DNA from: Clostridia bacterium
Lineage (GTDB): Bacteria > Bacillota > Clostridia > Lachnospirales > Lachnospiraceae
Assembly (NCBI GenBank): GCA_910574835.1
Contig: CAJTDE010000039.1
Span: 1-36,641 of the forward strand
Length of the DNA stretch: 36,641 nt
Reading direction: 5' to 3'
The notes below the pieces were generated by a model. That model was not told where the DNA came from, did not search any database, and saw only the letters and a program-made list of their open reading frames with translations. Position numbers and translations under genes: made by a program. Of this stretch, positions 1-36,641 are shown one piece after another. Within the stretch, counting starts at the first letter, position 1. The number at the start of each line of letters is the position of its first letter.

Positions 1-16
1 ACTGTCCATTTGGACC

Positions 17-77
17 GCCTCCTATTCTTGAGATTGGCTTGCGACACCTTTCTCATATTAGCATAGGAGGCTTTTTT
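17..77 (+). terminator. possible intrinsic terminator with long loop
   Basis: A 9-bp inverted repeat (GCCTCCTAT at 17-25, ATAGGAGGC at 63-71) is followed directly by six T's on the plus strand. This would suit a plus-strand gene ending left of the window. The 37-nt loop is long for an intrinsic terminator, so the call is weak. A second small hairpin (CCCCAGC/GCTGGGG, 112-128) lies just beyond the end of the minus-strand DUF512 gene, but it has no U-tract. I see no coding sequence in 1-143. Confidence 0.3.
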
Positions 78-143
78 AAGGTATCCTCTTTGCTACGGCT
101 TACTCTATTCTCCCCAGCATAGCTGGGGGATTAGTGTTTTCAT

Positions 144-1520
144 TTATAAATTACTTTGATATCTGATAAGGGTATTCTGTTTTCCGGTTTCGGTTTCGGT
201 TTCAATCACTCCAAGTATTGCCTCTAACAAAGCTTTTCCGTCTGATTCTACAATAATTATGGGCACTTGTAAAGCCCTGGAAAGCTCTTCCACCGTCATA
301 TCGTCCAGAAAAACACGTTCGCCGCTCTTCATCATGTGCTCTGTCAGCAGCAATGCCTCTCCCAGATCACGTCCCGCAAGCTGATTTTTTAAGTCCCGGC
401 CGGTGAGCAGACCGGCTACGGTGATGCGCCTGCCGAAGAAGTCGTTTTGGATTGGAAGGATCTTAAGCTCCACATTCGGATACTTCTTACGGATCTCCTC
501 CGCCTCTTTCTCCAGGATAGGGGCTGCCAATGTTCCGGTGGCGATGGTAATGCTGCGGCTGCGGCTGTCACCGGTGCGGCAATTAAGCTCATTTTTAAGC
601 TCCTCCCGGAGAAGGCGCACCATGCCGACGCCATTTTCCAGTTGGAGATAACCGTCGTAGCTTTCTTCCTCAGGAAGCTCCTTTTCTGCCAGAAGATACC
701 ACTCGTCGCCGGCATGAACAAAGTGGGTTCCGTACTTCTCATAGAGGCGCTCCTGCCAGGCGTGAAGCTGCTTTAACACCTGCAGCGCATCCTCCCTGGT
801 AAACGGCTCCAAAGGATACAGACCTTCCCGGTGATCCGTAAGTCCCACAGGAACCACGGAAAGACTTTGGAGATGGGGGAGGTATTTTGTCAGCGCTTCT
901 ATGCTGTGCTCCAGTTCATCCCCGTCGTTAATTCCCTTACAGAGTACAATCTGGCCATTCATAGTGATGCCGGCCTTGCAGAACTGCTCCACCTTGTCTA
1001 AGGCATCACCGGCGAAGCGGTTATTGAGCATCCTGCAGCGCAGCTCCCGGTTCATGGTGTGGAAGGATATGTTGATGGGGGACAGATGGTAGCGGATGAT
1101 ACGCTCCACATCCTCATCGCCCATATTTGTTAAGGTTACATAATTCCCCTGCAAAAAGGACAGACGGGAATCGTCATCCTTGAAATAGAGGGTTTCACGC
1201 ATTCCCTTGGGAAGCTGATCGATAAAGCAGAACATGCACTTGTTCCGGCAGGAGCGGTACTCGTCCATAAGGCCGTTTTCAAATACAATCCCCAAGTCGT
1301 CCTCATACTCCTTTTCAATCTCAAGCTCCCACTCTTCTCCGTCGGATTTACGGATTAGGATTTCCAAATATTCCTCGTTGATCAGATAGTGATAATCAAA
1401 AATGTCCTCTATGCTCTGGCCGTTGACGGATACCAGCACGTCGCCGGGCGCCAGTTCAAGCTCCTCCGCTATGCTGCCCGGTTCTATCCGGCTGATGACG
1501 TGTTCTTTGTTTTTTTTCAT
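144..1520 (-). CDS. DUF512 PDZ-containing radical-SAM-like Fe-S protein
   Basis: A 458-aa protein of the DUF512 family of putative Fe-S oxidoreductases. Residues about 8-70 form a PDZ-like domain (PGSIAEE, then GDVLVSVNGQ). A cysteine cluster C91-xxx-C95-xx-C98 follows, which matches the radical SAM CX3CX2C signature; the central part resembles a radical SAM barrel and the C-terminal third is the DUF512 domain. The reaction is unknown. In Firmicutes this family often sits next to the GTPase gene der; that neighbour would lie left of this window and cannot be checked. The start ATG at 1520 is preceded by AAAGGAGG at good spacing. Length and domain order are normal. Family assignment is secure, function is not. 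Confidence 0.9.
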   Translation of the reverse strand: MKKNKEHVISRIEPGSIAEELELAPGDVLVSVNGQSIEDIFDYHYLINEEYLEILIRKSDGEEWELEIEKEYEDDLGIVFENGLMDEYRSCRNKCMFCFIDQLPKGMRETLYFKDDDSRLSFLQGNYVTLTNMGDEDVERIIRYHLSPINISFHTMNRELRCRMLNNRFAGDALDKVEQFCKAGITMNGQIVLCKGINDGDELEHSIEALTKYLPHLQSLSVVPVGLTDHREGLYPLEPFTREDALQVLKQLHAWQERLYEKYGTHFVHAGDEWYLLAEKELPEEESYDGYLQLENGVGMVRLLREELKNELNCRTGDSRSRSITIATGTLAAPILEKEAEEIRKKYPNVELKILPIQNDFFGRRITVAGLLTGRDLKNQLAGRDLGEALLLTEHMMKSGERVFLDDMTVEELSRALQVPIIIVESDGKALLEAILGVIETETETGKQNTLIRYQSNL

Positions 1521-1714
1521 GGCTTGCAGCCTCCTTTTTCTTTACGGCTTATCCTTTATATCTCATACCCAAAGGGCATACTTTCTTTGGCATAATTATA
1601 CGAAACCGCATAATCAACAATTTCTATACCATCTATTTCCATTAATATTACACATTCTTCCTCCGGTCTGCAAGCATTCATTTATTCATTCCATTGAACT
1701 TTGATTTGAATTTT

Positions 1715-1771
1715 CAGCCGCAAAATAAGCCCGCAGGATATGGAAAAGCCTGCGGGCTTATCTTGCGGCTG
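1715..1771 (-). terminator. strong intrinsic terminator after sugar-binding protein
   Basis: A long near-perfect inverted repeat: CAGCCGCAA and AAGCCCGCAGG on one side, CCTGCGGGCTT and TTGCGGCTG on the other, with a loop of about 11 nt. On the minus strand the inner GC stem ends in CTTATTTT. It begins 12 nt beyond the stop codon of the lipoprotein gene. Confidence 0.8.
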
Positions 1772-1782
1772 AATCAGCCCCA

Positions 1783-2970
1783 CTACCTACCAATAAATCC
1801 TTCATACTCCCCAACATTGCCGGAATCCACAATAAACACTGGCTCATAATCCTCAGCCCCCGGCATATAATCCCAAGTCCCTTCAAGATAATCCAGCAGC
1901 TTCTGAATCGCCGTCTGTGTCATAATGGGATTGTAATACACCGACATCAACCCATCAAAATAAGTATCCGCCACTGTTTTAAGCTCTTCATTATCCCCGC
2001 GCAGAACCGCATACATCTCTTCCATACCGCCCACCGCAGACATATAAACCGTCAAAGTCTCCAGCTCTCCCTTCACACTATCGTCAAAGGTATCGCCGCT
2101 TAAAAGCTCCAGAAAAGCCATCGACATCTCATCATCCATAGAAAATACAAACAAGGTATTATCCGTAGACTTGGCCGCCTCAATCCAGGAGGTCAGATTG
2201 CTCTCAATATACTCCTTCGCCTTCTCATTCGACCACTCACAATTATACTCAAAGTAATTCTCCGTACACAGCTTGTCTACCTCTTCCTGTGTCCAGACCT
2301 TTCCCAGATTCACATCCTCCATTTTATGGATCTCATCACTCTCCGCGTCATAATAATCCTCCTGTCCCAGCAGGAACTTTTTAAACCCTTCCGTTCTCCG
2401 CTCCGACACAGTAGATGCATCCCCGGAAAATTGAACCAATGTGCTCTCCGGCGTCATCCCATTCGTAATCAGATAATAGGCCACGGCAACACCCGACTGC
2501 CAATTATCGCCGGAATAGTTCAGTACGGCCTGATTCATAGTACTCTCAATGATTCTGTCATAAGAAATCCAGGGGATTCCGGCATCAATCAGGACCTGCT
2601 GTCCTTCCGCTGCCGACTCATCACAGCCCCAGAACATCACGCCCGCCGCATCGTTGTTAGCCAAAATCTCCTGTACCTGCTCATTCTGCGTCTCGCCGTT
2701 ATCAGCTATATAATGAGTAGCCGCATAATCTCCATGAATACCCAGATTAATCTCATCCACAAAGGCCGCCGCATACGCCGCTCCCTGCCCTGTCCAGCCA
2801 TGATCCGGAGCAGCGGTCATTACATAAATCTGATTTCCCAGAGGTTTTGGTTCCTCCAAACTTTCTTCTGTCTCTGTCAGATCCGCTTCTTCCTTCTTAG
2901 CGCCCTTACATGCGGTAAGCCCCGCCGTCATACAGAGGACAAGTACAAGCGCCAACCATCTTCTTTTCAT
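1783..2970 (-). CDS. sugar-binding lipoprotein (type 1 periplasmic binding fold)
   Basis: A 395-aa extracytoplasmic solute-binding lipoprotein. The start chosen is the ATG at 2970, preceded by AAAGGAG. It gives a lipoprotein signal peptide (MKRRW, hydrophobic stretch, then lipobox LTAC with Cys21). The open frame runs further upstream, but those codons precede the ribosome binding site. The mature part has the layout of ribose/galactose-type binding proteins (Peripla_BP_4): an N-terminal beta strand QIYVMTA, the motif GVMFWGCDES near residue 120, and FVFSMDDEMS later. An acidic linker of about 20 residues follows the lipid-anchored Cys. No ABC permease or ATPase for this family is nearby, so it is either an orphan receptor or serves a transporter elsewhere. 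The ligand cannot be told. It lies 151 nt downstream of the HAD gene and ends at a strong terminator. Confidence 0.85.
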   Translation of the reverse strand: MKRRWLALVLVLCMTAGLTACKGAKKEEADLTETEESLEEPKPLGNQIYVMTAAPDHGWTGQGAAYAAAFVDEINLGIHGDYAATHYIADNGETQNEQVQEILANNDAAGVMFWGCDESAAEGQQVLIDAGIPWISYDRIIESTMNQAVLNYSGDNWQSGVAVAYYLITNGMTPESTLVQFSGDASTVSERRTEGFKKFLLGQEDYYDAESDEIHKMEDVNLGKVWTQEEVDKLCTENYFEYNCEWSNEKAKEYIESNLTSWIEAAKSTDNTLFVFSMDDEMSMAFLELLSGDTFDDSVKGELETLTVYMSAVGGMEEMYAVLRGDNEELKTVADTYFDGLMSVYYNPIMTQTAIQKLLDYLEGTWDYMPGAEDYEPVFIVDSGNVGEYEGFIGR

Positions 2971-3121
2971 ATGTCTGCCAACTCCTTTTTTATTCTTTCC
3001 ATTTCCGGGTACATCATACCATTTTGCATACCCTCTGACAATATAAAATCGACAAAGTCTCCGTACACATATTTCCCGTTTTATGGGGATTTTTTGTGCA
3101 TTTTGCGGTAAATCCCGGATC

Positions 3122-3949
3122 TTAGGACAGTATCCTCTCAATCTCTGCGGCCACGCCTTCCTGCTCATTGCTCAGGGCTATCCGATCCGCTCCTTCTTTT
3201 GCCTCCGGACAGGCATTTTCCATAGCAAAGCCTGTTCCTGCCTCCAAAAGCATGGTGATGTCATTGCTTCCGTCTCCAAATGCTGCTGTTGCTTCACGCT
3301 CTATATTCAAATGTGTCCGAAGAAATCTCAAAGCCGCACCCTTGTTGGCCTCTTTTGCATTTACTTCAATGTTATTAGACACAGAGCTTGATACGGACAA
3401 CTCATGGAGCGACACCTTTATATCCTCCAGAACCCGCCTGCGCTCCTCAAGATCCGCAAAAAAGAGCATCAGCTTCTGTACCGTCTCTCCTGATTCCAAA
3501 AGATACTCCTTTAAATCCTCAACCGGAATGTAAATCCTGCGCATCATACGGAAAAGCGCCTGTTCCGAAGAGTATGCCTCCATTTTCTCCATGTCGCTTT
3601 TTCCCATATACGCTTTTCCGCCCTTGTAGCATCCGATGATAGCAGACACATTCTCAGCGGCAGTAAAGAAACGCAGCACCTCTTCCCTGTTCATCTCTTC
3701 CCGATGAAGTGTCTTTTTCTCCCAGGCATCATATACCTCCGCTCCGTTTGCTCCAATTACATAGCGGATAAAGGGCAGACTGCGTATCTCTTTTGGTACG
3801 CCGTCATACAGCCGCCCGGTGGTAGGGACCAAATGAATCCCGGCAGCAGCCGCCTTCCGAAGCGCCTCCAATGTCCGGGGCGTTACTTCCTTGTTATCCT
3901 TTAATAGCGTGCCGTCCAGATCAAAGGCAATCAATTTTATTTGTTTCAT
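3122..3949 (-). CDS. Cof-type HAD-IIB family phosphatase
   Basis: A 275-aa haloacid-dehalogenase hydrolase of the Cof subfamily, expected to dephosphorylate sugar phosphates, FMN or similar small molecules in the cytoplasm. Motif I is FDLDGTLL with catalytic D10 and D12. Motif II is around VPTTGR. The C-terminal Mg-binding motif is FGDGSNDITML, and a C2 cap lies between. The start at 3949 is supported by AGAGGAG; the longer frame upstream lacks a ribosome binding site. The leader carries the recurring GGGGATATACGGAACC motif (3971-3985). Substrate cannot be predicted. Confidence 0.9.
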   Translation of the reverse strand: MKQIKLIAFDLDGTLLKDNKEVTPRTLEALRKAAAAGIHLVPTTGRLYDGVPKEIRSLPFIRYVIGANGAEVYDAWEKKTLHREEMNREEVLRFFTAAENVSAIIGCYKGGKAYMGKSDMEKMEAYSSEQALFRMMRRIYIPVEDLKEYLLESGETVQKLMLFFADLEERRRVLEDIKVSLHELSVSSSVSNNIEVNAKEANKGAALRFLRTHLNIEREATAAFGDGSNDITMLLEAGTGFAMENACPEAKEGADRIALSNEQEGVAAEIERILS

Positions 3950-3975
3950 CTCTTCTCCTCTTCTCTTCCGGTTCC

Positions 3976-4003
3976 GTATATCCCCATTCAGCGTCCGGAT
4001 ATC
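3976..4003 (-). repeat. leader-motif hairpin before HAD gene
   Basis: On the minus strand GATATCC pairs with GGATATAC, and the 3' arm continues into ACGGAACCGGAA just before the AGAGGAG ribosome binding site of the HAD gene. This is one member of a motif family seen before several minus-strand genes (see findings). The hairpin itself is short. Confidence 0.35.
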
Positions 4004-4034
4004 AAAAATGAATGGAGTGCAAAAACCAGGAAAG

Positions 4035-4064
4035 AGGCCGCCGCAAAATCCTTTGCAGCAGCCT
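4035..4064 (-). terminator. intrinsic terminator of metal-resistance operon
   Basis: A 13-bp stem (AGGCTGCTGCAAA with TTTGCGGCGGCCT, two G-T pairs) with a 4-nt loop. On the minus strand it is followed by CTTTCCTGGTTTTT. It lies 24 nt past the DUF1622 stop codon and probably ends the HMA-ATPase-ArsR-DUF1622 transcript. Confidence 0.75.
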
Positions 4065-4087
4065 GCTTTCATTTTACCATATCCTAT

Positions 4088-4423
4088 TCAATCTGCATCA
4101 ATACCCTTTTCCTCTTCCTTAATCTCCCAGTGAATCAGAAAGGTCAGAGCAGCCCGAAGGGCAATGATCCCGGCTACGGTGGCAATCTCCGTCCATTCCC
4201 GGACTACTACGGTACGCAAAATCTCACTTCCAAGCTTAAACTCCAAGCCCATCGCCAACCCCTTCGCCAGCGCCAGCTTCGTATCCGGCTTCCGGCTCAC
4301 ATAGCTGTAAAAGCCCCGGATACCGGAGGCAATGATAATGCCTACGCCGATCAGCTCAAATACGGGAATGGTCGCTTCCACCAGATAATGCAGCATTAGT
4401 TCCAATATTTTAATCATTGTCAT
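4088..4423 (-). CDS. DUF1622 family small membrane protein
   Basis: A 111-aa integral membrane protein resembling DUF1622. It has about three hydrophobic segments (residues about 4-33, 65-90 and the stretch IATVAGIIALRAAL) and the family-like segment GLEFKLGSEILRT. The C-terminus is charged (EIKEEEKG). The function of the family is unknown. It is the last gene before the terminator and sits 109 nt downstream of the ArsR-type regulator, so it may be co-transcribed with the metal exporter. A direct role in metal handling is only an inference from position. A ribosome binding site (AGGAAGGCGG) precedes the ATG. Confidence 0.8.
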   Translation of the reverse strand: MTMIKILELMLHYLVEATIPVFELIGVGIIIASGIRGFYSYVSRKPDTKLALAKGLAMGLEFKLGSEILRTVVVREWTEIATVAGIIALRAALTFLIHWEIKEEEKGIDAD

Positions 4424-4532
4424 CTTCCGCCTTCCTTGCGCGGCAGCCGCTATATTTCAAGCCGCTGTCTTGTATCGCTATATCATAGCACAGCCCTGGG
4501 AAAAATGCAATGATTGAAGATTAATTCTGTTC

Positions 4533-4895
4533 TCAGTCCTCTTCGATATGCTCCCGCCCCTGGTCGATAATCGTCCGCACATGATTATCTGCCAGAGAGT
4601 AAAAAATGGACTTTCCCTCCCGTCTGCTCTTGACCAGCTTGCTCTGCTTTAAGATACGAAGCTGATGGGAAATGGCAGACTGGGTCATGCTCAAAGCCTC
4701 CGCCAGATCACAGACACAAACCTCCGCCTCAAAAAGCACAAACAGGATTCGGATTCTTGTGGAATCTCCGAAAACCTTGAAAAGCTCCGCCAGATCGTAA
4801 GCCTCCGTTTCTTCCGGCATTTTTTCCTGGACTATTTTTAAAAGATTTTCATGCACCTCAAAGGTGTCACAGCATCCCTCAATTTTCTCTGCCAT
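4533..4895 (-). CDS. ArsR/SmtB-family metal-sensing repressor (CadC/SmtB-like)
   Basis: A 120-aa winged-helix dimeric repressor that releases DNA when it binds Zn(II), Cd(II) or Pb(II). Two classical metal sites are visible. The alpha3N-type site has the N-terminal pair C8-C9 plus C60-V-C62-D63, equivalent to ELCVCD in CadC. The alpha5-type site is D103-x-H105-x10-H116-x2-E119, as in SmtB/CzrA. The recognition helix region is MTQSAISHQLRILK. It is encoded 90 nt downstream of the P-type ATPase and presumably autoregulates through the operator at 7158-7179. The start ATG at 4895 follows AAAGGAA and the recurring leader motif GGGGATATACGGAATTGGAATAG. Which metal is sensed in vivo cannot be told. 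Confidence 0.93.
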   Translation of the reverse strand: MAEKIEGCCDTFEVHENLLKIVQEKMPEETEAYDLAELFKVFGDSTRIRILFVLFEAEVCVCDLAEALSMTQSAISHQLRILKQSKLVKSRREGKSIFYSLADNHVRTIIDQGREHIEED

Positions 4896-4922
4896 TAAAT
4901 TATTCCTTTCTATTCCAATTCC

Positions 4923-4969
4923 GTATATCCCCTTTCTCCACCCAAGTATTCAGCCTCATAAGGATATAC
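4923..4969 (-). repeat. leader-motif hairpin before ArsR regulator
   Basis: Between the ATPase stop and the ArsR start, GTATATCC (minus strand, 4969-4962) pairs with GGATATAC (4930-4923), with extra TT/AA pairing. The 3' arm continues as GGAATTGGAATAG toward the ribosome binding site. It is a smaller relative of the 93-bp hairpins before the sigma factor and msmK genes. Confidence 0.45.
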
Positions 4970-4985
4970 TGTTTCCGGTTCCCTC

Positions 4986-6857
4986 TTAATTCAGCTTCTT
5001 TACAAACAGCGCACGAATCGCGTTGAGCACTGCAAGCACCATCACGCCCACATCTGCGAAGATAGCCACCCACATATTGGCGATGCCTACGGCTCCAAGC
5101 GCCAGACAGATTATCTTGATACCGATGGCAAAATAAATATTTTCATACACAATGCGGATACATTTTCTGGCAATCCGGATAGCTGTTGCAATCTTCACAG
5201 GGTCATCATCCATCAGCACAATATCCGCCGCCTCGATAGCCGCATCCGATCCCAGTGCGCCCATAGCTATACCGATATCTGCCCTGGACAATACCGGTGC
5301 ATCGTTGATGCCGTCCCCCACAAAGACCAATTTCTCCTTGCCGTTTTTCCGCTCCAAAAGCTCCTCCACCTTGGACACCTTATCCGCTGGAAGAAGCTCG
5401 CTGTGCACTTCCCGGATTCCAAGCTCCTTTGCCGCCTGCTCCGCAGCCTCCCTGCGGTCGCCTGTCAGCATCACCGTATTCTTCACACCGGCTTTGTTTA
5501 ATTGGCGTATGGCTTCCTTGGCATTGGGTTTCAGCATATCGGAAATCAAAATGTGTCCGGCGTAAGCGCCGTCAATTGCTACATGAACCACCGTTCCTGT
5601 CTCATGGCAGGGTGCAAAGGCGATTCCCAGCCGCTCCATCAGCCGATCGCTTCCTGCGGCCACCGGTACACCGTCCACCTTTGCCGTAACACCATTGCCT
5701 CCGATTTCCTCAATCTCCGTGACGCGGCTTCGATCAATGGGTTTTCCAAAGGCTTTTTGAAGGCTCTTGCTGATAGGATGAGAAGAAGCACACTCCGCAA
5801 GGGCCGCATACTCCAAAAGCTTCTCCGGCTCTATGGTATTGTGGTGAACCTCTTTCACCTCGAATACGCCTTGAGTCATGGTGCCTGTTTTATCAAAGAC
5901 CACCCATCCCGCCTGAGACAACGCCTCCAGATAATTTGATCCCTTTACCAGAACTCCTTCCTTGCTGGCGCCGCCGATGCCCGCAAAAAAGCTTAAGGGA
6001 ATACTAATCACAAGGGCGCAGGGACAGCTGATTACCAGAAATGTCAAAGCTCTGTAAATCCAGCCTCCCCACTGAGGCGTAAGCCCCGGAATACTCATCC
6101 GCACAAGAGGCGGCAGAATCGCCAGAGCCAATGCCCCATAGCATACTGCCGGGGTGTAATACCTTGCAAATTTGGAAATAAAATTCTCGGACTTTGATTT
6201 CTTAGCGCTGGAATTTTCCACCAGATCAAGAATCTTTGACACTGTGGATTCGCCAAATTCCTTTGTAGTGCGGATTTTTAAAACTCCGGTCATATTGATG
6301 CATCCGCTGATAACCTCTGCTCCGGCTTGCGTCTCCCTTGGCAGGCTTTCTCCTGTGAGGGCGCTTGTATTCAAGGCGGAGCTTCCCTCCTCCACTACGC
6401 CGTCAATGGGGAGCTTTTCTCCGGGCTGTACCACTATCAGCGTCCCCACCTCTACCTCGTCCGGATCTACCTGCTCTAAGTGTCCGTCACGCTCCACATT
6501 CGCATAATCCGGGCGGATATCCATCAGATCACTGATATTTTTCCGGCTCTTTCCAACTGCATAGCTCTGAAACAGCTCGCCAATCTGGTAAAACAGCATA
6601 ACCGCCGTCCCTTCCTGGTAATCTCCCAGAACAATCGCGCCTACGGTGGCTACGGCCATTAAAAAATTTTCATCAAAAACCTGCCGGTTGCAGATTCCCT
6701 TAAATGCTTTTTTTAATATATCATAGCCGATGATGAGATAAGGAACCATATACAGGCCGAACCGAAGATAACCCGTAACCGGAATAAAGCTTAAGCTAAT
6801 CAAGAGCAGGAATGTAATAATAATCCGAATCAGCATTTTTTTCTGTTTTTTATTCAT
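4986..6857 (-). CDS. cadA: P1B-type Zn/Cd/Pb-exporting ATPase
   Basis: A 623-aa heavy-metal-translocating P-type ATPase of the inner membrane. Visible landmarks are the actuator motif LTGES (167-171), the metal-passage motif CPC (278-280), the phosphorylation motif DKTGT (322-326), the HP motif (SSHP near 360) and GDGINDAPVL in the P domain. The last membrane segments contain a lysine in GIKIICL and an aspartate in IFADVGV, typical of the Zn/Cd/Pb subgroup (ZntA/CadA). The usual N-terminal HMA domain is absent: the protein begins directly with membrane helices. A separate 72-aa HMA protein is encoded just upstream, so the domain appears to be supplied in trans. ATG at 6857 follows GAAGGGGAGC. 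Confidence 0.95.
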   Translation of the reverse strand: MNKKQKKMLIRIIITFLLLISLSFIPVTGYLRFGLYMVPYLIIGYDILKKAFKGICNRQVFDENFLMAVATVGAIVLGDYQEGTAVMLFYQIGELFQSYAVGKSRKNISDLMDIRPDYANVERDGHLEQVDPDEVEVGTLIVVQPGEKLPIDGVVEEGSSALNTSALTGESLPRETQAGAEVISGCINMTGVLKIRTTKEFGESTVSKILDLVENSSAKKSKSENFISKFARYYTPAVCYGALALAILPPLVRMSIPGLTPQWGGWIYRALTFLVISCPCALVISIPLSFFAGIGGASKEGVLVKGSNYLEALSQAGWVVFDKTGTMTQGVFEVKEVHHNTIEPEKLLEYAALAECASSHPISKSLQKAFGKPIDRSRVTEIEEIGGNGVTAKVDGVPVAAGSDRLMERLGIAFAPCHETGTVVHVAIDGAYAGHILISDMLKPNAKEAIRQLNKAGVKNTVMLTGDRREAAEQAAKELGIREVHSELLPADKVSKVEELLERKNGKEKLVFVGDGINDAPVLSRADIGIAMGALGSDAAIEAADIVLMDDDPVKIATAIRIARKCIRIVYENIYFAIGIKIICLALGAVGIANMWVAIFADVGVMVLAVLNAIRALFVKKLN

Positions 6858-6906
6858 CTTGCTCCCCTTCCATTCTAATATACGGACCGCTTACAAAGCT
6901 GTCCCC

Positions 6907-7125
6907 TTATAAAAAGATCTCGCAGTCGTCCTCAACCTTCTTGCAGTTTTTCCTTACTTCCTGCATCACAGCCTTGGGATCTGCGCCCTCCTCAAACTCC
7001 ACTATCATCTTCAAGGTCATGAAGCTCACTGTTGCCTCTTTCACACCGGCTGTCTTTCTGGCCGCATCCTCCATCTTATTCGCACAGTTTGCACAATCTA
7101 CGTCGATTTTATAGGTTTTTTTCAT
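6907..7125 (-). CDS. stand-alone heavy-metal-associated (HMA) domain protein
   Basis: A 72-aa ferredoxin-like metal-binding protein with the motif D10-C11-A-N-C14, a variant of GMxCxxC, followed by KMEDAARK and an acidic C-terminal half that contains CEIF near the end. It would bind a soft or borderline metal ion and could pass it to the ATPase encoded 49 nt downstream, which lacks its own HMA domain. The start chosen is the ATG at 7125, 9 nt after GGAGG. An ATG three codons upstream would overlap the ribosome binding site. It is the first gene after the metal-regulated promoter. Specificity (Zn, Cd or Cu) cannot be decided from the motif alone. Confidence 0.9.
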   Translation of the reverse strand: MKKTYKIDVDCANCANKMEDAARKTAGVKEATVSFMTLKMIVEFEEGADPKAVMQEVRKNCKKVEDDCEIFL

Positions 7126-7157
7126 GGTAATCATCCTCCATACATTTAATATTCTTT

Positions 7158-7179
7158 CATATGAATAATTGTTCATATG
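7158..7179. promoter_or_regulatory. ArsR/SmtB-type operator
   Basis: A near-perfect 22-bp palindrome, CATATGAA-N6-TTCATATG, in which 10 of 11 half-site positions are symmetric. It matches the AT-rich imperfect dyads bound by ArsR/SmtB repressors, which typically contain TGAAC/TTCA half-sites. It lies immediately downstream of the -10 box of the promoter at 7188-7215, so repressor bound here would block transcription of the HMA-ATPase-ArsR operon. Confidence 0.85.
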
Positions 7180-7187
7180 TTAATTGT

Positions 7188-7215
7188 ATTATAGCACGGG
7201 AATTTGGGATGTCAA
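7188..7215 (-). promoter_or_regulatory. consensus sigma-70-type promoter of the metal operon
   Basis: On the minus strand a perfect -35 box TTGACA (7215-7210) and a perfect -10 box TATAAT (7193-7188) are separated by 16 bp. The ArsR-type operator covers the expected transcription start. A strong promoter under tight repression is typical for metal-efflux operons. Confidence 0.85.
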
Positions 7216-7239
7216 GGGATTTTTAAATCTGCCTGCTTT

Positions 7240-7752
7240 TTACCTGCTTCTTTGATTCCGGATCACGCCCCAGGCCGCCAGATAAAGCAAAAGATACGCT
7301 GCTGACGCGCTCAATATGCCCACATATTTCTGCTGCAAACCGGCTGTGTAGCTCTTGGCATCCTGTTCCGGCTCTATGGTAATATAGGTTCCCTTATCGG
7401 GAATACAAAGCACACGCCGCCTGACCGTTCTTTTGGCATCCACAATCTCCTGCCCTATTTCCCGGGTAAGCACCTGCTCTTCCCACCGATAGCCGCCGGC
7501 GTCCATATCCCGATAATAGACTATGTATACGGTTCTGGTAGGATTCATCCGCCTGCTGCGGCCCGTTGCTCCGGTATTCTCTACCTGAACCGGAAGCACC
7601 TGATAAGGCAAAAAGATATGAATGCCCTGATCCTCATACTCTTCTGCCGGCGTGAATGTGAATATGCCTTTAATAGAAAAATAGCTCGCCACTGCCGCCA
7701 GAATAAACAGCATTACGCCAGCTGCAAAAATAAGGGATTTTAATTTATTCAT
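7240..7752 (-). CDS. hypothetical protein with N- and C-terminal membrane helices
   Basis: A 170-aa protein not assigned to a named family. It has one membrane segment at residues about 7-29, an extracytoplasmic region of about 110 residues (containing the basic patch GRSRRMNPTRT and the stretch YIVYYRDMDAGGY) and a second helix near 145-164. The layout resembles small two-helix proteins with a beta-rich outer domain. The ATG at 7752 is preceded by GAGGAT at somewhat long spacing. It lies just upstream of the metal promoter on the same strand, with no obvious functional link to its neighbours. Confidence 0.7.
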   Translation of the reverse strand: MNKLKSLIFAAGVMLFILAAVASYFSIKGIFTFTPAEEYEDQGIHIFLPYQVLPVQVENTGATGRSRRMNPTRTVYIVYYRDMDAGGYRWEEQVLTREIGQEIVDAKRTVRRRVLCIPDKGTYITIEPEQDAKSYTAGLQQKYVGILSASAAYLLLYLAAWGVIRNQRSR

Positions 7753-7836
7753 CGCCTGTTCTATCCTCTTCCCTAATTCCGGAGGAACTTTTGACTTATA
7801 TTTTTCGCTTCACAAGGCAATCTGATAAACAATCTT

Positions 7837-8361
7837 TTAAGCCTCGTTTTCCTCCGGAGTTTTTTCAAGCTTTTCATAGGCTAGTCTCGGGTAGGAATCC
7901 TCCTCCACATATATCGTTCCGCAGCGGACAAAGCCGCATTTCTTTAATAGATTCTGCATCACATGATTATCGCCGTGAGTGTCTATGCGCAAATGACCCC
8001 CGCTCTGCCGAAATGCCCAATCCAGACAGAAGCTTCCGACACCTTTTGCAGAGCCGTTGGAAGCCACACGATGAACAACGCCGTAAGGACTGTCATCCAG
8101 CCACGCTCCGTCCTCTATCACCCGATAAGCAGGTTCTATATCTTTTCCCTGGCTATAAAAAAATGTACCTGCAATCTGTCCTCCGCAGACACACACATAG
8201 CTGTTGCCTTCTGCAATATCAGAACGTATCAATTCCTCGGGCGGCCAGTTTGTAGGCCCCCATTGGTTGGGATTTCCATGCTCTTTCATAAATTGCCGGG
8301 CGTATTGATACAACTCCATAATAAGGTTGATGTCCTCTATTGTTGAATTACGTATTTCCAT
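7837..8361 (-). CDS. GNAT-family N-acetyltransferase
   Basis: A 174-aa acetyltransferase. The N-terminal pattern IRNSTIEDINLIMELY is typical of GNAT proteins, and the core includes VHRVASNGSAKGVGSFCLDW, where the acetyl-CoA loop normally lies, then HLRIDTHGDNHVMQNLL and FVRCGTIYVE. The substrate is unknown. The ATG at 8361 has GGAAAGGAG upstream. The gene overlaps the end of the lysozyme gene by 14 nt, which suggests translational coupling. Confidence 0.85.
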   Translation of the reverse strand: MEIRNSTIEDINLIMELYQYARQFMKEHGNPNQWGPTNWPPEELIRSDIAEGNSYVCVCGGQIAGTFFYSQGKDIEPAYRVIEDGAWLDDSPYGVVHRVASNGSAKGVGSFCLDWAFRQSGGHLRIDTHGDNHVMQNLLKKCGFVRCGTIYVEEDSYPRLAYEKLEKTPEENEA

Positions 8362-9139
8362 TTTGCTCTCCTTTCCACATTTGAATGAAAAAGCCCTGCT
8401 GCCACTCTTCTTCACTTCCGCAAAACGCATTCAAATCAATAAATGTTTCCTCCCCCGAATATCCATTAAGCCTTCCTCTGTCTGTGTACTGCCAAAAGGT
8501 CCAGCTCTGTTCCTGTCCGCCCTCTGTTGCGGGTTGTAAGACTGGCTCTCTTAAGATGTTCCGAATCCACAGGGGGTATTCATCAAACCTTCCCTTGATG
8601 TACAGCTCCCATGCCTCCATTGTGGCGTAAATTACGGGTTTCGTGCCAAAGGCTTGTTCTACCTGATTCAGATACGCACGAAGTTCTGTTTCCACGTTCT
8701 CAGCTTTTGGGGGATTTTTCTTTTTATCTCCATAAAACTCTACGTCCACTGCGGGGGGCAGCATTCCTTTAAATGGCTCCACGGTGCGGATAAAGTGTTC
8801 TGCCTGTGAGATTCCCGGGCTGTCAAAGCTGAAAAAATGGTAGGCTCCTATCTTAAGCTCTGTCTTTTGGGATTCCGCATAATTGTATGCAAATTTTTCG
8901 TCTGTATGGGAGCTTCCTTCAGTAGCTTTTATATAGGCAAAATGAATATCTTCGCCGGAAAGAATCTGCCAGTCAATATCGCCTTGGTAGTGGGATACGT
9001 CTACTCCTCTTATGGAATATTTTTTTGCTGCTCTTCCGTTTATATGGAAATAGCCATTGTAAATGAAAGCTGCTAATGTCACGCTGATTGCTGTCAGCGT
9101 AGTGAGAAATATTACTGCCGCATGTATTCTTTTTTTCAT
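8348..9139 (-). CDS. GH25 lysozyme-like muramidase, membrane-anchored
   Basis: A 263-aa glycoside hydrolase family 25 protein (N,O-diacetylmuramidase fold) that would cleave peptidoglycan glycan strands outside the cell. It begins with a signal-anchor or signal peptide (MKKRIHAAVIFLTTL). The GH25 domain starts at IRGVDVSHYQGDIDW, with the catalytic DxE motif in AVDVEFYGD, and ends with WTFWQYTDRG and FIDLNAF. The start at 9139 is favoured over the ATG six codons upstream because GGGGAG lies 8 nt before it. It may act in cell-wall turnover or host interaction; no phage genes are nearby. Confidence 0.9.
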   Translation of the reverse strand: MKKRIHAAVIFLTTLTAISVTLAAFIYNGYFHINGRAAKKYSIRGVDVSHYQGDIDWQILSGEDIHFAYIKATEGSSHTDEKFAYNYAESQKTELKIGAYHFFSFDSPGISQAEHFIRTVEPFKGMLPPAVDVEFYGDKKKNPPKAENVETELRAYLNQVEQAFGTKPVIYATMEAWELYIKGRFDEYPLWIRNILREPVLQPATEGGQEQSWTFWQYTDRGRLNGYSGEETFIDLNAFCGSEEEWQQGFFIQMWKGEQNGNT

Positions 9140-9176
9140 CTTCCATCTCCCCGGCATAAGTAGTCTTTCTTTTATT

Positions 9177-9587
9177 TTATGGGTGGTTGCCTGTTGTATC
9201 GCACCAGTGGGCTATCTCTGCAATTAGCTTAAGGGGCAGGGGTTTGTTTAATGGCAATTGGATAGTACCCTTACTGGTTTTATATTCTTTTAGCTGTTCT
9301 GCAAATTCTATGACAGCCTCCGGTCCCGGGTACAGGCCGATGTGCTTTTTAAAGCCTGCAAAGTGGATGATGTTGTAGCCTTTCCAGTAGGTGGGCATAC
9401 TCCAGGAAATGCGCTCCTGGGCTTCGGGCAGCGCTGTACGTATGGCTTCTCTTACCTGGTTTAGATATGGTTGTGCTTCCTCGGGCTGTGATGTGATGTA
9501 TTCATCAATGGTTTCCGGGGCTTTTCCGCAGTAGTGATCTTGATTTTGATTTTTGAAGCTGCGGCCGCATTTCGGGCATGTCCACAT
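9177..9587 (-). CDS. DUF1801 (YdhG-like) protein with N-terminal zinc ribbon
   Basis: A 136-aa protein. Residues 1-20 form a small zinc-binding knuckle (C4-x2-C7 with H18 and C20). The remainder matches the YdhG/DUF1801 fold, with ISWSMPTYWKGYNIIHFAGFK and GLYPGPEA, then KGTIQLPLNKPLP. Members are small cytoplasmic proteins of unknown function. The start is supported by AAGGAGAAC close before the ATG. Confidence 0.85.
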   Translation of the reverse strand: MWTCPKCGRSFKNQNQDHYCGKAPETIDEYITSQPEEAQPYLNQVREAIRTALPEAQERISWSMPTYWKGYNIIHFAGFKKHIGLYPGPEAVIEFAEQLKEYKTSKGTIQLPLNKPLPLKLIAEIAHWCDTTGNHP

Positions 9588-9804
9588 AGTTTGTTCTCCT
9601 TTTGATTCTGTCTGTGATGCAGTTGGGTATATTGATTGCTGGGTATTGTTTGGCTTTTTTAGGTTTGTTTTTCTTTCTTGGCGGGGGCGTCTTGTTACAT
9701 GACGGCTTATTCGGGAAACTGTGTAGGCTGCGGGCAGGAACCTCCACCCCTGTTCGGGGCGGCCCTCCTCCCCTCCGCCGCTCAGTTGTCTGTATTGTAA
9801 GCTT
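9588..9804. other. intergenic spacer, no supported gene
   Basis: A 217-bp spacer between two minus-strand genes. It contains a GC-rich weak dyad (CCACCCC/GGGGCGG near 9744-9765). A plus-strand open frame here is hydrophobic at first but ends inside the neighbouring GNAT gene and lacks a ribosome binding site, so I do not call it. Confidence 0.4.
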
Positions 9805-10380
9805 TTATGTGTCTTTTGAAAATGCTGGTTGAGGATGCTGGAGCTGTGGGGCGGCTCTGTGATCTCCGATGAGTTTTTCCATCCAGATCATGTCGTACCA
9901 GCGGCCGAATTTGTAACCGCATTTGTGGAATTGTCCTGCCTTTGTATAGCCTAAATGTTCATGAAACTCTGCGCTGTTTTTTGTCAGGTATTCGTCGGGG
10001 ACTTCCGGATAGCCGATGCAGGCATAGAGATTTTGGATGCCGCTTTCAGCCAGGGCTTCCTCCAGTGCCTTATATAGCTTTTTTCCGATTCCTTGTTTTC
10101 TTTTCTTTGGGGCCAGATAGATGGTTAGCTCTGCCGACCAGTCATAAGCTGCTCGTCCCACAAAGGGGCCGGCGTATGCGTAGCCTAGGATCTCATTGTC
10201 TTTGACTGCGGTAAGATATGGGTATTTTTTTAAGGTATTGGTCATCCGCCTTTTAAATTCCTCTATGGTTGGCACTTCATATTCAAAGGAAATGGCGGTA
10301 TTTTTTACATAATATTCGTAGATATGTAAAAGAGCTTTTGCGTCCCTGAGGCTCGCTGTTCTGATTTCTACTTCACTCAT
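9805..10380 (-). CDS. GNAT acetyltransferase, phosphinothricin-acetyltransferase-like
   Basis: A 191-aa N-acetyltransferase of the Pat/YwnH type. Landmarks are IRTASLRDAKALLHIY at the N-terminus, the segment ISFEYEVPTIEEF, the acetyl-CoA loop KKRKQGIGKKLYKAL and the C-terminal HKCGYKFGRWYDMIWMEK. Relatives acetylate phosphinothricin or methionine sulfoximine; the natural substrate here is unknown. The start ATG follows CAGGAGATCAGCTT. The C-terminal 15 or so residues (after the usual end at IWMEK) are an unusual extension. A diverged copy of the 93-bp hairpin repeat lies 50 nt upstream. Confidence 0.88.
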   Translation of the reverse strand: MSEVEIRTASLRDAKALLHIYEYYVKNTAISFEYEVPTIEEFKRRMTNTLKKYPYLTAVKDNEILGYAYAGPFVGRAAYDWSAELTIYLAPKKRKQGIGKKLYKALEEALAESGIQNLYACIGYPEVPDEYLTKNSAEFHEHLGYTKAGQFHKCGYKFGRWYDMIWMEKLIGDHRAAPQLQHPQPAFSKDT

Positions 10381-10430
10381 AAGCTGATCTCCTGATATTC
10401 ATTTCTGTAAATTTTCCTTTTTATAATTTT

Positions 10431-10510
10431 TCCTTTTTAATGTAGCTTTACAAAATTAATTTTCTGTCACAAGTGCATATGCCTATTAGTTGATTTGTGC
10501 ATTGCAAGGA
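10431..10510 (-). repeat. diverged copy of 93-bp hairpin leader repeat
   Basis: On the minus strand this segment carries TGCAATGCACAAATC, a loop region similar to the other copies (GCATATG, then TTGTGACAG) and AAATTAATTTTGTAAAG, which corresponds to the inner 3' arm and the 7-nt bulge of the copies at 14167-14259 and 18786-18878. The outer stem has decayed: TCCTT/AAGGA and AATG/CATT still pair. Like the others it precedes a minus-strand gene. The surrounding spacer 10381-10606 shows no coding sequence. Confidence 0.6.
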
Positions 10511-10606
10511 TGAACAACTTCATTAGTGCTTTGTCACGGACAATTCTCCGGGAAACAACTCGGCCGTTTTTTAACTGACTTGCTATGCACTTTACAAACT
10601 TTATAC

Positions 10607-10954
10607 CTATTCCAATGCATCAATTAATAACTTTTCAACCATATGGTCTAAGTTGTTAAATTTTTCCATTTCCGTACCGGACGGATTATCTAATTCGCAA
10701 AATTTATGTGCTGTCAAATCATAAGCATACCAACTAATGTCGCTTTCACCCAAAAAAATGTATTGTTTGTTCCACTCGTTTTCATACCATAGCTTATTAT
10801 ATTCAATCAATCCATAAATTTTTTCATTCTGTTGTTCATCTAACAGCCTCTGATCTATTCCGTATAAAATAAATCCGTTAAATTCCATACCATTTATAAT
10901 TCTCAAAACTTCTATATATTCATCTATAAATGAGCAAATTTGAAATTTTACCAA
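10607..10954 (-). pseudogene. truncated SMI1/KNR4 (SUKH/YrhA-like) immunity protein
   Basis: The 115-aa frame matches the C-terminal two-thirds of SUKH-superfamily immunity proteins (FIDEYIEVLRIINGMEFNG, then LYGID and IFLGESDISWYAYD). The N-terminal helices of about 40-50 residues are missing. The only possible start is a TTG without a ribosome binding site, a stop lies three codons upstream, and only 57 nt separate it from the preceding gene, so the missing part is not present. SUKH proteins normally neutralise polymorphic or contact-dependent toxins. No toxin gene is nearby. Probably non-functional. Confidence 0.7.
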
Positions 10955-11011
10955 AGCTACTTAAAATTGCTTAAAACTAAAGACATCATGCCTTTTTGGG
11001 TGTATACTGTT

Positions 11012-11299
11012 TTACCATAACAATTTATCAACTCTATCTATATTTTGAAACCTTTCAATTATAATACTGTCTAGCTTTTCAAAAATAAAATCAGCAATTT
11101 CACCCATTTCAATACACATTATAGCTATATTAAGAAAATAGCTTGCTTTAGTAAATATACTATGATTCACTTCTCTCCAATCTTCTTCTAATATTTTAGC
11201 GGTCGCTTGGCATATATTCAGATTTTCCTCATTCATATACTCTTTATATCCATATTCTACGGCATCTTTAACGGCCTCATATTTAATTCTATTATTCAT
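11012..11299 (-). CDS. small helical immunity-like protein
   Basis: A 95-aa, apparently all-helical, acidic protein. The pattern EAVKDAVEYGYKEY, ATAKILEEDWREV and MCIEMGEIADFIFEKLD resembles small Imm-family immunity proteins of polymorphic toxin systems, but I cannot fix the family. The start ATG at 11299 is preceded by GGGAG with 9-nt spacing. Its base composition is much more AT-rich than the flanking housekeeping genes, which suggests horizontal acquisition. It lies between the SUKH fragment and a DUF4275-like gene, which supports an immunity role by association. Confidence 0.6.
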   Translation of the reverse strand: MNNRIKYEAVKDAVEYGYKEYMNEENLNICQATAKILEEDWREVNHSIFTKASYFLNIAIMCIEMGEIADFIFEKLDSIIIERFQNIDRVDKLLW

Positions 11300-11419
11300 A
11301 TACACTTACTCCCTTAATGGCTTACCGTATTATTTTTCTAGAAATACAAGAAAGCAGTTTGAAACTATCACATTACACTGAAAGTCGCCCTTGAAAATAG
11401 GGTTGTTTTTTTGCGCAGT

Positions 11420-11589
11420 ATGGCCAAAGTCCAAAAGGTGAGGGAATAGACAGCAATAAGAGGTCCTTAACTATGCAGGAAATCGCACGGATAATCGCAG
11501 AAGTATTTAACAAGCAATTTAGTGACAATAACTCACCGGATATATTTATGGACTGTGCTAAAAACATTTATCATGAGCTGCATCATTAA
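11420..11589 (+). pseudogene. possible mobile-element scrap: recombinase-like start plus 38-aa ORF
   Basis: Two very short plus-strand frames stand against the direction of all neighbours. The first (11420-11449) reads MAKVQKVRE and stops; this resembles the first residues of large serine recombinases (MAKVRKI...). The second (11473-11589) encodes 38 aa starting MQEIARIIAEVFNKQ, preceded by AAGAGGTCC at ribosome-binding distance. No catalytic recombinase domain remains. This could be debris of an integrated element that brought in the immunity genes, or chance. It is the only content of the 11300-11650 spacer. Confidence 0.3.
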
Positions 11590-11650
11590 ATCCGCTGAAA
11601 AATAGTTACCCTATCAAAGATAACGGGCACTTTGTCCCAAAGAGCCGGGT

Positions 11651-12199
11651 TTAGGTATTCAGAAAACAACCCCTGATGTAAACATCTTCGTCCAATTCCG
11701 GATTTGTCCAGCCATCCCGGCCTTCATGTGTAAAAATTGCATACCAACTCACGCTTTCGTCAAAGCAATATATATCCTCCGGCAGCCACAAACCCTGACA
11801 TTGAAAACCCGATGTCCATGCATCGTGCTCATTGTTCCATTCCTCTACAATTATTTGGCTGAGCAGACTGCCTTCTATACTTATGACGGCAGCTTTTGGA
11901 TACTCTGAAGAAAACCGTTTGCCCGACAGTCTTTCTTTAGAGAATAAATCCCACATAAAAAATACGTTTTTCTTATCTCTCAAAAATGCAGCCGCATCTT
12001 CCATGCGACATTCCTTTTCCCACATTTTATTGTCATGTAAGCAATCCCATAAGTATCCATCATAGCAGAAACCATCTATATCTTGGCTTAAAGTTGCAAT
12101 ATGCTTTTGATAATACTCACTTGTTGTGTCAACAAACCGCCGGACAAACGCTTTACGCAAAGCGACAGCCTGCTCAGTTGGTAATATTTCAAATTTCAT
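11651..12199 (-). CDS. DUF4275-like putative immunity protein
   Basis: A 182-aa protein. The central YDGYLWDCLHD, the segment VFFMWDLF and the C-terminal CFDESVSWYAIFTHEGR resemble DUF4275 proteins, which end in a similar aspartate-rich motif followed by WTxxxTHE. The function of the family is unknown; the gene context and size fit toxin-immunity proteins. The start chosen is the ATG at 12199, since the frame upstream (from 12265) has no ribosome binding site; the site before 12199 is also weak (CGGGAATG). It belongs to the same AT-rich island as the two genes downstream. Confidence 0.55.
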   Translation of the reverse strand: MKFEILPTEQAVALRKAFVRRFVDTTSEYYQKHIATLSQDIDGFCYDGYLWDCLHDNKMWEKECRMEDAAAFLRDKKNVFFMWDLFSKERLSGKRFSSEYPKAAVISIEGSLLSQIIVEEWNNEHDAWTSGFQCQGLWLPEDIYCFDESVSWYAIFTHEGRDGWTNPELDEDVYIRGCFLNT

Positions 12200-12348
12200 A
12201 CTATGACATTCCCGATAATTGAAAAGTTCTGAAATCATTCTAGCAGAAAGGCCACTGACCCGCAAGATGAAATAGCAATTAGAATACCAGGTTAGAATAC
12301 CAGAATATAAAAGCTAAAATTCCCACCAGCAACACCTCCCGTCCCCAA

Positions 12349-12583
12349 GTAACCGTTCAGACGGGCTGTGGCGAAAGCCGCTCTCTGACTTTTCCTATAT
12401 TCAGTGTCCGGCTGTTCGCGTACAATTTGTTTGATATGGACGGACATTGCCTCACCCCGCACCGGGTAAAAAATCAAAAAAGCAATGTCCGTTCAGAGCA
12501 GACAAAGTGTACGCGAACCGTCCGAACACAGGATATGGAAAAGTCAGAGAGCGGCTTTCGCCACAGCCCGTCTGAACGGTTAC
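12349..12583. repeat. long palindromic element, copy 1
   Basis: A 235-bp inverted repeat with arms of about 103 bp and a loop of about 30 nt. The outer 47 bp of the arms (starting GTAACCGTTCAGACGG) are identical and the inner parts are about 75-80% identical, ending at GGACATTGC beside the loop. Read outward, each arm carries an open frame beginning ATGTCCGT and encoding KSQRAAFATARLNG. It starts 8 nt after the DUF2461 stop codon, so it could act as a very large terminator hairpin, but no U-tract follows. A related element lies at 25021-25225. No transposase is encoded. It accounts for most of the 12200-12590 gap. Confidence 0.85.
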
Positions 12584-12590
12584 CCCCCCC

Positions 12591-13274
12591 CTACCTCATC
12601 GGCATCTGAAATCCCTCCAGCGCCTTATTAAGATAATCATTAAAAGGTTTCATAATCCGAAAACATTCCACAGCCTTTGCAAGAAACGCATCCGCCTCCC
12701 CCAGCTCTTCATCCTTCAGCGGATATTCCAAATACCAACTCTTAAATTTCAGATATTCCGCCTGAGGATGCTCTTTCTCATACCCGGAAGGAACATTTTT
12801 CAGCGCCGACCCCCGCACCGTAAAATACTTCTCAAACTCCGGCTCATGAATCACCCTTTCCCATTCCTCGCCATTTTGGGCAATATAATCCCGCACCATC
12901 CTTGTCGCATCCTTAAACATATCGGCAAACAAACCGCCTCCCAAAAAAGACTGATCACCAGGCTTTATCATAAGATAATACCCCACAGGCACCGGCAGCT
13001 TCCCCTTGGAAGAAATATGAGCGCGAAACGCAGGGTTATACGGAGATTTATCATGACTAAACCGGGTATCCCTTACAAGCTTAAACGTAAGCTCCTTCGG
13101 CGCATAGTTCAAAATGCTGCTGTCAAAGTTCCCAATCTCAAGCATCAAAGCCTGCAATAACGCTTCAAACTCGGCATTTGCCTTTTTGTAATCCTCCTTG
13201 TGAGCATGATACCACTCCCGTTCGTTATTCATACTCAGCTCTGACAAATAATTTACGATCAATGACATATTCAT
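12591..13274 (-). CDS. DUF2461 domain protein
   Basis: A 227-aa protein of the DUF2461 family. Landmarks are NNEREWYHAHKEDY near residue 16, FKLVRDTRFSHDKSPYNP (the family signature) and the GYYLMIKPGDQSFLGGGLF segment. The biochemical function is unknown; the protein is cytoplasmic by sequence. The ATG at 13274 follows AAGGAG. It starts 15 nt after the stop of the sigma-factor gene, so the two are very probably co-transcribed. Confidence 0.9.
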   Translation of the reverse strand: MNMSLIVNYLSELSMNNEREWYHAHKEDYKKANAEFEALLQALMLEIGNFDSSILNYAPKELTFKLVRDTRFSHDKSPYNPAFRAHISSKGKLPVPVGYYLMIKPGDQSFLGGGLFADMFKDATRMVRDYIAQNGEEWERVIHEPEFEKYFTVRGSALKNVPSGYEKEHPQAEYLKFKSWYLEYPLKDEELGEADAFLAKAVECFRIMKPFNDYLNKALEGFQMPMR

Positions 13275-13289
13275 AATCTTCTATCTCCT

Positions 13290-14141
13290 TTACGCATTTT
13301 TGATAACTGAAAACTGTGCGGAAGCTAAAAGCTCCTGCACAAGACGCTTCATTTGCTCCGGCGACTGATAAGCCTTGCAGAAGGAAAAATCCTGGGACAA
13401 ATCGTCCATTTCCTCCATTGCCTGCTTCACATCAAGCATGGTTTTAACGGAAATCTCATTGGCCTCCACATAATCTAACTGCTGCGGATGCAGCCTGCGG
13501 CTTTGGATTGCATAATTCACCCTGTCTTTGCACCGGCAGCTTCCGCCGCCGTATGCTCCGCAATACTGCTGCAGAAAATCCGCCATTTTCCGGCGTATTC
13601 TGGATAACCGCTGGCGATATGCTTCCGGCGTCATTTCTAAGATCTCTCCGGCAATGCGACTGTCCAGCTTAAACATAGTTCCCAATATAAAAATACATCT
13701 GCTCTCCGTGTCCAGACACTGCAGCATTACATTGGTACAGGACAGCTTCAATTCCTCCGCTAAAATGTCTCTTTCCACATTCTGCGTTAGATCAGGGATG
13801 TCATGTATTTTCCCATTTTTAATATCCTCGCCGTAAAATTCGAAGCTTAAGGGCGCGTGGGCAAACATATGCTTTTTATAATCCTTCAAATGATTCACGG
13901 CAATGCGGAAAACCCATGTGGTAAACGCGCTTTCCCCTCGAAAAGAAGATAAATGTGTAATCATTTTCAGCAGAATGTCCTGTGCCGCATCCTCTGCATC
14001 CGCAAAAGTTCCAAGCATACGCAGGGATAAATTAAACACCATGTCCTGTACGCCCATAACAAGGGATTCAAGAGCCTCTTTGTCCCCGGATGTGGCCTTG
14101 TCCGCCAATGCCTGTAGTTCTTCATTTGTTTTTTTCTCCAA
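13290..14141 (-). CDS. ECF-like RNA polymerase sigma factor with Cys-containing C-terminal extension
   Basis: A 283-aa sigma-70-family protein. Region 2 spans about residues 28-95 (FADAEDAAQDILLKM, then FTTWVFRIAVN) and region 4 about 130-190 (RIAGEILEMTPEAYRQRLSR). A C-terminal extension of about 90 residues follows, opening with C194-x7-C202-R-C204-K, which may bind metal or sense redox state. Extended ECF groups use such tails for self-regulation; no cognate anti-sigma factor is adjacent. The start is a TTG at 14141, seven nt after GGAGGG. The 93-bp hairpin repeat (14167-14259) lies directly before the ribosome binding site. Promoter targets are unknown. Confidence 0.88.
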   Translation of the reverse strand: MEKKTNEELQALADKATSGDKEALESLVMGVQDMVFNLSLRMLGTFADAEDAAQDILLKMITHLSSFRGESAFTTWVFRIAVNHLKDYKKHMFAHAPLSFEFYGEDIKNGKIHDIPDLTQNVERDILAEELKLSCTNVMLQCLDTESRCIFILGTMFKLDSRIAGEILEMTPEAYRQRLSRIRRKMADFLQQYCGAYGGGSCRCKDRVNYAIQSRRLHPQQLDYVEANEISVKTMLDVKQAMEEMDDLSQDFSFCKAYQSPEQMKRLVQELLASAQFSVIKNA

Positions 14142-14166
14142 CTGCTTTCCCTCCTATTCCAGTTCC

Positions 14167-14259
14167 GTAATATCCCTTACAATACACCTGTACAAAATCA
14201 ATTTCCACTCACAGAACCATATACCTGCAAATCGATTTGTGCATTGTAAAAAATATCAC
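14167..14259 (-). repeat. 93-bp structured hairpin leader repeat, copy A
   Basis: Read on the minus strand: a 21-bp lower stem (GTGATATTTTTTAC.. with ..GTAAGGGATATTAC, fully paired if G-T is allowed), a 10-bp upper stem (AAATCGATTT/AAATTGATTT), a 7-nt bulge on the 3' side only (TGTACAG) and a 24-nt loop. The 3' end runs into CGGAACTGGAATAGGAGGG, the ribosome binding site of the sigma-factor gene. Copy B at 18786-18878 has the same length and architecture with compensatory changes in the stem. A partial direct repeat of the exit sequence (GGATATTATGGAACTT) lies about 20 nt upstream of the stem. Confidence 0.85.
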
Positions 14260-14445
14260 TGTTTAAAAGTTCCATAATATCCTGCAAGTACAAAATACTA
14301 CTATTTAATTAGACATCCCATTTTCGTCTCTGTGACATCATTTCATTATTTTTTATATTATCTTAATATCAGTCATTTATCAAATAACAATTCCCTGAAT
14401 TTTTTATTACCGGCTATCTTTTTCCCCTTCCATACAGTTATAGTA

Positions 14446-14463
14446 TATAGAAAGCGCTTTTCA
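14446..14463 (+). promoter_or_regulatory. possible cre-like site before decayed sigma gene
   Basis: The sequence ATAGAAAGCGCTTTTCAA contains the symmetric core AAAGCGCTTT expected of a catabolite-response element bound by CcpA. It lies just downstream of a TATAGT box (14438-14443), about 75 nt before the start of the remnant sigma gene. The spacer 14260-14537 is otherwise AT-rich and without coding signals. Confidence 0.3.
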
Positions 14464-14537
14464 AACACAGCAGACTGCCCGGCAGCCGATATACCGTTAT
14501 TTATCCAAAATCCAGGCATCACAAAAGAGAGGCTCAC

Positions 14538-15319
14538 ATGGGCATAGCCATTGATCCCGATTTTCTCCTTATACAGAAAATGCGTATGGGAGACGACAAG
14601 GCCATCGAAACCTTTGTCAGAAAATATTACCCAAGCATCCTGAAATATTGTCAGACCCACGTAAGCGACCACAGCTACGCCGAAGATCTGACACAGGATA
14701 CCTTTGCCCGTTTTTTCCGAAGCTTCGGCCAATACCGCCACTTTGGAAAGGCAGCCAACTACCTCTACACCATCGCCTCCCATGTATGCCAGGATTACTA
14801 CAAGCAGCTAAAAGAAATCCCTTTCGCCGCCTTGCCGGACACCAAAGAGCAACACACAGCATCCCCGGAACAGGAGATCACGGCAAAACTCGCCCTTTCA
14901 AGCCTGCCGCCGGAATTAAGAGAAACCGCCATCCAAGCCTCCAAAACAGCCTTCTATGAAAGCGAGGCCAACGCTCCCCTGTCCCGCCTGGAATTTGTCT
15001 ACCAGCAAAGCCGTTACATCCGCAAGCACTGGTGGATACTCCAGGCATATACTTTGCCGCCTTCCTCCTCTATACCGGAATCATCCTGCTTTATCTTGGC
15101 GCAGACGGATGGAACTGCCCCATACAGAGCAGCTGGATTTCCTGGAAATCCTTTTACAATATCACAAATCTGCAAAAATATTTCCTCATCACCCTGGGCG
15201 GCTATGTGGGATGCCTGTTCATATCCTTTCTCAGCATGCTCACATCCGCAAAAACAAAATCCGCCTACGGAAAGCCAAAGCCCCAGTCCCCGTTTTCCCG
15301 CCGTTACAAAGAGATTTGA
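14538..15319 (+). pseudogene. decayed sigma factor / membrane protein / permease cluster fused by deletions
   Basis: The open frame from 14538 starts as a normal ECF sigma factor (AAGAGAGG before the ATG; region 2 with YAEDLTQDTFARFF). After SSLPPELRE (about residue 129, nt 14925), where region 4 should begin, it switches to sequence typical of the N-terminus of a downstream membrane or anti-sigma protein (FYESEANAPLSRLEFVYQQS...RKHWWILQ). Near 15040 one base seems lost: the other frame continues naturally as GIYFAAFLLYTGIILLYLG. From about 15120 this resembles part of an ABC-2-type permease (FYNITNLQKYFLITLGGY...SAKTKS). The 266-aa conceptual product therefore joins pieces of two or three genes and is unlikely to work. 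Confidence 0.7.
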
Positions 15320-15495
15320 AGCTTCTCCGCTTCCGTGAGCTGCCTGCGCTGAATATAATCGTGGAGTGCCATCCCTGTTGTATTGGTAAACATCCGGTGG
15401 AGATTGTATTTTGAATAGTGAACCGCCTCCGCAATCTGCTTAGGGTCCGGCTTCTCAACCAAATGCTCCTCAATATAAGCAATCACATCCTCCAT
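15304..15495 (-). pseudogene. truncated AraC-family regulator (N-terminal HTH fragment)
   Basis: The 63-aa fragment MEDVIAYIEEHLVEKPD...RMFTNTTGMALHDYIQRRQLTEAEKL is the first helix-turn-helix of an AraC/XylS DNA-binding domain. It stops where the second helix-turn-helix should begin. Its truncated end overlaps the end of the decayed permease fragment on the other strand, so one rearrangement probably removed both genes' remaining parts. A single HTH is unlikely to be functional. Confidence 0.75.
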
Positions 15496-15504
15496 CCTGC
15501 CACA

Positions 15505-15552
15505 CAAAAAATAACGCCTGTGGACAAAACAGTTCTCTTCACCCACAGACGC
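15505..15552 (-). terminator. intrinsic terminator after amylosucrase gene
   Basis: On the minus strand GCGTCTGTGGG pairs with CCACAGGCG (G-T pairs allowed), followed by TTATTTTTT. It lies about 120 nt beyond the stop of the GH13 gene and just before the AraC fragment, so it probably ends the msmK-amylosucrase transcript. Confidence 0.65.
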
Positions 15553-15673
15553 TATTATATCAGATTTACAAATACATTCTGCATGAATCTTGCTAAAACC
15601 AACTGCCAAAAGTTAGTTTTATGCCCTTTTCCTTACAATCACCTATATACGAAAAAGGAAATTTTCTGCCTGT

Positions 15674-17506
15674 CTATTCCCGCAAAAGCCACCGCATCCC
15701 GTAAGCCGGAAGCTGTACCTCTTTTCCTTCCATCCGCTCCCCTGACATCAGATCCACATACATTCCGTCCTCATTAATCCAGGCCGTCCGCTCTTCACCG
15801 GAAAAATTAAACAGAGCCGTCAGCTTTTCATCCTCAAAGGTCCTGTTCACACAGAGAACCGCCGCATCGTAAGTATCCGCAGTCCACACAGCCGCCTGAT
15901 TTAAGAACACCGGATGCATTGCCCGCAGAACCTCCATTCTGCGGATGCAGTCAAAGATCTCCTTCTGGTAGCTGCCCTCCTCTTTCCGAAGCTCTGCCTT
16001 CTCCCAGGAAAAGCTTCCTCTGTGAAGGTAGCGGGAATCCTCTGCCTTTTTGGGGTCCTTGTGATACTCATTGTCATTGAGCTGTCCAATCTCATCCCCG
16101 CTGTAAATCACCGGGATTCCTGACTGCACAAGCATATATCCGTGAAGCATCTTAATAAAACGCACCGCCCGGGCAGCCGCTTCCTCATTTCCTTCCTCCA
16201 AAGCTCCTTCCAATCCGCAAAGAGAAGCCGTAGTTCCGCAAAGGCGGGCGTCCCCGGAGGCGGAGTCGTCATTATACAGCTCCCCTCTTGCATAAGAGCC
16301 GGGCCATTTCCCCGTAAGGTAATCATTGAGATACTTCTTATGCGGAACCTCCTCCATATCCTTTTCCTTATTCAGCCAGTCATAATCCAGCCCCCAGCCA
16401 ATGTCATCATGGCAGCGCAGGTAATTTAAGAACACATACTCCTTGGGCAGCGTATTTACAATATCCATCTGCCGTTTCAAAAGAGCCACATCGCCTGTTG
16501 CAACCGTGTGCCAGGTCGTAGCCATCGTAGTCACGTTGTAAAGCATATGGCACTCCGGTTTCTCCACCGTGCCAAAGTAGGGAACCACCTTCACCGGCTC
16601 CATCACCACCTCGCCCAGAAGCAGAACGCCGGGACATACAATCTCACAGATCATCCGCAGCATCCGCACAATGCTGTGTACCTGTGGCAGATTCCGGCAG
16701 GTGGTGCCCAGCTCTTTCCAGATATAAGGCACCGCATCAATGCGGATAATATCCACGCCCTGGTTCGTCAGATTCAGCAGACAGTCGGTCATATCGTGAA
16801 ATACAACCGGATTCCGGTAATTCAAATCCCACTGGTAAGGGTAGAAGGTCGTCATTACAAACTTCTTCTCATCCTCCAGCCAGGTAAAATTTCCCGGCGC
16901 CGTGGTGGGAAATACCTGGGGACACGTCTTTTCATACTGTCCGGGAATCTCAAAGCTGTCAAAAAAGAAATACCGATCCTGAAACTCCTTCTCCCCTGCT
17001 CTGGCCCGCTTCGCCCACTCATGTTCCTCCGAGGTATGGTTCATTACAAAATCCAGACAGACGCTTAAGCCCTTCTTATGGCAGGTCTCCGTGAGCGCCG
17101 CCAGATCTTCCATCGTTCCCAAATCAGGCCGCACCTTACCGAAATCCGCAACCGCATAGCCGCCGTCGCTCTTTCCCTCCGGGGAATCCAAAAGGGGCAT
17201 CAGATGGAGATAATTCACACCGCACTCCTGAATATAGGAGAGACGCTTTTCCACTCCTTTCAGATTTCCTGCAAAGGCTTCCGTGTACATCATCATGCCC
17301 ACCATATCGTTGCGCTTGTACCAGTCCGGATCGGACTCCCGGACAGCATCAAGCTTTTTCAAAGAAGCCCGGCGTTCCTCGTATCTGGCCTTCAGGCGGC
17401 CGCACAGGTAAGAAAATCCGTCCTCCGGATAAAGTTCACAGTACAGCCACTTCAATTCATCCAGATGCCTTGCAAGTCGTTCTTCAAAATCTACTGCTTT
17501 ACTCAT
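15674..17506 (-). CDS. GH13 amylosucrase-family enzyme
   Basis: A 610-aa glycoside hydrolase family 13 protein closest to amylosucrases (GH13_4), which cleave sucrose and transfer the glucose to a glucan or release it. It keeps the whole family frame: MPLLDSPEGKSDGGYAV, DFVMNHTSEEHEWA, the nucleophile D257 in RIDAVPYIWK, the acid/base E299 in LLLGEVV and the third acid D367 in RCHDDIGW. No signal peptide, so it acts in the cytoplasm. It lies downstream of msmK in the alpha-galactoside locus, where it would use the sucrose left after raffinose loses galactose. The ATG at 17506 follows AATAGGAGC. Whether it polymerises, hydrolyses or phosphorolyses sucrose cannot be read from sequence. Confidence 0.9.
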   Translation of the reverse strand: MSKAVDFEERLARHLDELKWLYCELYPEDGFSYLCGRLKARYEERRASLKKLDAVRESDPDWYKRNDMVGMMMYTEAFAGNLKGVEKRLSYIQECGVNYLHLMPLLDSPEGKSDGGYAVADFGKVRPDLGTMEDLAALTETCHKKGLSVCLDFVMNHTSEEHEWAKRARAGEKEFQDRYFFFDSFEIPGQYEKTCPQVFPTTAPGNFTWLEDEKKFVMTTFYPYQWDLNYRNPVVFHDMTDCLLNLTNQGVDIIRIDAVPYIWKELGTTCRNLPQVHSIVRMLRMICEIVCPGVLLLGEVVMEPVKVVPYFGTVEKPECHMLYNVTTMATTWHTVATGDVALLKRQMDIVNTLPKEYVFLNYLRCHDDIGWGLDYDWLNKEKDMEEVPHKKYLNDYLTGKWPGSYARGELYNDDSASGDARLCGTTASLCGLEGALEEGNEEAAARAVRFIKMLHGYMLVQSGIPVIYSGDEIGQLNDNEYHKDPKKAEDSRYLHRGSFSWEKAELRKEEGSYQKEIFDCIRRMEVLRAMHPVFLNQAAVWTADTYDAAVLCVNRTFEDEKLTALFNFSGEERTAWINEDGMYVDLMSGERMEGKEVQLPAYGMRWLLRE

Positions 17507-17546
17507 ACTATAGCTCCTATTCCAGTATCATAATATTATTATGTCC

Positions 17547-17576
17547 AAAGGCAGGCAGCCCCGGCTGCCTGCCTTT
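17547..17576. terminator. bidirectional-type hairpin after msmK
   Basis: A perfect 14-bp inverted repeat (AAAGGCAGGCAGCC/GGCTGCCTGCCTTT) with almost no loop, 74 nt past the msmK stop. The trailing T-run is only three bases, so it may be a partial terminator or a processing/stability hairpin between msmK and the amylosucrase gene. Confidence 0.6.
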
Positions 17577-17649
17577 GAAACTTATCAAGAAATTGCTATC
17601 TCCCGCACGTGCTTAAAACTACTGTCTTAAAGATTATTGTTTTGATTGG

Positions 17650-18759
17650 TTAATGAGCAATTGCTTTCTCCGTCTCTTTGTCAAATACGTGGATCTTATC
17701 CGTATCCAGCACAAAATCAACTACGTCTCCCTCACGGGCCGCCGTGCCGGAGCTTACTCTTGCGGTCATCTGGGTTCCGCACATATCAAAGTACAGATAA
17801 ACCTCAGCGCCCAAAAGCTCGTAAACATTTACAGTTCCCTTTACTACGGCCTGATTTTTCGCTCTTGTAGTTGCCGGATCGCTTACATCCTCGGGACGGA
17901 TGCCCATCACAACCTGTTTTCCCTTGTAGCCGCCGTCAATGAGCTTCTTGCCCTTTTCTGCGGTAAGGGGAACACGGTAATCTCCGGCCTTCAGGAATAC
18001 ATTTCCTCCCTCTGCCTCGCAGACAGCATCAATGAAATTCATCTGAGGAGAGCCGATAAAGCCTGCAACAAAGAGATTATCTGGCTCGTTGTATAAGGTC
18101 TGGGGGCTTGCAATCTGCTGAACCACGCCGTCCTTCATAACAACGATTCTTGTTCCCAGAGTCATGGCCTCGGTCTGGTCATGAGTTACATAGATAATGG
18201 TAGCGCCCAGTCTCTGATGCAGCTTGGAAATCTCAGTACGCATCTGTACACGCAGCTTGGCGTCCAGGTTGGAAAGAGGCTCATCCATCAGGAATACCTT
18301 GGGGTTGCGCACAATGGCACGGCCCATCGCAACACGCTGACGCTGTCCGCCGGAGAGCGCTCTCGGCTTCCGGTCCAGAAGCTTCTCCAGATCCAGGATT
18401 CTTGCCGCCTCCTGTACCTTTTTGTCAATCTCCTCCTTGGGCGTTTTCTTAATCTTCAGGCCGAATGCCATATTGTCCCTTACGGTCATATGGGGATACA
18501 GCGCGTAGCTCTGGAATACCATTGCGATATCACGGTCCTTAGGCTCCACATCGTTCATCAGCTGTCCGTCAATCTTGAACTCGCCGGAGGAAATGCTCTC
18601 CAGACCTGCCACCATGCGCAGAGTTGTGGACTTTCCGCAGCCGGAGGGTCCTACGAAAATGATAAATTCCTTATCCTCGATCTCCAGGTTGAAATCCTTT
18701 ACAGCCTCATATCCGTTGGGGTATCTCTTGTAAATATTCTTTAATGATAAACTCGCCAT
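17650..18759 (-). CDS. msmK: multiple-sugar ABC transporter ATPase (MsmK/UgpC)
   Basis: A 369-aa ATP-binding subunit of CUT1-type carbohydrate importers. Walker [10 protein letters not shown] (37-45), Q-loop in [10 protein letters not shown], signature LSGGQ (135-139), Walker B VFLMDE (155-160), and the C-terminal TOBE/regulatory domain of MalK-like ATPases (GIRPEDV). One such ATPase often energises several sugar importers in Firmicutes; here the obvious partner is MsmEFG upstream. It is separated from the permease cluster by 222 nt that contain the 93-bp hairpin repeat. ATG at 18759, preceded by TAGGAGG. Confidence 0.95.
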
Positions 18760-18785
18760 TACTCTTACCTCCTATTTTAAGTTCC

Positions 18786-18878
18786 GTAATCTCCCTCACA
18801 ATACACCCTCATGAAATCAATTTCCAGCCACAAAAGCATGTGTCTGTAAATCGATTTGTGCATTGTGAGGGAGATTAC
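18786..18878 (-). repeat. 93-bp structured hairpin leader repeat, copy B
   Basis: On the minus strand GTAATCTCCCTCACAATGCAC pairs along 21 bp with the 3' arm GTGTATTGTGAGGGAG... (one G-T pair). Inside come the 10-bp stem AAATCGATTT/AAATTGATTT, a 7-nt 3' bulge (CATGAGG) and a 24-nt loop. The 3' arm continues as CGGAACTTAAAATAGGAGG, the msmK ribosome binding site. Compared with copy A, two C-G pairs are replaced by A-T and T-A pairs and three C-G pairs by T-G, which keeps the stem intact. Confidence 0.88.
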
Positions 18879-18981
18879 TGTAATAATTTATTGTTTATTA
18901 GAATGATTACATATGTTTCTCTAGTCTGTCTCTAAACACGTTTTACAACCAATTGTCCGGCGCCCGCCGCGCCGATTCCGC

Positions 18982-19437
18982 TTACTTAAGTTTCCGGTGC
19001 AGCCGCATTTCCTCCAGAAATTCCTCATTGGGTTCCAGGTAAATCAGGTCGTTCCCCACCTTAAGGGTATAAACCTTAGCCTTCTCCCATCCCGAGGTAA
19101 AGTCCCGTACCTTACAGCCCGCCGCGCTTTTTCGTCCCTCTGTCACATACTCCATGTCTTTGCGCTCGCACCGGTACAGATCCTTTCTCTTTTCCTTGCG
19201 GATGATCTTGGAAACCTCAAAGTCTCCGTTCACGTACACATATTCATACTCATACCGCCAGCTGCGAAGAAGCAGCACACCGACTATCACAAAGGCCAAA
19301 ACCGGCAGAAACAACAGAGGATAAATAATGGTATCTACCACAAGTACCGCCATAGCTGCCAGCATTACCGCCTTTAAGAGACGCTTTCCCCTGGGCATCA
19401 CATAAGGAATACACCATTCCAGAACAACATCCTTCAT
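18982..19437 (-). CDS. small membrane protein, DUF6106-like
   Basis: A 151-aa protein with two closely spaced hydrophobic segments (about residues 20-57) and a cytoplasmic, basic and acidic C-terminal half (VYVNGDFEVSKIIRKEKRK). It resembles DUF6106 proteins common in Lachnospiraceae; function unknown. The start ATG at 19437 follows AAAGGAG; a GTG six codons earlier would overlap that site. It begins 14 nt after the alpha-galactosidase stop and is therefore probably in the same transcript. The link to sugar metabolism rests on position only. Confidence 0.75.
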   Translation of the reverse strand: MKDVVLEWCIPYVMPRGKRLLKAVMLAAMAVLVVDTIIYPLLFLPVLAFVIVGVLLLRSWRYEYEYVYVNGDFEVSKIIRKEKRKDLYRCERKDMEYVTEGRKSAAGCKVRDFTSGWEKAKVYTLKVGNDLIYLEPNEEFLEEMRLHRKLK

Positions 19438-19451
19438 TTTAAAAGCTCCTT

Positions 19452-21647
19452 TCACAAAGCCCTAATATGATACTGCACTGACTCATACTGCAGAAGGTTT
19501 CCCGGCACCGGAAGCCCGGCGCTCATAAGAGCCTGGCCGGATAAGCTTCCCTCCATACCGTCCACCCGGTACTGCATCCGCGGATTTAAGCCCTTGGCCT
19601 TCACATACCGCTGGGCGTCGTTGGCCTCCTTCTCCGTCAGCACCAGAGAAATCAGAGCTTCGTCCCGGCCCGGCGACACATGCTCCCAGGCCACATACTC
19701 CGAAAAGGTATAAGGATTGGTAAGCCGGTAGTAATCACCGCAGACGATCAGCGGATAATTCTTTTTATAAGCCTTAACCTGCTCTCTGCAAATCTGCTTC
19801 TCTTCTTTTGTAAGCTTGGTGGAATCCAGCTCATAGCCCAGGATTCCGTCCATCGCCGTAACTCCTCTCGTCTCCAGAGGCACCGTCCGCCCCGTCTGAT
19901 GGTTGGGACATACGGACACATGGGATTCCATAGCGGAAACAGGATAAACAAAGGTCGTTCCGTACTGAATTTTTAAACGGCACACCGCATCCGTATTGTC
20001 GCTGCACCAAATCTGCGGCTGATAGTAAAGCATTCCCGGGTCAAAGCGTCCGCCTCCGCCGCTGCATCCGCAGAAGAGAATCTCCGGATGAGTTAAAATA
20101 ATGCGGTTCATAATGTCATAAAGCCCCAGGATATAGCGGTGATAAATCTCACCCTGCTTTTCCTTCTCCACAATGGCGGACCAGGCATCCGTGATAAAGC
20201 GGTTCATATCCCATTTCACATACTCGATCCGGGCGCTGTCCAAAACACCGTTGATGGATGCCACAATGTAGTTCCTCACATCCTCCCTGGACAAATCAAG
20301 CACAAGCTGATATCTGCCTCTGGAGGGCTGTCGTCTCGGCATCTGCAGACACCAGTCCGGATGCTTCCGGTAAAGCTCGCTGTTCTCCGACACCATTTCC
20401 GGCTCAATCCACAAGCCGAATTTTAAGCCCATCTTATGAATTTCCTCAGAAAGACCGCTTAAGCCTTGGGGCAGCTTGGCCGTATTCACATCCCAATCTC
20501 CCAGAGCCGCATTGTCATCATTGCGGTTTCCGAACCATCCGTCATCCAGGACAAAAAGCTCCACGCCCATATCCACCGCTTCTTTGGCTATCTTAAGAAG
20601 CTTTGCCTCATCAAAGTCGAAGTAGGCCGCCTCCCAGCTATTGATAAGAATGGGCCGCTCCTTCTTAACATAAGGACTTTTGCACAAATTCTCACGGTAC
20701 ACCCTGTGATACAGGTGTGTCAGATGGGTGAGTCCCTCTCCCGAGTAAGCCAGCACCACCTCCGGAGCCGTAAAGCGCTCGCCGGGCTTTAGCTGATAGG
20801 AAAAATGCTTGGGATGAATCCCCATCACAATCCGGGTCTGGTCATACTGATCCTTTTCCACCTTGCACATAAAGTTGCCGCTGTAAACAAAGGAAAATCC
20901 ATAGCAGCGGCCGTCATCCTCACTAGCTCCCCTCTCACAAAGAATCGTAAACGGATTGTGCTGGTGGCTGGAGGCTCCCCGGAAGCTCCCTACATTCTGA
21001 ATACCGTAGGCCAGGGGATTTCTGCTCCACTCCCGTTCCATTGTATGACGTCCGTCAAAATGAATAAAATCATAGTCGGAATCCATAAAATCCATCGTCA
21101 AAGACATAATACGGTTCAGATAAATGGTATCCTCACTCTCATTGAACACCTTGACCGCCCGTGTAATAATATCTTTTTCTTCAAAAACCGAGTAACAAAG
21201 CACAACCGTAAGCTGCGTGGCCGGGTCCGTAAGCCAAATCTCCAGGGTGTCCACCCGCTCCTTCTCGGTTCCCCACAGGGAGGGGAGGCCAGCCAGGGAA
21301 TACTTGCCCGCATAAATCTCATGCTTTGCAACCTTTCCCACAAAGGCATAGCTTCCGTCCCCGTTTTTTACTTCAATGCTGCTCAGTCGATAATCGCAGC
21401 TTCCATCGCTCGAAAATTCCTGCGGTAGAAAATCCAGTGAGAATGTACGGTCATTTCCCGCCTCGTTCGGATTGGGAGAAAAGCCTCTGTCCTGGAGCTG
21501 AATCAAATAGCTTAAGTCCTCATCCTCCAGCCGCTCTCCATAATATAAATGCAAAAGATATCCATAATCGCTTACCTTCATCTGGTAAGTGCTGTTCTTT
21601 GTCTGCAACAGAAATGTTTTTTTGCTTTCTATATATCTGACTGACAT
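19452..21647 (-). CDS. GH36 alpha-galactosidase
   Basis: A 731-aa family 36 glycoside hydrolase that removes terminal alpha-1,6-galactose from melibiose, raffinose and related oligosaccharides. An N-terminal beta-sandwich (residues about 1-320) is followed by the (beta/alpha)8 barrel. Landmarks are LDDGWFG (368-373), the nucleophile D480 in YVKWDMNR, CGCSGGGGRFDPGML (near 526-540) and the acid/base D550 in WCSDNTD. There is no signal peptide, so it acts on imported sugar. It lies 44 nt downstream of msmG and is the central catabolic enzyme of the locus. ATG at 21647, preceded by TGGAGGAC. Length is normal for bacterial aga/rafA/melA-type enzymes. Confidence 0.96.
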   Translation of the reverse strand: MSVRYIESKKTFLLQTKNSTYQMKVSDYGYLLHLYYGERLEDEDLSYLIQLQDRGFSPNPNEAGNDRTFSLDFLPQEFSSDGSCDYRLSSIEVKNGDGSYAFVGKVAKHEIYAGKYSLAGLPSLWGTEKERVDTLEIWLTDPATQLTVVLCYSVFEEKDIITRAVKVFNESEDTIYLNRIMSLTMDFMDSDYDFIHFDGRHTMEREWSRNPLAYGIQNVGSFRGASSHQHNPFTILCERGASEDDGRCYGFSFVYSGNFMCKVEKDQYDQTRIVMGIHPKHFSYQLKPGERFTAPEVVLAYSGEGLTHLTHLYHRVYRENLCKSPYVKKERPILINSWEAAYFDFDEAKLLKIAKEAVDMGVELFVLDDGWFGNRNDDNAALGDWDVNTAKLPQGLSGLSEEIHKMGLKFGLWIEPEMVSENSELYRKHPDWCLQMPRRQPSRGRYQLVLDLSREDVRNYIVASINGVLDSARIEYVKWDMNRFITDAWSAIVEKEKQGEIYHRYILGLYDIMNRIILTHPEILFCGCSGGGGRFDPGMLYYQPQIWCSDNTDAVCRLKIQYGTTFVYPVSAMESHVSVCPNHQTGRTVPLETRGVTAMDGILGYELDSTKLTKEEKQICREQVKAYKKNYPLIVCGDYYRLTNPYTFSEYVAWEHVSPGRDEALISLVLTEKEANDAQRYVKAKGLNPRMQYRVDGMEGSLSGQALMSAGLPVPGNLLQYESVQYHIRAL

Positions 21648-21691
21648 CTATGTAGTCCTCCACCGTAAGTAAATAATTCTGCCCGGACTTA

Positions 21692-22531
21692 TTATTTTCC
21701 TCCTGTCATTGCAACACCCTCGATGAACTGCTTCTGGAAGAACAGATACAGCACCACCATAGGAATCATTGCCAGCAGGGAGCCTGCCATCATAACCGGG
21801 AAGTTTGTATTAAACTGTCCTCTTAAGGTAGCAAGACCGGAGGACAAGGTCATCATCTTCAAATCTGTGTTGGCAATCAGGGGCCACATCAGATCTCCGT
21901 AAGCGAACACTGCCGTAAATACGGCCAGAGCCGCCATAGAGGAGGTGGTCAGGGGCACCATAACCTTCACAAAGGTCTGCCACTGATTGCAGCCATCCAG
22001 ATAAGCCGCCTCGGAAATCTCATCCGGGATTCCCATATAAGCCTGACGCAGAAAGAATGTACCGAAAGCGCTTACCAGTCCCGGAAATACCAGGGCGAAA
22101 ATCGTGTTGGTCAATCCCATCTTTGCCAGCATCTGATACTGAGGCGTAATAAAAATCTGGGAAGGAAGCATCATCTGCACCAGAACCAGGGAGAAGAGGA
22201 AATTCTTTCCCTTAAAGTTCAGCTTTGCAAATGCATAGCCCGCCATAGAGCTGAAACCCACCGCACAAACCACACGCCAGAAAATCAGCAGAATGGTGTT
22301 CTTGTAAAGGGCTCCGAAGGGAAGGCTGGCCATCGCATCCTTAAAGTTATCAATGATCCACTGTGCCGGGAAGAAATCCGGCGGAATCTGCATACTCTCG
22401 GCTACCGTCTTAAAGCTTGTCAGAAGCATCCAGATAAAGGGGAAGATCATAACGATGGACCCAATGATGAAAAACAAATATGTGCCTGCTGTCCGAAGCT
22501 TTTGATTTCTCTCTAATGAATTGGATTTCAT
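21692..22531 (-). CDS. msmG: sugar ABC transporter permease MsmG-like
   Basis: A 279-aa inner-membrane permease of the CUT1 family with six predicted membrane helices and the cytoplasmic EAA loop EAAYLDG (174-180), which docks to the ATPase. The N-terminus carries a short cytoplasmic lead (MKSNSLERNQKL). It pairs with the permease encoded 13 nt upstream and with the binding protein MsmE. The start is well supported by TAGGAGGTGG. Confidence 0.94.
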   Translation of the reverse strand: MKSNSLERNQKLRTAGTYLFFIIGSIVMIFPFIWMLLTSFKTVAESMQIPPDFFPAQWIIDNFKDAMASLPFGALYKNTILLIFWRVVCAVGFSSMAGYAFAKLNFKGKNFLFSLVLVQMMLPSQIFITPQYQMLAKMGLTNTIFALVFPGLVSAFGTFFLRQAYMGIPDEISEAAYLDGCNQWQTFVKVMVPLTTSSMAALAVFTAVFAYGDLMWPLIANTDLKMMTLSSGLATLRGQFNTNFPVMMAGSLLAMIPMVVLYLFFQKQFIEGVAMTGGK

Positions 22532-22544
22532 ACTTCTCCACCTC

Positions 22545-23438
22545 CTATACTTCGTAGTTCACCCATTTCTTCTGTCCCCAGAACTGGAAGGCCGTTACAA
22601 TACCGATGAGAAGAACGGTCCAGATCACGACTGCGGAGCCATAGCCCTTATTGCCGGCTACAAAGGACTCGCGGTAGAACAGGAACATCAGAGACTGGGC
22701 GCTTGTCAGTGCCGGGTTTGACTCCTCTACCATCATGTAAATCAGGTCATATACTTTCAGGGAGGACATCAAACGCATAATCATAACTACGAACAGAGTA
22801 GGAGAAACCATAGGCAGCGTAATGTGGAAGAATTGCTGAATCTTGGTTGCTCCGTCAAGGCTTGCCGCCTCATAATAGGACTTGGATATATTCTGCAGTC
22901 CCGACAGAAGAAGCACCGCGTCGTAGCCGATGGCGCTCCAGATTGCCACGATAGCACAGGTCACCATAACCACGTTGGGATTGGTAATCCAGTTTACGTT
23001 GTTTCCCAGGAGGGTGTTGATGATACCGTACTCGGTGTTGAACATCCACTTCCACACCATAGCAACCGCTGCCGGAGCTACAACCATAGGCAGGAAGAAG
23101 ATGGCACGGAAAGCCGTTCTTCCTTTAATCTTCGTGTTCAGCATAACCGCAACCACCAGTGCCAGGAATATGCCAAGAGGCACGGTCAGGAGGCAGAAAT
23201 AAATGGTATTTAAATTCGCCCTCCAGAAATCCGCATTGGTGAACATGGTGATATAGTTGGTCAAACCGTTAAACTCATAAAAGCCAAAGGGCTTTGTCTT
23301 TGTAAAGCTCAATTTTAAGGTGTCAATAAACGGGTAAAGATTCAGTACAATCAAGCCGATGATGGTAGGCGCTACCATGATATAGCCCCACATGCCTTCG
23401 GTCTTAGCGAACTTGCCCGCCTTGCTGTTATTTGCCAT
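22545..23438 (-). CDS. msmF: sugar ABC transporter permease MsmF-like
   Basis: A 297-aa CUT1 permease, the first of the heterodimeric pair. It has six membrane helices and the EAA loop EAASLDG (190-196). The motif GYIMVAPTIIGLIVLNLYPF at the start of helix 1 is typical of UgpA/MalF-type subunits. It is encoded 15 nt after msmE, preceded by GGGGAGGC. Its role is passage of alpha-galactosides across the membrane with MsmG, inferred from context. Confidence 0.94.
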   Translation of the reverse strand: MANNSKAGKFAKTEGMWGYIMVAPTIIGLIVLNLYPFIDTLKLSFTKTKPFGFYEFNGLTNYITMFTNADFWRANLNTIYFCLLTVPLGIFLALVVAVMLNTKIKGRTAFRAIFFLPMVVAPAAVAMVWKWMFNTEYGIINTLLGNNVNWITNPNVVMVTCAIVAIWSAIGYDAVLLLSGLQNISKSYYEAASLDGATKIQQFFHITLPMVSPTLFVVMIMRLMSSLKVYDLIYMMVEESNPALTSAQSLMFLFYRESFVAGNKGYGSAVVIWTVLLIGIVTAFQFWGQKKWVNYEV

Positions 23439-23453
23439 GTATAAGCCTCCCCT

Positions 23454-24740
23454 CTACTCTGCTTCTGCCGTATCAATGAAAGTCTGGATGTTATTCAGTC
23501 CGTCCTCCAGTGTGGATTTTCCGGAGTAAATCCGAAGAAGCTCATCCTGTACCTTCGGCTTCCATACGGAACGGGAAGCATTGTTCACGCTCTGTACGCC
23601 GTAGTCAAACATATCTACACATTTCTGTACGTCTAATTTATAGTCAAACTGGTCAAATACCTTCACCCAGGTATCCTCAAGACCGATGTAAGCCGGAATC
23701 GCCGCACCGGATTCACCCTGGACGCGCTGTCCCTCCTCGGAGCCGAAGAACTTGAGAACATCCTTTACGATCTCAAGGTTCTTTCCCTTGGCGCCGGTTG
23801 CATAGCACAGACCGTTGGAAATCGTGGCTTTTCCGTCGCCCTCTGCCGGATTCGGGCACATGGGCAGTACTGCCACATCCCATTTCCCCTGCATCTCGGG
23901 ATAATTCTGCATCTCGGAGAGAAGGTTCCAGTTTCCTTCTAAGAACATCGAACCCTGCTCGGAGAAGAAGGCTGTTCCGGGAGAGGTCTCCGCAAAGTAG
24001 TTCTGATCCGGGCACCAGTTTTCCTGCTGAAGATTGATGTAAAACTCCATCGCTTCCCGGGTTGCCGGATTGTCAAAGCCGCCCTTTGTCTTATCCTCGG
24101 TCAATATGTAGCCGCCATTCTGATATACGAAGTTCCAGTATCCAAGCTGGTCGTCTCCGTAAGCCATATAGCCGTACTTGCCGGTGGTGTCATAAATCTG
24201 CTGGGAAGCTGCCGTCAGGTCGTCCCAGGTCCAGGTTTCATCGGGATAAGACACGCCTGCGGCGTCAAACATTTCTTTGTTGTATACCAGGCAGACCGTA
24301 TCCTTGTCCTTCGGTATTCCGTAATATCTGCCGTCGCTTCCCTGGATATTTGCCAGAGAGATTTCTGAAAAATGATTCTTGTAATAGTCGGGATCTTCGT
24401 CATTATAAAGATCCGTCAGATCTGCAATCATGCCGTAGTCCGCATACTTTAAGATCTCATTGGTATGCATCCAGAACACATCCGGCATCTGATTACTGAT
24501 GGCCGCTGCCTCCAGCTTGGTCCAGTACTCGCTCCAGCTCGTAACCTGTACCTCAATTACCACATCCGGGTTCTTTGCGGTATAAGCGTCGCAAACGGCC
24601 TGCATTCCGTCCCTCTGATTAACGTCCCAGATCTGGAATGTCAGATGGGTTTTGCCGTCGGAGGCTTTCCCGCACGCAGCTAATCCAAAAGCCAATACCA
24701 CGACCAGAAGAGCTGCAAGTAATTTCTTCATGTTCTTCAC
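23454..24740 (-). CDS. msmE: sugar ABC transporter substrate-binding lipoprotein MsmE-like
   Basis: A 428-aa extracytoplasmic solute-binding protein of the CUT1 family. The signal peptide ends in the lipobox LAAC with Cys23, so it is lipid-anchored. The mature part has the usual SBP_bac_1 pattern (FQIWDVNQRDGMQAV, DVFWMHTNEI, YGIPKDKDTVCLVYNKEMF). The start is probably the GTG at 24740, six nt after GGAGGG; an in-frame ATG three codons later would be 15 nt from it. It is the first gene of msmEFG-aga and the most likely raffinose/melibiose receptor. The ligand is inferred from the adjacent alpha-galactosidase. Confidence 0.93.
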   Translation of the reverse strand: MKNMKKLLAALLVVVLAFGLAACGKASDGKTHLTFQIWDVNQRDGMQAVCDAYTAKNPDVVIEVQVTSWSEYWTKLEAAAISNQMPDVFWMHTNEILKYADYGMIADLTDLYNDEDPDYYKNHFSEISLANIQGSDGRYYGIPKDKDTVCLVYNKEMFDAAGVSYPDETWTWDDLTAASQQIYDTTGKYGYMAYGDDQLGYWNFVYQNGGYILTEDKTKGGFDNPATREAMEFYINLQQENWCPDQNYFAETSPGTAFFSEQGSMFLEGNWNLLSEMQNYPEMQGKWDVAVLPMCPNPAEGDGKATISNGLCYATGAKGKNLEIVKDVLKFFGSEEGQRVQGESGAAIPAYIGLEDTWVKVFDQFDYKLDVQKCVDMFDYGVQSVNNASRSVWKPKVQDELLRIYSGKSTLEDGLNNIQTFIDTAEAE

Positions 24741-24836
24741 AAGTTTCCCTCCTTAATATGGACATATTCCACCGGATTTTCGGCTTTTTCCATCAAAATT
24801 TGCCTGTATCCGGCTTAGAAATAGTGAATAAAACAA

Positions 24837-24860
24837 TTCCACCCTGGCCAGGTGCTGGAA
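24837..24860 (-). promoter_or_regulatory. dyad in msmE leader
   Basis: TTCCA..CCTGGCCAGG..TGGAA forms an imperfect dyad in the roughly 165-nt leader between the predicted msmE promoter and its start codon. It could be an operator or a small RNA hairpin; the asymmetric spacing argues against a perfect dimer site. Confidence 0.25.
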
Positions 24861-24904
24861 TAAAATTGGGTATATTGAATAATTACACCCTAAATATCGT
24901 AGAA

Positions 24905-24934
24905 ATTATAACATTTCCACGGAATCATGGTAAA
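24905..24934 (-). promoter_or_regulatory. predicted promoter of msmE operon
   Basis: On the minus strand TTTACC (24934-24929) and a perfect TATAAT (24910-24905) are separated by 18 bp. The poor -35 box fits a promoter that needs an activator such as the divergently encoded AraC-family regulator. Confidence 0.5.
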
Positions 24935-24955
24935 TAGCATAGCTTTTATATTTAT

Positions 24956-25018
24956 ATACCAAAATGCTAGATCTGTACAAATAATGTATAATGTGCTAAA
25001 ATTTTGGCATATAACTGG
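24956..25018. promoter_or_regulatory. candidate MsmR binding sites and msmR promoter
   Basis: Two inverted, similar sequences, ATACCAAAATGCTAG (24958-24972) and the complement of GCTAAAATTTTGGCAT (24995-25010), flank a TATAAT box in the plus direction (24987-24992). They lie just upstream of the weak msmE -35 box. Paired sites of this kind are expected for an AraC-family activator, but the assignment is inference. Confidence 0.35.
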
Positions 25019-25020
25019 CG

Positions 25021-25225
25021 GCTGAGACAAAATAAAACTGCCTTCTGTTCCGATTATTACGTATCCGGTTGTTCTCGCACAGGCTGCCTGCTCCGGGCAG
25101 ACAGTGCCCAAAACCTTAATACCTCCAAAAAAAGTCCAAGGCAATGTCTGTTCGGAGCAGGCAGCCTGTACGAGAACCCTCTGAACGCGGATACGGAAAC
25201 AGCGGCTGATTTATTTTGCGTCAGC
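25021..25225. repeat. long palindromic element, copy 2
   Basis: A 205-bp imperfect inverted repeat with arms of about 90 bp around a 30-nt loop. The outer ends pair as GCTGAGACAAAATAAA with its near-complement at 25210-25225. The inner part carries GGCTGCCTGCTCC and ends at GACATTGCC beside the loop. The inner half resembles copy 1 (12349-12583): both right arms read outward as ATGTC(C/T)GTTC(A/G)GAGCAG followed by GTACG(C/A)GAACC. It lies in the msmE/msmR divergent region, downstream of the presumed msmR promoter, so it may be transcribed into the msmR leader. Confidence 0.8.
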
Positions 25226-25350
25226 TCTGTCCGCCCTCACAATCTACATAAAAATATTGATTCACCCATAAGCAAGTTTATAAAGTCAAAAATGTTTCAC
25301 AATTGATGCATCACCAAACCGAAAGCACTTTGCACTTAAAAGGAGACGCC

Positions 25351-26217
25351 ATGAGTAATCATTTGTTTAACATCTTTCCCAACGAACGCTACATGGATCT
25401 GACGCTCTACCAGTATGGCTGGGAGCAATGTGAGCCGGCTCATTCCTACGGCCCGGCCACACGGAATCACTATTTGTTTCACTACATCATCAAAGGCAAG
25501 GGCGTCCTGCATCACACGGACAATCAAGGCCAAACCCACATCTACAACTTAAAGCCCCATCAGGGATTTTTGATTTGCCCGGAGCTTGTGAGCACTTATA
25601 TCGCAGATAAGGAAGATCCCTGGGAATATGCCTGGGCGGAATTTGACGGACTGCGCGTAAAGGAATTTCTGGAGACTGCCGGGCTTACGGAACGCTCTCC
25701 CATCTACCGAAGCTCTAACCGGGAGCTGCGGGGCGGGATGAAGGAGGAACTGCTCAATATTGTTCATGGTAAGGAGCACTCCTCCCTCTATCAGATTGGG
25801 CATCTCTACCTCTTTCTCGACCTGCTGATCCGGTCCTCCTTTAATCGGAAGGAATTTTCGGCAGGAAGGCTCAAGGACTTCTATATTCGGGAGGCTATCA
25901 GCTTTATCGAACAGAATTACAGCCATCCGATTACGGTGGAGGATATTGCTGTGTTTTGTAATTTGAACCGCAGTTATCTGGGTAAGATTTTCCGTGACGA
26001 GCTGAATAAGACGCCGCAGCAGTTCCTTATTTACTACCGAATGAACCGGGCGGCGGAGCTGCTCAAGTTCTCCGAGACAACGGTGGGGGAAGTGGGGAAG
26101 CTGGTGGGGTATCCCAATCAGCTTCATTTTTCCAGGGCTTTTAAAAATGTGTTTGGTATTCCTCCGACCGAGTGGCGGAGGGAGAACCGGCTGTATCAGC
26201 CGTTAAAAGAAGCATAA
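25351..26217 (+). CDS. msmR: AraC-family transcriptional regulator (MsmR-like)
   Basis: A 288-aa regulator with an N-terminal cupin-type sugar-binding domain (residues about 1-160; HYLFHYIIKGKGVLHH, PWEYAWAEFDG) and a C-terminal double helix-turn-helix (about 185-285; ITVEDIAVFCNLNRSYLGKIF and VGKLVGYPNQLHFSRAFK). It is divergent from msmE and matches regulators that activate alpha-galactoside operons when the sugar is bound. The start at 25351 is chosen because AAAAGGAG precedes it; an in-frame ATG upstream lacks a site. A bidirectional terminator follows. Confidence 0.9.
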   Translation: MSNHLFNIFPNERYMDLTLYQYGWEQCEPAHSYGPATRNHYLFHYIIKGKGVLHHTDNQGQTHIYNLKPHQGFLICPELVSTYIADKEDPWEYAWAEFDGLRVKEFLETAGLTERSPIYRSSNRELRGGMKEELLNIVHGKEHSSLYQIGHLYLFLDLLIRSSFNRKEFSAGRLKDFYIREAISFIEQNYSHPITVEDIAVFCNLNRSYLGKIFRDELNKTPQQFLIYYRMNRAAELLKFSETTVGEVGKLVGYPNQLHFSRAFKNVFGIPPTEWRRENRLYQPLKEA

Positions 26218-26226
26218 CTATCAAGG

Positions 26227-26290
26227 AAGCGGAAAATAAAACAACAGGAATGTATATTCAAAGACAAACCTGCTATTTTATTTTCCGCTT
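26227..26290. terminator. bidirectional terminator between msmR and HD gene
   Basis: AAGCGGAAAATAAAA..CAGG pairs with CCTG..TTTTATTTTCCGCTT over about 19 bp with a 20-nt loop, between two converging genes. The arms supply T-rich exits on the plus strand (TATTTTATTTT within the stem) and on the minus strand. Confidence 0.65.
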
Positions 26291-26324
26291 CTTCAAAATC
26301 TGCTTTAAATGCATCAAATCTCTT

Positions 26325-26918
26325 CTACTGTTCTTTTAAATTCCCTTTCTCAATATGCTTTCGAATAATGTGATCCGTAACCTCTTCAAACAGCTTTTCC
26401 GATCCCAGACGCGTCTTTCTCTGCCGTCCGTAAACCTGCTCTGCTGTCACTCCATGCTCTTTCCAGTCGCCGCCGTCATTGCTGTCATTTAGAATCAAAG
26501 GCTGCAGATTATCCATAGCGCGCGCATACCTTGCTTCCGGCGTCTTATATTCCTCAAATTCATCAAACAAGGCAATAAGTTCCTGCTTCTGATCCTCCGG
26601 CAGAAGGGAATACAGCTTTTCCTTCGCCGCGTCTTCCCGGGCCTTCTGGGTTTTCAGATTTTCCGCATCATAAGCGTAGGTATCTCCGGCCTCAATCTCT
26701 ACAATATCATGAATTAAGCACATGAGCATCACTTTTGTTATGTCAACTTCTTCGTTGGCGTATTCTCGCAGAAGATAGGCCATAATAGCCATATGCCAAG
26801 CATGTTCCGCATCATTTTCATTTCTGCCATGACCGGATAAATGCGTCTGGCGGTATATGTTTTTTTCTTTGTCAATCTCCAATGCAAAATCCAATTGTTT
26901 TTTTAAGCGTTCTTCCAT
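26325..26918 (-). CDS. HD-domain phosphohydrolase (YfbR-like)
   Basis: A 197-aa HD-superfamily protein, probably a metal-dependent nucleotidase acting on nucleoside monophosphates like YfbR. Metal ligands are visible as H in TEHAWH-type NDAEHAWHMAIMAYLL, the HD pair in CLIHDIVEIEAGD and the later D in RAMDNLQPL. The start chosen is the ATG at 26918 (AAAGGAA upstream, longish spacing); a longer frame exists. It overlaps the upstream GNAT gene by 16 nt, so the two are translated together. Confidence 0.85.
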   Translation of the reverse strand: MEERLKKQLDFALEIDKEKNIYRQTHLSGHGRNENDAEHAWHMAIMAYLLREYANEEVDITKVMLMCLIHDIVEIEAGDTYAYDAENLKTQKAREDAAKEKLYSLLPEDQKQELIALFDEFEEYKTPEARYARAMDNLQPLILNDSNDGGDWKEHGVTAEQVYGRQRKTRLGSEKLFEEVTDHIIRKHIEKGNLKEQ

Positions 26919-27394
26919 AATAATTGCGATTCCTTTCCGCTTTGGAATAACCTTCCTTTCTCTTTGTTCCTGCTCCAGCACATTCCATACTCTTTTTCTC
27001 CCGTATTTTCGTCCGTGCCTTCTCTTTGTATCTGAAAGCCTTCCCTCTGATAGAATTTTACGGCTCTCAGATTCTTTTGATATACGTTCAATGTGAGCTG
27101 CTCCCGGATGCTCTTTGCATAGTCTGTCAGCATTTTGCCGATGCCGCGGGACCGGGCGCTGCTTCGGACAAAAATTCCTGCAATGTAATCGTCGCTCAGA
27201 CCCACAAAGCCTTGGATCTCCTCCTTATTCTCATCCTCACAGACATATAGCTCTCCCTGGGAAAGCATCTCTTTTACTGCTTTAAAATTATCTTTCCAAT
27301 ATTGAGGAGAAATAAAATCGTGGGCATCCAGATTGGCATCCAGCCAAATCCTTGCCGCCTCATCCACATCCTCTTTTTGCAGCTGCCTTATCAT
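26903..27394 (-). CDS. GNAT-family N-acetyltransferase
   Basis: A 163-aa acetyltransferase with the acetyl-CoA motif RSSARSRGIGKMLTDYA, followed by LTLNVYQKNLRAVKFYQREGF, typical of the RimI/YjaB group. Expected to acetylate a small amine or protein N-terminus; substrate unknown. The C-terminus beyond MCWSR is a 20-residue basic tail that overlaps the start region of the HD gene. ATG at 27394 follows AAGAGGAT. Confidence 0.87.
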   Translation of the reverse strand: MIRQLQKEDVDEAARIWLDANLDAHDFISPQYWKDNFKAVKEMLSQGELYVCEDENKEEIQGFVGLSDDYIAGIFVRSSARSRGIGKMLTDYAKSIREQLTLNVYQKNLRAVKFYQREGFQIQREGTDENTGEKEYGMCWSRNKEKGRLFQSGKESQLLWKNA

Positions 27395-27435
27395 TTGGAA
27401 TTATCCTCTTTTCTACTCTTTATATTTCAAAATTT

Positions 27436-27513
27436 TTAAAACAGCGGATTCCGCACTGCCTCTGCAATTTCTTCCAGGCCAGAACAAGCTGTCCGCTCCT
27501 TTAAATCTATCAT
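27436..27513 (-). pseudogene. 25-codon ORF with full leader, likely gene remnant
   Basis: A short frame (MIDLKERTACSGLEEIAEAV..., 25 aa) begins with a strong ribosome binding site (AAGAGGTGAG) and the recurring leader motif GGAATATTACGGTATTGGAATA. It stops at TTTTAA. The sequence weakly recalls the first residues of DUF3788-type proteins, so this may be the intact start of a gene whose body was deleted, rather than a functional peptide. It lies between feoB and the GNAT gene on the same strand. Confidence 0.4.
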
Positions 27514-27545
27514 AGCTCACCTCTTATTCCAATACCGTAATATTC

Positions 27546-29888
27546 CTACATTCCCAACAGATTCCCGCACATACATACAATCCACGATGCAAGCCAGGCA
27601 ATTGCACATTGCCAGATAACCACACCTGCCGCCCATTTGCTGCCCAGTTCTCTTTTAACAGAAGCTACAGCCGCCACACATGGGGTATAAAGCAAGCTGA
27701 ATACCAGAAGCGATACCGCCGATAAGGTTGACAATGCCTGTTCCACTCCTGCCGGAAATAAAATTTCCAATGTAGATACCACACTCTCCTTTGCCATAAA
27801 ACCACTGATCAGGGATGTGACAATACGCCAGTCGCCTAACTGAATCGGTGCAAGCAGCGGCGCAATCCATCCGGCAACCATAGCGAGAATACTGTCTTTG
27901 GAGTCTGCCACCAGATTCAAATGACGATCGAAGCTCTGCAAAAACCACACACAGGCCGTAGCAATAAAAATAACAGTAAAGGCTCTCTGCAAAAAGTCCT
28001 TTGCTTTTTCCCACAAAAGCTGTGAAACATTCTTCACTCCCGGCAGACGGTAGTTGGGCAGCTCCATCACAAAGGGCACAGCCTCCCCCTTAAACAAAGT
28101 TCCCTTAAACAAAAAGGCAACCAGGACCCCAATCACCATCCCCAGAACATAAAGCCCTGTCATAATAAGTCCGCCCTTGCCTGGAAAAAATGCACTCACA
28201 AAAAAAGCATAAATGGGAAGCTTTGCCGTACAGCTCATAAAGGGCGTCAGCAGAATGGTCATCTTTCGGTCCCGTTCACTGGGAAGGGTACGGGTAGCCA
28301 TGACTGCCGGCACGCTGCACCCAAAACCAATCAGCAGCGGCACAATGCTGCGCCCGGAAAGCCCGATTTTCCGAAGAAGCTTGTCCATAAAAAATGCAAC
28401 TCTGGCAATATAACCGCTGTCCTCCAGTATGGACAGGAAGAAAAACAGCGTGACAATAATCGGAAGGAAGGAAAGGACGGAGCCTACTCCCTGGAAAATG
28501 CCGTCAATCACCAATCCATGAAGCACCTCATTTACATGAGCCGCCGCCATCGTCCGATCCACAAGCATCGTCAAGGCATCAATCCCCATCTCCAAAAGGC
28601 TTTGAAGCCATGCGCCTATTACATGGAAGGTCAGGAAAAATACGGCGGCCATAATCCCAATAAAACAGGGAATCGCCGTGTATTTTCCAGTTAAAACACG
28701 ATCCAGGCGTTCGCTTCGAAGGCGCTCCTTGCTTTCCCTTGGCTTTACTACGGTTTTTTCGCAGATATTTTCTATAAAGTGAAAGCGCATGTCCGCAATG
28801 GCGGCGCTCTTGTCCAAACCGCGCTCCTTTTCCATCTGAACCGTCATATGCTCCAAAAGCTCCAGCTCATTCTGATCCAGCTTAAGCTGTGCCAGGATCA
28901 AGTGATCTCCCTCAATCAATTTTGTTGCCGCAAAGCGCAGGGGAAGTCCCGCCATTTTTACATGATCCTCAATCAAATGGCAGACTGCATGGATACAGCG
29001 GTGAACGGCTCCTCCAAAATCATTTTCGCCGCAGAAATCCTGCCGGCCCGGCCGCTCCTGATACTGTGCGATATGGATCGCATGGCGAACCAGCTCATCT
29101 ACGCCCTGATTCTTTGCCGCGGAAATAGGGACTACCGGCACGCCGAGCATGGCTTCCATACCGTTGATATCAATGGAGCCTCCATTTCCTGTCATTTCAT
29201 CCATCATATTTAATGCTACAACAACCGGAAGATCCATTTCCAGTAGCTGCATGGTAAGATACAGATTCCGCTCTATATTCGTTGCATCCACAATGTTGAT
29301 AACTGCCTTGGGCTTTTCCTGCAAAACAAAATTCCGGGACACAATTTCTTCGCTTGTATAGGGCGACATGGAATATATGCCCGGCAAATCTGTTATCAGA
29401 GTATCCGGCCGGCCTTTGATAGAGCCGTCCTTGCGATCTACCGTTACACCCGGGAAATTCCCCACATGCTGGTTGGAGCCGGTCAGCTGGTTAAACAGCG
29501 TCGTCTTACCGCAGTTTTGATTGCCCACCAGGGCATATGTAAGCTTTGTACCGGAAGGCAGGGGATGCTCGTCCGCCTTCACATGATACTTTCCCTCTTC
29601 TCCAAGACCGGGATGAGCCGTCCGGTTGATTCCCCTGGCTCCCTCGTGCTTCCGCTGGCGCTCCGTAATCGGAGAAACCTCTATCTGAGCCGCGTCCGCA
29701 AGCCGCAAGGTCAGCTCGTATCCGTGAATCTGAATCTCCATCGGATCTCCCATCGGAGCAAGCTTTACAACCGTAACCTCTGCGCCCGGGATCACTCCCA
29801 TATCCAAAAAATGCTGACGAAGAGCGCCCTCTCCGCCTACGATATCAATAACGGCACTTTTGCCTGTCTCTACTTCCTTTAATGTCAA
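27546..29888 (-). CDS. feoB: FeoA-FeoB fusion ferrous iron transporter
   Basis: A 780-aa protein that takes up Fe(II). Residues 1-75 are a FeoA SH3-like domain (GGEGALRQHFLDMGVIPG). A linker of about 40 residues precedes the FeoB G domain: G1 GNQNCGKTT (122-130), G3 DLPG (167-170), NMMD as G4. The membrane part carries the two Gate motifs, with conserved cysteines in LIGFGCSVPAVMATRTL and SFMSCTAKLPIYA-like context. The start is a TTG at 29888 behind GGGGAGGC. Fused FeoA-FeoB occurs in several anaerobes. Fe-dependent fumarase lies 2 kb away. The promoter has a DtxR-type dyad. Confidence 0.95.
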   Translation of the reverse strand: MTLKEVETGKSAVIDIVGGEGALRQHFLDMGVIPGAEVTVVKLAPMGDPMEIQIHGYELTLRLADAAQIEVSPITERQRKHEGARGINRTAHPGLGEEGKYHVKADEHPLPSGTKLTYALVGNQNCGKTTLFNQLTGSNQHVGNFPGVTVDRKDGSIKGRPDTLITDLPGIYSMSPYTSEEIVSRNFVLQEKPKAVINIVDATNIERNLYLTMQLLEMDLPVVVALNMMDEMTGNGGSIDINGMEAMLGVPVVPISAAKNQGVDELVRHAIHIAQYQERPGRQDFCGENDFGGAVHRCIHAVCHLIEDHVKMAGLPLRFAATKLIEGDHLILAQLKLDQNELELLEHMTVQMEKERGLDKSAAIADMRFHFIENICEKTVVKPRESKERLRSERLDRVLTGKYTAIPCFIGIMAAVFFLTFHVIGAWLQSLLEMGIDALTMLVDRTMAAAHVNEVLHGLVIDGIFQGVGSVLSFLPIIVTLFFFLSILEDSGYIARVAFFMDKLLRKIGLSGRSIVPLLIGFGCSVPAVMATRTLPSERDRKMTILLTPFMSCTAKLPIYAFFVSAFFPGKGGLIMTGLYVLGMVIGVLVAFLFKGTLFKGEAVPFVMELPNYRLPGVKNVSQLLWEKAKDFLQRAFTVIFIATACVWFLQSFDRHLNLVADSKDSILAMVAGWIAPLLAPIQLGDWRIVTSLISGFMAKESVVSTLEILFPAGVEQALSTLSAVSLLVFSLLYTPCVAAVASVKRELGSKWAAGVVIWQCAIAWLASWIVCMCGNLLGM

Positions 29889-29930
29889 AATTTTCTGCCT
29901 CCCCTTCTCTGCGACTTTTTTCGACCAAAA

Positions 29931-29961
29931 ATAGCATATGCTAACTGTACCGTTTTGTCAA
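29931..29961 (-). promoter_or_regulatory. feoAB promoter with DtxR-type dyad
   Basis: On the minus strand TTGACA (29961-29956) and TATGCT (29938-29933) are spaced 17 bp. The -10 box sits inside the dyad GTTAGCATATGCTAT (29945-29931). The TTAGC...GCTAA half-sites resemble operators of DtxR/IdeR/MntR-family iron or manganese repressors rather than a Fur box. A repressor bound here would block the polymerase directly. Confidence 0.6.
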
Positions 29962-30119
29962 TACTTCCGGACTTTCCATAAATTGTTTGTTACTTTTCAT
30001 AAATTATTTAAGGGCTTTCCCAGGGTATAGTATTTTGAATATTCCTGTAGTAAAATAGTGTCATGAAACAAGTTCCTGTCTTACCATAATGAACGGACAC
30101 TTCCCAGCAGGAGGCACAC

Positions 30120-30608
30120 ATGAAATTAATTATCACAGATTTAGCTCCCTTTTCTATCCATGTAGAAGGCGAATATCAGCTTATCAATCCCAGAGGAACC
30201 ATCCACCCCTGTACCGGCTGCTTTGGCTGCTGGGTAAAAACGCCCGGAAAATGCGTTATTCAAGACGGCTATGAAAGCACCGGAATCGCTATGGGCAAAT
30301 GCACTGAGCTTATCCTGGTCAGCCAGTGCTGCTATGGAAGCGTAAGCCCCTTTGTAAAAGCTGTCCAGGATCGGGCTATCTCCTATATCCACCCGGACTT
30401 TGTTCTTCGCGGAGGCGAAATGCACCATAAGCGCAGATATCAAAATGTTATTACTCTGTCCGCCTATTTCTATGGGGAAGCTGTCACAGAGGCGGAAAAA
30501 GAAACCGCCCGAAAGCTCCTGGCCGCAAATGCTGATAACTATGACGGCCGTGTAAAAAATATTCGTTTTTATAAATCGGCGGCGGAATTAGAGAATCTCA
30601 TCCTGTGA
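30120..30608 (+). CDS. FMN-dependent NAD(P)H oxidoreductase-like flavoprotein
   Basis: A 162-aa flavodoxin-fold protein of the NADPH-dependent FMN reductase group. It contains the cysteine cluster C31-TG-C34-FG-C37 and C45 within the family motif GCFGCWVKTPGKC. It lacks the canonical long N-terminal FMN loop of full-length members, so it is on the short side. It would move electrons in the cytoplasm. ATG at 30120, preceded by AGGAGGC. It is divergent from feoAB, and the second flavoprotein lies 76 nt downstream. Confidence 0.75.
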   Translation: MKLIITDLAPFSIHVEGEYQLINPRGTIHPCTGCFGCWVKTPGKCVIQDGYESTGIAMGKCTELILVSQCCYGSVSPFVKAVQDRAISYIHPDFVLRGGEMHHKRRYQNVITLSAYFYGEAVTEAEKETARKLLAANADNYDGRVKNIRFYKSAAELENLIL

Positions 30609-30684
30609 AAAGTTAAAAACCCCGCAGGAATAAGATTCACATTGCTATTTTTGAACAGGTAAAACGAAAGGAATGGGGTATTTT

Positions 30685-31326
30685 ATGAAAATCGCTCTGA
30701 TTAACGGAAGTCCTAAAGGGAACAACAGCGCCAGCGCCGGACTCCTGGCTGATTTGAAATCACATATTGGAGAAAGGGCCGAGTTTACGGAAGCCTTACT
30801 GCGCAAGGCTGCTGTCTCAGACGAAGTCTTAACGGAATTAAACCATGCGGATGTATGGGTGTTCGCATATCCTCTTTATGTGGACGGTATCCCTTCCCAT
30901 CTTCTGTCCTGTCTGATGCAGATTCAAAAGGCGGGAGGAGCCTCCGGAAAAACAGCTGTCTACGGAATTGTAAACTGCGGCTTTTATGAAGGAATCCAGG
31001 CGGAAACGGCTTTGAATATACTGGAAAACTGGTGTGCAAAAGCAAGCCTTTTCTGGGGTGGAGGCATTGGCGCGGGCGGTGGCGGCGCTCTTAGTCAGCT
31101 GCCGGACGTCAAGAACGGTCACGGCCCTAAGGCTCCTGTTTTTAAAGCGCTGCAGGCACTGGCAAACACCCTTCTTGAGAAAAAAGCACAGGAAAATCAG
31201 TATGTTTCCATTGCCTTTCCAAGATTCTTATATAAGATGGCGGCTCAGATGGGATGGCGGCAGATGATAAAAAAGAATGGAGGCAAACGAAGTGATCTGG
31301 GAAAATTCAACTTTGATGACCGTTAA
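30685..31326 (+). CDS. flavodoxin-fold NAD(P)H reductase family protein
   Basis: A 213-aa protein. The N-terminal MKIALINGSPKGNNSAS is the FMN-phosphate loop of the flavodoxin/NADPH-dependent FMN reductase fold; later WVFAYPLYVDGIPSHLL and VYGIVNCGFYEG contact the flavin in relatives. The C-terminal 60 residues contain a glycine-rich stretch (GGGIGAGGGGAL) and a basic tail. Start ATG at 30685, 12 nt after AAAGGA; an ATG four codons earlier is too close to the site. Probably co-transcribed with the gene upstream; a terminator follows. Confidence 0.82.
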   Translation: MKIALINGSPKGNNSASAGLLADLKSHIGERAEFTEALLRKAAVSDEVLTELNHADVWVFAYPLYVDGIPSHLLSCLMQIQKAGGASGKTAVYGIVNCGFYEGIQAETALNILENWCAKASLFWGGGIGAGGGGALSQLPDVKNGHGPKAPVFKALQALANTLLEKKAQENQYVSIAFPRFLYKMAAQMGWRQMIKKNGGKRSDLGKFNFDDR

Positions 31327-31360
31327 AGGAGCAATATGAGGCTGTTTTTATAAAAGGGAC

Positions 31361-31396
31361 GCCGCAAAACACAGAACTCCCGTCCTGTTTTGCGGC
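31361..31396. terminator. bidirectional terminator between converging genes
   Basis: GCCGCAAAACA pairs with TGTTTTGCGGC across a 14-nt loop. The plus-strand gene ends at 31326 and the minus-strand fumarase subunit ends at 31421. Confidence 0.75.
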
Positions 31397-31420
31397 ACCT
31401 CTATTTTCCAAACAAGTCTT

Positions 31421-31978
31421 TTACTTCTGAGCAGCCAGATAAGCCGCCTTCCCATCCTCGTAAAGATTCTTCCCCTCGCTGTCAATAATCACCACAAGAG
31501 GCATATCCTCCACATAGAGCTTCCGAAGGGCCTCCGCTCCGAGATCCTCATAGGCAATAAGTTCACACTTCTTAATGCATTTAGCAAGAAGCGCACCGGC
31601 CCCGCCGATAGCGCCGAAGTAAACGCCGTGATACTTCTTCATGGCATCCACAACCTCCGGCAGTCTGGCGCCCTTGCCGATCATTCCTCTTGCCCCCACC
31701 GACATCATGGTAGGCGCATAGGCATCCATTCGTCCGCTTGTAGTGGGTCCGGCAGAACCAATTACCTGTCCCGGCTTGGCCGGCGTCGGTCCCACATAGT
31801 AAATGGTCGCGTCCGTGGGATCAAAAGGCAGCTCTTCTCCCCGGGCCAATGCCTCGCACATCCGCTTATGCCCCGCATCCCTGGAGGTATAAATCGTACC
31901 CGTCAGATACACACTGTCTCCTGCATGAAGCGTCTTTGCCACCTCTTCCGTCAAAGGAAGCTGAATATGTTTTTCCAT
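31421..31978 (-). CDS. class I fumarate hydratase (or tartrate dehydratase) beta subunit
   Basis: A 185-aa protein equal to the C-terminal swivelling domain of class I fumarases. Landmarks are GDSVYLTGTIYTSRDAGHKRM, IGSAGPTTSGRMDAY and GVYFGAIGGAGALLAKCI. Together with the alpha subunit it hydrates fumarate to malate; L-tartrate dehydratase (TtdB) has the same fold and cannot be excluded. The ATG lies 2 nt after the alpha-subunit stop codon, so the two subunits are translationally linked. Confidence 0.92.
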   Translation of the reverse strand: MEKHIQLPLTEEVAKTLHAGDSVYLTGTIYTSRDAGHKRMCEALARGEELPFDPTDATIYYVGPTPAKPGQVIGSAGPTTSGRMDAYAPTMMSVGARGMIGKGARLPEVVDAMKKYHGVYFGAIGGAGALLAKCIKKCELIAYEDLGAEALRKLYVEDMPLVVIIDSEGKNLYEDGKAAYLAAQK

Positions 31979-31980
31979 AC

Positions 31981-32823
31981 CTAGATCACCTCCGTCTTAT
32001 GGCGTGTCACATGACAGTTAATATTTACCGCACAGGGCATGCCTGCGATGTGCGTGGGCAGAGTTTCAATATTGAGGGCCAGTGCCGTTGTCTTTCCGCC
32101 AAAGCCCTGAGGTCCGATGCCCAGCTTATTAATTTTCTCAAGCATCTCCGCCTCCAGATCCGCGTAATAGGGGTCCGGATTCCGCTCGTCCGTGCTGCGC
32201 ATCAGAGCCTTCTTCGCAAGGAGGGCGCATTTATCAAAGGTTCCTCCGATTCCCACGCCCACAACCATTGGCGGACAGGGATTGGGACCGGCCGTCTCCA
32301 CCGTTTCCAGAATAAAATCCTTGATTCCCTCAATGCCTGCGGAAGGCTTGAACATACGGATGGCGCTCATGTTTTCGCTGCCGAAGCCCTTTGGCCCGAC
32401 CGTCACCTTGATCTGCTCGCCGGGAACAATCTCCGTATACAGCATGGCCGGCGTATTGTCTCCCGTATTGCCACGACGCACCGGGTCCTTTACCACAGAT
32501 TTCCGAAGATAGCCCTTGTCATAGCCCCGGCGCACACCCTCGTCCACGGCCTCGCTTAAATCGCCGCCTACGATATGTACGTCCTGTCCAATCTCCAGAA
32601 ATACGCAGGCCATTCCCGTATCCTGGCAGATGGGAACGCTTTCCTGCTCCGCAATCTCGAAGTTTGTAATAATCTTATCCAGTACCCCTTGGGCAATCTC
32701 CCAGTCCTCGCACGCCCGGCAGCGGCGGATGGCGCCCTGGACGTCCTTGGGAAGATACTGATTTGCCTCAATACATAATTTCTCCACAACATCTGTAATC
32801 TGCTGTGCCTGAATCTCACGCAT
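31981..32823 (-). CDS. class I fumarate hydratase (or tartrate dehydratase) alpha subunit
   Basis: A 280-aa Fe-S catalytic subunit. Three cysteines fit the ligands of the labile [4Fe-4S] cluster: C66 (PICQDTG), C183 (NPCPP) and C270 (NINCH). Other family stretches are RRGNTGDNTPAM and PKGFGSENMS. The start at 32823 follows AGGAGGTG by 9 nt; a TTG two codons earlier overlaps that site. Reaction: reversible fumarate/malate interconversion in the cytoplasm of an anaerobe, oxygen-sensitive. In tartrate users the paralogous TtdA would look alike. Confidence 0.92.
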   Translation of the reverse strand: MREIQAQQITDVVEKLCIEANQYLPKDVQGAIRRCRACEDWEIAQGVLDKIITNFEIAEQESVPICQDTGMACVFLEIGQDVHIVGGDLSEAVDEGVRRGYDKGYLRKSVVKDPVRRGNTGDNTPAMLYTEIVPGEQIKVTVGPKGFGSENMSAIRMFKPSAGIEGIKDFILETVETAGPNPCPPMVVGVGIGGTFDKCALLAKKALMRSTDERNPDPYYADLEAEMLEKINKLGIGPQGFGGKTTALALNIETLPTHIAGMPCAVNINCHVTRHKTEVI

Positions 32824-33120
32824 GAGCAATCACCTCCTGAATTTAATATTTATAAAATACCCTCCGCGTCTCTTGGCGCTGAGGATAAATTACTTTCTCT
32901 TACCCTGTCTGCCGGCGCTCTGTCTTTGCAGCTTCGGTTTCTTTCTCCGGCAGATTTAGTTCCTGTATTTGATTTTAAAGTAAATGCTGATTATTTGCAA
33001 TGCATATTTACTGGTTTATTTCTTTGAATTATTTATTTAACCATATTTTCCCATAAGAAGTATTATTTCTTCTTTAAATCTGACTGATTTTTCTTGTTCT
33101 TAATCAGCGTATAGCCGCCT
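32824..33120. other. AT-rich spacer upstream of fumarase
   Basis: About 300 bp without a supported gene. On the minus strand CTGCCGG (32959-32953) can pair with CCGGCAG (32917-32911), giving a possible leader hairpin about 90 nt before the fumarase start. No riboswitch or T-box signature is recognisable. Confidence 0.35.
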
Positions 33121-33525
33121 TTATACCTCTGTAAGCGAAAGCTGCGATTCTATTCCAAGCTTTATAGAATCTCCTTCTTCATAGTTAAACACTCTTTTTC
33201 CAACAAAGTCCGCGATTTCTTTTATGCTTTCCGGCTCCGTACCTTCCATTTCAACTATATAAATTCTTTTCCCGTTTTCTTCCCTTTCCTCCATTACATC
33301 CGTACAATTTACATTGTATTTATCCAAAATATCTTCTAGCGGATACTGTGTGTCTTCATTTTCCTCTAACTCACAATATAATGTTACGCAATATACGGCA
33401 GAATCGGAAATCCCCATAGAACCGCCAACACCGCCGGCAGAGTCCTTGTAAACAAAATCGTCCACCTGCGTGTATCTTTCTTTGTTGCCGTATTTCTCTA
33501 ATTTTAATGCTTTTATAATCTTCAT
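33121..33525 (-). CDS. hypothetical acidic protein
   Basis: A 134-aa cytoplasmic, acidic protein that I do not recognise. It has alternating beta-like segments (AVYCVTLYCELEENED, KRIYIVEMEG) and a glycine-rich turn (DSAGGVGGSMG). The ATG at 33525 is preceded by AAAGGAGACGGTC and by AACGGAACTT, a weak version of the recurring leader motif. No signal peptide. Its neighbours (fumarase, nuclease) give no functional hint. It stands in an AT-rich stretch that may be accessory DNA. Confidence 0.6.
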   Translation of the reverse strand: MKIIKALKLEKYGNKERYTQVDDFVYKDSAGGVGGSMGISDSAVYCVTLYCELEENEDTQYPLEDILDKYNVNCTDVMEEREENGKRIYIVEMEGTEPESIKEIADFVGKRVFNYEEGDSIKLGIESQLSLTEV

Positions 33526-33651
33526 GACCGTCTCCTTTGCAAGTTCCGTTTTTTACCTCTTTTGTACTATTAAACAATTTTTATCATCAAATCTTTTTTC
33601 TGAACCTATCAGAAATTCCGACAAGTTGATATTTTATCCAATTCTCACACA

Positions 33652-34776
33652 TTATAAGTTATTTTTCTGTTCCTCTTCTAACCATTCTTTTAATTTTTTC
33701 TGTAACAACTTTTTATCTGGCAGATACAATTTGTATTCTTTTGCATAAATGTTAGCATTTTCTGGGAGTGTTAAATCCACAAGGGCCTCGTCGCTCTGTT
33801 TGCAAAGTAAAATACCAATTGTCGGGTTTTCGCCTTCAACTTTTTCATAACGGCCAAAATAATTCACATACATCTGCATCTGTCCTAAATCCTGATGTGT
33901 AAGCTCATCAATTTTAAAATCAATAAGGACATAACATCTTAATAATCTATTATACAGAACCAAATCAACATAGAAATTTCTATCATGAAATGTGAATCTT
34001 TTTTGACGCTGTTCAAATAGAAATCCCTTTCCTAATTCTAAGAGAAACTTTTGCATCTTTTCTATTACTGCTGATTCCAGATCACTTTCATGATATGAAA
34101 TCTTATCTTCCAATCCCGCAAACTCCAACACATACGGTGTATGCAAAATATCCTGTGGTTTTTGTGGAACAGCGCCTTCATTTGCCAGACGCATCACATC
34201 GTTCTTATCCCGGCTTAATGCAAGCCTTTCATATAAACTGGAATGAAATTGTCTCTTCAAAGTATTTACATTCCAATTTGAACGTATTGCCTCTTTCTCA
34301 TAAAAATCTCTCTCGTCCCGATCTTCTATGCGCATAAGAATCTGATAATGCGTCCAACTAAGCTTAAAAGGTATATTGTTATATGCCATTTCCAATTGTC
34401 CAATTCCTGATTGGATAATTTCAAAAGCCTGCCCAATTTGTCCAATTCCCGGTTGGATAATTTCATCTTCCCGGTCTTTATACGCTATATAGAACTGTCT
34501 CATTCCTGCAACATTGCTTCTTGAAAATCCTCTGCCATATTCTTCTGTCAGATATGCCGACAGGGAATCTACTATTTTAGCTCCATATTTCGCTCTTTCA
34601 GCTCCCTGTTGTTCCTGTTCAACAATATATCTTCCTAACCAAAAACTCGTAAGCACTGTAATTGCATTTGCCATTTGTCCCATAGTGTTTCTGGCACTGT
34701 CAATCAATTTTTTTGATTTATCATATAAAATCTGAAATTCTTTATTAGCTATTATTTCTTTTTTTTCATTCTTCAC
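33652..34776 (-). CDS. DUF1016/YhcG-type PDDEXK nuclease domain protein
   Basis: A 374-aa protein with the DUF1016 N-terminal helical domain (FQILYDKSKKLIDSA, ... WLGRYIVEQEQQG) and a C-terminal PD-(D/E)XK nuclease domain. The nuclease core is FYVDLVLYNRLLRCYVLIDFKI, where D in VDLVLYN and the D-x-K in IDFK occupy the metal-binding positions. A tandem 14-aa repeat (two units of EIIQ(P/S)GIGQ...) lies between the domains. The start is uncertain: GTG at 34776 has GGGGG upstream, while an ATG at 34845 lacks a site. Relatives occur near restriction or mobile elements; a DNA-cleaving or defence role is plausible but unproven. Confidence 0.85.
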   Translation of the reverse strand: MKNEKKEIIANKEFQILYDKSKKLIDSARNTMGQMANAITVLTSFWLGRYIVEQEQQGAERAKYGAKIVDSLSAYLTEEYGRGFSRSNVAGMRQFYIAYKDREDEIIQPGIGQIGQAFEIIQSGIGQLEMAYNNIPFKLSWTHYQILMRIEDRDERDFYEKEAIRSNWNVNTLKRQFHSSLYERLALSRDKNDVMRLANEGAVPQKPQDILHTPYVLEFAGLEDKISYHESDLESAVIEKMQKFLLELGKGFLFEQRQKRFTFHDRNFYVDLVLYNRLLRCYVLIDFKIDELTHQDLGQMQMYVNYFGRYEKVEGENPTIGILLCKQSDEALVDLTLPENANIYAKEYKLYLPDKKLLQKKLKEWLEEEQKNNL

Positions 34777-35015
34777 TCTGATACCCCCAGATGATTTTTC
34801 CAATTTTATACAGTCCCCATCTATGATTTTAGCCAAGTAACACATGACTTGAAATTACATATTGCTTTTTTGATTAATCATTTCAAATATTTTCAGTTAT
34901 TTCCATTCTCATCTTCTGCAAATACAAAATAACTGTAAATCTGTCTAAAGTAAAGCAGTTACACATATGCCGCTTTTGTATTAACACCACACATTTTATA
35001 TGATAACCGGAACAG

Positions 35016-35576
35016 CTACATCGGCTTCAGATTTTTATTGAGCCTGTCCACCATCCAGGCAAGCCGCTTTTCCCGTCCGGCATCTGTCTTTGCGTCAAAA
35101 TAAGCCCGCGTATATGTTTTCTTTACGGACAAGGACATGGCTTTAAAATTTGTGCAGGCAGGTTCATGACCTCTCAGCAAAGCACATACGCAGGCAATCT
35201 GTTCCTCCGTAACCGCCCCGGGCTTTGATGCGTCCCACTGGCCGTTTTTCCTGGCTTCCTCTATCTTTCTTCTGCCGAACTTCGTCATGAGGCCCCGTTC
35301 TTCCAAGCTCTTCGTCAATGCTTTATTTTTCTCCGACCACTTACTTTTCTCCCTGCGCATGGAAAAATACTTTTTATAGGATTTCTCATCAATGCTCTGC
35401 ATCTGACCGTCAATCCATCCAAAGCAGAGAGCTTCTTCCAGGGCTTCTCCCGCCTTAAGCGTCTTCGGCCCGCCGGCTTTTCCGAACAAAAGCCAGACGC
35501 CGGCATCTGACATACAATGCTCTAACAGCCAGCTCCGAAATGCTTCTCTGTCTGCAAATTCCAATAGTTCGCTCAT
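35016..35576 (-). CDS. YdeI/OmpD-associated family protein
   Basis: A 186-aa cytoplasmic protein of the YdeI/OmdA-like family. Landmarks are FRSWLLEHCMSDAGVWLLF, the core ALCFGWIDGQ, KYFSMRREKSKWSEKN and the C-terminal RLAWMVDRLNKNLKPM. Members have been linked to bacteriocin protection, but the mechanism is unknown. The start ATG at 35576 is chosen because GGAG precedes it by 6 nt; the frame extends upstream without a site. Confidence 0.85.
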   Translation of the reverse strand: MSELLEFADREAFRSWLLEHCMSDAGVWLLFGKAGGPKTLKAGEALEEALCFGWIDGQMQSIDEKSYKKYFSMRREKSKWSEKNKALTKSLEERGLMTKFGRRKIEEARKNGQWDASKPGAVTEEQIACVCALLRGHEPACTNFKAMSLSVKKTYTRAYFDAKTDAGREKRLAWMVDRLNKNLKPM

Positions 35577-35676
35577 AACAATCTCCATTTCTCTGCCTTT
35601 CATTCTGCGGTACAAATCCCCTTGTCCGCTGAGGGTACTTTCTTTTGGCAAGAAGGCGCAGCAATGAAAGACATCT

Positions 35677-36534
35677 TTATGCTCCAATAAAGTACAAAAT
35701 ATCTCCGTCCTGCTTACACACGACCTCCAGCTTTTCATCCAAAGGAATCAAGGATGCATTGCGGTAAAGCTGACGGCCTGTAATCTGAAGACTGGACATG
35801 GAATAAAGATAATCCAACGCCTGCCCTGTATTAAGCTGCTCAGGATTATAAAACCCCAGCTCCGGCAGTCCGAAATCCTTTAGTCCGGTTGTTTGGATAA
35901 CAGGCGTTTCCCCCTTATAAGTGGCATAAACCCACACCCACAGAGGTACAGGGAAATACGCCTCGTCATTGTCCGGTTTTTTCTCCTTCATTATCTCCTG
36001 CTGCTGAAGATAATGGCATTTGCTTACCAAAAGACCGCCCCGGTTGACGATATGGACGCCAACCGCACCTTCCTGCTCCAGCAGAGCGGCACAGAGCATG
36101 GAAAATGTCCAGCACACCCTCCTCTTTGCCTCCAGAGAGGTTCCGCCTCCCTTTTGCGCCAGCATAAAAAAGGACTTGTGCTCCGTAAAAGCCTGCTTCT
36201 CCTCATCGGACAGAAGAAAGCTGTACTGTGCGGCCGCAGGGATATCGGCCGTATCGGAAGGAATCGGCATGGGCAGATAAGAGCACCAGAATTCCAGGCC
36301 GTCAATTGCAGCGATAAACGACGAAACTTTAGGGTGATCGTGATCTACATCACCGACTGTCCCGCTGCCAAAAACGGAATTTAACCGGGCCGCTGCCGGT
36401 TCTATGTCATTCAAAACCCTGTCCATAAGCAGCAGACACATGGTATCTGCCTCTGGAGGCTGAGGCCATTGGGGGGATGCGGCGCCGGCTGGGTTCGATA
36501 AAGATTTTTTCTTAAAGCGGTCAAAGAAAGACAT
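35677..36534 (-). CDS. DUF4261 domain protein
   Basis: A 285-aa protein with the C-terminal DUF4261 signature TTGLKDFGLPELGFYNP. The N-terminus MSFFDRFKKK is basic and is followed by a Pro/Ala-rich linker. The body contains CLLLMDRVLNDIEPAAARLN and GGTSLEAKRRVCWTFSM. There is no signal peptide or membrane helix. Function unknown; members often stand near SUKH-type immunity genes in other genomes. ATG at 36534 follows AGGGAGGTAAC. It is separated from the YdeI-like gene by 100 nt. The 107 nt right of it to the window end show a small hairpin (AAAAATTC/GAATTTTT) and no gene. Confidence 0.85.
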   Translation of the reverse strand: MSFFDRFKKKSLSNPAGAASPQWPQPPEADTMCLLLMDRVLNDIEPAAARLNSVFGSGTVGDVDHDHPKVSSFIAAIDGLEFWCSYLPMPIPSDTADIPAAAQYSFLLSDEEKQAFTEHKSFFMLAQKGGGTSLEAKRRVCWTFSMLCAALLEQEGAVGVHIVNRGGLLVSKCHYLQQQEIMKEKKPDNDEAYFPVPLWVWVYATYKGETPVIQTTGLKDFGLPELGFYNPEQLNTGQALDYLYSMSSLQITGRQLYRNASLIPLDEKLEVVCKQDGDILYFIGA

Positions 36535-36641
36535 TATGTTACCTCCCTATATTGTCAAGTGATTTTCCTTAAAAATTCAAGGAATTTTTATTGTTACTCT
36601 CAGATAAATGAGCCAAGGAAATGGACATTTCTCTGTATCTG

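Follow-up and report, generated by a model that had tools for sequence, protein, structure and literature searches.

The hairpin repeat found in a 36,641-nucleotide stretch of Lachnospiraceae DNA (the window) belongs to a dispersed family, here called family 1. Its fold is conserved with a bias towards the sense strand, and its position is locked to the Shine-Dalgarno sequence (SD) of a downstream gene. Folding leaves the SD open, and between relatives units are gained, lost, stacked and replaced. We consider it moderately likely that family 1 is an RNA module that acts in cis on the downstream cistron and spreads as an SD-proximal cassette.

Both complete family-1 units of the window lie on the minus strand. 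The first (14160..14262) is 103 nt long and consists of an ACA head, the hairpin proper (14167-14259) and a GGAACTG tail, and it scores 77.0 bits with the R2 model. The SD stretch GAATAGGAGG and a spacer (14142..14159, minus strand) place it 18 nt from the TTG start of a gene (13290..14141, minus strand) that has a Pfam match to sigma-70 region 2 of 49.3 bits. The gene had been labelled an ECF sigma factor. The region 2 match agrees with the label, whereas region 4_2 lies below the Pfam cut-off (19.4 vs 25.7), making an ECF assignment likely, not proven. The second unit (18779..18881; hairpin 18786-18878) scores 119.2 bits with the covariance model. It is 19 nt from the ATG of a gene (17650..18759, minus strand) which the domain scan identifies as a MalK-type ABC transporter ATPase, the interval (18760..18778, minus strand) being occupied by the SD stretch AAAATAGGAGG and a spacer.

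Read on the minus strand, the two copies share one fold: an outer helix of 21 bp and an inner one of 10 bp, separated by a 7-nt bulge on the 3' side, with purine mismatches at the apex. The folding energies are -32.6 kcal/mol (z -6.66) for copy 1 and -50.8 kcal/mol (z -10.07) for copy 2, with no equally good fold among 200 shuffles of either. This confirms the two helices and the bulge given in the preliminary description, which was also correct, for the minus strand, in placing the bulge on the 3' side and the hairpin before the ribosome binding site. The stem changes that it reported, two double changes and three of C-G to T-G, are present, together with an additional pair changed from A-T to G-T. 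On the plus strand copy 1 folds weakly (-10.3 kcal/mol, z -2.05) because its wobble pairs turn into A-C there. Copy 2, the arms of which are nearly perfect, still folds strongly on that strand (-40.7 kcal/mol, z -9.30).

Partial copies, all on the minus strand, accompany the complete ones. The sequence ggatattatggaacttttaa at 14263..14282 is an apparent remnant, the 3' arm and tail of a preceding unit. A decayed third copy (10419..10520, 62% identity), in which the fold is lost (z 0.49), lies upstream of a GNAT acetyltransferase gene (9805-10380). Two tail-only copies, each with 3 substitutions, precede the start of an ArsR-type gene at 4895 (4907..4924) and an alternative start at 3949 (3960..3977). 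The former is overlapped by a weak R2 match at 4916-4972 (17.2 bits, E 0.057).

The window has other inverted sequences. Large nested palindromes at 12349-12583 (47-bp perfect arms, 44-nt inner pair) and 25071-25177 (38-nt arms) look like a further repeat family. Sequence resembling them was seen upstream of a gene in the relative G002; none was noted directly at an SD. Strong inverted repeats at 1713-1773 (25-nt arms, 96%) and 26226-26291 (28-nt arms, 86% complementarity) are possibly terminators.

Placement at Shine-Dalgarno sequences

The 5.0-Mb genome containing the window was searched with blastn and then with a covariance model built from 26 copies, the best 150 of 3047 candidates being scored. 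The search gave at least 113 sense-strand model matches and 4 partial blast matches, which form 83 arrays (55 single, 22 double and 6 triple). The stretches taken from this genome alone contain 117 sense units at E <=1e-7. A 797-kb sample of G002 contains 46 units, grouped in 38 arrays; this density may be high, as the sample consists of four large contigs chosen as known to hold matches.

Gene starts in all placement counts were set by simple scripts rather than by a gene finder. An array was scored as SD-associated when, 8-30 nt downstream of it, there was an SD-like core and a start codon that opens a frame of 50 codons or more. This is the case for 77 of the 83 arrays of the window's genome, with a median distance of 17 nt, and for 34 of 36 arrays in G002, two of the 38 at stretch ends being left out. 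In the opposite orientation none of 36 passes. The test is lenient, and 2469 of 40000 random points (6.2%) pass it; in a second control, 100 of 2937 random intergenic points were near a start. Both failing G002 arrays lead into copies of a second repeat family, which in turn ends at SDs; so do two (C7:35880 and C11:10550) of the six that fail in the window's genome. A covariance-model search of the host and its relatives, proposed in the preliminary description, thus finds many copies and maps nearly all of them just before start codons. Random placement with unpaired substitutions had been named beforehand as the pattern that would count against such an element. The opposite is seen, since placement is tied to the SD and to the strand, and substitutions mostly keep pairing.

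The family had been described as maintained in leaders. Many units do stand before genes, and the phrase is nevertheless too narrow: 44 of the 83 arrays begin within 60 nt after a co-directional stop codon. The same is true of 22 of the 38 arrays in G002, where 286 of 722 pairs of neighbouring genes run in the same direction no more than 60 nt apart. Many family-1 arrays are therefore probably inside operons. With about half of the arrays closely behind co-directional genes, the module goes with cistrons, not with promoters.

The downstream genes appear unrelated. The 81 script-chosen starts for the 83 arrays, at least two of which (C39:14160 and C9:91860) are in the wrong frame, show no common theme. 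From their N-termini we take the genes to include gltX, purA, recA, rnf, dapF, aroA, scpA and flagellar and chemotaxis genes. At C9:91860-97176 (L077), arrays of 1, 3, 3 and 1 units precede four genes of one cluster, presumably of the rnf type.

The second family, fam2, has a core of about 120 nt, often preceded by TCCAGCTAAGAAATG, and in G002 it ends in CGCAGCGACTTAGAA immediately 5' of TAGGAGG and a start codon. Among 27 copies read by eye, 18 terminate at an SD; the other 9 continue into a family-1 unit (6) or a further fam2 copy (3). Stretches L305, L312, L318 and L328 of G002 and L072 and L081 of the window's genome contain fam2 stacked with family 1; the two occur in either order, and the stacks examined end at an SD. 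A fam2 model finds 21 copies above 100 bits in the 797 kb of G002 and 6 in 60 of the 70 stretches from the window's genome, plus 2 in L305 of G002. It has no match in the window and none in 22 other loci (L121-L219, L368, L373), which are small and partly of the same genus. RNAalifold, given no structure, folds fam2 into CAC, a 15-bp inner stem, a 7-nt 3' bulge, GUG and an outer stem. The 7-nt 3' bulge at CAC/GUG between two helices is thus the same as in family 1, whereas the primary sequence is different (mean column identity of fam2 93%) and the family-1 apex is missing. About 54 SDs carry modules in the 797 kb of G002, against 734 crude gene calls, or roughly 7%.

Turnover and spread among relatives

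Seven of eight element-bearing congeners have one unit or a pair of units in the leader of the MalK gene, and the stems are of several kinds. The unit is absent in G002, despite 94% identity over the neighbouring 5 kb, and in G001, G009 and G015, relatives that have no matches to the first model. At the sigma gene a unit is present in the window's genome, G007 and G012, while G004, G005, G006 and G013 have a plain leader without it, and in G002 the second repeat family occupies the same slot.

For 21 of the 83 arrays a match was met in the G002 stretches, in two cases solely through a repeat. Of the remaining 19 sites, 12 carry a complete or partial unit in both genomes, often in different copy number; at the others G002 has the tail alone (2), the second family (1) or an empty site (4). 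The empty site at C11:63963 reads GAATAGGAATAGAGG, and its filled counterpart has an identical SD. The native SD is therefore retained, with the unit at its 5' border. AATAG or GGAA stands on both sides of the unit at two loci, where unit remnants confuse a reading as target duplication.

Orthologous units tend to retain pairing. In 7 pairs of units that have no more than 25 differences, pairing persists in both members at 24 changed pairs and does not at 10; this count leaves the repeat-based C11:10550 out of 11 pairs, and with it 30 are kept and 12 broken. Three pairs of units with more than 25 differences have 32 kept and 18 broken. The unit at C22:29580 differs at 32 of 103 positions within a flank that is 96.2% identical, a divergence that points to exchange.

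The first model has matches in 8 of 16 genomes of the genus. A ninth carrier, G011, found later, has one diverged unit. It sits before a gene (locus L379) which we take to be that of ribosomal protein S14. A broader model has matches in 9 of 397 sampled genomes of the family, compared with 6 of 397 for an earlier model. In a sample of 392 genomes of the order, many of them of the same family, the window's genome is the sole carrier found. Both surveys took the best ten candidates per genome through strict filters and are insensitive, so that absence from them is weak evidence. The carriers among the matches listed include Bacterium 1XD21-13 and Acetatifactor muris DSM 23669, both of them mouse-gut Lachnospiraceae. 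A blastn search of phage and plasmid records with one unit as query gave no match. Four viral contigs (L260-L263), and two contigs titled Oxalobacteraceae (L180) and Acidobacteria (L224), show the apex pattern with no model match at E <=1e-5, and these were taken as chance.

It is possible, if somewhat doubtful, that family 1 is a purely selfish mobile hairpin of the REP or MITE kind, which prefers the 5' border of an SD and has a fold that serves its own copying. The empty and filled sites, tandem copies, remnants and stem replacement all favour this, the rapid replacement at C22:29580 fits it, and so do the narrow spread and the slot shared with a second family. Against it, two candidate drivers do not track the element. 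Y1_Tnp was not found in 5 of 13 carriers (G004, G006, G007, G028 and G319, some of these genomes being incomplete) and was found in 3 of 8 genomes of the genus without first-model matches. A Y1 transposase as driver, as in a REP/RAYT system, was rejected because its presence does not track the element. RVT_1 was not found in 4 of the 13 (G006, G012, G028 and G212, again with some incomplete), and an origin from a retron or group II intron was rejected because reverse transcriptase does not track the element either. The lock to the SD and the sense strand demands an extra assumption of a selfish hairpin, and the retained pairing of orthologous copies also speaks against it.

Conservation of the fold and strand bias

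An alignment of 26 copies shows pairing in 96.1% of pair cells. Fifteen pairs have changed on both sides, compared with 4.2 in shuffles, a value reached by none of 500 shuffles, although the copies share ancestry and such tests overstate their independence. Sliding the pairing partner abolishes the covariation signal. Pairing fails at two base pairs of the outer helix, in 7 and 11 of the 26 copies.

The mismatches have a strand preference. In 111 distinct units of the window's genome, read on the sense strand, there are 266 G-U and 60 A-C pairs, and 143 and 55 when two mostly G-U pairs are excluded; the corresponding numbers in 73 distinct units of other loci, part of them from the same genus, are 128 and 26. 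The units were gathered with a sense-strand model, which may inflate G-U somewhat; in A3 and R2, 8 of 88 rows are antisense. Purine-purine mismatches in the 111 units outnumber pyrimidine-pyrimidine ones 203 to 26. The excess of G-U over A-C could also come from selection on single-stranded DNA of the sense strand.

The plan of the unit comprises a bulge of 7-8 nt after CAC/GUG, apex mismatches around CAG/CUG and a CGGNACU tail, followed by the SD. The bulge has 7 nt in 91 of the 111 units, and in 110 the 5' side has none. An A/G mismatch occupies the apex in 72 of these units and in 60 of the 73 from other loci. The second apex mismatch is mostly purine-purine (in the 111 units, G/A 49, A/G 41, GG 10 and AA 5). 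Stems differ strongly between genera; most copies retain GAUUUACAGAC...GGCUGGAAAUC, the bulge, the CAG head and the CGGNACU tail, and a few, for instance in G212 and G011, are without the apex words. Three outer-helix positions are often non-standard in the set of 73 (in 52, 34 and 57 units). The mismatches there are largely purine-purine, and a purine-rich internal loop seems to replace the outer-helix pairs.

The covariation might be a by-product at the DNA level, the arms of a palindrome being corrected by template switching without selection. Long, nearly perfect arms and the wholesale change of stems between species accord with such a process. It should, however, give perfect pairs and no strand preference. 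The G-U and purine mismatch excesses of the 111 units, and two mismatches that are mostly kept, one of them swapping G/A for A/G, make it very unlikely.

The tail is GGAACUG in 73 of the 111 units and is followed by the SD. In flagellin leaders, GGA motifs that overlap the SD are bound by CsrA, and the GGA motifs of the family-1 tail likewise overlap the SD. GGA recurs in GGAACTGGAATAGGAGG, and CsrA is present in 13 of the 13 first-found carriers as against 1 of 8 genomes of the genus without first-model matches. That family 1 is a CsrA-responsive leader is nonetheless highly improbable. CsrA occurs in 210 of the 397 family genomes, and the contrast within the genus may represent one clade. 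G284, a genome 77% complete with one clear unit match, has no CsrA match. Neither the first GGA, replaced in CGGTAC and CGGGAC, nor the second is fixed.

The hairpin does not close the SD. The unpaired probability from SD to start, averaged here over 75 arrays, is 0.557 with the hairpin, 0.542 without it and 0.515 with the hairpin shuffled. An RNA thermometer or SD-sequestering switch was rejected because predicted openness is not lowered, and an intrinsic terminator because no U-run follows the stem. Rfam 15 has no match in the window, and in seven loci at E <=0.5 it has just two miRNA matches, in L103, far under their gathering scores. A metabolite riboswitch, attenuator or intrinsic terminator, which the structure, the location before genes and the conserved unpaired parts would allow, is scarcely credible given the missing U-run, the unsequestered SD, the missing relevant Rfam match, the missing gene theme and the closeness of about half of the sites to a co-directional stop codon.

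Possible role and comparison with known systems

A cis-acting RNA or a mobile hairpin were the two interpretations offered in the preliminary description. The structure is conserved and the loci turn over, so that both halves seem true. If it works in cis as an RNA module for the cistron that follows, the hairpin would be transcribed as part of the mRNA, and a putative protein or ribonuclease would recognise it at the bulge and apex. Situated beside the initiating 30S subunit, it could determine how stable, or how strongly translated, that one cistron is, in operons as well as in leaders. Copies would reach new genes by exchange or by insertion at the 5' border of an SD. The position next to the 30S footprint, the closeness to upstream genes and the retained bulge and apex together suggest a factor-bound module, one that protects or tunes a single downstream cistron. 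More tentatively, there may be two or more families of modules with the CAC, 7-nt bulge and GUG core, which stack in sense at the 5' borders of SDs, share one dedicated factor and rewire single cistrons by moving.

If the cis-acting module is real, translation-start regions can serve as a landing zone for mobile RNA modules. The question raised is whether the modules adjust mRNA decay or initiation for individual genes. This can be tested in the carrier Acetatifactor muris DSM 23669, a culture-collection strain.

Dispersed palindromes are common in bacteria. The titles and abstract openings of the literature surveyed contain no description of an element such as family 1, a scope too narrow to claim that it is unpublished. 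The REP/REPIN elements, which are associated with RAYT Y1 transposases, are short imperfect hairpins with a conserved bulge, very many copies and a narrow spread. Family 1 is similar to them in its bulged hairpin, copy number and spread. REPs, however, are extragenic and are not known to be locked to the SD, and their partner is the RAYT Y1 transposase, whereas Y1_Tnp does not track family 1. The BOX elements of Streptococcus pneumoniae are dispersed, modular and hairpin-forming, with variable tandem copies and some effect on nearby genes. They are like family 1 in modularity and tandem copies, and are not known to be locked to the SD or the sense strand.

MITE, Correia and ERIC elements are non-coding palindromes that may be transcribed along with genes. 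Family 1 differs from these in having no consistent target duplication established and in its constant location no more than a few nucleotides from the SD. The leader of aprE in Bacillus subtilis is a 5' mRNA stabiliser, in which a hairpin beside a strong SD could shield against 5' decay. Stabilisers of the aprE type are single leaders, whereas family 1 is dispersed, has a conserved bulge and apex and is also found close behind upstream genes. No other palindrome is known to us that is placed so consistently, on the sense strand and at most a few nucleotides from the SD, before dozens of unrelated genes. The lock to the SD and the stacking of two families are the points in which family 1 is unusual.
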